From Urechidicola sp. (GTDB taxonomy: Bacteria > Bacteroidota > Bacteroidia > Flavobacteriales > Flavobacteriaceae): 43,037 nucleotides of DNA. Numbering within the stretch: position 1 is the stretch's first letter; each line of letters begins with the position of its first letter. The notes beneath the pieces were generated by a model. That model made no database searches and was not told where the DNA came from. It was given only the letters and a program-made list of their open reading frames with translations. A program made the translations under genes and the position numbers. Below, one piece after another: positions 1 to 43,037 of this stretch. The stretch is taken from positions 1-43,037 of the forward strand of contig JAQRMW010000167.1 of NCBI GenBank assembly GCA_028599075.1, read 5' to 3'.

Positions 1-63
1 CTTTAAAATTTGTCTAAATTTCTTCTCAGAAATTCGGGAACGGAAAATATACTTGTTCTTCAT
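1..63 (-). CDS. IS1595-family transposase, N-terminal 21 residues (partial)
   Basis: An ATG at 63 opens a frame that runs off the left edge. Its 21 codons give MKNKYIFRSRISEKKFRQIL and one more Lys. The 'K-Y-x-(F/Y)-R-S-R-I-S-E-x-K-F-R' start is typical of Bacteroidota IS1595-family DDE transposases. A TATCTTTG box (plus-strand 81-88) matches the Bacteroidota -7 element and lies about 18 nt before the ATG. Family assignment is from recognition of the N-terminus and agrees with the C-terminal fragment at the other end of the window. Confidence 0.75.
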   Translation of the reverse strand, partial: MKNKYIFRSRISEKKFRQILK

Positions 64-80
64 TGTTTCTCAATAATTTA

Positions 81-88
81 CAAAGATA
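81..88 (-). promoter_or_regulatory. -7 promoter element of the IS transposase
   Basis: TATCTTTG on the minus strand fits TAnnTTTG exactly and lies 17 nt upstream of the transposase ATG. No clear TTG -33 element is present at the usual 19-nt spacing. Confidence 0.45.
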
Positions 89-194
89 TAAATTTCCCTA
101 AACTATCTTGAACCATAATTTTAATTGATTAATTTTATTTTAGAATAAATTATTTTTTTTGGAGCAGAGTAAAATTACAAAAAATAATAGATAG

Positions 195-851
195 TTAAAG
201 GCGCTCTTCAATCCATTTTTTAAAATCATAAAAATTTTGTGGAGCAACACCGTGACCTACCATATATTCTTGATATGAATTTTTAATATTCAATTTGTTT
301 AGAAATGGGCTTGCATTTTGTGCCCACTCTATTGGTAAGACTTGATCTACTGATCCGTGAGAAATAAAGAAATCTAAATTTTTATAATCAATAGGATTTA
401 AATTTTCAGGAATGATATCTTGGTTGATATACCCACTCAAAGCAATAACATGTTGTGCTTTTTTAGGGTATTTTAATGAAACAGCATAACTCAAAATGGT
501 GCCTTGACTAAATCCTAAGAGAAAAGTTTTATCAGGATTTGTTTTATATGCTTCTTTAATTTCGTCTATAAATGTAGCAATCAGATCACATGATGCAATG
601 GCTTCTTCGTTGTCCGAGAATTTCCCATTATTCATATCAAAATGGATGGTGTACCAAGAATAAGATCCCATTCCTAAAGTTTGTGGAGCTCTTGCGCTAA
701 TAATCAATAGCTCATCTGGTAACTCGGAAGCAAAAGAGAACAAGTCTTGCTCGTTACTGCCATATCCATGTAATAAAATTAAAAGTGGTGGGTTTTCTAT
801 TGCAGCTTTTGGTTGTCTAACTACATATTCTAAAGAAAGTTTTTTCTCCAT
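195..851 (-). CDS. Alpha/beta hydrolase, phospholipase/carboxylesterase family
   Basis: This 218-residue cytosolic serine hydrolase belongs to the carboxylesterase/acyl-protein-thioesterase group (Abhydrolase_2), which cleaves carboxyl esters. Visible features are the oxyanion-hole segment LLHGYGSNEQD (residues 27-36), the nucleophile elbow GFSQG with Ser115, a catalytic Asp169 in SHGSVDQ and His200 in VGHG. There is no signal peptide. Length is normal for the family. It is the last gene of a minus-strand run, 5 bp after the DUF4870 gene, and ends 80 bp from the IS end. The physiological substrate cannot be told from sequence. Confidence 0.9.
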   Translation of the reverse strand: MEKKLSLEYVVRQPKAAIENPPLLILLHGYGSNEQDLFSFASELPDELLIISARAPQTLGMGSYSWYTIHFDMNNGKFSDNEEAIASCDLIATFIDEIKEAYKTNPDKTFLLGFSQGTILSYAVSLKYPKKAQHVIALSGYINQDIIPENLNPIDYKNLDFFISHGSVDQVLPIEWAQNASPFLNKLNIKNSYQEYMVGHGVAPQNFYDFKKWIEERL

Positions 852-856
852 ATAAT

Positions 857-1180
857 TTAAATACTTTTAAACCAGTCTTGAAATAAATCGCCAAATAGAG
901 GAATTGGTTTTGTTTCTCCTTTTATGGCACTTAATAATCCAATTACCCATAAAATAAATAGTCCTAGAAATAAGATTGGAGCAAAAGTTGTAAAACCAAT
1001 TTGTACTAGAAGACCAATAAAAAAAGATAAGATTGATAAGCCTATAGATTGACGGATATGAAACGATGCAAAATAACTTTTGTTATTATTGTTCATGATG
1101 AATGCAATCAGCAAGCCGATCCACCAAAAATAACTGATAATTGCTGCTGATTTTTCGTTATTTGATGAGTTTATTTGCAT
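857..1180 (-). CDS. DUF4870 domain membrane protein
   Basis: This small 107-residue integral membrane protein has three to four hydrophobic stretches (roughly residues 13-30, 43-65 and 67-85). The pattern 'S-x-x-S-Y-x-x-W-I-G-x-L-I' followed by 'F-H-x-R-Q-S' matches DUF4870 (Tic20-like fold). No catalytic residues are evident and the function is unknown. It lies 2 bp after the dihydroorotase-like gene and 5 bp before the hydrolase gene, so it is almost certainly co-transcribed with both. Confidence 0.85.
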   Translation of the reverse strand: MQINSSNNEKSAAIISYFWWIGLLIAFIMNNNNKSYFASFHIRQSIGLSILSFFIGLLVQIGFTTFAPILFLGLFILWVIGLLSAIKGETKPIPLFGDLFQDWFKSI

Positions 1181-1182
1181 GC

Positions 1183-2442
1183 TTATTCGTTTAAAACTAA
1201 TTGTTTATTATTGTAGACTCCATATACTTTTCCTTGCATTTCTTTGTTTAAAAAGATAGCATTTTTTGATGTTGATAGAATATTTTCATCAGAAAGTGAA
1301 TATTCAAAATCAGGGTTAAAAAATGTAATGTTTGCAGTAGATCCCTCAGTTATTTCAACAGTTTCCATTCCAAAAATAGCTCTTGGTTTTTTTGTTAATG
1401 AATTGATAAGTGACTCTAAACCTATTTTTTTATTCAAGGCGCCAAATAAACTCTCCATACCAACTGTTCCTGGTTTAGCATTGCTAAAATCTACTTTTTT
1501 ATGTTCAACATCAATCGGATTGTGATCGCTTGTGATAATATCAACGGTACCATCAGCTATTCCTTTTTGTAGTGCTTTTACATCTTTTAATGTTCTTAAG
1601 GGTGGCGTTACTTTTGTATTAGCGTTAAACCCATGTAGTTCATCATCGGTTAAAACTAAGTTATGAGAGGCTACGCTACAGCTCACATTTAATCCTTTTT
1701 TCTTGGCGTTTTTTATGAGCTTTACAGATGCTGCGGTCGATATGGTCGGGATGTGTAATTTGCCACCGGTGTATTCTAGTAAAAATAAATCACGAGCAAT
1801 TTGCAATTCTTCTGCTAGGGTAGGAATTCCTTTTAGTCCAAGTAAAGTGCTATTGTCTCCTTCATTAGCTAATCCATCTCTAGCAATTGAATTATCTTGA
1901 GGAAAGCTTAAAACGAGTCCATCAAAATTCTGAGCATATTGTAAACCAATTTTTAAAAGATTTGCATTTTCGATTGATTTATTATAATCGCCAAAAGCAA
2001 TAGCTCCAAAGTTTTGCATATCAAACAATTCGGCTAAATCTTTTCCTTCGGCATTTTTTGTCAAATTTCCGATAGGGTGCAAGTCAGTTGCCTTTCCAAC
2101 AGCCTTGTTGATTAAAAACTGAACTGCTGCTTTGTTATCAATTTTCGGGTTGGTATTCGGGTTAACTGCAACAGCTGTAAATCCATTCTTGGCAGAAGTT
2201 AACAGTCCGTTTTCTATGGTTTCACGATCTTCATATCCAGGTTCTCCAAAACTCACACTTGTGTCAAACCAGCCACAAGAAAGATGTAGATTTTTAAGTG
2301 ATATGATTTTTAATTTCGGACTTTCATCAATTTTTACTGCAATTTTGCTGATGATTCCTTTTTCAATCAAAACATCACGTTTTTTAAGATGATGCGAGCT
2401 ATTCTGATCTACAATGACTGCCGATTTAATAAGTATGTTCAT
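1183..2442 (-). CDS. Dihydroorotase-like amidohydrolase, probably inactive (metal ligands missing)
   Basis: At 419 residues this has the full length and layout of class I dihydroorotase, which cyclises carbamoyl-aspartate in pyrimidine synthesis. The usual D-x-H-x-H-x-R-E-P-G motif reads D60-T-S-V-S-F-G-E-P-G here, so both zinc-binding histidines and the substrate Arg are replaced. The later H-x-x-H-x-S-T segment reads HIPTIST, losing another ligand (Thr233). The NPNT segment, the NEG...LGL loop and SDHNP (Asp306) remain. The fold is probably kept without normal catalysis, as in inactive PyrC-prime proteins that support aspartate transcarbamoylase assembly in Pseudomonas; that role here is inference. 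The start overlaps the BatA stop by 4 bp (ATGA). Confidence 0.85.
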   Translation of the reverse strand: MNILIKSAVIVDQNSSHHLKKRDVLIEKGIISKIAVKIDESPKLKIISLKNLHLSCGWFDTSVSFGEPGYEDRETIENGLLTSAKNGFTAVAVNPNTNPKIDNKAAVQFLINKAVGKATDLHPIGNLTKNAEGKDLAELFDMQNFGAIAFGDYNKSIENANLLKIGLQYAQNFDGLVLSFPQDNSIARDGLANEGDNSTLLGLKGIPTLAEELQIARDLFLLEYTGGKLHIPTISTAASVKLIKNAKKKGLNVSCSVASHNLVLTDDELHGFNANTKVTPPLRTLKDVKALQKGIADGTVDIITSDHNPIDVEHKKVDFSNAKPGTVGMESLFGALNKKIGLESLINSLTKKPRAIFGMETVEITEGSTANITFFNPDFEYSLSDENILSTSKNAIFLNKEMQGKVYGVYNNKQLVLNE

Positions 2443-4394
2443 ACTTTAAAGAATTTTAGGATGCCGATTTCCAACAACAAAAATAAGATAGCTAATCCCA
2501 AAAACCATTTAAAAAGTGGTTTAATTTGTTGTTGCTCGTTTATTTGGTTTAATGTGCTTTCTATCGAGTCTGATATGTTAATATTTTCAACACCTTTCAA
2601 AAGGTCAGGTAGGTTAGGATTCTTAAGTTGACTTTCATTTCTATTGTAATTATAAGCAATAGTTCTAAGAATTTCATTGTTATTGGTAATTTGATAAAAC
2701 CCACTTTCTTTAGGGTGGTCATTTGTTGTTAGCTCAACTTTGTTGTGGTAAACACGTTGTAGAGGAATAAATTCATTCGCATCATTTTTTAATGTTAGTA
2801 CATTATCTTTATTAATTTTAGTTTTAATACTGATGTTATTTTCATTTCCGATGGTGTAATAAAGTTGAGGTATTTTAAAGCTGTATTTTCCAAAATTGTA
2901 AAAAACTGGAACAATGAGTGGCGTATTTTTAAAGTTGGTTACATCTTTATCTAATGGAGAAGCAAACCAATATACAGTTCCTTCGTTGCTTTTTATTTCT
3001 GAAATAAAAGATTCGTTATTTTCAATATTTACAATGGGTATAGCATTATTTAGTCTAGATTTATAAGTAAAGTTTGTTGTTGGATATTGAAAATTTTCAA
3101 TCTGCTTTTCAAAAACACCATTGAATAGAGGGTGCTCATAATTGATGGTGGTTATTTTTAATTCTTTGTCTAATGATTTTGAAATTGTTCCTATTGCTAA
3201 GTTGTTAAAAAATTGATTGTACAAAGTGATATTAATTTCTTTAGAAGGAATAACCACAAGATTACCTCCATTCTTAACATATGATTTAAGTGAGCTGTTT
3301 AATGTTGTCGGAATTTTATCTAACTCATTTAATATTATAAGTTGATTATTTTGAATAGCATTATAATCTAAATTACCAAAACTTTTTTGTGTAAAATTGA
3401 ACTCGTCTTGTACATAAATTCTTGATAAAAAAATACTGTTTTTCCCGATGGAAAGCACATCAATTTTTTCTGGATTTGAGATGTTAAAATAGAGGGTATT
3501 ATCAAAGTGCAAATTTTCATCTTCAATACTGATTTTTCCAGTTATATTTTTTTGAGCTGGAATCTTGAATTCAACTTCAGAGGAATTGTTTTTTGAAAGT
3601 GGAGTAGTAGCTTTTCCAATTAAATTTGAAGCGTTAAAAAGAGAAATAGAAACATTTTCTTTTGGTAGATTTACGTTGTTTATTTTAACTTTTAAGGTAA
3701 TTTCTTGATTATTTTTATTAGAGATGTAGATACTATCAATCCAACTATTTTTTTCTTCGCTTGAATTCAAGTTTATTATAGAAATCGTTGAGTTTACATT
3801 TGTAACACTTGAGATATTATTTTTTGTAAAATCATTAAAATCAGATATTAAAACTAAATTAATTAAAGAGTTGGTTTTTATATTCTTTAACTGTTCTAAT
3901 TTTAATAAAATAGTTTTTACATCAAGATTTATCGAAGAATAATTCAAACTTATTAACTCGTTTTTTAAACTTTTTACATCAATATTTGAAAAAGTATGGT
4001 CATTTGTTATGAGCGAAATATTTTTTGATTCTTTTAAATTTTCAATAATTTCATTACTTGCATATTTAAGTTTTTCAACACCATTTATTTTAGATTGCAT
4101 GCTTAGTGAATTATCTAAATAAATGATAGTTTGTGAAACTTCAGCATCACTTTTATTAGAAAAATACGGTTGTGAAAATGCTAAAATTATTGCTGAAAAT
4201 GCACTTAATCTCGTGAGTAAAATCAACCACTTTTTTAGCTGTGAACTCTTGCGTGTTTGTAGTATGATTTGTTGTAGAAATTTTACGTTTGTGAAAGGTG
4301 TTTTTACGAAACGTTGTAATTGAAATAAGTGAACAATTATCGGGATGATAAGTAGCAATAATCCGTATAAAATTTCTGGATGCTTAAATTGCAT
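2439..4394 (-). CDS. BatA-domain, von Willebrand A-like membrane protein
   Basis: This 651-residue inner-membrane protein starts with the BatA N-terminal domain (two hydrophobic segments, about residues 7-24 and 58-76). A von Willebrand A-like domain follows with a D-N-S-L-S metal-site motif in TIIYLDNSLSM. A glutamine-amidotransferase-like middle section (residues about 310-480) and a C-terminal membrane helix (about 630-647) complete it. BatA-type proteins belong to a conserved Bacteroidota envelope group linked to aerotolerance; the biochemical role is unknown. The gene heads the minus-strand operon through 195 and overlaps the dihydroorotase-like gene by 4 bp. Confidence 0.88.
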   Translation of the reverse strand: MQFKHPEILYGLLLLIIPIIVHLFQLQRFVKTPFTNVKFLQQIILQTRKSSQLKKWLILLTRLSAFSAIILAFSQPYFSNKSDAEVSQTIIYLDNSLSMQSKINGVEKLKYASNEIIENLKESKNISLITNDHTFSNIDVKSLKNELISLNYSSINLDVKTILLKLEQLKNIKTNSLINLVLISDFNDFTKNNISSVTNVNSTISIINLNSSEEKNSWIDSIYISNKNNQEITLKVKINNVNLPKENVSISLFNASNLIGKATTPLSKNNSSEVEFKIPAQKNITGKISIEDENLHFDNTLYFNISNPEKIDVLSIGKNSIFLSRIYVQDEFNFTQKSFGNLDYNAIQNNQLIILNELDKIPTTLNSSLKSYVKNGGNLVVIPSKEINITLYNQFFNNLAIGTISKSLDKELKITTINYEHPLFNGVFEKQIENFQYPTTNFTYKSRLNNAIPIVNIENNESFISEIKSNEGTVYWFASPLDKDVTNFKNTPLIVPVFYNFGKYSFKIPQLYYTIGNENNISIKTKINKDNVLTLKNDANEFIPLQRVYHNKVELTTNDHPKESGFYQITNNNEILRTIAYNYNRNESQLKNPNLPDLLKGVENINISDSIESTLNQINEQQQIKPLFKWFLGLAILFLLLEIGILKFFKV

Positions 4395-4410
4395 TGTTCA
4401 AAAGATTTGG

Positions 4411-4443
4411 CAAATATATATAAATCAAAATCACTTAAGCAAA
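4411..4443 (-). promoter_or_regulatory. Promoter of the BatA operon
   Basis: On the minus strand, TTTG (4443-4440) and TATATTTG (4418-4411) are separated by 21 nt, matching the Bacteroidota -33/-7 pattern (TTTG, about 19-21 nt, TAnnTTTG). The -33 element overlaps the 3' end of mtnN, and the start codon is 16 nt beyond the -7 box. Confidence 0.55.
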
Positions 4444-5169
4444 ATAGTTTTTTAAAATTCCGAGTGCATATTGGCTTGCAATTACGTGCATAAACTTAGC
4501 AAAATCGATATGAGCATTGTCATTTGCCTTGTCAGATATAATTCTGATGATAGAAAACTGAACATCATATTCAAAACAAACTTGCGCCACACTGGCACCT
4601 TCCATTTCAACACAGCTCACTGATGGCAAGGATTTGTTTAAGTTTTTTATTTTATCTAAACTAGAAATAAATTGATCGCCACTAGCTATATCACCTAATA
4701 TCACATTTGGTTTTGTGATACTAAAGTTTTGCGCATCCTCTCTATTCACAAATAAATCATATTGGTTAATAAATAGTTTTGTTGCACTTAGCAACCTACT
4801 TGTATTTTGAGTCTCGAAATATAATTTCTTGAGAATAGGGACTTCAAACTGTTTGTAAAAGGGCTGTGCATCTAGGTCGTGTTGATATAAATGTTTACCT
4901 ATTACGATATCTCCAATATTTAGTTCGTCAATTATTCCACCAGCAACACCTGTAAATATGATTTCAGAAACCTCAAAATCGTTGATGAGTTGTGTGGTGG
5001 TTGCCGCAGATGCAACTTTTCCCCAGCGCGAAAAAACCAAGACAACCTCTTTGTTATAAAGAGTTCCGGTGTAATAGTTACGCATACCCTTGGTTGTGGT
5101 CTTTGTATTTCTGAGTTCATTAAGCAATGCTTGCATTTCTTCTTGCATCGCACTTATGATTCCGATCAT
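4435..5169 (-). CDS. mtnN: 5'-methylthioadenosine/S-adenosylhomocysteine nucleosidase
   Basis: This cytosolic enzyme hydrolyses MTA and SAH (and 5'-deoxyadenosine) to adenine plus the thioribose product, recycling by-products of SAM-dependent reactions. All hallmarks of the family are present over 244 residues: the N-terminal GIISAMQEE with the acid-base Glu11, the GVAGG loop (74-78), the VEMEGA ribose-binding motif (188-190) and the catalytic Asp213 in RIISDKA. The start ATG at 5169 lies directly beside an array of four GGTTCAAA octamers. lolD lies upstream on the same strand with that array in the 52-bp gap. Confidence 0.93.
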   Translation of the reverse strand: MIGIISAMQEEMQALLNELRNTKTTTKGMRNYYTGTLYNKEVVLVFSRWGKVASAATTTQLINDFEVSEIIFTGVAGGIIDELNIGDIVIGKHLYQHDLDAQPFYKQFEVPILKKLYFETQNTSRLLSATKLFINQYDLFVNREDAQNFSITKPNVILGDIASGDQFISSLDKIKNLNKSLPSVSCVEMEGASVAQVCFEYDVQFSIIRIISDKANDNAHIDFAKFMHVIASQYALGILKNYFA

Positions 5170-5176
5170 TTTTTAA

Positions 5177-5208
5177 GGTTCAAAGGTTCAAAGGTTCAAA
5201 GGTTCAAA
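5177..5208. repeat. Four perfect tandem copies of octamer GGTTCAAA
   Basis: Units occupy 5177-5184, 5185-5192, 5193-5200 and 5201-5208, with AA before and GT after. On the minus strand it reads as TTTGAACC four times and then TTAA, ending 7 nt before the mtnN start codon. The same unit, in degenerate form, bounds the four-helix-bundle gene at 31603-31626 and 32021-32044. Confidence 0.95.
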
Positions 5209-5221
5209 GTAGGGGTGTGGT

Positions 5222-5896
5222 TTATGAATTTTCACTATTGATTATTATTCCATCTCTCATTTCTAATTTTCTATCTGCCATATTTGCTAATTCTTGGTTG
5301 TGGGTAACAATGACAAAAGTTTGTCCAAGTTCATCGCGAAGTTTAAAAAACAACTCGTGTAAATGTTTTGAAGAATCTGAATCTAAATTACCGCTGGGTT
5401 CATCAGCAAAAATTACAGAAGGCTTATTTATTAAAGCTCTGGCAACAGCAACACGTTGTTGTTCGCCACCAGAAAGTTCGTTTGGTTTGTGATTAATCCG
5501 GTCTTCTAAACCTAAAAAGGTCAGCAAGCGTTTTGCTTCTTTCTCAGCTGCACTTTTATTTCCACCACCAATAAAAGTGGGAATGCATACATTTTCTATT
5601 GCGGTAAATTCTGGTAATAATTGATGGAATTGAAATATGAATCCGATATGTTGGTTTCTAAAGTTTGATAGCTCTTTATCAGAAAGGTTTAAAATGTTTC
5701 TAGTGTCAATTGTAATTGTTGATTTTTGATTGTTTGACGGTTTATCTAAAGTGCCAAGTATTTGTAGGAGTGTTGTTTTACCCGCGCCAGAAGGGCCAAC
5801 AATAGCAACAACTTCTCCTTTTTTTATGTGTAGACCGACACCTTTTAATACTTCTAAATCTCCGTAAAATTTATGAATATTATTTGCTTTTATCAT
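5222..5896 (-). CDS. ABC transporter ATP-binding protein, LolD-like
   Basis: This 224-residue ATPase belongs to the LolD/MacB class. Visible motifs are Walker [10 protein letters not shown] (about 34-42), a Q-loop [16 protein letters not shown], the signature [15 protein letters not shown], Walker [13 protein letters not shown] and the switch His in VTHNQELA. LolD proteins power release of lipoproteins from the inner membrane together with LolC/E-type permeases. No permease gene lies beside it here, so the partner must be elsewhere. The N-terminal [19 protein letters not shown] is standard, supporting the start. Confidence 0.85.
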
Positions 5897-5958
5897 CTTT
5901 CAAAAATAAGAAATAGAATTGTGATGATACAAAATCAAATTTTAAATTATCAACAATA

Positions 5959-8427
5959 CTAAGCCTTTTTCTTAAACCAACCTTTAGCATTGTTATAGTC
6001 TATATAATAAATCATTTTTAAAGAAAAATTATGACCTGCTTCTTGCTCAAAAAGGTTTTGAAGATTTTCTCCAAAGCCTAAATGAGATTGGTCATCAGCA
6101 TTAAAAATATTATTTCGGTAAAGTGCTATTAGTTGACTGCCTGGAGCGAACTCCCATGAATAACTCAAGTCTAAATTCCAGACATTGTAGTTGATGTCAT
6201 GATTTCCTGTATATGAATTTGGAGCCAAGGTGCCATCTTCTTTTAATAAATAATATTGATCATCATACGTAACAGGAGACCAATAGTGTCTAAATGATAA
6301 GCTTAGAGCAGACTTCGTTGTAAAATAAAATCTCCCAGAAATTTCGTTGGTAATTGTTTTTTGATCAAGTTCACCAAAAATAATTAAATCATCAGATAAT
6401 TGATTTACATAACCTTTTCGGTTATCTGTTTTAAACAATTCTAATTCATATTCTAATGAAAATTTATCATTAAAACGGTATCTAAGTTCTGTTCCAGAAC
6501 CAATATTTCTTTGTGGGTCATTCATACGCATACCATAATATACAAAGATATCAACAGCAAATTTTTTACTATAATCTGAAGAAATCCATGAATTCATATT
6601 TAGCCTTGGGCTTTGTTCAAAATAACGATCTTCAACTCTTGGTTCGAAATAATCATATTGTTTACCGATGTTTCCGTTTATATTACCGCCAAATGAAAAA
6701 TTATTGATGGTAGTTACGTTAAAATTCAGTCCTAAGTTGTTACCTGTATAAGCACCATCACTATGTCTATATCTTAAATTACTCCAGTACCTGAATTGGT
6801 ATCTGTTAAATCTCTTAGTTGGCTCAAAAATTCTATAAGAAGCAAAAGCGTAAAGCCTTTGGTAATCGTTGTAAAAATTAATTCCCAGATCATTGATGTC
6901 GTATTGATCATCAGCCATTTCATATCCAATAGCATATTGCCATTTTCCAGCATTTTTACCTATACTTGTATCAAACCAATAACCATCTGTTAATTCTCCA
7001 TCTTCTCTAACCCGACTTGTTTTAAAGCCACCATTGATATTGTGCGTGTTTTTTTTATTGCTTAAAAAATACATTAATGCAGAAGTGTTTGCATCGCGAG
7101 AACTCCCTTCTCTAAATACGTTTGTATTCGTAAATGAAACAAAAGAATTTTTATTGAATTGTTGATCAAAAACAATAACACTATAATTTGCCAATGGCTC
7201 TGTAACAGTCTCATAAGAATCAATGATGTTCGGATTCCCATTTTCATCATAAATAATATCACCATTATCGTCTGTATCAGCAATACCTATGGTGCCTTTA
7301 GTGCGTTCGGTAATTGCGTTAAAAACACCTACTCCTAATCCGCCTTCTGTACGTCCAGATACTTTAATGGCATTTAGCATATTGACATTTTCTGGGTTGT
7401 CTAGGATAACTTCATTATCTTCTAAGTTACTTTCGTATAAAAAGTCTATAGGTTGATTTCCGATACGGCGTGTATAAAACAAATTTCCCTTTGTAAACAA
7501 TTCAACACCCTCAGTAAAAAATGGTCGTTGTTCTCTATATTGTTGTTCAAATGGGCCTAAGTTTAATACTAAATCATCAAAACCGGTTTGTTTAAAATCA
7601 GGAATTAAAGTTGCATCTAATGTAAAGCTCTCTGATATTCCATACTTCACATCCAATCCAATACTTTTATCAAAAGTATCGTCTCCTGCATAATTATCGT
7701 AAATAGCAGTTGCATAAGGAGAGAAACTTAAACGAGTAGGAGGAGTGATATTTTCAATTCCGGTAAGTGTACCATCGTATTGTTGAATGATTCCAACAGT
7801 ACGATCAATAAAATTCCATGAATATTGATCTCTAGATTCTGCATGGCGTCTGTGAAAATTCAAGCCCCAAGTTTGCACTTCTTTATTTGTAAATCGCAAT
7901 GCTGAGTACGGAATTTTAATTTCTACAATCCATCCATCATCAACAATTTTTGTAGCACTTACCCATACAGCACTCCAACTAAAATCTTCTCTATCAGGTG
8001 TTGCTTTAGCATCCGCTTGGTTACCTGTTACTTGGACAAAAAATTCGGTAGAATTTTGAGAGTCATTGTTGGGATTTATCATTACTCCAAACCAATCTGT
8101 AGTTCCAAAATTATCTCTTGTAGCAAATTGTTGCGGAATATTTTCTGGGTCATCATCATATAAATGAGCGCCAAAATAAATAGCTTCATCATCATAAACA
8201 ATCCTTACTTCAGTACGATGGCTTTGTTTCTCAGGAGTGCCAGATTCTGGTCTAAACATTACAAAGTCTTTTGCGACATCTGCACTAAACCACGCATCGT
8301 CATCTAAAACTCCATCAATTTTAGGTGCTTTTGTAACCCGTTTTGTTTGCACATTCTTTTTAGTTTCTTGCGAAAAGCTTGTAACTGAAATAAAAATTAA
8401 GACAATTATTGCGAGAAAATTTCTCAT
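5959..8427 (-). CDS. DUF5916 outer-membrane protein with N-terminal CBM9-like domain
   Basis: This 822-residue exported protein has a signal peptide (MRNFLAIIVLIFISVTSFSQ). A carbohydrate-binding family-9-like domain follows at about 25-230 (KIDGVLDDDAW...DDEAIYFGAHLYDDDPE). A long DUF5916 region then shows alternating aromatic and polar beta strands ending in IYYIDYNNAKGWF, consistent with an outer-membrane barrel. Related proteins are often labelled 'hydrolase', but no catalytic motif is visible and the function is unknown. It is first in the minus-strand group and faces sucC across 257 bp. A TATTTTCG box upstream resembles the -7 consensus with one mismatch. Confidence 0.85.
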   Translation of the reverse strand: MRNFLAIIVLIFISVTSFSQETKKNVQTKRVTKAPKIDGVLDDDAWFSADVAKDFVMFRPESGTPEKQSHRTEVRIVYDDEAIYFGAHLYDDDPENIPQQFATRDNFGTTDWFGVMINPNNDSQNSTEFFVQVTGNQADAKATPDREDFSWSAVWVSATKIVDDGWIVEIKIPYSALRFTNKEVQTWGLNFHRRHAESRDQYSWNFIDRTVGIIQQYDGTLTGIENITPPTRLSFSPYATAIYDNYAGDDTFDKSIGLDVKYGISESFTLDATLIPDFKQTGFDDLVLNLGPFEQQYREQRPFFTEGVELFTKGNLFYTRRIGNQPIDFLYESNLEDNEVILDNPENVNMLNAIKVSGRTEGGLGVGVFNAITERTKGTIGIADTDDNGDIIYDENGNPNIIDSYETVTEPLANYSVIVFDQQFNKNSFVSFTNTNVFREGSSRDANTSALMYFLSNKKNTHNINGGFKTSRVREDGELTDGYWFDTSIGKNAGKWQYAIGYEMADDQYDINDLGINFYNDYQRLYAFASYRIFEPTKRFNRYQFRYWSNLRYRHSDGAYTGNNLGLNFNVTTINNFSFGGNINGNIGKQYDYFEPRVEDRYFEQSPRLNMNSWISSDYSKKFAVDIFVYYGMRMNDPQRNIGSGTELRYRFNDKFSLEYELELFKTDNRKGYVNQLSDDLIIFGELDQKTITNEISGRFYFTTKSALSLSFRHYWSPVTYDDQYYLLKEDGTLAPNSYTGNHDINYNVWNLDLSYSWEFAPGSQLIALYRNNIFNADDQSHLGFGENLQNLFEQEAGHNFSLKMIYYIDYNNAKGWFKKKA

Positions 8428-8651
8428 TTAAATATGTTGTTAGTTTTAGTTTTTTATAATGCGAAAATATCTAAGATATTGAGAGTAATGTCTTAAATAA
8501 ATCATAAAAGATTGTTAAGCAAAATGAATCTACATTCAAATTGAAACTCCTTTTTTGACTTAAATTTCATAGACTCAAACTAAGGACGTTAAAAAAATAA
8601 AACTGTTACAATTTTTTAAAATTTCTGTGCAATTATGAGTTTTGATATTAG

Positions 8652-8659
8652 TACATTTG
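8652..8659 (+). promoter_or_regulatory. -7 promoter element of sucC
   Basis: TACATTTG matches TAnnTTTG and lies 25 nt before the sucC ATG, predicting a 5' leader of about 20 nt. A convincing TTG at 19-nt spacing is not present. The remainder of the 257-bp gap between the DUF5916 gene and sucC shows no hairpin or reading frame I would call. Confidence 0.5.
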
Positions 8660-8684
8660 CATGGTAATTAAAACATAGACATCA

Positions 8685-9878
8685 ATGAATTTACACGAAT
8701 ATCAAGGAAAAGAAATGTTGAACAGTTTTGGCGTTAGAATTCAACGCGGAATTGTAGCTACAACGCCAGAAGAGGCAGTTGAAGCAGCTAAAAAATTAAC
8801 CAAAGAAACAGGTACAAGTTGGTATGTTGTTAAGGCTCAAGTTCACGCTGGCGGTCGTGGTAAAGGTGGTGGAGTAAAATTGGCTAAATCACAAGACGAA
8901 GTAAAGTCAATTGCTAATGATATTTTAGGAATGATGTTGGTGACGCCACAAACATCTGCCGAAGGTAAATTGGTGAATCAAGTTTTAATTACTGAGGATG
9001 TTTATTATCCTGGTGATAATGAGCCAGAAGAATATTATATGTCTGTTTTGTTAAATCGCGAAACGGGAAGAAATATGATTATGTATTCTACGGAGGGTGG
9101 AATGGATATTGAAAAAGTTGCTGATGAAACTCCACATTTAATTTTTAACGAAGAGATTGATCCTGCTTTGGGGTTATTGCCATTTCAGGCACGTAAGATT
9201 GCTTTTAATCTAGGATTGTCTGGCGGTGCTTTAAAAGAGATGATGAAGTTTGTATCATCTTTATATACGGCTTATGTAAAATCTGATTCTTCATTGTTTG
9301 AGATCAATCCTGTGTTAAAAACATCAGATGATAAAATTATGGCAGTTGATGCTAAAGTAACTTTAGATAATAGTGCTTTATTCCGTCATAAAGATTATGC
9401 TGAGTTAAGAGATTTACGTGAAGAAAATCCAATTGAAGTTGAAGCAGATGCAGCAGGGTTGAGTTATGTTGATTTAGATGGTAATGTTGGATGTATGGTA
9501 AACGGTGCTGGATTAGCAATGAGTACGATGGATTTAATTAAGCAATCTGGTGGTGACCCAGCAAACTTTTTAGATGTTGGTGGTACTGCAGATGCTGAAC
9601 GTGTAGAAATTGGCTTTAGAATTATTTTAAAAGACCCGAACGTAAAAGCTATTTTGATTAATATTTTTGGTGGAATTGTACGTTGCGATAGAGTAGCAGA
9701 GGGGATTGTTGAAGCTTACAAAAATATGGGAGACGAAATTAAAGTTCCTATTATTGTACGTTTACAAGGAACCAATGCTAAAGAAGCTAAAGTATTGATT
9801 GATGAAAGTGGATTACCTGTACACTCTGTTGTTGAGTTTCAAGAAGCTGCTGATAAAGTGCATGAAGTTTTGGCATAA
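8685..9878 (+). CDS. sucC: Succinyl-CoA synthetase beta subunit (ADP-forming)
   Basis: This TCA-cycle subunit pairs with SucD to convert succinyl-CoA to succinate with ATP formation. Its 397 residues match the family closely: MNLHEYQGKEMLNSFGV start, ATP-grasp segment VKAQVHAGGRGKGGGVKLA (about 49-67), metal-binding loop SLFEINPVLK and the C-terminal segment with FLDVGGTADAERV and NIFGGIVRCD. It is transcribed alone; sucD is not in this window, and a REP-like repeat plus terminator follow at once. Confidence 0.97.
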   Translation: MNLHEYQGKEMLNSFGVRIQRGIVATTPEEAVEAAKKLTKETGTSWYVVKAQVHAGGRGKGGGVKLAKSQDEVKSIANDILGMMLVTPQTSAEGKLVNQVLITEDVYYPGDNEPEEYYMSVLLNRETGRNMIMYSTEGGMDIEKVADETPHLIFNEEIDPALGLLPFQARKIAFNLGLSGGALKEMMKFVSSLYTAYVKSDSSLFEINPVLKTSDDKIMAVDAKVTLDNSALFRHKDYAELRDLREENPIEVEADAAGLSYVDLDGNVGCMVNGAGLAMSTMDLIKQSGGDPANFLDVGGTADAERVEIGFRIILKDPNVKAILINIFGGIVRCDRVAEGIVEAYKNMGDEIKVPIIVRLQGTNAKEAKVLIDESGLPVHSVVEFQEAADKVHEVLA

Positions 9879-9896
9879 TTAGGCTGATGACTTTTT

Positions 9897-9962
9897 TGTC
9901 TTTCCCACGAAAACGGGAATCCATGAGTATAAAATAGATTCTTACTTTCGTGGTAAAGAAAA
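9897..9962. repeat. Two-armed REP/BIME-like palindromic repeat
   Basis: Arm 1 (9897-9924, TGTCTTTCCCACGAAAACGG...ATCCAT) can fold through TTCCC/GGGAA. After a short AT-rich spacer, arm 2 (9935-9962) is a decayed inverted counterpart (AGATTCTTACTTTCGTGG...). The same two-arm layout recurs at 29050-29115, and a single arm at 29276-29304. It lies directly downstream of sucC. Confidence 0.75.
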
Positions 9963-9964
9963 CA

Positions 9965-9996
9965 AAAAAATCCGATTCGTTAGAATCGGATTTTTT
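9965..9996 (+). terminator. Rho-independent terminator after sucC (bidirectional)
   Basis: A perfect 14-bp stem AAAAAATCCGATTC / GAATCGGATTTTTT with loop GTTA has a T-run on the plus strand. The A-run lets it also serve the minus-strand gene ending at 10015. Confidence 0.85.
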
Positions 9997-10014
9997 GTAT
10001 CTCTTATTTAGATG

Positions 10015-10614
10015 TTACTTATCTTTCTTCTGCTTATTAATTTCGTCTTGTAGTTTACGTCTAATTTGTTGTTCGCGTTCTAATGAACGTTGTCTGTGAT
10101 TTTCGTACTCTACTTCTAACTCAGAGAATTTGTCTTTTGTTGCTCTTGTAATAGCATTGCTATTATTAAATTTAAAAACAAAAAATAATAATGCAGCTAA
10201 CAAGATTGTGATGAAAGACCAAAGTGTAGTGTTGTACATTGGTTTTGAAACCAACATACCAAAAAAGCTAATACTATCTTTTTCGTTGTTTAAATTACTT
10301 ACGGTTTCGTTAGTTGTGTTTAAGGAGTTTGTAAGTGTAACAATTTCAGCTTCTTTTTCACTCAAGCTTACTTTGGTGTCTGCCAAATCTTTTTTAACCA
10401 CGTTTAAAGAATCATCTACCGCTTTTTTAAGTCTGTCTAGCCAAGCACGTTTCACTACTTTATATTCTTGGTAGCGATTAGATTTCGTGATTAAATAATC
10501 AAATTGATTTTCAATGGTGCCACTATCTAAAGTTTGCTTTGGCTCAATTTCTTGAGCATTGATACTTAGCGCACATATAAATGTGATGCTGAAAAATAGT
10601 TTTTGAAATTTCAT
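10015..10614 (-). CDS. Exported membrane-anchored coiled-coil protein, function unknown
   Basis: The start at 10614 gives MKFQKLFFSITFICALSINAQ, a clean signal peptide; an in-frame ATG 20 codons upstream would only add a basic, aromatic tail before it. The 199-residue product has a heptad-rich region (about 55-110, SEKEAEIVTLTNSLNTTNETVSNL), one membrane helix (about 130-149, TTLWSFITILLAALLFFVFKF) and a charged C-terminal helix ending EREQQIRRKLQDEINKQKKDK. Flavobacterial relatives often carry the label 'tRNA (guanine-N1)-methyltransferase', but no SAM-binding or TrmD feature is visible, so I do not accept that name. Confidence 0.8.
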   Translation of the reverse strand: MKFQKLFFSITFICALSINAQEIEPKQTLDSGTIENQFDYLITKSNRYQEYKVVKRAWLDRLKKAVDDSLNVVKKDLADTKVSLSEKEAEIVTLTNSLNTTNETVSNLNNEKDSISFFGMLVSKPMYNTTLWSFITILLAALLFFVFKFNNSNAITRATKDKFSELEVEYENHRQRSLEREQQIRRKLQDEINKQKKDK

Positions 10615-10678
10615 AGTGTAGCTGATTTGTAATTTATAAATGTACTTAACTTTTTTTAAAACAAAAAATTGCATAAAA

Positions 10679-10709
10679 AATCCGTTTGCTCAAAAAAAAC
10701 AAACGGATT
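10679..10709 (-). terminator. Terminator downstream of the DUF3276 gene
   Basis: A 10-bp perfect stem AATCCGTTTG / CAAACGGATT encloses an 11-nt A-rich loop. On the minus strand it is followed by a T-run (GGATTTTTTATG). It separates the DUF3276 gene from the coiled-coil protein gene. Confidence 0.75.
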
Positions 10710-10734
10710 GCTAAAATATCATTTAAAATTTTCT

Positions 10735-11103
10735 TTATATGTCTTCAAAGTTTAAGTCTGTAAAATTTTCGCTTACAGTTTCTTCTTCTTTTGGAGTATC
10801 TTCTTTTACATAATCAGATTGGTGTCGGTCGCTAATCACTTCTTCACCTTTTTCATTGATGATATAATCTGTTGCGGCTTTTAGCATTTCATTAAACTCA
10901 ATAAAATCTTCTTTATATAAATAAATTTTATGTTTTTTATAATGAAACGATCCATCGTCGTTTGTAAATTTTTTACTCTCAGTTACAGTTAAGTAATAAT
11001 CTTCTGCTCTGGTAGATCTAACATCGAAAAAATAAGTTCTTCTTCCTGCTCTTAAAACTTGCGAGAAAATCTCCTCTTGATCGTTAAAGTTCTTTTCACT
11101 CAT
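10735..11103 (-). CDS. DUF3276 (PUR-like nucleic-acid-binding) protein
   Basis: This 122-residue soluble protein contains the PUR-alpha-like fold typical of Bacteroidota DUF3276: EEIFSQVLRAGRRTYFFDVRSTRAEDYYLTVTES followed by KHKIYLYKEDFIEFNEML (about residues 10-85). An acidic tail rich in Glu and Asp follows. PUR proteins bind single-stranded DNA or RNA; in Borrelia a homologue regulates expression, but the role in flavobacteria is not established. A consensus promoter and its own terminator suggest it is a single-gene unit. Confidence 0.9.
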   Translation of the reverse strand: MSEKNFNDQEEIFSQVLRAGRRTYFFDVRSTRAEDYYLTVTESKKFTNDDGSFHYKKHKIYLYKEDFIEFNEMLKAATDYIINEKGEEVISDRHQSDYVKEDTPKEEETVSENFTDLNFEDI

Positions 11104-11137
11104 AATCTTCTACTAATTTTTATGGTTATTGTTTTGC

Positions 11138-11167
11138 CAAATGTAAAAAAATAAATTGCTAAAACAA
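11138..11167 (-). promoter_or_regulatory. Consensus Bacteroidota promoter of the DUF3276 gene
   Basis: On the minus strand TTG (11167-11165) is followed by exactly 19 nt and then TACATTTG (11145-11138). This matches the -33/-7 pattern of the Bacteroidota primary sigma factor. The start codon is 34 nt downstream of the -7 box. Confidence 0.75.
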
Positions 11168-11199
11168 TAGTGAATCATAAAAAAGAAATACTTTTTTAT

Positions 11200-12951
11200 T
11201 TATGATTCCTCTAAGAGTTGTTGCTCGTATAAATCCTTATAAAACCCTTTAATTTCTGATAATTCGGTATGTGTCCCTTTCTGAATTATTTTTCCTTTAT
11301 CTAAAATAATGATGGTATCTGCATGTTTAATAGACGATACTCGATGACTTACAATTATGGTTGTTCTATTTTTATTGACGCGTTCTAAATTCTTTAATAT
11401 AATTTCTTCGGTTTCTGTATCAACAGCAGATAAGCAATCATCTAAAATTAATATTTCTGGGTTTTTAATTAAAGCTCTGGCAATAGACACACGCTGTTTC
11501 TGACCTCCAGAAAGTGTTACGCCACGTTCACCTACAAAAGTTTGATAACCTTCTTTGAATTCTGATATGTTGTGGTTTATGTATGCGTCTTTTGCTGCTT
11601 GAATCACCATTTCTAATGTTGCATTCTCATCACCAAATAAAATATTATTCTCTATAGTGTCAGAAAACAGAAAAGCATCTTGGGGTACAAACCCAATACT
11701 TTGGCGTAAGTTGTCGAGATTTAATTTTTCAATATTTTGATTACCGATAGTGATACTTCCTTCAGGTGCATCGTACAAACGAGCTATTAAATTTATAATG
11801 GTAGATTTCCCTGCTCCTGTCATCCCTAAAATAGCTAAAGTCTTACCTTGCTTTAATTCAAAGCTAATGTTTTTTAAAGCTGTGATATTGGTGTCGTCAT
11901 AGGTAAATGAAACATTTTTAAAATTGATATCACCACTAATAAGTGTTTTTGATTCTGTGTTATTCTTAATTTCGGGTTCTTCTTTTAAAAACTCATTTAT
12001 TCTATTTTGAGATGCTTCGGCTTGCTGAACGATTGATGTCATCCAGCCTAAAACTGCCACAGGCCATGTTAAAATATTTACATACAAAATGAATTTTGCA
12101 ATATCGCCTAAGCTAATAAATCCATCAATATAGCGGATGCCTCCAACATAAATCACTACCAAGTTGCTAATGCCAATAAGTAAAATCATCACAGGAAAAA
12201 AGAATGCCTGCACTTTATAGAGGTCAATATTTTTTTGCTTGCTATTTTCAGATACTTCTTCAAAAAGTTGAATAGTATTTGGTTCAATAGCATACGATTT
12301 TATAATCCTAACTCCAGAAAATGTTTCTTGAGTTGCTGTTGTAAGTTTAGATAGGTATTGTTGAACGATGGTTGTTTTTTTATGAATCAATCTGCTTAAA
12401 TAATAAATCATTACAGATAAAATTGGTAATGGAAGTAAAGTATATAGGGTTAGGGTTACATCTGTACGAATCATCAAAATAAGAGTTACAACAATAGATA
12501 CTAAGGTGTTTAAGCTGTACATCACCGCTGGTCCGAAGTACATTCGTACTTTGCTAACATCTTCACTAATCCGATTCATTAAATCACCAGTTCTGTTCTT
12601 TTTATAAAAGTTGAGAGACAGTTTTTGATATTGCTGGTAGATTTCATTTTTTAAATCAAATTCGACCAGACGAGAAGTCACAATTATTTTTTGACGCGTT
12701 ATATAAGTTAGTACTCCAGAAATGACTGCAGCACCAATAATGAGTAATATATTAAGAAGTAATTCTGATGTTACAATTGATTTGTCTGTGATAAGACCTT
12801 TTACAAATTCATCAGAAACATTGATAGAGTTTTTTATTAAATCTGGAATTTGGAGTTTTAAAGTGTTCGAAATTATTAGAATAACAACCCCGATACCATA
12901 CCGATATTTGTATTTAGCAAAGTATTTATTTACTTGTTTAAGGGCTTTCAT
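11200..12951 (-). CDS. ABC exporter half-transporter, MdlA/MsbA-like
   Basis: This 583-residue protein fuses a six-helix permease domain (about 1-310) to an ATPase domain (about 335-575). Motifs include Walker A GMTGAGKST, signature LSGGQKQRVSIARAL, Walker B LILDDCLSAVD and switch His in IVSHRVSSI. The residue after the Walker B Asp, normally the catalytic Glu, is Asp (LDD). That substitution is common in one half of heterodimeric exporters such as MdlA, so a second subunit elsewhere is possible. Substrate is unknown; lipid or drug export is typical. It faces nusB across a 97-bp divergent promoter region. Confidence 0.88.
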   Translation of the reverse strand: MKALKQVNKYFAKYKYRYGIGVVILIISNTLKLQIPDLIKNSINVSDEFVKGLITDKSIVTSELLLNILLIIGAAVISGVLTYITRQKIIVTSRLVEFDLKNEIYQQYQKLSLNFYKKNRTGDLMNRISEDVSKVRMYFGPAVMYSLNTLVSIVVTLILMIRTDVTLTLYTLLPLPILSVMIYYLSRLIHKKTTIVQQYLSKLTTATQETFSGVRIIKSYAIEPNTIQLFEEVSENSKQKNIDLYKVQAFFFPVMILLIGISNLVVIYVGGIRYIDGFISLGDIAKFILYVNILTWPVAVLGWMTSIVQQAEASQNRINEFLKEEPEIKNNTESKTLISGDINFKNVSFTYDDTNITALKNISFELKQGKTLAILGMTGAGKSTIINLIARLYDAPEGSITIGNQNIEKLNLDNLRQSIGFVPQDAFLFSDTIENNILFGDENATLEMVIQAAKDAYINHNISEFKEGYQTFVGERGVTLSGGQKQRVSIARALIKNPEILILDDCLSAVDTETEEIILKNLERVNKNRTTIIVSHRVSSIKHADTIIILDKGKIIQKGTHTELSEIKGFYKDLYEQQLLEES

Positions 12952-13001
12952 TTTTAACTAAAATTTTTGAATGGCGAAGATAGTAGAATAAAAATTAATA
13001 G

Positions 13002-13009
13002 TACTTTTG
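13002..13009 (+). promoter_or_regulatory. -7 promoter element of the nusB gene cluster
   Basis: TACTTTTG fits TAnnTTTG and sits 39 nt before the nusB ATG, in the divergent gap with the ABC exporter. No good -33 TTG is found at 19 nt. Confidence 0.45.
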
Positions 13010-13048
13010 TCCGGTAGAATTTAACATATCTCAAAACGTTCTTTAACA

Positions 13049-13987
13049 ATGATAAATAGAAGACATATTAGAGTAAAAGTAATGCAATCTGTATACGCAT
13101 TGTTTCAATCTAAAAGTGATAATCTAACAAAAGAAGAAAAATTTTTGATGCGAAGCATTGATGAAATGGGTGATTTACATGCTTTACTGCTAAGCCTTTT
13201 TGTAGAGGTGCAAAAAATGGCGAATGATAAAATAGAAATTTCAAAAAAGAAACACTTAGCATCATCTGAAGAGAAAAATCCAAATAAAAAATTCATAAAC
13301 AATCGTGCTATTAGGGCAATAGCTGAAAGCCTTTCCCTAACAAACTATTTGGCAGACAAGAAGCTAAATAATTGGAAATTAGACAATGAGTTTGTGCTTG
13401 TTATTTGGAATGCTATTCAAGAGAGTACTTCTTATGAGACTTATATGAATTCTGGTAAAACATCTTTTAATGAAGATAAAGATTTTGTAATAGATGTGTT
13501 TAAGAACATAATTGCACCCAATGAAAAATTGGCAGGTTATTTTGAAGGGATCAATATTACTTGGGTAGATGATATTCCTTTTGTAAATACTTGGGTGTTG
13601 AAAGAATTGAATAATTTAAAGGAGTCTATACCTTACCGTTTAGGTAAGTTGTATAAAGATGATGAAGATAAAAAATTTGTCATAGATTTATTTAGAAAGA
13701 TGGTGTTAAAGCATCAAGAATTTGATGATGTCATCAATGATAAAACCCCGAATTGGGATTCAGAGCGAATTGCTGATATTGATTTAATTTTGATAAAAAT
13801 GGCATTGAGTGAGTTTATGTATTTTCCATCAATTCCAACAAGAGTATCAATTAATGAGTATATAGAGATATCTAAAGATTACTCATCGCAAAAAAGCAGC
13901 TTTTTTATTAATGGAGTTTTAGACAAAATATTGAAACAGTATATCACAGAAAAGAAGATTAATAAAATAGGTAGAGGATTGATGTAA
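13049..13987 (+). CDS. nusB: Transcription antitermination factor NusB (long Bacteroidota form)
   Basis: NusB binds boxA RNA with NusE (S10) and prevents premature termination in rRNA operons. The protein begins MINRRHIRVKVMQSVYALFQS, the expected NusB N-terminus. The conserved C-terminal helical core is at about 180-305 (LYKDDEDKKFVIDLFRKMV...DLILIKMALSEFMYFPSIPTRVSINEYIEISKDYSSQKSSFFINGVLDKI). At 312 residues it is roughly twice the length of the E. coli protein because of an extra N-terminal helical region, which is normal in this phylum. It opens a plus-strand cluster reaching the two-component system at 18909. Confidence 0.93.
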   Translation: MINRRHIRVKVMQSVYALFQSKSDNLTKEEKFLMRSIDEMGDLHALLLSLFVEVQKMANDKIEISKKKHLASSEEKNPNKKFINNRAIRAIAESLSLTNYLADKKLNNWKLDNEFVLVIWNAIQESTSYETYMNSGKTSFNEDKDFVIDVFKNIIAPNEKLAGYFEGINITWVDDIPFVNTWVLKELNNLKESIPYRLGKLYKDDEDKKFVIDLFRKMVLKHQEFDDVINDKTPNWDSERIADIDLILIKMALSEFMYFPSIPTRVSINEYIEISKDYSSQKSSFFINGVLDKILKQYITEKKINKIGRGLM

Positions 13988-14069
13988 GTGATTTCTTAGA
14001 GAACACCTTAGACCAAAACATTTAATTTTTATATTTTTACGAAAATTATTTAAGATAAAAATCAAACAA

Positions 14070-14576
14070 ATGAAAAAAGTAGTATTTATAACGGTTGCTT
14101 TAGCAACATTAACTTTTGCTTCTTGTACTAAAGAAAGTGCAAGTGCAAAGGTAAAGGCTGAAAATGTTAAAGAAGCTGAACAGAGAGATGCGGCAATCAA
14201 TAAAGGGGCTCCAATAATTGAGTGGAATAAAACAGAACATGATTTTGGTAATATTAATCAGGGCGATAAAGTAGAAACTATTTTTACTTTAACAAATGTT
14301 GGTGAAGGAGACTTAATAGTGACAAAAGCTAAAGGGTCTTGCGGATGTACCGTGCCACAATGGCCAAGAGAAGCTATTGCTCCTGGTAAAACTGCAGATA
14401 TTAAAGTAGTGTTTAATTCTAGAGGTAAAAAGAACAAATCAACAAACACAATTACCTTAACTACTAATACAGCAAAGGGCAGTGAAGTGGTACGTATCAA
14501 GGCATTTGTAAAAGTGCCAGATAGTAAAACGACTGTCGATAAGAATAAACCAATGATTAATGATCAATTAAATTAA
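14070..14576 (+). CDS. DUF1573 lipoprotein
   Basis: A lipoprotein signal (MKKVVFITVALATLTFASC, lipobox with Cys19) is followed by a DUF1573 immunoglobulin-like domain. The domain is recognised by the conserved IEWNKTEHDFGNINQGDKV and TKAKGSCGCTVPQWPREAIAPG segments, with a Cys-Gly-Cys pair in the latter. Residue count is 168, usual for the family. The function is unknown; such domains resemble ASH/MSP Ig folds. It sits 82 bp after nusB and 4 bp before yajC, as in many flavobacteria. Confidence 0.9.
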   Translation: MKKVVFITVALATLTFASCTKESASAKVKAENVKEAEQRDAAINKGAPIIEWNKTEHDFGNINQGDKVETIFTLTNVGEGDLIVTKAKGSCGCTVPQWPREAIAPGKTADIKVVFNSRGKKNKSTNTITLTTNTAKGSEVVRIKAFVKVPDSKTTVDKNKPMINDQLN

Positions 14577-14580
14577 CAAT

Positions 14581-14892
14581 ATGTATTTAGCAATATTATT
14601 ACAAGAGGGAGGCGGATTGATGTCTTATTTGCCATTTTTGGCAATGTTTTTAGTCATCTATTTATTTATGATTCGCCCTCAAATGAAACGTCAAAAAAAC
14701 GAAAAAGCTTTTCAAAGCGAAATCTCTAGAGGAACAAGAGTTATTACTTCTAGTGGAATTCACGGAAAAATTGTTGAAGTAAATGAAAACGACAATACCG
14801 TTGTTGTTGAAACAGGCGCTGGAAAAATTAAATTTGAGCGTTCTGCAATTTCAATGGAAATGACGAATAAATTAAATGAACCAAAAAAGTAA
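14581..14892 (+). CDS. yajC: Preprotein translocase subunit YajC
   Basis: YajC is a small inner-membrane partner of SecDF that assists Sec-dependent export. The 103-residue protein has one N-terminal membrane helix (about 15-34, YLPFLAMFLVIYLFMIRPQ). The hallmark I-R-P-Q-x-K-R-x-K segment follows, then a beta-rich domain beginning GTRVITSSGIHGKIVEV. It follows the DUF1573 gene by 4 bp and is followed by a strong terminator. Confidence 0.95.
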   Translation: MYLAILLQEGGGLMSYLPFLAMFLVIYLFMIRPQMKRQKNEKAFQSEISRGTRVITSSGIHGKIVEVNENDNTVVVETGAGKIKFERSAISMEMTNKLNEPKK

Positions 14893-14919
14893 GAGAACTT
14901 TTTACAATGTAAACGTATA

Positions 14920-14951
14920 AAAAAAGTGAGTCAATTTTGACTCACTTTTTT
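14920..14951 (+). terminator. Terminator after yajC
   Basis: A 14-bp perfect stem AAAAAAGTGAGTCA / TGACTCACTTTTTT with a 4-nt loop and terminal T-run. It lies between yajC and the ybbR-like gene, so ybbR-coaE expression needs read-through or its own promoter. Confidence 0.85.
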
Positions 14952-14977
14952 GTATATTTATTTTTTTAATTGAACCT

Positions 14978-15934
14978 ATGGTAGCCAAGTCAAAAAAACG
15001 TTTAAAAACCAATTTAAAACTAAGAGTATTTTTAGTGTTTTTTAGTTTATCAGTTGTGTTGTGGTTATTGATTAATTTGTCTAAGAGCTATACAAGTGAT
15101 GTTGTATTTGAAGTAAAATATATCAATCTGCCAATTGATAAAGTATTACAAAGCACACCGATAGATAAACTCGACGCATCGGTTGTTTCAACAGGATTTA
15201 ACTTGCTGCGTTATAAGATAAATTCAAAAGAATTATTGATTGATTTAAAAAATGTTGTTTATAAAAGCGGTACTACTTTTTATTACTTGCCAAACAAACA
15301 CTTGTCTGATCTGAAAGGGCAACTAAATGTTGATACTAAAATTGATAGGGTAAAGCAGGATACTATATTTTTAGATTTAGGAATCAATATCTCTAAAAGG
15401 ATTCCAGTAAAATTGGTTTCGGACATACAGTATAAATTAGGTTATAATTTGATTGATGAAATTTATTTGGTGCCAGACTCAGTAAGTATCATAGGCCCCA
15501 AAGCACAATTAGATACAATACATGCAATAAATACTAAGAAATTAATTTTGGCAGATGTTAGTGAAGTAATTCAACAAAATATTGAATTGGAATTGCCAAC
15601 ATCAGAACAAGTTGCAGTATCTGATTTAATGGTTGAAGTGAGTGCTAAGGTAGATAAGTTTACTGAAGGTTCGTTTACTGTTCCATTTATCGTGATTAAT
15701 ATTCCTAAAGATTATTCGGTAACTACTTTTCCTAGCGAGATTGAGGTGACTTACATTATTGCGCTATCTAACTTTAGTAAAATTACTGAAGAAAGTTTTA
15801 AAATAGAATGCGATTTTGAACATGCCATAAATAATGAACTCAATTATTTAATTCCGGTACTAAAACAAACTCCAACTTTAGTTAGCTCTTATAAAATTAC
15901 TCCAAATAAAATTGACTTTTTGATCGAAAAATAA
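14978..15934 (+). CDS. YbbR-like domain protein
   Basis: A 318-residue protein with an N-terminal basic stretch, one membrane helix (about 18-35, VFLVFFSLSVVLWLLINL) and then repeated beta-rich YbbR-like units (about 40-125, 130-215 and 220-318). YbbR (CdaR) proteins regulate c-di-AMP cyclase in Firmicutes, but no cyclase gene is beside it here, so that role is not implied. Its stop codon TAA overlaps the coaE ATG by one base (TAATG), indicating translational coupling. Confidence 0.85.
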   Translation: MVAKSKKRLKTNLKLRVFLVFFSLSVVLWLLINLSKSYTSDVVFEVKYINLPIDKVLQSTPIDKLDASVVSTGFNLLRYKINSKELLIDLKNVVYKSGTTFYYLPNKHLSDLKGQLNVDTKIDRVKQDTIFLDLGINISKRIPVKLVSDIQYKLGYNLIDEIYLVPDSVSIIGPKAQLDTIHAINTKKLILADVSEVIQQNIELELPTSEQVAVSDLMVEVSAKVDKFTEGSFTVPFIVINIPKDYSVTTFPSEIEVTYIIALSNFSKITEESFKIECDFEHAINNELNYLIPVLKQTPTLVSSYKITPNKIDFLIEK

Positions 15935-16527
15935 TGGTTGTTGTTGGACTCACAGGTGGTATAGGTAGCGGTAAAACATCCGTTTTGAATTTCTTTAAAG
16001 AACTGGGTGTGCCTTGTTATATTGCTGATGTCGAAGCAAAGCGTTTGATGAAAACATCTATAGAAATTAAAAAAGAAGTAATTGATTTATTTGGTGATAA
16101 AGCATATACAACTAAAGGATTAAACAGAAAATTTATTGCTGATATTGTTTTTAATAACCGTGATATTTTAGAGCAATTAAATGCTATTGTACACCCAAGA
16201 GTTTTTGAAGATTTTATAAAGTTTGTTGCAAACTCAAAAGCTGATTATGTTATTTATGAATCGGCAATTATATTAGATGGTGATTCGAAAAAACTATGTG
16301 ATAAAATAATAGTAGTTGCTGCTCCATTAAAAACAAGAATAGAACGTGTTATCAAAAGAGATGGTGTTTCTAAACAATCTGTATTGGCGCGTATAAATCA
16401 ACAAATGAGCGAAAAAGAAATGATAGCTCATTCGGATTTTACAATCAATAATATCAGCTTGGAGTCTACAAAAAGGGAGGTTGAGTCTATCAATACAAAA
16501 ATCCTCTTAGAAATTCAAAACACCTAA
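15934..16527 (+). CDS. coaE: Dephospho-CoA kinase
   Basis: The last enzyme of coenzyme A synthesis, phosphorylating the ribose 3'-OH of dephospho-CoA with ATP. The P-loop GLTGGIGSGKTS (residues 5-16) and the conserved CYIADVEAKRLM segment with its Asp are present, along with the LNAIVHPRVF and VYESAIILD-like motifs (YVIYESAIILDGD). Length of 197 residues is standard. It is coupled to the YbbR-like gene by a one-base overlap. Confidence 0.95.
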   Translation: MVVVGLTGGIGSGKTSVLNFFKELGVPCYIADVEAKRLMKTSIEIKKEVIDLFGDKAYTTKGLNRKFIADIVFNNRDILEQLNAIVHPRVFEDFIKFVANSKADYVIYESAIILDGDSKKLCDKIIVVAAPLKTRIERVIKRDGVSKQSVLARINQQMSEKEMIAHSDFTINNISLESTKREVESINTKILLEIQNT

Positions 16528-16619
16528 AATAAAAAGCGATTTATCTTAAATAATTGTTAAAAACACATTTTTTTAGTTAATTAATATAACATTTTTCAAA
16601 ATGGTATGCTAATTAGAAT

Positions 16620-16627
16620 TAGATTTG
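16620..16627 (+). promoter_or_regulatory. -7-like element directly in front of the histidine kinase gene
   Basis: TAGATTTG matches TAnnTTTG and ends only 4 nt before the kinase ATG. If used, transcription would begin at or near the A of the ATG, giving a leaderless mRNA. A -33 element is not obvious. Confidence 0.35.
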
Positions 16628-16631
16628 TGAC

Positions 16632-18203
16632 ATGAATAAAAAGGTTTTTATACTCATAATCTTTTTGATGAGTATTTCCTTAATAGGAATCATCACTGTA
16701 CAAGTATTTTGGATTAAGAATGCCATTGAATTGTCAGAGAATCAATTTACAAGTGATGTAAAATCTTCTTTAAATCAGGTTTCAAATAATATTAGCGAGC
16801 GAGAGTTAAGTAGTTTTTATCGAAAGAATTTTTCTCGTTTAGCTCAAAATAGTGAGTTTTTATCAGACTCTGAAATTAAAAAGTTTATTTATGAGCAAGT
16901 AGATACGGCAAGAAACCAAACGTTTACATATGCCCAATCTATACTTGAAGAAAATTATAGAGTGCCCTCAGAGTTCTTTGAAAATGACAGTGTAGATTTA
17001 AAAAAAATTTATAGTAAAGAAGAAATTACAATTGTTAAGAATGAAGTTTCGGGAGATGAAGACATTCACAATTTACCAGCTGATGAACATTTTGTGAGGT
17101 ATGAGCAATTGGAAGATTATCAAAAACTAAACCTGAAGCATCAATCGAGTATTATGAATAGTCGATTGCCAATTTACTTAAGAGTAAGTAATCAAGAGTT
17201 GGTTTTTAATTTGAGTAATGAGCTAGCAGCAAGAGGTGTAACAACTGAATTTAAATATGGCGTTTACAATAATGATTTGTCAACCAAATTAAAATCAGGA
17301 TATTTTAGGTTAAACGCTCAAAAAACATATATGGTTCCATTGTTTGTTGATGATAATGGAAAAAGTAATTACCAATTATATGTGAGTTTTCCGAATAAGA
17401 AAAACTATTTGATTTCATCGGTAGGTAAAATCTTAGGGTTGTCAGCTTTATTTATTATCGTCATTATTTTGGCTTTTATAAGTTCGCTATATCAAATGAT
17501 TAAGCAAAAGCAGTTGTCAGAAATTAAAACAGATTTCATCAATAATATGACACATGAGTTTAAGACTCCTATTGCAACAATTAATTTGGCACTAGAAGCG
17601 ATTAAGAACCCTAAAATTATCAATGATAATGATAAGGTGTTACGATATGTTAAGATGATTAGAGAAGAGAACAAGCGTATGCATGCGCAGGTTGAAAGTG
17701 TATTGAGGATTTCTAAATTAGATAAAAATCAACTTGATATTGAGATGGAAGCTCTAGATTTACACGAAATAGTTGAGGAGGCATTGACACATGTAGATTT
17801 GTTGATTAAGAATAGAGAAGGAAAAATTACAACACAATTAAATGCTGACTTGACAGAAATATTATCAAACCAATTTCATTTAACAAATGTAATTGTAAAT
17901 ATTTTAGACAATGCGATTAAGTATTCACCAGAAACTCCGACCATTGAGGTGTCGACTGAGAATACAGCAAAAAATATTATTTTAAAAATTAAAGATCAAG
18001 GAATGGGCATGAGTAAAAATGTTCAGAAAAACATCTTTAAGAAATTTTATAGAGAAGAGACAGGTAACATTCATAATGTGAAAGGACATGGATTAGGACT
18101 TTCATATGTAAAAAAAATAGTAGAACATCACCAAGGGACGGTTTATGTTGAGAGTGAAAAAGGAATAGGAACCACGATCATTGTAAAAATGCCTTTAATT
18201 TAA
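16632..18203 (+). CDS. Sensor histidine kinase with large periplasmic domain
   Basis: A 523-residue inner-membrane kinase. Two membrane helices (about 5-27 and 264-287) bracket a periplasmic sensor domain of about 235 residues with no recognised fold. The cytoplasmic part shows the H-box DFINNMTHEFKTPIATI with phospho-acceptor His308. The ATPase core has the N-box NILDNAIKYSPE, G1 DQGMGMS, F-box FKKFYRE and G2 GHGLGLSYVK. No HAMP domain is evident. It phosphorylates the response regulator encoded 10 bp downstream. The pair resembles RprX/RprY of Bacteroides in layout; the signal is unknown. Confidence 0.93.
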   Translation: MNKKVFILIIFLMSISLIGIITVQVFWIKNAIELSENQFTSDVKSSLNQVSNNISERELSSFYRKNFSRLAQNSEFLSDSEIKKFIYEQVDTARNQTFTYAQSILEENYRVPSEFFENDSVDLKKIYSKEEITIVKNEVSGDEDIHNLPADEHFVRYEQLEDYQKLNLKHQSSIMNSRLPIYLRVSNQELVFNLSNELAARGVTTEFKYGVYNNDLSTKLKSGYFRLNAQKTYMVPLFVDDNGKSNYQLYVSFPNKKNYLISSVGKILGLSALFIIVIILAFISSLYQMIKQKQLSEIKTDFINNMTHEFKTPIATINLALEAIKNPKIINDNDKVLRYVKMIREENKRMHAQVESVLRISKLDKNQLDIEMEALDLHEIVEEALTHVDLLIKNREGKITTQLNADLTEILSNQFHLTNVIVNILDNAIKYSPETPTIEVSTENTAKNIILKIKDQGMGMSKNVQKNIFKKFYREETGNIHNVKGHGLGLSYVKKIVEHHQGTVYVESEKGIGTTIIVKMPLI

Positions 18204-18213
18204 AAACAGACTT

Positions 18214-18909
18214 ATGGACAACAAGAGAATATTATTAGTAGAAGATGATCCAAATTTTGGAACTGTATTAAAAGACTATTTAATGCTAAACGATTATATC
18301 GTAACGCATGCCAAAGATGGGTTAGAAGGGTTAATCATGTTTAAAAACAATGATTTTGACCTGTGTATTTTAGACGTAATGATGCCTCGTAAGGATGGTT
18401 TTACATTAGCACAGGACATTAGATCAACCAATTCTGAAGTGCCAATTATTTTCTTAACGGCAAAAACGATGAAAGAGGATGTCTTAAAAGGGTACCAAGC
18501 TGGCGCAGATGATTATTTAAACAAGCCATTTGATTCTGAAGTGTTGTTATATAAAATGAAAGCTATTTTACAGCGTAAGGAATCTGACAAAGCTGTTGAG
18601 GCAGATGTGTTTGAATTTGAGATTGGTAAATTTCACTTAAACTCTAAACTTCGTCATTTGTCTTTTGATGGTCAGGAGGCTATAAAATTATCACCAAAAG
18701 AAAGTAAATTGTTAAAGATGTTGGCAGTCCATAAAAATGACTTGATGCCAAGAGAATTAGCATTGACAAAAATTTGGAGAGATGACAATTACTTTACATC
18801 AAGAAGTATGGATGTATATATCGCCAAATTGAGAAAATATCTAAAGCTTGATGAAAATGTTGAAATTCTTAACATTCATGGAGAAGGGTTTAGATTGATA
18901 GAAAATTAA
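18214..18909 (+). CDS. OmpR/PhoB-family response regulator
   Basis: A 231-residue transcription factor. The receiver domain (about 4-118) has the acidic pair Glu10-Asp11-Asp12, phospho-acceptor Asp54 in CILDVMMPRKDG, switch Thr in FLTAKT and Lys in LNKPFD. The winged-helix output domain (about 130-229) has the usual LSPKESKLLKML and SRSMDVYIAKLRKYL segments. It is the cognate partner of the adjacent kinase and closes the nusB-to-RR cluster with a terminator. Confidence 0.95.
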   Translation: MDNKRILLVEDDPNFGTVLKDYLMLNDYIVTHAKDGLEGLIMFKNNDFDLCILDVMMPRKDGFTLAQDIRSTNSEVPIIFLTAKTMKEDVLKGYQAGADDYLNKPFDSEVLLYKMKAILQRKESDKAVEADVFEFEIGKFHLNSKLRHLSFDGQEAIKLSPKESKLLKMLAVHKNDLMPRELALTKIWRDDNYFTSRSMDVYIAKLRKYLKLDENVEILNIHGEGFRLIEN

Positions 18910-18974
18910 TTTAATCCTTATTTAGTTTTGATTCTTGTGAGAATAAGAATCTGTAAACGAAAAAATTATAATAG

Positions 18975-18998
18975 AAATCTGTTCTTTTGAGCAGATTT
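18975..18998. terminator. Bidirectional terminator between response regulator and esterase genes
   Basis: Stem AAATCTGTTC / GAGCAGATTT (one G-T pair) with loop TTTT and a T-run on the plus strand. It separates two convergent genes. Confidence 0.7.
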
Positions 18999-19004
18999 TT
19001 TATT

Positions 19005-19895
19005 TTAAAAATGAGTGTCAATAAAAGTAGATAACTTATTTAAGGTATCGGTAAAATTAGCTCCTTCCCATCCATGGCCTTCATTTTCGTACAATGTAAA
19101 CTCGTTGGTTATGCCTAATTCATCTAATTTCGCATGCATTTCTACACCTTGTGATGTGGGTACTAATTCATCTTGTCCACCATAAAACAATATAGTAGGA
19201 GGCGAAGTTATTGTTGCAACATGATAGGGGCTATAGTTTTCGTAAAATTGCGGGTCATCATCAAAACTAACTCCTGTCATTAATTGCATTCCAATTCTAA
19301 AATTTTCAAAAACTAGATCATCTGTGTAACTTGGGTCAGTAAAATTAGTTGGACCAACAATACTACTTACAAATTTTACATCGGTATCGAAATCGAAATC
19401 ATAGGCATATACCATTGATAAATGTGCTCCTGCACTTACTCCAATAAATCCAAAATCATCTGTAATTTGATAGGTCTCCTCCTTATTTTCTAAATCCAAA
19501 ATTACTGAGGCTATATCATTTAATTGCATTGGAAAAGGAGAATTACCAATGGATCCTAATCTGTAATTAATATTTACTATAGCATAATCTGGGTAGCTCA
19601 ATTTTAATTCATCCACTAAAAAATTCATATCATTTTTATCGCCACCGACCCACGAGCCTCCATGTACTAAAACAAAAACTTTGGTTGTTAAATTTGTTCT
19701 GTCAGCAGGTAAATACACATCGTATTTTTGTGATACATGCGCTCCGTAAGAAACATTTAAAAGCTCAATTGCATCTAATGGTAGTGGTGTTTCTTCCTCT
19801 TCGATATCATTGTCTGTAGAGCATGAAGAAATAAAGAGAATTATAAGACTTGCAAATAGGAATTTATTAAATTTGTAATTGAATTGATGCAGCAT
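19005..19895 (-). CDS. Alpha/beta hydrolase lipoprotein (BD-FAE/esterase-like)
   Basis: Start chosen at 19895, giving MLHQFNYKFNKFLFASLIILFISSC, a lipoprotein signal with lipobox FISSC. The longer frame to 19934 would overlap the divergent gene and precede the signal. The mature protein is an alpha/beta hydrolase of the hormone-sensitive-lipase/feruloyl-esterase-like group. It has HGGSWVGGDK oxyanion motif, GVSAG nucleophile elbow, an Asp in YGGQDELVP and a His in NEGHGWEG. It is probably surface- or periplasm-anchored and cleaves ester bonds; substrate unknown. Confidence 0.87.
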   Translation of the reverse strand: MLHQFNYKFNKFLFASLIILFISSCSTDNDIEEEETPLPLDAIELLNVSYGAHVSQKYDVYLPADRTNLTTKVFVLVHGGSWVGGDKNDMNFLVDELKLSYPDYAIVNINYRLGSIGNSPFPMQLNDIASVILDLENKEETYQITDDFGFIGVSAGAHLSMVYAYDFDFDTDVKFVSSIVGPTNFTDPSYTDDLVFENFRIGMQLMTGVSFDDDPQFYENYSPYHVATITSPPTILFYGGQDELVPTSQGVEMHAKLDELGITNEFTLYENEGHGWEGANFTDTLNKLSTFIDTHF

Positions 19896-19927
19896 AAAAT
19901 TTATTATGAAATCAAATGTAAGATAAA

Positions 19928-20548
19928 ATGTCACAACTCATTAAAATTTATTCAGAAAATCCAAATTCTAAAGAAATAGACAAGGTAGCGGCTGTTTTAA
20001 AAAAGGGTGGTTTGGTAATTTATCCAACAGATACAGTTTATGGTCTAGGCTGTGACATCACAAACACAAAAGCTCTAGAACGTATTGCGCGCATCAAAGG
20101 CGTGAAATTAGAAAAGGCAAACTTTTCTTTTATATGTAATGATTTGAGTCATTTATCTGATTATGTACGTCAAATAGATACACCTACTTATAAAATTTTA
20201 AAACGAGCTTTACCAGGACCTTATACATTTATCTTACCTGGGAATAACAATCTGCCTAAAGTTTTTAAAAAGAAAAAAACAGTAGGTATTAGAGTTCCTG
20301 ATAATACTATTGCCCAAGCAATTGTAACTGCTTTAGGTAATCCAATTGTATCAACTTCTATTCATGATGAAGATGAATTGATAGAATACACTACAGACCC
20401 AGAATTGATTTTTGAAAAATGGGAATCTAAAGTTGATATAGTTATTGATGGTGGTTATGGAGATAATCACGCTTCAACAGTTATTGATTTAACTGATGAT
20501 GAACCACTAGTAGTTAGAGAGGGTAAAGGGAGTTTAGATATTCTTTAA
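19928..20548 (+). CDS. L-threonylcarbamoyladenylate synthase family protein, YciO type
   Basis: This 206-residue YrdC-domain protein has the core motif YPTDTVYGLGCD (about 34-45) and the C-terminal STVIDLTDDEPLVVREGKG. YrdC/TsaC enzymes make threonylcarbamoyl-AMP for the t6A modification of tRNA. However, the segment RIKGVKLEKANFSFICNDLSHLSDYV follows the YciO pattern rather than the Lys-Arg-x-x-x-x-Pro-Leu loop of TsaC. YciO proteins have weaker or uncertain activity. It lacks the C-terminal Sua5 domain. Its end overlaps the convergent glycosyltransferase by 4 bp. Confidence 0.88.
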   Translation: MSQLIKIYSENPNSKEIDKVAAVLKKGGLVIYPTDTVYGLGCDITNTKALERIARIKGVKLEKANFSFICNDLSHLSDYVRQIDTPTYKILKRALPGPYTFILPGNNNLPKVFKKKKTVGIRVPDNTIAQAIVTALGNPIVSTSIHDEDELIEYTTDPELIFEKWESKVDIVIDGGYGDNHASTVIDLTDDEPLVVREGKGSLDIL

Positions 20549-21561
20549 ACTTTTTTTACTCTTGAAAACTCTTTTACTCCTTTAATAAAATGTTGCCACA
20601 CAATACTTTTTGTATAATAGTAGTTTTCTATATTGGAGTGATTTCTTTTTTTAAGCATTCTTCTTAATCCAGCATAAAAGCTGAAATGTGCTTTAATAAT
20701 TGCAATTGTGTGGATTGGTTTTAGTTTTAGAAAGAAGAAAATTCCGGCAAGACCATCAAAACAAAGGCGTGAAAAAACAGTTGAAAAAAGTGATTTTTTA
20801 GGGAGGTTTTTTACCAATACAAAAAGACTATTTCTAAAATTTAAAAATGTTTTATGTGGATTAGATTCTTTTAAGGTTGCTCCGCCAATATGATAGACAG
20901 TTGAGGCGCCCACATATTTAATTTGATATCCTAAATTATTGGCCCTCCAGCATAAATCTATTTCTTCTTGATGTGCAAAAAACTGTTCGTCAAAACCATT
21001 CAATTCTTTAAAAACAGCAGATCTAATAAATAAGCAAGCACCAGATGCCCAAAATATTTGTTGGATGTCATTGTATTGATTGTTGTCTTTTTCTAAATGA
21101 TTAAAAATCCGTCCTCTGCAAAATGGGAATCCATATTTGTCAACAAAACCGCCACCTGATCCTGCATATTCAAAATCCTCTTTGTTGTTGTAGGAAAGTA
21201 TTTTAGGCTGAATTATAGCTGTATTTTTATTAGTTTTAAATTCAGAAATAATTGGAGATAACCAATTTTCAGTGACTTCAATATCTGAATTAACCAAGGC
21301 GAAAATATCAGCATCAATATTTTTTAATGCAACATTATAGCCTTTAGCATAACCGCCATTCTCTGTATTTTGAACGATGTGTATAGAAGGGAATTCTTTT
21401 TTAACTATAGCAATAGAATCATCGTTAGATGCATTATCAGCAACATAAATAGCACAATTAGGAATTTTACTATGTTGTATTAGTGAAGGTAAAAATTGTT
21501 GCAACAATTGTTGACCATTCCAATTTAATATGACGACGGCTATTTTCAATGTTGCAAACAT
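20545..21561 (-). CDS. Family 2 glycosyltransferase
   Basis: A 338-residue GT-A glycosyltransferase that moves a sugar from a nucleotide donor to a lipid- or glycan-linked acceptor at the inner face of the membrane. Visible motifs are the N-terminal KIAVVILNWNGQQLL, YVADNASNDDS, the metal-binding-type motif ALVNSDIEV, and GSGGGFVDKYG with the acceptor-side FFAHQEEIDLCWRA. Similarity in layout to rhamnosyltransferases (WbbL/RfbN) is seen, but the sugar cannot be stated. The C-terminal region includes amphipathic helices likely to touch the membrane. It stands alone, not in a polysaccharide cluster. Confidence 0.9.
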   Translation of the reverse strand: MFATLKIAVVILNWNGQQLLQQFLPSLIQHSKIPNCAIYVADNASNDDSIAIVKKEFPSIHIVQNTENGGYAKGYNVALKNIDADIFALVNSDIEVTENWLSPIISEFKTNKNTAIIQPKILSYNNKEDFEYAGSGGGFVDKYGFPFCRGRIFNHLEKDNNQYNDIQQIFWASGACLFIRSAVFKELNGFDEQFFAHQEEIDLCWRANNLGYQIKYVGASTVYHIGGATLKESNPHKTFLNFRNSLFVLVKNLPKKSLFSTVFSRLCFDGLAGIFFFLKLKPIHTIAIIKAHFSFYAGLRRMLKKRNHSNIENYYYTKSIVWQHFIKGVKEFSRVKKV

Positions 21562-21589
21562 ACATTAATTGAAAATATTGGGCATAAAA

Positions 21590-21613
21590 AAAGTCCATAA
21601 TTAAATGGACTTT
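21590..21613 (-). terminator. Terminator of the cold-shock gene
   Basis: Stem AAAGTCCA / TGGACTTT with an 8-nt loop; on the minus strand it is followed by a run of Ts. It lies between the csp stop and the glycosyltransferase start. Confidence 0.7.
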
Positions 21614-21641
21614 GATCTGTTCTTAAAAAGATTAGTAATGG

Positions 21642-21833
21642 TTAGATTACTTTAACGTCTATAGCGTTTAAACCTTTTTTTCCTTCTTTTAATTCAAATT
21701 CAACTGTGTCTCCTTCTGCAATTCTGTCAACTAAGCCAGAGATGTGTACGAAGTACTCGTTGTTTGAACCTTCTTCGATGATGAATCCAAATCCTTTAGA
21801 TTCGTTGAAGAATTTTACTGTACCGTTTTTCAT
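21642..21833 (-). CDS. Cold-shock protein, CspA family
   Basis: A single cold-shock domain of 63 residues that binds single-stranded RNA/DNA and acts as an RNA chaperone. RNP1 KGFGFI (13-18) and RNP2 YFVHIS (27-32) are intact, with the expected N-terminal GTVKFFNE. The start follows a perfect promoter by about 23 nt, so the leader is only about 19 nt long, too short for the thermosensing leader of E. coli cspA. Single-gene unit with its own terminator. Confidence 0.95.
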   Translation of the reverse strand: MKNGTVKFFNESKGFGFIIEEGSNNEYFVHISGLVDRIAEGDTVEFELKEGKKGLNAIDVKVI

Positions 21834-21856
21834 TAAAAATAAATAATATTAAGTTG

Positions 21857-21886
21857 CAAAAGTAATGAAAATAATTTGTCTCACAA
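21857..21886 (-). promoter_or_regulatory. Consensus Bacteroidota promoter of the cold-shock gene
   Basis: On the minus strand TTG (21886-21884), exactly 19 nt, then TACTTTTG (21864-21857). This matches the -33/-7 consensus fully and predicts strong expression. Confidence 0.75.
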
Positions 21887-21958
21887 TTTTATATGTAAAA
21901 TTTTTCTATTTTTTAAATTAATTTACAATTTGTTAAATTCTAAAGAGTTAGTTGTTTT

Positions 21959-22402
21959 TTATTTATAATTTGGAATTTCTTGTAAAAAAACATACTGTTC
22001 GTTTAAAGTATCTAGTTTACAAGAAAAATGTGTCAACCCGTTGGTGACAACTAAATAATCAGCATTGAGCTTTAAGTTATAGCGTGCAATCTGATCAAAT
22101 GTATCTTGTGAAATTTTAATGGTTGGCGCTTTACATTCGACAATAATTTTTGAGCTGCCATCAGAATTAAAAATTAAAATATCAAATCGCTTTTTTAAAT
22201 TATTTATCGAAAGTTGTTTTTCTACTGCAATCATTGAAATAGGATAGTTCTTCTCATTAATAAGGTATTGAACAAAATTTTGACGCACCCATTCTTCGGG
22301 AGTTAATACCATATATTTTTTTCGGACTGTATCAAAAATTAGTTGCTTATTTTCGCTACTTTTGATTTTGAATTGATACGAAGGTAAATTCAATTTGTGC
22401 AT
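21959..22402 (-). CDS. Orphan type I restriction HsdR N-terminal-domain protein (PD-(D/E)xK nuclease fold)
   Basis: At 147 residues this consists only of the HsdR N-terminal-like nuclease domain (HSDR_N_2). The catalytic-type residues are visible as KRFDILIF (Asp) and IIVECKAP (Glu-x-Lys), spaced as in PD-(D/E)xK enzymes. A conserved PEEWVRQNFVQYLI segment precedes them. There is no helicase part and no hsdM or hsdS nearby, so it is not a restriction system. It is divergent from holA with only a 29-bp gap, an arrangement I recall as common in Bacteroidota, suggesting a housekeeping DNA role. That role is inference. Confidence 0.88.
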   Translation of the reverse strand: MHKLNLPSYQFKIKSSENKQLIFDTVRKKYMVLTPEEWVRQNFVQYLINEKNYPISMIAVEKQLSINNLKKRFDILIFNSDGSSKIIVECKAPTIKISQDTFDQIARYNLKLNADYLVVTNGLTHFSCKLDTLNEQYVFLQEIPNYK

Positions 22403-22431
22403 ACTGCAAAAATGCTAATTTTTATTTATTA

Positions 22432-23436
22432 ATGGTAGGAGTAAGAGAAATAGTTGCTGATATAAAACGAGGAGATATCAAACCCATTTATTTTTTAATG
22501 GGAGAAGAACCTTACTATATTGATAAAATTTCGGAGTATATAGAAAAATCCATTTTAACTGAAGAAGAAAAGGGTTTCAATCAAATGGTGCTTTATGGGC
22601 GCGATGTTTCGATAGAAGAAATTGTGTCGAATGCTAAACGTTTTCCTATGATGGCAGAGCGACAAGTAATTGTTGTAAAGGAAGCTCAAGAATTATCAAG
22701 AACTATTGAGAATTTGGTTTCGTATGCTGATAACCCAACACCAACTACAGTTTTGGTAATGTGCTATAAATATAAAACTCTTGATAAGCGTAAGAAATTA
22801 GCGAAGGCTGTTGCTAAATCTGGAGAGTTATTTCTGAGTAAAAAATTATATGACAATCAAATTGCAGAATGGGTTCGAAAAGTATTAGCTGGTAAAAATT
22901 ACGAAATCGAACCAAAAGCAACTCAAATGTTAGTAGAATTTTTAGGGAATGATTTAAATAAAATTAGCAATGAATTAGATAAATTGATGGTTGTAATTCC
23001 TAAGAATAATACCATCACCGCAAAACATGTTGAAGAGAATATTGGCATTAGTAAAGATTTTAATGTATTTGAATTACGAAAAGCAGTAGGAGAAAAGCAT
23101 ATTGTTAAGGCCAACCAAATCATCAATTATTTTGCACATAATCAAAAGAGTCATCCAATTATCATGACAGTTTCTTTATTGCACAGCTTTTTTGTACAGG
23201 TGCTTCAGTACCATGGGTTAAAAGATAAATCAAAAGGATCGGTAGCTAAAGCGTTGAAAGTGAACCCTTATTTTGTAGGTGACTATATTACAGCAGCAAG
23301 AAATTACCCAATGCGAAAAGTGTCACAAATTATTGGCTATTTGAGAGATGTTGATGTAAAAAGTAAAGGTGTAGGGGCTACAAATGTTTCTCAAGGCGAT
23401 TTATTAAAAGAACTTCTTTTTAAAATTATGCACTAA
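22432..23436 (+). CDS. holA: DNA polymerase III subunit delta
   Basis: The delta subunit opens the beta clamp as part of the clamp loader. The 334-residue protein shows the expected layout: N-terminal IKRGDIKPIYFLMGEEPYYIDKI, the clamp-binding-type helix region and NAKRFPMMAERQVIVVKEAQ. The middle has EFLGNDLNKISNELDKLMV and NVFELRKAVGEK. A C-terminal helical collar follows from about 215. Length is normal. Divergent from the HsdR-N gene. Confidence 0.93.
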   Translation: MVGVREIVADIKRGDIKPIYFLMGEEPYYIDKISEYIEKSILTEEEKGFNQMVLYGRDVSIEEIVSNAKRFPMMAERQVIVVKEAQELSRTIENLVSYADNPTPTTVLVMCYKYKTLDKRKKLAKAVAKSGELFLSKKLYDNQIAEWVRKVLAGKNYEIEPKATQMLVEFLGNDLNKISNELDKLMVVIPKNNTITAKHVEENIGISKDFNVFELRKAVGEKHIVKANQIINYFAHNQKSHPIIMTVSLLHSFFVQVLQYHGLKDKSKGSVAKALKVNPYFVGDYITAARNYPMRKVSQIIGYLRDVDVKSKGVGATNVSQGDLLKELLFKIMH

Positions 23437-23576
23437 GTTTTAAAACTCCAATTTCCAAATAGCAAAACCCAACTGTTTTTTGCCTTTCTCTTACAAACTG
23501 TAGTTCAGAATTTAACCTGTCATTTCAAGCAACTTAAAATTCAATCAACCATCAATCAACTATCAACCAACAACTA
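23437..23576. repeat. Low-complexity intergenic repeats between holA and the M28 peptidase gene
   Basis: The 140-bp convergent gap contains a degenerate 11-bp tandem: CAATCAACCAT (23542-23552), CAATCAACTAT (23553-23563), CAACCAACAAC (23564-23574), ending at the peptidase stop codon. Before it are CCAA-rich stretches (ACTCCAATTTCCAAATAGCA). No hairpin terminator is evident. Confidence 0.65.
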
Positions 23577-24620
23577 TTAATTATGAGCTAACACACTACC
23601 TTTATCAACCACCAATCTATCTTTTCTGTTTGCTATTTCCCAAGCTGTATAAAAAACTAATTGAGCGCGTTTGGTTAACAATTCAAGATTTATTTTGTCT
23701 GCAGTATCTGTTGGTTTGTGATAATCAGCATGCGTGCCGTTGAAATAGAAAATGATTGGAATATTATTTTTTGCTAAATTGTAATGATCTGATCTGTTAT
23801 AGAACTTGTTAGGATCATCTAATGCATTGAATTTATAATCTAACTCTAAATGCGTATAAGTTGCATTTGCTTTTTCATTGATTTCGTGTAATTCTGTACT
23901 TAACCTATCAGCACCAATAACATAAACATAGTTGTCATCACTAGGGTCGCGTTCTTTTCCAATCCTACCAATCATATCAATATTTAAGCCCGCAACCATA
24001 TTTTTAAGTGGATATACAGGATTATTTGAAAAATATTTTGAACCCAACAACCCTTTCTCTTCACCTGTAAAATTCATAAACAAAATAGAACGTTTAGTAC
24101 CATAACCTTCTTTTTTAGCAGTAGCAAATGCTTGTGCTATTTCTAACACAGCAGTTGTTCCTGATGCATTATCATCTGCTCCATTGTATACTTTTTCATT
24201 TTTAATTCCTTCATGGTCATAGTGAGAAGAAATGACTAAAATCTCATTAGGATTTTCAGTACCTTCAATAAAAGCTATTACATTCTCTGATGGGTTTTTA
24301 GACCTTTTATTTAAACTATCTACAGGGATATATTGATAGTAATTGTCTGATCCGTTAATTCCTGATATTCCAAAACTTTTATATTGATTTACTAAATACT
24401 CAGCAGCCATTTTTTGTCCTCTTTCTCCAGTTTGCCTTCCTTCAAAAGCATCTGAAGCCAAAGCATAAACATGCTCTTTAACATCGGCTGTATTAATTGT
24501 ATTAGCATATTTTTTTATGATTTCTGAGTTTGAAGTCAAATCATTACTCGTGGTATTTACTTTTGATTTGCATGCAAAGAGAATCGCTAAAATAAAGAGT
24601 GAAGTAAATATTTTTTTCAT
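23577..24620 (-). CDS. M28-family zinc metallopeptidase lipoprotein
   Basis: A 347-residue secreted aminopeptidase-like enzyme with lipoprotein signal MKKIFTSLFILAILFAC (Cys17). The co-catalytic two-zinc site of family M28 is complete: His133 (SSHYDH), Asp149 (NGADDNASG), Glu187-Glu188 (FTGEEKG), Asp215 (NIDMIGR) and His279 (NRSDHYN). It probably trims peptides in the periplasm or at the cell surface. An in-frame upstream box TATGTTTA (minus strand) resembles a -7 element. It is a single-gene unit. Confidence 0.93.
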   Translation of the reverse strand: MKKIFTSLFILAILFACKSKVNTTSNDLTSNSEIIKKYANTINTADVKEHVYALASDAFEGRQTGERGQKMAAEYLVNQYKSFGISGINGSDNYYQYIPVDSLNKRSKNPSENVIAFIEGTENPNEILVISSHYDHEGIKNEKVYNGADDNASGTTAVLEIAQAFATAKKEGYGTKRSILFMNFTGEEKGLLGSKYFSNNPVYPLKNMVAGLNIDMIGRIGKERDPSDDNYVYVIGADRLSTELHEINEKANATYTHLELDYKFNALDDPNKFYNRSDHYNLAKNNIPIIFYFNGTHADYHKPTDTADKINLELLTKRAQLVFYTAWEIANRKDRLVVDKGSVLAHN

Positions 24621-24697
24621 ATTACTGGGATAATTTAAGTTGTAAACATAATATTATTTTCTCCTTCTTTAATTAGGAATAAAGATTTTAACATAAT

Positions 24698-25495
24698 TTA
24701 TTTTTGTTTCAAAATAAATTGCTGCTGCTTAAAATCAAAATGTACAGTGTCAGAATCGAACAGCTTCTCTACACTTTTGTTTTCTATTAAATCTTTAGGA
24801 GTGCCAGTAATAAATTCTTTATCTGTCATCAACCATAATTCATCGGCAGTTTGTAATGCTAAATGAATTTCATGTGAAGAGACTATCACAGTTTTATTTA
24901 ATTGAGAGGCTAATTCTTTCAATAATTTAAAGGATTCCATTTTGTGTAAAACATCTAAATGTGCAGTCGGTTCATCTAAAATAATTAGCTCAGTTTCTTG
25001 CGCTAAGGCTCTAGATATTAATACGCGTTGCAATTGGCCATCACTCAACTCATAGTACTTTTTTTTAGATAACTGCTCAATTTTTGTCAAGCCCATGACT
25101 TTATGAATTTTGTCAACATCACTCTTTGTAAGTGTTCCCACCCAATTAGTATAAGGCTGCCTTCCTAAAGCAATAAGTTCGAAAACAGTCAAATTACTTT
25201 CAGGTAGTTTTTCGGTGAGTACCAAGCTCATAGTTTTAGCTAGCTCAATTTCTGAAAATGAGTTTAAATCTTTACCGTGAATATTAACATTGCCAGAAAG
25301 TTTGGGTTGCACTTTCGAAAGCGTTCTTAATAGGGTAGATTTCCCTATCCCATTTTTACCAAGAATACAAACAAAAGTCCCTTTTTGCAACTCAATATTT
25401 AAATTAGATGCAATGACTGTTTTCTTTTTCTTATTGGTATAGCCAATAGATAGATTTTCAGTTTTAAGGATGCTATGTTTATTTGAGTCTTTCAA
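24698..25495 (-). CDS. FecE/BtuD-like ABC ATPase for iron, haem or B12 uptake
   Basis: A 265-residue ATPase of a metal-chelate importer. Walker A LGKNGIGKSTL, Q-loop region ALGRQPYTNWVG, a slightly altered signature LSDGQLQRVLISRAL, Walker B LIILDEPTAHLD and switch His SSHEIHLA are clear. The only upstream start in frame before the conserved ILKTENLSIGY is TTG at 25495; a stop codon lies five codons further up and no ATG is available. This start falls inside a period-8 repeat array. It is the second gene after the permease. Confidence 0.87.
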   Translation of the reverse strand: MKDSNKHSILKTENLSIGYTNKKKKTVIASNLNIELQKGTFVCILGKNGIGKSTLLRTLSKVQPKLSGNVNIHGKDLNSFSEIELAKTMSLVLTEKLPESNLTVFELIALGRQPYTNWVGTLTKSDVDKIHKVMGLTKIEQLSKKKYYELSDGQLQRVLISRALAQETELIILDEPTAHLDVLHKMESFKLLKELASQLNKTVIVSSHEIHLALQTADELWLMTDKEFITGTPKDLIENKSVEKLFDSDTVHFDFKQQQFILKQK

Positions 25496-25531
25496 TATTT
25501 TAATTTTTCAATCATTCAATCATTCAATTCT
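25492..25531. repeat. Period-8 tandem array between FecD-like and FecE-like genes
   Basis: Units are TCAATATT, TTAATTTT, TCAATCAT, TCAATCAT and TCAATTCT. The array fills the whole gap between the permease stop (25532) and the ATPase start, and overlaps the TTG start codon. Period matches the GGTTCAAA arrays, but the unit sequence differs. Confidence 0.85.
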
Positions 25532-26560
25532 CTACACATATATTTTTCGTTTTCTGACCAATAACCAAATCACGATTGGCGCTCCAAATAATGAGGTGAT
25601 AGCATTAATAGGAAGTGTGTATTCACTCAATGGTAATTGCGCAATCATATCAGCAATCAACATTAAAATAGCACCTGAAATTAGTACTGCTGGAATCAGT
25701 ATTTTATGATCCGAAGTGTTAAAAATCAATTTTGTTAAATGTGGCACAGCCAATCCTACAAAGGCAATTGGTCCAGAAAAGGCCGTGATAACTCCAGTTA
25801 AAATACTTGTAATTATCAATATAATATTTCGAGTTCTTTTTAGATTAACACCCATACTCTTAGCGTAATTTTCACCTAGTAGCATACTGTTTAATGGCTT
25901 TATAATAAATAGGACAAAAACAATTCCGATAAAAAATAAACTACCAAATATGGCAAGTTCATTCCAATTTAAATTACCTAAACTCCCAAACCCCCAAAAA
26001 ATAAATTGTTGTAATTGTTCTGCACTACTGAAATAAGCTAGTACGCTAATAATTGCCGATGTTAAACTGCCAAACATCAACCCAATAATTAATATTGACA
26101 TGGTATTTCTGATTTTATTAGCGGCAATTAATACAGCTGATAAAACTAAAAACGAACCTAAACTTGCGGCTATTGCCATTCCAAAATTAGATGTCGATAC
26201 AAATGCAAATCCACCAAAAAGAGAAGAGCCTAATATCAATAATGCTACTCCTAAACTAGCTCCTGAACTGATGCCTAAAACAAATGGGCCTGCTAAAGGG
26301 TTTCTAAAAAGTGTTTGCATTAATAAACCACTAACCGATAAACCGGCACCTACCATAATTGCTGTAATGGCTTTTGGAATTCTATAATTTACAACAATCG
26401 TATGCCATGTATCTCGACTTGCAATTCCATTAAAAATAGAAGAAATAATATCTTTAAATGGAATTGATACTGAGCCCAAACTGATATTCAAAAACCAAAG
26501 GGCAATCAGCGAAATGATGAGAATTACAAAAGTGAAACGATATGATTTCTTTGGATTCAA
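25532..26560 (-). CDS. FecCD/BtuC-like ABC permease for iron, haem or B12 uptake
   Basis: A 342-residue inner-membrane permease with about ten helices. Family motifs include YRIPKAITAIMVGAGLSVSGLLMQTLFRNPLAGPFVLGISSGASLGVAL (about 60-105) and the C-terminal GPIAFVGLAVPHL with GAPIVIWLL. The substrate-binding protein and TonB receptor are not in this window. The start overlaps the end of rdgB by 4 bp, so rdgB, permease and ATPase form one transcription unit. Confidence 0.92.
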   Translation of the reverse strand: MNPKKSYRFTFVILIISLIALWFLNISLGSVSIPFKDIISSIFNGIASRDTWHTIVVNYRIPKAITAIMVGAGLSVSGLLMQTLFRNPLAGPFVLGISSGASLGVALLILGSSLFGGFAFVSTSNFGMAIAASLGSFLVLSAVLIAANKIRNTMSILIIGLMFGSLTSAIISVLAYFSSAEQLQQFIFWGFGSLGNLNWNELAIFGSLFFIGIVFVLFIIKPLNSMLLGENYAKSMGVNLKRTRNIILIITSILTGVITAFSGPIAFVGLAVPHLTKLIFNTSDHKILIPAVLISGAILMLIADMIAQLPLSEYTLPINAITSLFGAPIVIWLLVRKRKIYV

Positions 26561-27135
26561 TATCTAATTGTAAGTAAAAATGAGACTAATTTTTTTATAG
26601 CTTTTCCTCTATGTGAAATAATACCTTTTTCCTCCATCGACATTTCGGCAAATGTTTCGCTAAATCCATCTGGAACAAAAACGGGGTCGTATCCAAATCC
26701 TTTTTCACCAACTCTGTTTTCTAATATTTTTCCTTTACAAACTCCTTCAAAAGTAAATAATTCTTCACCAAAAATTAAAGCTATTACAGTTCTAAATTGT
26801 GCTTTTCTATTTGTTTTGTTTTTTAGAGCGTCTAATAATTTGTTCATGTTTTTATCCGCGTTAGCTGTCTCACCAGCATATCGAGCAGAGTAAACACCTG
26901 GGGCTCCTTCTAAAGCCTCAACCTCTAAACCAGTGTCATCAGAAAAACAATTAACACTAAACTTTTCTTTTACAAATTTCGCTTTGAGAATAGCATTTCC
27001 TTCTAGTGTATTCTCGGTTTCATCAATATCTTCATTGCAGCCAATATCTTTTAAACCCACAACATTAAAAAACGGAAGCAGCTCTTGTGCCTCTTCTAAT
27101 TTATTAGGATTATTTGTAGCAAAAACTATTTTCAT
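26557..27135 (-). CDS. rdgB: RdgB/HAM1 non-canonical purine NTP pyrophosphatase
   Basis: This cytosolic house-cleaning enzyme hydrolyses dITP, XTP and similar nucleotides to the monophosphates, preventing mutagenic incorporation. The 192 residues contain the signature start FATNNPNKLEEAQ (5-17). Also present are the SDDTGLEVEALEGAPGVYSARYAG block with catalytic Asp residues and GFGYDPVFVPDG near the C-terminus. It precedes the FecD-like permease with a 4-bp overlap and lies 21 bp after the Lrp regulator. Confidence 0.95.
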   Translation of the reverse strand: MKIVFATNNPNKLEEAQELLPFFNVVGLKDIGCNEDIDETENTLEGNAILKAKFVKEKFSVNCFSDDTGLEVEALEGAPGVYSARYAGETANADKNMNKLLDALKNKTNRKAQFRTVIALIFGEELFTFEGVCKGKILENRVGEKGFGYDPVFVPDGFSETFAEMSMEEKGIISHRGKAIKKLVSFLLTIRY

Positions 27136-27156
27136 AAAACAAATGTAAGACTAATT

Positions 27157-27615
27157 TTAATGTACAGGAAGATTCAGCTCAGATTTAACTTCGGTCATTA
27201 CGAATGCAGATTGTACTTGTCCTAAATTTTCTATCGAAGCTAGTTTTTTAGCCACAAAATGTTGGTATTCATCCATGTCTAAAACCATCACTTTTATTAA
27301 ATAATCGAACATACCTGCAATGTGATAACATTCAATCACTTCATCAAATTGTAGAATATCTTTTTCAAATTTTGCAATATAGTTTGTCTCATGACTCTTT
27401 AGTGATATATTGCAAAAGGCAACCAATTGCAATCCTATTTTTTTACGATTCAGAATAGCTTTATAAGATGAGATATATCCTTCACTTTCTAGGCGTTTGA
27501 TGCGTTCAAAAATTGGTGTAGCAGTTAAATTTAATTTTGATGCTAACTCTTTGATAGTAATTTTTCCGTTGGATTGTAGCAATTTTAAAATATTTTTATC
27601 GGTCTGGTCTAACAT
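27157..27615 (-). CDS. Lrp/AsnC-family transcriptional regulator
   Basis: A 152-residue regulator: N-terminal winged helix-turn-helix (about 1-62; LDQTDKNILKLLQSNGKITIKELASKLNLTATPIFERIKRLESEGYI) and C-terminal RAM/ligand-binding domain (about 65-150). It is transcribed away from the Cys/Met PLP-enzyme gene across 123 bp, the usual arrangement for a local regulator of amino-acid metabolism. Its ligand is probably an amino acid such as methionine; that is inference from context. Confidence 0.93.
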   Translation of the reverse strand: MLDQTDKNILKLLQSNGKITIKELASKLNLTATPIFERIKRLESEGYISSYKAILNRKKIGLQLVAFCNISLKSHETNYIAKFEKDILQFDEVIECYHIAGMFDYLIKVMVLDMDEYQHFVAKKLASIENLGQVQSAFVMTEVKSELNLPVH

Positions 27616-27661
27616 AAGGCAGAATATTTTTCTATTTCAACTTTCACAAGTCAATAAGTTA

Positions 27662-27674
27662 AGATATATAATCT
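27662..27674. promoter_or_regulatory. Possible Lrp-type operator
   Basis: AGATATATAATCT is an imperfect palindrome (AGAT/ATCT outer arms, AT-rich centre) lying between the divergent Lrp and PLP-enzyme genes, followed by a second AT alternation GTATATATAG. AT-rich sites of this size suit Lrp-family proteins. The assignment is a guess from position. Confidence 0.25.
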
Positions 27675-27738
27675 GTAAAAATAGTATATATAGAATAATA
27701 AACCAAAATAACTTACAACTTTAGAAGATATTACTTAA

Positions 27739-29040
27739 ATGAGTACTTTTGATAAAAATATTATCAAGATGAAATCACATAAATTCAGTCCAGAAAGTAA
27801 AATGATGTCTCACGGGTACAATGCATCTTTGTCCGAAGGATCTATCAAATGCCCAATATTTAACACCTCTACTTTTGTATTTAATACTGCCGAAGAAGGA
27901 AAAGCATTTTTTGAAGTTGCTTACGGAATTAGGGAAAAAGAAGCTTCAGAAGAAATGGGTTTGATTTATAGTCGAATCAATAATCCAAATTTAGAGATTC
28001 TTGAAAAGAGATTGTGTTTGTGGGATGGTGCAGATGATTGCGCAACTTTTGAAAGTGGTATGGCGGCTATTAGTACTTTATTCTTAGAGTTTTTAAACCC
28101 TGGAGATTTGTTAGTATATACACATCCAACTTATGGAGGCACTAATCACTTTATTGAGCATTTTTTACCAAAAATTGGAATAGATAGTATTGGAGTTTAT
28201 GCTGATCAATCTGTAGAAGAAGTAAAGTTTATTATCGAAAAGTCTGGTAAAGCAGATAAACTAGGAATGTTTTATTTAGAAACACCAGGTAATCCAACCA
28301 ATGATATGGTCGATATTGAGGCATATTCTAAATTGGCTAAAGAACTTTCTAATGATAATAATGAAGTAATTGTAGCAGTTGATAATACGTATATGGGGCC
28401 ACTTTGGCAACACCCTTTAAAGCATGGTGCTGACTTAGTGCTTTATTCTGCCACAAAATATATTGGAGGACACAGTGATGTAATTGCAGGAGCTGTTCTT
28501 GGAAATCAAGAATTAATGACTCGTGTAAAAGTGTTGCGTACTTTTTTAGGAAGTATGTGTAGTCCAAATACTGCGTGGTTGTTGATGAGAAGTTTGGAAA
28601 CTTTAAAAGTAAGAATGTCACAACAAACAAAAAACGCACAAGAAGTAGCAGCGTATTTATCAAAACAAGATAAAATTGAAAGTGTTAGCTATTTAGGTTT
28701 ATTACCTGAAGGTTCTGAGCAATACGACATTTATAAAAAGCAGTGTTCTGCTCCGGGTGGAATGATTTCATTCAATATTAAAGGTGGCGAAAAAGAAGCA
28801 TTCCAATTTATTAATGCTTTACAGTTGATGAAAGTTGCAGTGAGCTTAGGTGGAACAGAAAGTTTGGTACAACATCCAAATTCAATGACCCATGCTGGTG
28901 TAGATGCTGAGCAAAAAGCGCGCATGAACATTACTGATAAATTAGTTAGATTGTCTATTGGAGTTGAAGATGCAAAAGATCTTATATGGGATGTCAACCA
29001 AGCATTGGAAGCTGTTGAAGTTTTAGAAACAGTAAGTTAA
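27739..29040 (+). CDS. Cys/Met-metabolism PLP-dependent enzyme (cystathionine gamma-synthase family, possibly methionine gamma-lyase)
   Basis: A 433-residue fold-type I PLP enzyme. Visible motifs are YSRINNPNLEILEKRL, the SGMAAIS cofactor loop, ETPGNPTND, AVDNTYMGPLWQHPL with the PLP-binding Asp, and SATKYIGGHSD with the Schiff-base Lys. The C-terminal part holds SLGGTESLVQHPNSMTHAG and VRLSIGVEDAKDLI. It acts on sulfur amino acids, by gamma-elimination or gamma-replacement. Divergence from an Lrp regulator points towards methionine degradation rather than synthesis; the choice between lyase and synthase cannot be settled here. Confidence 0.9.
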   Translation: MSTFDKNIIKMKSHKFSPESKMMSHGYNASLSEGSIKCPIFNTSTFVFNTAEEGKAFFEVAYGIREKEASEEMGLIYSRINNPNLEILEKRLCLWDGADDCATFESGMAAISTLFLEFLNPGDLLVYTHPTYGGTNHFIEHFLPKIGIDSIGVYADQSVEEVKFIIEKSGKADKLGMFYLETPGNPTNDMVDIEAYSKLAKELSNDNNEVIVAVDNTYMGPLWQHPLKHGADLVLYSATKYIGGHSDVIAGAVLGNQELMTRVKVLRTFLGSMCSPNTAWLLMRSLETLKVRMSQQTKNAQEVAAYLSKQDKIESVSYLGLLPEGSEQYDIYKKQCSAPGGMISFNIKGGEKEAFQFINALQLMKVAVSLGGTESLVQHPNSMTHAGVDAEQKARMNITDKLVRLSIGVEDAKDLIWDVNQALEAVEVLETVS

Positions 29041-29049
29041 TATTAGCCT

Positions 29050-29115
29050 GTCTTTCCCATGAAAATGGGAATCCATAAAATAATAAAATAGATTCCCGCT
29101 TTGGTGGGAATGACA
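29050..29115. repeat. Two-armed REP/BIME-like palindromic repeat
   Basis: Arm 1 (29050-29075, GTCTTTCCCATGAAAATGGG...TCCA) and arm 2 (29089-29115, TAGATTCCCGCTTTGGTGGG...TGACA) are inverted relatives separated by an AT-rich spacer. The layout equals that after sucC (9897-9962). It is part of the 343-bp gene-free stretch 29041-29383. Confidence 0.8.
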
Positions 29116-29121
29116 ATTAAG

Positions 29122-29155
29122 AAAAATCCGATAAGTTTAAACTTCTCGGATTTTT
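29122..29155 (+). terminator. Terminator after the PLP-enzyme gene
   Basis: Stem AAAAATCCGATAAGTTT / AAACTTCTCGGATTTTT has a single mismatch and is followed by more Ts on the plus strand. It follows the REP-like repeat. Confidence 0.75.
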
Positions 29156-29193
29156 TTTTGGTTTATTGATAATGTTACAAGTAAATTTTGTCT

Positions 29194-29213
29194 GTTCGAG
29201 CGAAGTCGAGAAC
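29194..29213. repeat. Palindromic short repeat GTTC...GAAC
   Basis: GTTCGAGCGAAGTCGAGAAC is an imperfect inverted repeat, GC-rich against its AT-rich surroundings. Sequences of this kind recur in flavobacterial intergenic DNA. Only one copy is in this window. Confidence 0.5.
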
Positions 29214-29275
29214 TTTAAACTGCTATATAATTTGATTTTTCCATAAAAAACATGAATACATAGTATAAGGTAAAA

Positions 29276-29304
29276 ATGGATTCCCGCTTTCACGGGAAAG
29301 ACAC
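29276..29304. repeat. Single REP-like arm
   Basis: ATGGATTCCCGCTTTCACGG...GACAC is, in reverse complement, the same arm as 9897-9924 and 29050-29075. It folds through TTCCCG/CGGGAA. With the copy at 29050 it forms an inverted pair around the terminator. The rest of 29214-29383 shows no gene. Confidence 0.75.
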
Positions 29305-29383
29305 TTATACGAATGTATTTTGTATAGTAAAACCAAGTCTTACATCTTATGTCTAAAAGCAAAGCGGTCTAAGGTCCGTAACT

Positions 29384-29857
29384 TCACTCATGATGATAAG
29401 GCTCATTTTTTAGAATAGTAAACCCACGGTAAATTTGCTCAACAACAAAAAGACGAATCATCTGGTGAGAGAAGGTCATTTTAGAAAAAGAAACTTTTCC
29501 TTGTGCTTTTTGATAAACTGCATCTGAAAATCCATAAGGGCCACCAATAACAAGAACGATTTGTTTTATACCGCTATTCATTTTCTTTTGCAAGTAATTG
29601 GCGAATTCTTTAGAACGGAAATCTTTTCCTTTTTCGTCCAATAAAATAAGTTGGTCATTAGGTTGTAGTTGTTTTAAAAGTAATTCACCCTCTTTTTCTT
29701 TTTGCTGTTTTTCTGACAAATTCTTTACATTCTTGATATCAGGTAACAATTGCAATTCAAATTTTATATAGTGCTTTAACCTGTTTTGATAGGTATCAAT
29801 TAGTTGAATTAGATTTTTGTCATCTGTCTTACCAATAGCGAGTAGTTTTATTTTCAT
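29384..29857 (-). CDS. rlmH: 23S rRNA (pseudouridine-1915-N3)-methyltransferase RlmH
   Basis: This SPOUT-class enzyme methylates pseudouridine 1915 in helix 69 of 23S rRNA using SAM. The 157-residue protein shows MKIKLLAIGKTDD at the start. The knot-forming motif VIGGPYGFSDAVYQKA and the C-terminal SFSKMTFSHQMIRLFVVEQIYRGFTILKNEPYHHE follow, all diagnostic. Its ATG overlaps the TAA of the upstream secreted-protein gene by one base. Confidence 0.97.
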   Translation of the reverse strand: MKIKLLAIGKTDDKNLIQLIDTYQNRLKHYIKFELQLLPDIKNVKNLSEKQQKEKEGELLLKQLQPNDQLILLDEKGKDFRSKEFANYLQKKMNSGIKQIVLVIGGPYGFSDAVYQKAQGKVSFSKMTFSHQMIRLFVVEQIYRGFTILKNEPYHHE

Positions 29858-30654
29858 TAGAGAGTATATTTTTTTACAACTAAATCTTTTACAATACCAT
29901 AACCAACTGAATAATTTGTTTTTACTGATTTTTCAAAATCAGATTGATAATCTAACCAGCTATTAGATTTTATAATATTGAAAAGATTTGATGCAGATAT
30001 ACGACCAAAACTTATAAAATAGTCTCCGTTTGGTTTTAAAATAATGATACTTTGATAATAGCTATTTTCTAAAAAGCTAAAATCATCTATAATCCATGTA
30101 AAATATTCATTTTCTAATTCATATCCGTAATTTTTATTGGCTACAAAGAGTGTAGATGTATTGTGATTTTTTTTAATTTCTTTAGAAAATTTATCTCGTG
30201 ATTTATTCCAATGTTGAACAATATCATCGTGCCTCTTTTTATATTTTGTGTATTTTTTTTTAGTGATTTTTTTAGACTTTGTTGAGTTTAAAGAGTCTAA
30301 CCTCCTGCCTTCTTTAAAGCTGAGTAGTTTATCTCTATGGTAAATTAGAATGTTACTACTCATTGATAATTTATTATCAGATTTAGCATTAAAGTGAATT
30401 ACTATATTTTCAAATTCATCGGTAGATATTTTTCCAAAATAAAAATTGTAAAATACTCTTTGTGTAGTTAGGCTATCACTTTCTGTAATTTGGCAGTTAA
30501 AAACAGCTGCATTACATTTTTTTTTGAAAACAGCTTGCGAGATTTCTTTTTCATTCTCATCAAAATAGAGTGTATCTTTTGCAGTTTTAGTTTGTGAAAA
30601 TAATGATAATGACAATCCAAAAAATAGAATTGTAGAGTAAAATAGTTTATTCAT
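29857..30654 (-). CDS. Secreted protein of unknown function
   Basis: I do not recognise this 265-residue protein. It has a signal peptide (MNKLFYSTILFFGLSLSLFSQ) and then a beta-rich segment including 'TLYFDENEKEISQAVFKKKC', which resembles the opening of small flavobacterial periplasmic proteins. The centre (about 123-165) is very Lys-rich (KSKKITKKKYTKYKKRHDD). There are two cysteines close together (residues about 48 and 54). It is translationally coupled to rlmH by a TAATG overlap, so it shares that transcript, but no functional link is evident. Confidence 0.7.
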   Translation of the reverse strand: MNKLFYSTILFFGLSLSLFSQTKTAKDTLYFDENEKEISQAVFKKKCNAAVFNCQITESDSLTTQRVFYNFYFGKISTDEFENIVIHFNAKSDNKLSMSSNILIYHRDKLLSFKEGRRLDSLNSTKSKKITKKKYTKYKKRHDDIVQHWNKSRDKFSKEIKKNHNTSTLFVANKNYGYELENEYFTWIIDDFSFLENSYYQSIIILKPNGDYFISFGRISASNLFNIIKSNSWLDYQSDFEKSVKTNYSVGYGIVKDLVVKKYTL

Positions 30655-30717
30655 TTACAGCATTTTCTTCAAATATAGAAATATTATTTAATCTATCATT
30701 AGCTGAATTAATTTTGA

Positions 30718-30725
30718 TATTTTTG
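30718..30725 (+). promoter_or_regulatory. -7 promoter element of nadC
   Basis: TATTTTTG matches TAnnTTTG and ends 18 nt before the nadC ATG. No clear -33 TTG is seen. Confidence 0.4.
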
Positions 30726-30743
30726 TTATAACAAATTTCTAAA

Positions 30744-31601
30744 ATGATTTCCGAACAACAGTTCCAAAAAGAATTACAACTCATTATATCAAATGCTATC
30801 AGAGAAGATGTTGGCGATGGCGACCATAGTTCATTGGCGTGTATTCCTGAGTCTGCAAAAGGAAAAGCAAAACTATTGGTAAAAGATACGGGGATTATTG
30901 CAGGGGTCGAATTTGCAAATATGATTTTTAATTTTGTAGATGCAAATTTAGAGGTTGATGTTTTGATACAAGATGGTGCAAAAGTAACTCATGGTGATAT
31001 TGTTTTAACTGTTTCTGGCAGCTCACAATCTATTTTAAAAGCTGAACGCTTGGTATTAAATGCAATGCAGCGTATGAGTGCCATAGCAACTAAAACTACT
31101 TTTTATATGGACTTGCTCAAAGGCACCAATACTAAGATTTTAGATACCCGAAAAACAACTCCAGGAATAAGAGCTATCGAAAAATGGGCGGTAAAAATTG
31201 GAGGTGGAGAAAATCATCGTTTTGCTTTGTATGACATGATTATGCTTAAAGACAATCACATCGATTTTGCAAGGGGCATTACAAAAGCTATCCAAAAAAC
31301 AAAAGCCTATTTAAAAGACAACAGTCGTGATTTAAAAATTATAGTAGAAGCAAGAAGCCTTAAAGAGATTGAAGAAATATTAAAATCTGATGGAATCCAT
31401 AGAATTTTGATAGACAATTTTAATTATGAAGATACACGTAAGGCTGTTGCTATGATTGGTAATAAATGCCAAACAGAATCTAGTGGAGGTATCACTGAAG
31501 AAACCCTTAGGAAATATGCCGAATGTGGGGTAGATTATATTTCGTCAGGAGCATTGACACATTCAATTTACAATATGGATTTGAGTTTGAAAGCTTATTA
31601 A
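30744..31601 (+). CDS. nadC: Nicotinate-nucleotide pyrophosphorylase (carboxylating)
   Basis: Quinolinate phosphoribosyltransferase of de novo NAD synthesis: quinolinate plus PRPP gives nicotinate mononucleotide and CO2. The 285 residues include EDVGDGDHSSLA (18-29) and LNAMQRMSAIATKT. Further on are DTRKTTPGIRAIEKWAVKIGGGENHRFALYDMIMLKDNHI (about 133-172), IIVEARSLKEIEE and ESSGGITEETLRKYAECGVDYISSGALTHS. Its stop codon lies in the first bases of the inverted octamer repeat that bounds the four-helix-bundle unit. Confidence 0.97.
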   Translation: MISEQQFQKELQLIISNAIREDVGDGDHSSLACIPESAKGKAKLLVKDTGIIAGVEFANMIFNFVDANLEVDVLIQDGAKVTHGDIVLTVSGSSQSILKAERLVLNAMQRMSAIATKTTFYMDLLKGTNTKILDTRKTTPGIRAIEKWAVKIGGGENHRFALYDMIMLKDNHIDFARGITKAIQKTKAYLKDNSRDLKIIVEARSLKEIEEILKSDGIHRILIDNFNYEDTRKAVAMIGNKCQTESSGGITEETLRKYAECGVDYISSGALTHSIYNMDLSLKAY

Positions 31602-31602
31602 A

Positions 31603-31626
31603 GGTTCAAAGGGGCAAAGGTTCAAA
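31603..31626. repeat. Left octamer array of the four-helix-bundle unit
   Basis: Three 8-bp units: GGTTCAAA, GGGGCAAA, GGTTCAAA. Two are identical to the units of the array at 5177-5208. Confidence 0.9.
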
Positions 31627-31639
31627 GTGAAGATAAACT

Positions 31640-31999
31640 ATGAAAACATATAGAGAATTAATTGTTTGGCAAAAATCGATGGAGCTAGTGAAGGCTACTT
31701 ATAAAGTTTCTAGATTGTTTCCAGAATATGAGAAGTTTGGTTTGTCATCTCAAATTCAGCGATGTATTGTTTCTGTTCCAAGTAATATAGCTGAAGGATA
31801 TTGTAGAAATAGTTTAAATGACTATATTCGATTTTTAAATATTGCAACAGGTTCACTTTATGAATTTCAAACTCAGATAGAAATCGCATCAAATTTAAAC
31901 TACATTGAAAAAGATACTTTTAATAAAATTTTTGAAGATTCAAGAGAAATCGAAAGAATGATGTCAAGTTTAATTAGAAAATTAAAGCAAAAAAGATAA
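31640..31999 (+). CDS. Four-helix-bundle protein (23S rRNA intervening-sequence protein family)
   Basis: A 119-residue all-helical protein with the diagnostic family pattern. It opens YRELIVWQKSMELV and continues SRLFPEYEKFGLSSQIQRCIVSVPSNIAEGYCR (about 24-56) and IRFLNIATGSLYEFQTQIEIA (about 63-83). A basic tail ends RKLKQKR. Members include the S23 proteins encoded in intervening sequences of 23S rRNA genes, and the fold is shared with the Avd accessory protein of diversity-generating retroelements. They are thought to bind nucleic acid as multimers. Here it stands alone between nadC and yihY, framed by inverted repeats. No reverse transcriptase is present. Confidence 0.9.
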   Translation: MKTYRELIVWQKSMELVKATYKVSRLFPEYEKFGLSSQIQRCIVSVPSNIAEGYCRNSLNDYIRFLNIATGSLYEFQTQIEIASNLNYIEKDTFNKIFEDSREIERMMSSLIRKLKQKR

Positions 32000-32020
32000 T
32001 GTAGTGAGTTATGCTATACC

Positions 32021-32044
32021 TTTGCATCTCTGACCCTTTGCACC
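32021..32044. repeat. Right octamer array of the four-helix-bundle unit (inverted)
   Basis: Units TTTGCATC, TCTGACCC and TTTGCACC, followed by TTAA. They are degenerate reverse complements of the left array. The yihY frame can be read through it, but that extension is not expected to be translated. Confidence 0.75.
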
Positions 32045-32052
32045 TTAAAATA

Positions 32053-32985
32053 ATGACCAAAAGAATAGAAAATAACTTACTAAAGATTCCAGTTTTACGC
32101 TGGTTGGTTAGGTTTGCTATGAAAATCAAAATCCCAGGAATGCAAGGGATGTCTTTGTATGATTTGCTAGAAATGTATATCATCGGAATTGTAAATGGAG
32201 CTTTAACATCACGCGCTGGTGCCATTGCTTTTAGTTTCTTTATGGCGTTATTTCCATTTTTGCTTTTTATTTTAACCTTGATTCCAATTTTAAATATTGA
32301 TGGGCTTCAAGATTATTTCATGACCTTTTTAAAAGAATCTTTACCGCCAACAACAGCAGATTCTGTTGATGGAGTAGTGAATGATATTTTTAACAATCGC
32401 TATAACGGGCTTTTATCATTTGGATTTTTAACTTCAGTATTTTTGATGACCAATGGTGTCAATGCCATTTTTGGAGGATTCGAATATTCATATCACGTAA
32501 AGAAAACTCGTAATATGTTTAAGCAATTTATGATTGCCATGAGCGTGTCAATAATTCTGTCATTATTATTGTTGATTACGATTGCCATCATGATTTATTT
32601 TCAAGTAGGAATCGCAAATTTAAAAGCAAGTGGTTGGGTAAGTGATGATGTTTTTTGGATTGAAGTTGGACGTGTAGCATTTTTAATAGCAATGATTTAC
32701 ACTGGGGTTTCAATCTTATATAATTACGGAGTTAAAGATTTAACAAAGCGCTCCTTTTTTACCTCAGGAGCAATATTAACAACGCTACTCACTTTATTGA
32801 TGTTCTATTTATTCGGGATTTATGTCGAAAAATTTGCTCAATATAACAAGCTTTATGGGTCTATAGGAACTCTATTAATCTTGATGCTTTTTGTTTGGTT
32901 AAATTCCATCATATTATTACTCGGATTTGAATTAAACGCTTCAATGAATCGCCTAAGGTTAAAACATAAAATAGAAAAAAAATAA
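32053..32985 (+). CDS. YihY/BrkB-family membrane protein
   Basis: A 310-residue inner-membrane protein with six predicted helices. The YihY/BrkB (formerly 'ribonuclease BN') features are visible: [54 protein letters not shown] and [29 protein letters not shown]. Function is unknown; a transporter role is suspected. The start at 32053 ([10 protein letters not shown]) is preferred over 32011, because the extra 14 codons come from the repeat array. It follows the four-helix-bundle unit and precedes kdsB by 4 bp. Confidence 0.9.
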
Positions 32986-32989
32986 AAGG

Positions 32990-33718
32990 ATGAAAGTTAT
33001 TGCCATGATACCCGCACGATTAGAGGCGACAAGATTCCCAAGAAAACTGCTACAAGATTTGGGTGGTAAATCTGTGATTGTTCGCACTTATGAAGCAGCT
33101 AATAAAACAGGACTTTTTGATGCTGTGTATGTTGTTACTGATAGCCAAGAAATTTTTGACGAGGTGGTTTCAAGTGGTGGAGAAGCAGTTATGAGTAAAA
33201 CAGAACATCAATCAGGATCCGATAGAATTGCTGAAGCCATTCAAAATATTGATGCTGATATAGTCGTAAATGTTCAAGGTGATGAACCTTTTACTGACGC
33301 TACTTCTTTACGCGATTTACTAGCAGTTTTTGTTGATGATATTGATAACAAGATTGATATTACTTCTTTGATGTTTAAGATGGGTGCTGATGACGATATT
33401 AACAATCCTAACAATGTAAAAATAGTAACCGATGTTAATGACTGCGCATTGTATTTTAGTAGGTCTCCTATTCCGTTCCCAAGAGATAATCAATCGGTTG
33501 AATACTTTAAGCATATCGGAATTTACGCTTTTAGGAAAGAGGCCTTATTAAAAGGAACTCAATTGCCAATGAATAATTTAGAGCGTATTGAAAAATTAGA
33601 GCAGTTACGATTCTTAGCAAACGGAATGAAAATAAGAATGGTAAAAACAACTCAGCAACCTATTGGGATTGACACCCCAGAAGATTTGGAAAAAGCGAGG
33701 GATTTACTTCGTGAATAA
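32990..33718 (+). CDS. kdsB: 3-deoxy-manno-octulosonate cytidylyltransferase
   Basis: Activates Kdo as CMP-Kdo for lipid A inner-core synthesis. Motifs in the 242-residue enzyme: [21 protein letters not shown] at the start (nucleotide binding), [19 protein letters not shown] with metal-binding Asp, and [11 protein letters not shown]. The C-terminal [13 protein letters not shown] and [11 protein letters not shown] are also typical. It is co-directional with yihY, only 4 bp apart, indicating an outer-membrane bearing (Gram-negative) organism. Confidence 0.96.
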
Positions 33719-33785
33719 ATGTTAAAATCCAATTTAATTTTTCTGATATTTGCAATCGAATTCAGTTTACATCACATAATAAAAT

Positions 33786-35399
33786 ATGAAACCAAGTATT
33801 CCAAAAGGAACTAGAGATTTTTCTCCAACACAAGTTGCACAACGTAACTACATTTTTAGCACCATAAAATCATCTTTCGAAAACTTTGGATTTCAACCTA
33901 TCGAAACACCAAGTTTTGAAAACTCATCTACCTTAATGGGAAAATATGGTGAAGAAGGGGATCGCTTGATATTTAAAATATTGAATTCTGGAGATTATTT
34001 AAAGAATGTTAGAAGTATAAAAATTAAAACAATTTTAGATAGCCGAACATTTATAAAGTTTTTTAAAAGTTTTATTCAAGATGATTCAGGATCATATGTT
34101 GAAGTTTTAGATGAGCATCTTAAAAAGTATTATCCACATGATGGGAAAAGAGCTTCAATGAAAAAGTATATGCTTGAAGCTAAAAAGGAATTTGATTATG
34201 AACTTAAAAATGTTAATAATAAAAATAGTAAAGAAAATTTATGGGAAGTTTTTTATTTGAATTTCAATAATTATTTTCTATTGGAATCAGAAAAAACTAC
34301 AAGTCTTATCTCAGAAAAAGCACTGCGCTATGATTTAACAGTGCCGTTTGCACGTTATGTAGTACAACATCAAAATGATATTTCATTTCCTTTTAAGCGC
34401 TATCAGATTCAGCCGGTTTGGAGAGCAGACCGTCCACAAAAAGGAAGGTTTAGAGAGTTTTATCAATGTGATGCAGATGTAGTTGGTTCTAAAAGTTTAG
34501 TACAAGAAGTTTCTTTTGTACAATTGTATGATGATGTGTTTACAAAGCTAAAATTATCTGGTGTTTGCATTAAAATGAACAATAGAAAAATTTTATCAGG
34601 AATTGCTGAGGTGATTGGTGCTGCTGATAAATTAATTGATTTTACCGTTGCGTTAGATAAACTAGATAAAATTGGTGTTGAGGGCGTAACAGATGAAATG
34701 TTATCAAAAGGAATTACCCAAGATGCAATTGATAAAGTGCAACCTTTGTTTAATTTTTCGGGATCAAATTCAGAAAAATTAAATCAGTTGAAAGGGATGC
34801 TACAAACTTCCGACGAAGGACTGAACGGAGTTCAAGAATTACAATTTGTAATTGATTCAATTGAGGCTTTAGGCTTACAGTCTGCCAGTTTAGAAATTGA
34901 TGTAACCTTAGCTCGTGGATTAAATTATTATACAGGTGCTATTTTTGAAGTATCAGCACCCAAGGAGGTAAAAATTGGATCTATTGGTGGTGGCGGTCGA
35001 TATGACGATTTAACAGGAATTTTTGGATTGAAAGATGTAAGTGGAGTAGGAATATCATTCGGTTTAGATCGTATTTATTTGGTGCTAGAAGAGTTAAATT
35101 TATTTGAGTCTGTTGAGTTGCCAAAACCAAAAGTATTGTTTTTAAATTTTGATGAGCAGCAACAACTATCATCCTTAAAAGCAATTGCCTCATTGAGAAA
35201 AGAGAATATAAAATGTGAAATATATCCTGATGTTGCATCGAGTAACAAACAACAAAAGAAGCAATGGAAATATGTTTCTAATAGAGCTATTGAATTTGTT
35301 GTCGCAAAGGTTGAAGGAGAATCGTTTACATTAAAAAATATGAATACAGGCAATCAAAGTGAATGTAGTTTAAGTGAATTGATAAAAACACTGAATTAA
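33786..35399 (+). CDS. hisS: Histidyl-tRNA synthetase with an extra internal segment
   Basis: Class II synthetase charging tRNA-His. Motif 1 region (KGTRDFSP...TPSFENSSTLMGKYGEEGDRL, 7-61), motif 2 (PVWRADRPQKGRFREFYQCD, 210-229), the histidine-binding ARGLNYYTGAIFEV and the motif 3-linked GGGGRYDDL...GVGISFGLDR are all intact. A C-terminal anticodon-binding domain is at about 450-537. At 537 residues it is about 80 longer than usual. The excess lies at about 72-172, between FKILNSGDYL and ISEKALRYDLTVPFAR, and is Lys/Phe-rich and mostly helical. The frame is open throughout, so the enzyme is probably functional. Confidence 0.93.
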   Translation: MKPSIPKGTRDFSPTQVAQRNYIFSTIKSSFENFGFQPIETPSFENSSTLMGKYGEEGDRLIFKILNSGDYLKNVRSIKIKTILDSRTFIKFFKSFIQDDSGSYVEVLDEHLKKYYPHDGKRASMKKYMLEAKKEFDYELKNVNNKNSKENLWEVFYLNFNNYFLLESEKTTSLISEKALRYDLTVPFARYVVQHQNDISFPFKRYQIQPVWRADRPQKGRFREFYQCDADVVGSKSLVQEVSFVQLYDDVFTKLKLSGVCIKMNNRKILSGIAEVIGAADKLIDFTVALDKLDKIGVEGVTDEMLSKGITQDAIDKVQPLFNFSGSNSEKLNQLKGMLQTSDEGLNGVQELQFVIDSIEALGLQSASLEIDVTLARGLNYYTGAIFEVSAPKEVKIGSIGGGGRYDDLTGIFGLKDVSGVGISFGLDRIYLVLEELNLFESVELPKPKVLFLNFDEQQQLSSLKAIASLRKENIKCEIYPDVASSNKQQKKQWKYVSNRAIEFVVAKVEGESFTLKNMNTGNQSECSLSELIKTLN

Positions 35400-35403
35400 T
35401 TCG

Positions 35404-35411
35404 TAAATTTG
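35404..35411 (+). promoter_or_regulatory. -7 promoter element of folE
   Basis: TAAATTTG matches TAnnTTTG and lies 19 nt before the folE ATG. A TTG at 35379-35381, inside the hisS 3' end, is 22 nt upstream and may be the -33 element. Confidence 0.5.
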
Positions 35412-35430
35412 CCGACCATAAACAAGAGTT

Positions 35431-36120
35431 ATGTTTGAAGTTAAAAACGGAATGAATAATAAAAATATTGAAGACTTAGGAGAAGACCACGTGGGGTCAT
35501 CAGCAAAAACGCCATTACGTGCCGATGCTTTTGATTTGACCGATGCCGAAAAGATTGAGCGTATAGAAAAAAACGTTTATGAAATTTTAGACACTTTGGG
35601 TATGGACTTGACAGATGATAGTCTTCAAGGGACACCAAAACGTGTTGCAAAATCTTTTGTAAACGAATTATTTTCGGGATTAAACCCTAAGGCAAAACCA
35701 CATTTATCAACTTTTGATAACAATTATAAGTATGGTGAAATGTTGGTAGAAAAAAATATTGTTGTGTATTCTACCTGCGAGCATCATTTGCTGCCAATAG
35801 TTGGTAGAGCACATATTGCATACATCTCTAACGGTAACGTAATTGGACTTTCTAAAATGAACCGTATTGTTGAGTATTTTGCAAAAAGACCACAGGTACA
35901 AGAGCGTTTAACGATGCAAGTTGTACAGGCATTACAAGAAGCTTTGGGTACAGATGATGTTGCTTGTGTAATTGATGCAAAACATTTATGTGTAAATTCT
36001 AGAGGTGTAAAAGATATTGACAGTAGTACGGTAACTTCAGAATTTGGAGGTAAGTTTAAAAACCAAGAAACCAAAAGAGAGTTTTTAGATTATATAAAAA
36101 TGGAGACTAAGTTTGAGTAA
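35431..36120 (+). CDS. folE: GTP cyclohydrolase I
   Basis: Converts GTP to dihydroneopterin triphosphate for folate and pterin synthesis. In 229 residues the zinc-site motif STCEHHLLPIVGRAHIAYI (Cys and His ligands) and DDVACVIDAKHLCVNSRGVKD (second Cys ligand) are intact, with GLSKMNRIVEYFAKRPQVQERLT between them. The N-terminal 40 residues are a variable, polar extension; a second in-frame ATG at 35452 would also serve. It ends just before a bidirectional terminator. Confidence 0.96.
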   Translation: MFEVKNGMNNKNIEDLGEDHVGSSAKTPLRADAFDLTDAEKIERIEKNVYEILDTLGMDLTDDSLQGTPKRVAKSFVNELFSGLNPKAKPHLSTFDNNYKYGEMLVEKNIVVYSTCEHHLLPIVGRAHIAYISNGNVIGLSKMNRIVEYFAKRPQVQERLTMQVVQALQEALGTDDVACVIDAKHLCVNSRGVKDIDSSTVTSEFGGKFKNQETKREFLDYIKMETKFE

Positions 36121-36141
36121 TTAATTTTCTGAATAAAATAT

Positions 36142-36175
36142 AAAACCCGAAATTGAATTTTCAATTTCGGGTTTT
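36142..36175. terminator. Bidirectional terminator between folE and the RDD gene
   Basis: A perfect 15-bp stem AAAACCCGAAATTGA / TCAATTTCGGGTTTT with loop ATTT serves both convergent genes. Confidence 0.85.
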
Positions 36176-36181
36176 TTGATT

Positions 36182-36934
36182 TTAACTCTTCATGTCCTGA
36201 GTATAATAATTATAGTCTTTTAAGACGGTTCTAATGAATTCGATATCACTGTTGCTTTTTCGTTCTTTAATTTCAGTAACACCCATAATTTTTGTTCTTA
36301 ATTTTATGAGTGTATCATAGTCATTAACTTTCTTTGCTGCTAAAAAGGTGTCTTTAATAATTCTGGCATCATTATCAGATAATTTAATAACGGTAGGGTA
36401 GGTTGGTATGTAATCATCTTTTAAATCTTCGATAATTGTATGACTCATATTAATATCATTCTTTAATGAAATAACAGATGTGCCTGCAGACATATCACCC
36501 AATCGTTGATTTTTTTGGCTCGTAATTACTGTAATTAAAGCGACCAATCCGCTCATTATATTTAAATCAATCAGTCTAAAAAACCATCGCATTACAAAAT
36601 CAGCTAATGAGGCTTGGTATCCATCTATTTTTACAACCCTAATTTTAAGAATTCGTTTCCCTAAAGTTTGGCCATCTAACCAAGTTTCTAAAATTAATGT
36701 ATAAAAAATTGCAGGCATATAGAAGAGCGCATAGATTGACATTTGTGACCAATAATCCATATCACTCAATAAATCATCAATACTAAAATACTTAAACACA
36801 ATCTGATAGACTACGATGATGTAAGCAATCTTAATTACCATATCTATGATATAAGCTAAAATTCGCTCGCCAACACTAGCAGCAGTAAAATTTATTGTAA
36901 CATTTTGGGTGGTATTTATTTGTATCTCTACCAT
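36182..36934 (-). CDS. RDD-family membrane protein
   Basis: A 250-residue inner-membrane protein with an RDD domain (about 10-150): SVGERILAYIIDMVIKIAYIIV contains the conserved Arg and Asp, followed by two more helices and the GQTLGKRILKIRVV segment. The C-terminal 90 residues are soluble and charged. RDD proteins may be involved in ion or small-molecule transport, but this is unproven. It is divergent, 25 bp, from the SpoIIM-like gene and belongs by conserved gene order to the MoxR/DUF58 locus. Confidence 0.9.
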   Translation of the reverse strand: MVEIQINTTQNVTINFTAASVGERILAYIIDMVIKIAYIIVVYQIVFKYFSIDDLLSDMDYWSQMSIYALFYMPAIFYTLILETWLDGQTLGKRILKIRVVKIDGYQASLADFVMRWFFRLIDLNIMSGLVALITVITSQKNQRLGDMSAGTSVISLKNDINMSHTIIEDLKDDYIPTYPTVIKLSDNDARIIKDTFLAAKKVNDYDTLIKLRTKIMGVTEIKERKSNSDIEFIRTVLKDYNYYTQDMKS

Positions 36935-36959
36935 TAATTTCTTTTATTTGAATTACTAT

Positions 36960-37937
36960 ATGAGAGAGGTAGCTTTTATTAAACAAAATAAAGAAAAGTG
37001 GTTGAATTTTGAAAAAGCTATTTTCGGAAAAACTCTTCAAAACCCAGATGAATTAGCTTCGCTTTACATTCATTTAGTAAACGATTTGTCTTACGCTCAA
37101 ACCTATTACCCCAAAAGTAAAATAATTCTTTATTTAAACAACCTAGCAGCCAAAGCATTTCAAAAAATTTATATAACTAAGAGAGAAGACACTAACAAGT
37201 TAGTTCATTTTTGGAAAACAGAAGTGCCACTAATCATGTATCAATACAGGCGTTATGTATTATATGCATTCTTAATTTTCGGAACTTTTGTTGGGATAGG
37301 AGTCTTGTCTGCTATTTATGATGATTCATTTGTTAGGTTGATTTTAGGAAATGATTATGTAAATATGACCTTAGAAAATATCAAAGCGGGTGATCCAGTA
37401 GCAGTTTATAAGAGAGGAAGTAATTGGGGAAGCTTTTTTGGTATTACTTTAAATAATCTTTATGTTGGTATATACTCTTTTGTTTTGGGAGTTTTTGGAG
37501 GATTTGGTACTGGGTATGTTTTGTTAAAAAACGGAATCATGTTGGGCTCTTTTCAATACTTTTTTTACCAAGAAGGAGTCTTTTGGGAGAGTGTTCGTGG
37601 TATTTGGATTCATGGTTCAATGGAAATTTTTGCAATTGTTATAGAGGGTGCTGCAGGGTTAATGGTTGGAGCGAGTATTTTATTTCCGAAAACATATTCT
37701 AGAATGAATTCTTTTAAAATTGGTGTAAAGGATGGTGTTAAGATTTTAATTAGCACATTTCCATTTACCATTTCAGCAGGATTTTTAGAAGGCTATATTA
37801 CAAGGTATTCCAATACAATGCCCAATTGGTTATCGGTAAGCATTATTCTAATTACCCTAAGTATTATCTTTTATTATTACATCATTTATCCAATTAGACT
37901 AACTAAAAAATTGAAGATGCCACATGCAACTATATAA
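36960..37937 (+). CDS. SpoIIM-like (stage II sporulation protein M) membrane protein
   Basis: Start placed at 36960 (MREVAFIKQNKEKWLNFEKAIFG), as the 17 codons upstream overlap the divergent RDD start. The 325-residue product has an N-terminal helical region and then five or so membrane helices from about residue 100. SpoIIM-like features are NNLYVGIYSFVLGVFGGFGTGYVLLKNGIMLGSFQYFF, WIHGSMEIFAIVIEGAAGLMVG and the helices near the end. In Bacillus, SpoIIM is part of the engulfment DMP complex; flavobacteria do not sporulate, so a cell-envelope role is inferred. It overlaps the next gene by 14 bp. Confidence 0.88.
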   Translation: MREVAFIKQNKEKWLNFEKAIFGKTLQNPDELASLYIHLVNDLSYAQTYYPKSKIILYLNNLAAKAFQKIYITKREDTNKLVHFWKTEVPLIMYQYRRYVLYAFLIFGTFVGIGVLSAIYDDSFVRLILGNDYVNMTLENIKAGDPVAVYKRGSNWGSFFGITLNNLYVGIYSFVLGVFGGFGTGYVLLKNGIMLGSFQYFFYQEGVFWESVRGIWIHGSMEIFAIVIEGAAGLMVGASILFPKTYSRMNSFKIGVKDGVKILISTFPFTISAGFLEGYITRYSNTMPNWLSVSIILITLSIIFYYYIIYPIRLTKKLKMPHATI

Positions 37938-38856
37938 CTCTAGAACTTTTGGTGAATTTTTTCAAGACACCTTTTTGTTTGCAAAAGAAAATGGCAAGCA
38001 TTACTTTAAAAATTATTTTATTACCAATGGTGTTTTCTTATTGATGCTTTTATTGGTAGGATATTTTTTTTCTAAGTTTTATTTGGATGTGATTTTTGGT
38101 GGGCTCATAAATAATAACAGTCAGTCTTTCGAAAATCAATTATTCGACAACTCTTTTATGGCAGCTATTTTACTATTTATTGTGATAATTGTTGCTTTAG
38201 TTGCAGGTGTGTTTTCATATAGTTATACCCCAATTTATCTAAAATTGTATGAAGAAAATTCTGATCTAAGTTTTGATGCAAAAGATATAATTAGGCTTTA
38301 TAAGCAGAATTTGTTAAAGCTTCTGATTTTTATATTGTCAGGCTTGTTACTTTCAATACCAATACTAATTGTTGCAGCAATCATCTCTTTTATTTTAACA
38401 GTTACCATAATAGGAATGCTATTATTGCCAGCAGTTGTGGCAGCAATTTCTATATTTTATTATTTTGCTTTGAGTAACTATTTAATGTCTGAATCGAACA
38501 TCTTGGAGAGTTTTTCTTATGCTTGGACATTGATGCGAATTAAATTATGGTCAGCGATTGGAAGCGTTGGGTTGTTTTACTTGATGTGTTATATAGCGCA
38601 AAATATTGTCATTATTGTTCCGTATATATTTGGACTTACAAGCTTTTATGCAACAAATTCAACACCATCGAGTGATGAAACTCAATCTTCCTTAACCTTG
38701 ATTATGTTGCTAGTGTTTTTCTTGTCTTATATAGTAAGTGTAATCTTGAACAACTTTATTCAAATGAATCATGGTATCGTTTATTATAGTTTAAAGGAAG
38801 AGAACGAAAATATCAATACAAAAAGTATCATAGATCAAATTGGGAAAAGTGAATAG
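37924..38856 (+). CDS. Multi-pass membrane protein of the MoxR/DUF58 locus, function unknown
   Basis: A 310-residue protein with about six hydrophobic segments (near 33-50, 78-98, 130-155, 150-175, 205-230 and 255-280). The overall pattern resembles the membrane domain of glycerophosphodiester phosphodiesterases / DUF4013-like proteins (MSESNILESFSYAWTLMRIKLW), but no catalytic domain is present. It overlaps its neighbours on both sides, so is co-translated with the SpoIIM-like and DUF4129 genes. Confidence 0.8.
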   Translation: MQLYNSRTFGEFFQDTFLFAKENGKHYFKNYFITNGVFLLMLLLVGYFFSKFYLDVIFGGLINNNSQSFENQLFDNSFMAAILLFIVIIVALVAGVFSYSYTPIYLKLYEENSDLSFDAKDIIRLYKQNLLKLLIFILSGLLLSIPILIVAAIISFILTVTIIGMLLLPAVVAAISIFYYFALSNYLMSESNILESFSYAWTLMRIKLWSAIGSVGLFYLMCYIAQNIVIIVPYIFGLTSFYATNSTPSSDETQSSLTLIMLLVFFLSYIVSVILNNFIQMNHGIVYYSLKEENENINTKSIIDQIGKSE

Positions 38857-39628
38857 AGTGTTGCGATTTCATATAATTTTTTATTTTTTCTGTGCATTAT
38901 TAACAGCAAGTAGCACTACTGTTTATTCACAAAACACCATAGCTGAAGATTTGTTGCTATCAATTAAGAGTGATACAATCACTTTAGATTCCGTACAGAT
39001 TGATACTACTTCTATTGCTTTGGTTGAGTTCAGTAACTTAAAGGAAAAGTATAATTCTGAAGAATTTATTTATGAAAAGAATATTGAAAAATCTGGGTGG
39101 TGGAATAGATTTAAAGAATGGTTTCAAGATTTATTTAAAATTACAAATACAGCACAATCTTCGAATACCATGGATTGGGTTCTGAATATTTTCTATGTTT
39201 TAATTTTTATTGCAGTAGTTTATTTTATTGCTAAAGCAATTATAAATAAAGAAGGCACTTGGGTTTTTGGCAAATCATCGGCAAAAAATATAATTCCTGT
39301 TTTAGATTTAGAATCTGATATTCATGAAACAGATTTTAAAAAGCTTATCAAAGAATCAGAAAAGGAAAGCAATTATAGGTTGGCAATTCGTTATTATTAT
39401 TTGTGGCTGATTAAATCTTTAACCTCGGCAGAAATCATAGAATATGATGTAGAAAAAACAAATAGTGATTATCATAATGAAATCGCATCAAAAGAGATGC
39501 AAGCCGAATTTTCATATACTTCTTACCTCTATAATTATATTTGGTATGGAGAGTTTGACGTAGATCAAGAGCAGTTTGAAAAGGCAAAAAGTGCTTTTAA
39601 ACAATTTTTAAATTCTATAAAAGCATGA
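38840..39628 (+). CDS. DUF4129 domain membrane protein
   Basis: The frame opens with TTG at 38840, but a GTG at 38849 (MNRVLRFHIIFYFFCALL) is at least as likely; there is no ATG before the signal. An N-terminal hydrophobic signal segment is followed by a soluble stretch, one membrane helix (about 112-135, MDWVLNIFYVLIFIAVVYFIAKAI) and a C-terminal DUF4129 region. The DUF4129 region contains SNYRLAIRYYYLWLIKSL and YNYIWYGEFDVDQEQFEKAKSAF. DUF4129 also occurs fused to transglutaminase domains in related loci. Overlaps the next gene by 4 bp (ATGA). Confidence 0.85.
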   Translation: MGKVNRVLRFHIIFYFFCALLTASSTTVYSQNTIAEDLLLSIKSDTITLDSVQIDTTSIALVEFSNLKEKYNSEEFIYEKNIEKSGWWNRFKEWFQDLFKITNTAQSSNTMDWVLNIFYVLIFIAVVYFIAKAIINKEGTWVFGKSSAKNIIPVLDLESDIHETDFKKLIKESEKESNYRLAIRYYYLWLIKSLTSAEIIEYDVEKTNSDYHNEIASKEMQAEFSYTSYLYNYIWYGEFDVDQEQFEKAKSAFKQFLNSIKA

Positions 39629-40821
39629 GCAAGACTTTAAAAATATATGTAGGCTTGTTGCTATTCTTATTTGTTGCATTGGCAGTTTTTGAGTTTACTG
39701 CACCCAAACCAATTGATTGGACAAGAACATATAATGAAAAACACTCTAAGCCATATGGTACATTAGTTGTAAGAAAAGAGCTAAAATCATTAATGCCCAA
39801 TGCTAAAATACAAGATTTAAGAGTATCGCCTTTCGAGTTTTTTGATGATCACTATGACTGGATTGATAGTGTATATACTACCAGCGGTACATATATTTAT
39901 ATTGACGGAAATAATACTGTTGATGAATCTTCTGCCCAAGAACTATTGGATTTCGCATCACATGGCAATCGCATTTTTATGAGTAGTAATAGCATCCCTC
40001 AAAAATTCAGGGATTCATTATTTCTTAATACTGATTATGACTATAATCTAAAAGGAAAAGCAACATTGAGTTTTGCTAACAGAATTTTAGATAAAAACGA
40101 AATTACAATTCCTAAAGGATTAAGTAATCGCTATTTCTCAAAATTAGATGCTGATTATACAACTATTTTAGGGTATCAAGAGTTTGACTCTATCCAACAT
40201 GTCAATTTTATTAAAGTAGAATATGGATTAGGTGAAATCCTTTTACATCTACAACCAGTGGTATTTACAAATCATACTTTATTAAAAGATAAAAAATATG
40301 TTTATGCAGCTGGAGTGATTTCCTATTTACAAGACGAAAGTATTTTCTACGATTCTAGAAATAAAAGGGGAGATGAGTTGGGTTCTTCTGAGCTTAGATT
40401 TATTTTGAGTAAACCTGGACTGCGAATGGCTTGGTATGTTGCTTTGTTAAGTTTAATTTTATTTATAATATTTAATTCTAAGCGAAAGCAGCGTATTGTA
40501 AAAATAATAAAACCAGTAGAAAACACTACGGTGGCTTTTGCTAAAACTATTGGTAATTTGTATTACGAAACAAAAGACCACAATAACTTAATTGAAAAAA
40601 AGACCACATATTTTCTAGAGTATGTGAGACGCATCTATTATATAGATACCCAACTGTTAGATGAAAAATTTGTAAAAAATTTAGCATTGAAATCTGGCAA
40701 AGAAATTAAAAAAGTTCAAAAAATAATTAATATAATATTGTATTTAAAATCAAAATCAATTTGTACAGAAGATCACTTATTACAATTAAATAACGCAATT
40801 GAAGATTTTTTTAAAGCATAG
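39625..40821 (+). CDS. DUF4350 domain membrane protein
   Basis: A 398-residue protein with an N-terminal membrane helix (about 5-23). An extracytoplasmic DUF4350 domain follows, running to about residue 260; it has a Rossmann-like pattern with TYIYIDGNNTVDESSAQELLDFASHGNRIFMSS. A second membrane helix (about 268-285, RMAWYVALLSLILFIIF) then precedes a cytoplasmic tail of about 110 residues rich in Lys. Conserved partner of MoxR/DUF58 clusters; no biochemical role is known. It begins within the last codons of the DUF4129 gene. Confidence 0.85.
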   Translation: MSKTLKIYVGLLLFLFVALAVFEFTAPKPIDWTRTYNEKHSKPYGTLVVRKELKSLMPNAKIQDLRVSPFEFFDDHYDWIDSVYTTSGTYIYIDGNNTVDESSAQELLDFASHGNRIFMSSNSIPQKFRDSLFLNTDYDYNLKGKATLSFANRILDKNEITIPKGLSNRYFSKLDADYTTILGYQEFDSIQHVNFIKVEYGLGEILLHLQPVVFTNHTLLKDKKYVYAAGVISYLQDESIFYDSRNKRGDELGSSELRFILSKPGLRMAWYVALLSLILFIIFNSKRKQRIVKIIKPVENTTVAFAKTIGNLYYETKDHNNLIEKKTTYFLEYVRRIYYIDTQLLDEKFVKNLALKSGKEIKKVQKIINIILYLKSKSICTEDHLLQLNNAIEDFFKA

Positions 40822-40833
40822 TAAATAGAAAAT

Positions 40834-41895
40834 ATGGACAAGAATCAAGAAGAAAATTTAGATCAGCAAAATAAAGCGATCCAAAACGAACAAGAAGTAA
40901 AAGAAGTTTCAGAAAAAGAGACAAATATCGATTTTAAAAACAGAATTGATTTGACCGAGTTGCAACAAGGCATAACACTTATTAAAGAAGAAATAAGTAA
41001 AGTTATTGTTGGGCAAAAAGGGATGATTGATATGCTGATAGCGTCGCTTTTAGCCAACGGGCATTCATTAATCGAGGGTGTTCCAGGTGTTGCTAAAACT
41101 ATTTCGGCTAAGTTATTAGCAAAATCATTAGACATTGATTTTGGTAGAATCCAATTTACACCAGATTTAATGCCAAGTGATATTTTAGGAACTTCGATTT
41201 TTGATTTAAAAAAATCAGAATTTGAATTTAAAAAAGGGCCTATTTTCTCTAATATGATTTTGATAGACGAAATAAATCGTGCGCCTGCAAAAACACAAGC
41301 TGCTTTATTTGAAGTGATGGAGGAGCGACAAATAACTATTGACGGAAAAAAATATGAACTCGATTTGCCTTTTATAGTTTTAGCAACTCAAAATCCTGTT
41401 GAGCAGGAAGGAACCTATCGTTTGCCCGAAGCACAATTAGATCGCTTTTTGTTTAAGATAGAGATTGATTATCCAACCTTAAATGAAGAAATCGAAATTA
41501 TTAATAGAGAGCAAAAGCTAAAAGGAGATTCTAAGCTTAACCAAATTAAAGCACATCTTTCTAGCAAACAGATTTTAAAATTTCAAGAGTTAGTTAACCA
41601 ATTAATGATAGAAGAGCATTTGGTAAAATATATTGCTGATATAATTGTGAATACACGTAACAATCCATTTTTATATTTAGGAGCGTCTCCTAGAGCCTCT
41701 ATTGCAATTTTAAAGGCGAGTAAGGCTTTTGCAGCAATGGATGGGAGAGATTTTGTGACTCCAGAGGATATAAAGAGAGCTGCAGTTCCTGTATTACAGC
41801 ATCGTGTAATTGTGACTCCAGAAAGAGAGATGGAGGGTGTTACAAGCAAACAAATCATCAAACAAATTTTAGATGCAGTAGAGATACCTAGGTAA
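40834..41895 (+). CDS. MoxR-family AAA+ ATPase
   Basis: This 353-residue cytosolic AAA+ protein has a variable acidic N-terminus. It continues with ISKVIVGQKGMIDMLIASLLANGHSLIEGVPGVAKT (Walker A GVPGVAKT), PDLMPSDILGTSIFD, Walker B MILIDEINRAPAKTQAALFEVMEE, sensor-1 ATQNPVEQEGTYRLPEAQLDRF and the arginine-finger region GASPRASIAILKASKA. MoxR ATPases act as chaperones with von Willebrand A/DUF58 partners; the interrupted DUF58 gene starts one base after its stop. Expression follows from the same transcript. Confidence 0.95.
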   Translation: MDKNQEENLDQQNKAIQNEQEVKEVSEKETNIDFKNRIDLTELQQGITLIKEEISKVIVGQKGMIDMLIASLLANGHSLIEGVPGVAKTISAKLLAKSLDIDFGRIQFTPDLMPSDILGTSIFDLKKSEFEFKKGPIFSNMILIDEINRAPAKTQAALFEVMEERQITIDGKKYELDLPFIVLATQNPVEQEGTYRLPEAQLDRFLFKIEIDYPTLNEEIEIINREQKLKGDSKLNQIKAHLSSKQILKFQELVNQLMIEEHLVKYIADIIVNTRNNPFLYLGASPRASIAILKASKAFAAMDGRDFVTPEDIKRAAVPVLQHRVIVTPEREMEGVTSKQIIKQILDAVEIPR

Positions 41896-41896
41896 C

Positions 41897-42937
41897 ATGA
41901 AACGTATCAAACCATTTTACATACAAAACCGATTTTTCTATGCCTGCGTTGTCATTGTAATATTGTTTGTTGTCAGTTTTGTATTTCCTAGATTGTTTAA
42001 CATTGTTCGTATGCTATTAGTTGGCTTAGGAGTTTTTGCATTTATTGATGTACTCATCTTATTTTCTGCTAAAAAGGGGATAGAAGCTAATAGAATTCTT
42101 CCAGAAAAGTTTTCGAATGGAGATCAAAATCCTATTGAAATTGTACTTAAAAACAGATATACGATTCCGGTAACTATAAAAATTATTGATGAAATTCCTG
42201 AACAGTTTCAAGTTAGAGATTTTAAAATTAATAGAAAATTAAAAGCATCTTCAAACTCAAAACTGCAATATGAGTTAAGACCAACTGAACGAGGTGAATT
42301 TCATTTTGGAAAGTTGAATGTTTATGTTTCAACTATTTTTGGACTTATTGCTCGTCGGTATATTTTTGATGACAAAGCAATGGTGCCAACTTACCCAAGC
42401 TTCATTCAGTTGCGAAAATATAATCTGTTAGCAATTACCAATAACCTTAGTCATTTTGGTATTAAAAAAGTAAGAAAAATTGGCCAGACAATGGAGTTTG
42501 AGCAAATTAAGGAATATGTTCATGGTGATGATTTGCGGACTGTAAATTGGAAAGCTACTGCCAAAAAAAGTCAATTGATGGTCAATCAATTTCAGGATGA
42601 AAAATCTCAGCCAATATATTCTGTAATAGATAAAGGACGAGTCATGAAAATGCCTTTTGGTGGATTGACCTTATTAGATTACGCTATTAATGCGTCTTTA
42701 GTTATTTCGAATGTAGCGTTGAAAAAACACGATAAAGCTGGAATCTTTTCTTTTTCTAAGAAAGTTGAAAACATGGTAGTTGCAGAAAGAAGAACCTCGC
42801 AAATGAACTTAATTTTAGAGTCGCTTTATAATGTTAAAACCGATTTTTATGAAAGTGATTTTAGTCGTTTATATGCAGATGTAAAACGCAGAATTACTCA
42901 TAGAAGCTTAATTTTATTAGGGTTCAAGATAACTTAA
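41897..42937 (+). pseudogene. DUF58 domain protein, interrupted by IS1595 element
   Basis: The frame gives an N-terminal pair of membrane helices (about 12-55), a beta-rich middle and the DUF58 block VRKIGQTMEFEQIKEYVHGDDLRTVNWKATAKKSQLMVNQFQDEKSQPIY. It runs to RRITHRSLILL at 42919. The next codons GFKIT and the TAA come from the insertion sequence. Intact family members go on for several tens of residues (the C-terminal end of the von Willebrand A-like fold), so the product is truncated at 341 native residues and probably non-functional. It would normally partner with the upstream MoxR ATPase. Confidence 0.85.
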
Positions 42938-43037
42938 GAGGGTTATCTTTGATTAATTTTAGGGTGCTAATATACAAATTTTTATTTCTATAATTATAAC
43001 GATATTCACATTCCTTTAAATGTAAAAAGAACTTGTG
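42921..43037 (-). mobile_element. IS1595-family insertion sequence, 3' end (cut by window edge)
   Basis: The terminal inverted repeat GGTTCAAGATAACTTA begins at 42921, directly after the DUF58 codons, and is an imperfect inverted match to the end at 99-114. Inside it lies the 3' end of a transposase gene on the minus strand. Orientation is the same as the left copy (both minus), so the two copies are direct repeats around the window. Confidence 0.85.
42924..43037 (-). CDS. IS1595-family transposase, C-terminal 37 residues (partial)
   Basis: Reading in from the right edge, the minus strand encodes HKFFLHLKECEYRYNYRNKN followed by LYISTLKLIKDNPLKLS and a TGA that lies within the terminal repeat. 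The pattern F-x-L-H-L-K-E-C-E-x-R-(F/Y)-N-x-R is the characteristic C-terminus of IS1595 DDE transposases. The stop codon overlaps the inverted repeat, typical of compact IS elements. Confidence 0.85.
   Translation of the reverse strand, partial: HKFFLHLKECEYRYNYRNKNLYISTLKLIKDNPLKLS

Follow-up and report, generated by a model that had tools for sequence, protein, structure and literature searches.

Is the IVP/S23-family gene between nadC and yihY, framed by short repeats in opposite orientation, an ordinary orphan gene beside chance octamers, or is it part of an element, and of which kind? The window, that is, the whole stretch of 43,037 nucleotides analysed here, corresponds to contig 76 in a draft genome of 3.36 Mb, and its relevant features are collected in Table 1.

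An intervening sequence-like cassette between nadC and yihY

An earlier note, made from the letters alone, had described a 119-aa PF05635 gene with three octamers on its left and three inverted, degenerate octamers on its right, agreement at 19 of 24 positions between the left and right 24-mers, and TTAA at both outer ends; all of this is present in the sequence. The left array starts at the nadC stop codon (31599-31601) and reads GGTTCAAA (31603-31610), GGGGCAAA (31611-31618) and GGTTCAAA (31619-31626), while the right arm, as reverse complement, reads GGTGCAAA GGGTCAGA GATGCAAA. Both arms are 30 nt long and 80% complementary, and they were the best inverted pair of the region in the repeat search. 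The yihY start lies 3 nt past the end of the right array; we placed it from homologues, because relatives open with MTKxIE at this ATG, and the mechanical ORF begins at 32011, upstream of the right array.

Table 1. Arrays and genes discussed in the text, with window coordinates or locus names.
Feature	Position	Strand	Basis
nadC (quinolinate phosphoribosyltransferase), upstream cistron	30744..31601	+	PF01729/PF02749, TIGR00078
Left repeat array, three octamers GGTTCAAA/GGGGCAAA/GGTTCAAA, sense strand G-rich	31598..31627	+	sequence, inverted-repeat search
IVP/S23/four-helix-bundle gene, 119 aa	31640..31999	+	PF05635 E 5.6e-39, TIGR02436 E 9.4e-39
Right repeat array, three degenerate octamers, reverse complement of the left unit, sense strand C-rich	32020..32049	+	sequence, inverted-repeat search
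yihY/BrkB-like membrane protein gene, downstream cistron	32053..32985	+	PF03631
Solo perfect GGTTCAAA array, 4.4 copies, without IVP gene	5175..5209	-	repeat search
IVP genes in cas or restriction-modification operons	L392, L393, L395, L398, L401, L402, L403		

The IVP gene scores 133.1 bits against PF05635 (cut-off 33.8) and 132 against TIGR02436 (cut-off 24), and its PDB relatives are 2gsc and 2rld, with five chains apiece. It is co-directional with nadC and yihY, in an operon-like junction, and a scan upstream of the gene for promoter-like sites gave none beyond chance expectation. An Rfam search of 31400-32250 gave no match. Comparison with the same-site genes of two relatives (G012 and G011) gave dN/dS values of 0.13-0.14. 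At this locus the flank-versus-flank score, 18.5, reaches the 98th percentile of the mispaired flanks of other IVP loci, so that taken singly it exceeds chance only moderately; in G012, the orthologue at this site has longer arms, alike in type, that score 26.

Inverted arrays around IVP genes across Flavobacteriales

In a search set of 60 genomes, comprising that of the window and those of relatives, PF05635 genes occur in 43, at 0 to 16 copies per genome. Four further PF05635 genes in the genome of the window each show, by eye, short-period inverted flanks of differing unit. Among the 95 complete IVP genes of Flavobacteriales, 86 are co-directional with both neighbours, as compared with 56% and 67% of genes overall in the two genomes sampled for this. 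Flanks could be tested in 91 loci, where the left flank against the reverse-complemented right flank scored 18.1 on average, versus 10.3 (sd 2.4) for mispaired flanks and 9.2 for windows 300 bp further out; 60 of the 91 loci exceeded the 95th percentile of the mispaired distribution and 29 exceeded the 99th. The inverted-arm effect over these 91 loci is overwhelming. Left arms begin a median of 0 nt from the upstream stop and right arms end a median of 7 nt before the downstream start.

The arms are periodic, with identities of 0.52-0.61 at lags 7, 14 and 21 versus 0.27-0.30 in control sequence (0.58-0.61 versus 0.28 at lag 7). The best period is 7 in 44 of 61 elements and 8 in ten, including the nadC-yihY element. 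This cassette is, then, an instance of a widespread pattern. The earlier note had read it as an IVS-like cassette in a protein operon with the octamer as a special word; the empty sites and the array-IVP association described below bear out the first part, but we reject GGTTCAAA as a special word, because units differ between elements and are mostly heptamers. The long hairpin that it proposed is only partly upheld: the predicted fold pairs the two arms, but the complete element has an unremarkable fold (z -0.93), and mismatches between the arms show no G-U bias (63 versus 86 of the A-C type), so that RNA pairing is not visibly selected.

Occupied, empty and gene-less junctions

The earlier note's statement that nadC and yihY are neighbours in other flavobacteria proved correct, their adjacency being present in about 25 relatives, and the search for an empty site, which the note proposed as a check, found relatives without the element. 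Their junction is of the TAATG type with a gap of 0-6 nt, the stop and start mostly overlapping or nearly touching, and the element is exactly at this junction in G000, G011 and G012. In G002, whose nadC is 90% identical, there is a 35-nt spacer ending in CACTTTGCACCTTTAAAGG, a right-arm-like scar, and in G008 an 87-nt spacer without a gene contains inverted repeats of a different unit. No target-site duplication was identified; with a TAATG-like empty site nothing beyond TA is callable.

Gene-less forms are found elsewhere too. The fadB|fadA junction holds IVP elements in some genomes, and in others nothing more than a compact inverted array (77-119 nt) that lacks the gene; gene-less inverted arrays also occur at an acyl-CoA-dehydrogenase site and beside groEL.

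Descent of the IVP genes and of their repeat units

IVPs at the same site mostly form one clade (16 site changes on the tree versus 34.7 when shuffled), which looks like long vertical inheritance. More than one origin is needed at the fadB|fadA, sufA|sufB, hemE and sdhA|sdhB sites, according to a quick tree in which some forks are unresolved and for which site gene names come from inspection of the ends. The protein is under purifying selection (dN/dS 0.06-0.31). Among the sampled IVPs there were no near-identical copies at different sites, the maximum being about 80% identity with synonymous divergence near 1; movement, if any, is therefore rare or old, and recent transposition is not seen. 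In keeping with the MITE-like reading of the earlier note, gene-less forms do exist.

In pairs from different sites and different genomes, unit similarity tracks protein identity (r 0.22, 0 of 2000 permutations), and elements sharing one genome are no more alike in unit than others (0.211 versus 0.218). That the unit follows the IVP lineage fits repeat recognition and plain co-inheritance as well. The correlation is absent across phyla (1162 of 5000 permutations), so that within the order it may be due to shared descent and not to recognition; CAGT-type units are shared by two IVPs of Cyanobacteria that belong to different orders and are 72% identical. Recognition of its unit by the protein is suggested by these sequence comparisons, the octamer of the earlier note being just one among many units, each tied to a lineage. 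Pairing specific to register, over and above what unit similarity gives, is weak, and the register and concerted-evolution tests are biased upward because the arms were picked by best alignment and trimmed.

Solo arrays in IVP-bearing genomes

Arrays also occur without an IVP gene. The perfect array at 5175-5209 lies between the stop of an ABC-transporter gene (5222) and the start of an MTA/SAH-nucleosidase-like gene (5169) on the minus strand; its sense strand is C-rich, as in right arms, and its best match among 61 element arms is the window's own IVP element. Because it is perfect, the notion that solo arrays are only decayed remnants is not fully supported.

The genome-wide association of arrays with IVP genes, proposed as a check in the earlier note, was found: eight genomes without PF05635 yielded one array in 659 kb, versus 48 in 1.6 Mb for ten genomes with PF05635, a few of these being IVP arms. 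The presence of lag-7 arrays correlates with that of IVP genes (Spearman 0.70, p 0.001), versus 0.25 (p 0.32) for other lags, and 400 kb of G020 devoid of IVP genes contain 13 intergenic lag-7 arrays, versus 0-2 at other lags. In the sampled genomes, arrays after stops are G-rich on the sense strand in 17 of 24 cases and those before starts C-rich in 17 of 19. Solo arrays were closer to the IVP unit of their own genome than to those of other genomes in 13 of 43 cases (p<=0.1), and two of the 13 are themselves IVP arms. The CAGTNNN pattern is abundant in two genomes with CAGT-armed IVPs, G026 (398 matches) and G032 (92), and matches only a few times in IVP-free genomes; it is also frequent in G024, G037 and G052, with no CAGT-armed IVP among their IVPs read. 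The octamer pattern of the window occurs chiefly in a small number of congeneric genomes.

Several other arrays were seen in passing. The window contains two further intergenic arrays with no adjoining IVP gene, one ATCAACC-like of period 7 (23544-23584) and one TTCAATCA-like of period 8 (25482-25528). On L173, from G020, stop-side and start-side arrays of unrelated units, with no gene between them, occur at 11151-11238 and 14522-14621. Arrays are unusually dense in G036 (L255-L259), with 14 of period 7 and nine of period 8 in 100 kb and only three IVP genes. At 1495-1570 of L005 (G000 contig 219), an octamer array runs straight into GTCATTTCGAACGCAGTGAGAAATCTC, a repeat common in Bacteroidota, within an AMP-ligase-like frame that is otherwise open.

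IVP loci on plasmids and TAACTGA arrays

Sixteen plasmid IVP loci, from Cyanobacteria, Gemmatimonadota, Bacillota, Spirochaetota, Chloroflexota and Cytophagia, gave a mean flank score of 20.8 versus 10.2 for mispaired flanks, and most have visible 7-nt arrays whose units differ. The arrays of two of them (L393 and L403) are direct, not inverted, and some cyanobacterial IVP genes are antisense to their neighbours (for example, L390). Plasmid IVP genes from Cyanobacteria, Bacillota and Chloroflexota were also seen inside CRISPR-cas operons (cas6|cas4, cas10|cmr3, csx2|cas1) and restriction-modification operons.

In a Nostocales MAG (L353), an IVP gene lies between inverted TAACTGA arrays. PF05635 is present in 45 of 49 genomes with TAACTGA arrays, which are of mixed lineages and include many large genomes, versus 44 of 116 in a sample of one cyanobacterial class; the link between TAACTGA and IVP stands at the genome level, in an uncontrolled comparison. 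Five genomes with TAACTGA arrays have no PF05635 match (G205, G061, G088, G092 and G099), the first of which, from the class of G067, has several such arrays. The expectation that an IVP gene would usually adjoin such arrays was not borne out, this being so at one of 80 array loci.

Relation to known systems

The 23S rRNA IVS of Coxiella contains three tandem GACAGAT heptamers ahead of the S23 ORF, in strain-variable number, and RNase III cuts it; what the S23/IVP protein does and how rRNA IVSs move are described as unclear (PMC4990558). As in the IVSs of Coxiella and Leptospira, a sense PF05635 ORF lies here between complementary ends. Unlike them, the insert is located between protein genes, nadC and yihY, at a stop/start junction and not in helix 9, 25 or 45 of the 23S rRNA, and its unit is 8 nt long. 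Strict IVS membership fails because the element is outside 23S rRNA, although the design is the same. We read the nadC-yihY system as a relative of the rRNA intervening sequence that is placed between cistrons, and not as a wholly new kind.

The second likeness is to the heptamer arrays, namely TAACTGA arrays, described as without a mechanism (PMC4679880), GGGNATC arrays of Xanthomonas and Nostoc, with inverted pairs reported in Xanthomonas (PMC4692102), and cyanobacterial STRR. All of these are tandem, lie between co-directional genes and are near stops or starts, and they follow the strand rule of the solo arrays described here, whose anatomy TAACTGA and GGGNATC arrays share. Unlike in those three, the arrays here also flank an IVP gene and the unit varies between elements. 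The position of the nadC-yihY locus fits the heptamer-array class, but its 8-nt unit does not.

The protein belongs to the same superfamily as Avd of diversity-generating retroelements, and matches bAvd and NF033474 weakly, below the curated cut-offs (30.8 versus 40 and 24.3 versus 80 bits, respectively). The elements also resemble MITEs and TIR transposons in their inverted ends, their short gene-less forms and the occupied or empty state of junctions among relatives; unlike these, they have no transposase, no clear target duplication and no recent near-identical copies.

S23 is not mentioned in PMC4679880 or PMC4692102, nor are four-helix or intervening in PMC4679880. We found no paper linking IVP genes with repeat arrays in a search mostly outside the subscription literature, where prior knowledge is possible. 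The association between IVP genes and arrays is real, widespread and apparently unreported.

Possible mechanism and alternative explanations

On balance, we read the nadC-yihY cassette as an intercistronic IVS-type element, consisting of an IVP gene between inverted tandem arrays and placed exactly between an operon stop and the next start, where relatives have a junction of 0-6 nt. The IVP would be expressed from the host operon transcript. Within it, folding predicts that the arrays pair, looping out the IVP cistron and bringing the host's stop codon close to the next start codon; alternatively, by analogy with 23S rRNA IVSs, the paired arrays could offer a duplex to RNase III, and either process might explain why the insertion is tolerated. 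The IVP, as an Avd-like four-helix bundle, may bind the repeated unit of its own lineage, and it is probably needed for the keeping or tolerance of the element, which would account for the purifying selection. At other junctions, solo arrays and inverted arrays lacking the gene would be non-autonomous products or remnants. We infer that IVP elements are mobile and that their ends spread.

It is unlikely, in our opinion, that the IVP is instead a resident, non-mobile RNA-binding regulator whose own arrays serve for autoregulation and whose solo arrays make up a regulon. TRAP, for instance, wraps RNA around repeated triplets, and a regulator would agree with the fixed strand rule at stops and starts, with a unit that follows the protein lineage, with purifying selection and long residence at a single site, and with the presence of solo arrays in the same genomes as IVP. 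It agrees poorly with a very patchy distribution, with several unrelated lineages in one junction (fadB|fadA), and with clean empty sites and gene-less hairpin forms; furthermore, the left and right arms are complementary in RNA, so that one RNA-binding rule would not read both as the same word.

More improbable still is that replication slippage generated the arrays independently in permissive spacers, with IVP genes merely tolerating the same places and no functional link. Slippage has been proposed as the source of bacterial heptamers (PMC4692102), the perfect array at 5175-5209 looks freshly expanded, and some junctions hold two arrays of unrelated units and no gene. This explanation is at odds with lag 7 alone standing out, and only in IVP-bearing genomes, with arms that are inverted copies of one unit, and with a unit that follows the IVP lineage and not the genome. 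Lastly, an ordinary orphan IVP gene beside chance octamers, for which only the modest arm score of this locus speaks, is refuted by the flank scores of the 91 loci, the empty sites, the array-IVP association and the plasmid loci, with the longer arms in G012, the arm-like scar in G002 and the repetition of the pattern in dozens of loci from several phyla also against it.

Beyond the intercistronic IVS-type element that we favour for nadC-yihY, we consider it possible, though rather less probable, that IVP/S23 proteins form the protein half of a system that recognises repeats and generates or maintains short intergenic tandem arrays, STRR, TAACTGA and GGGNATC arrays and rRNA IVSs all being products of one kind of element. 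If so, two old puzzles would be joined, what the IVP protein is for and how the 7-letter repeat arrays of bacteria arose; each array unit would predict a protein partner and each IVP gene would have a candidate binding site alongside. The genes annotated as 'four helix bundle protein' would then mark a widespread intercistronic element of core operons, present also inside CRISPR-cas and restriction operons on plasmids.

At 33786-35399 of the window, a histidyl-tRNA synthetase ORF (537 aa) appears to contain, between its GDYL and ALRYDLTVPFARY stretches, a long insert rich in lysine.
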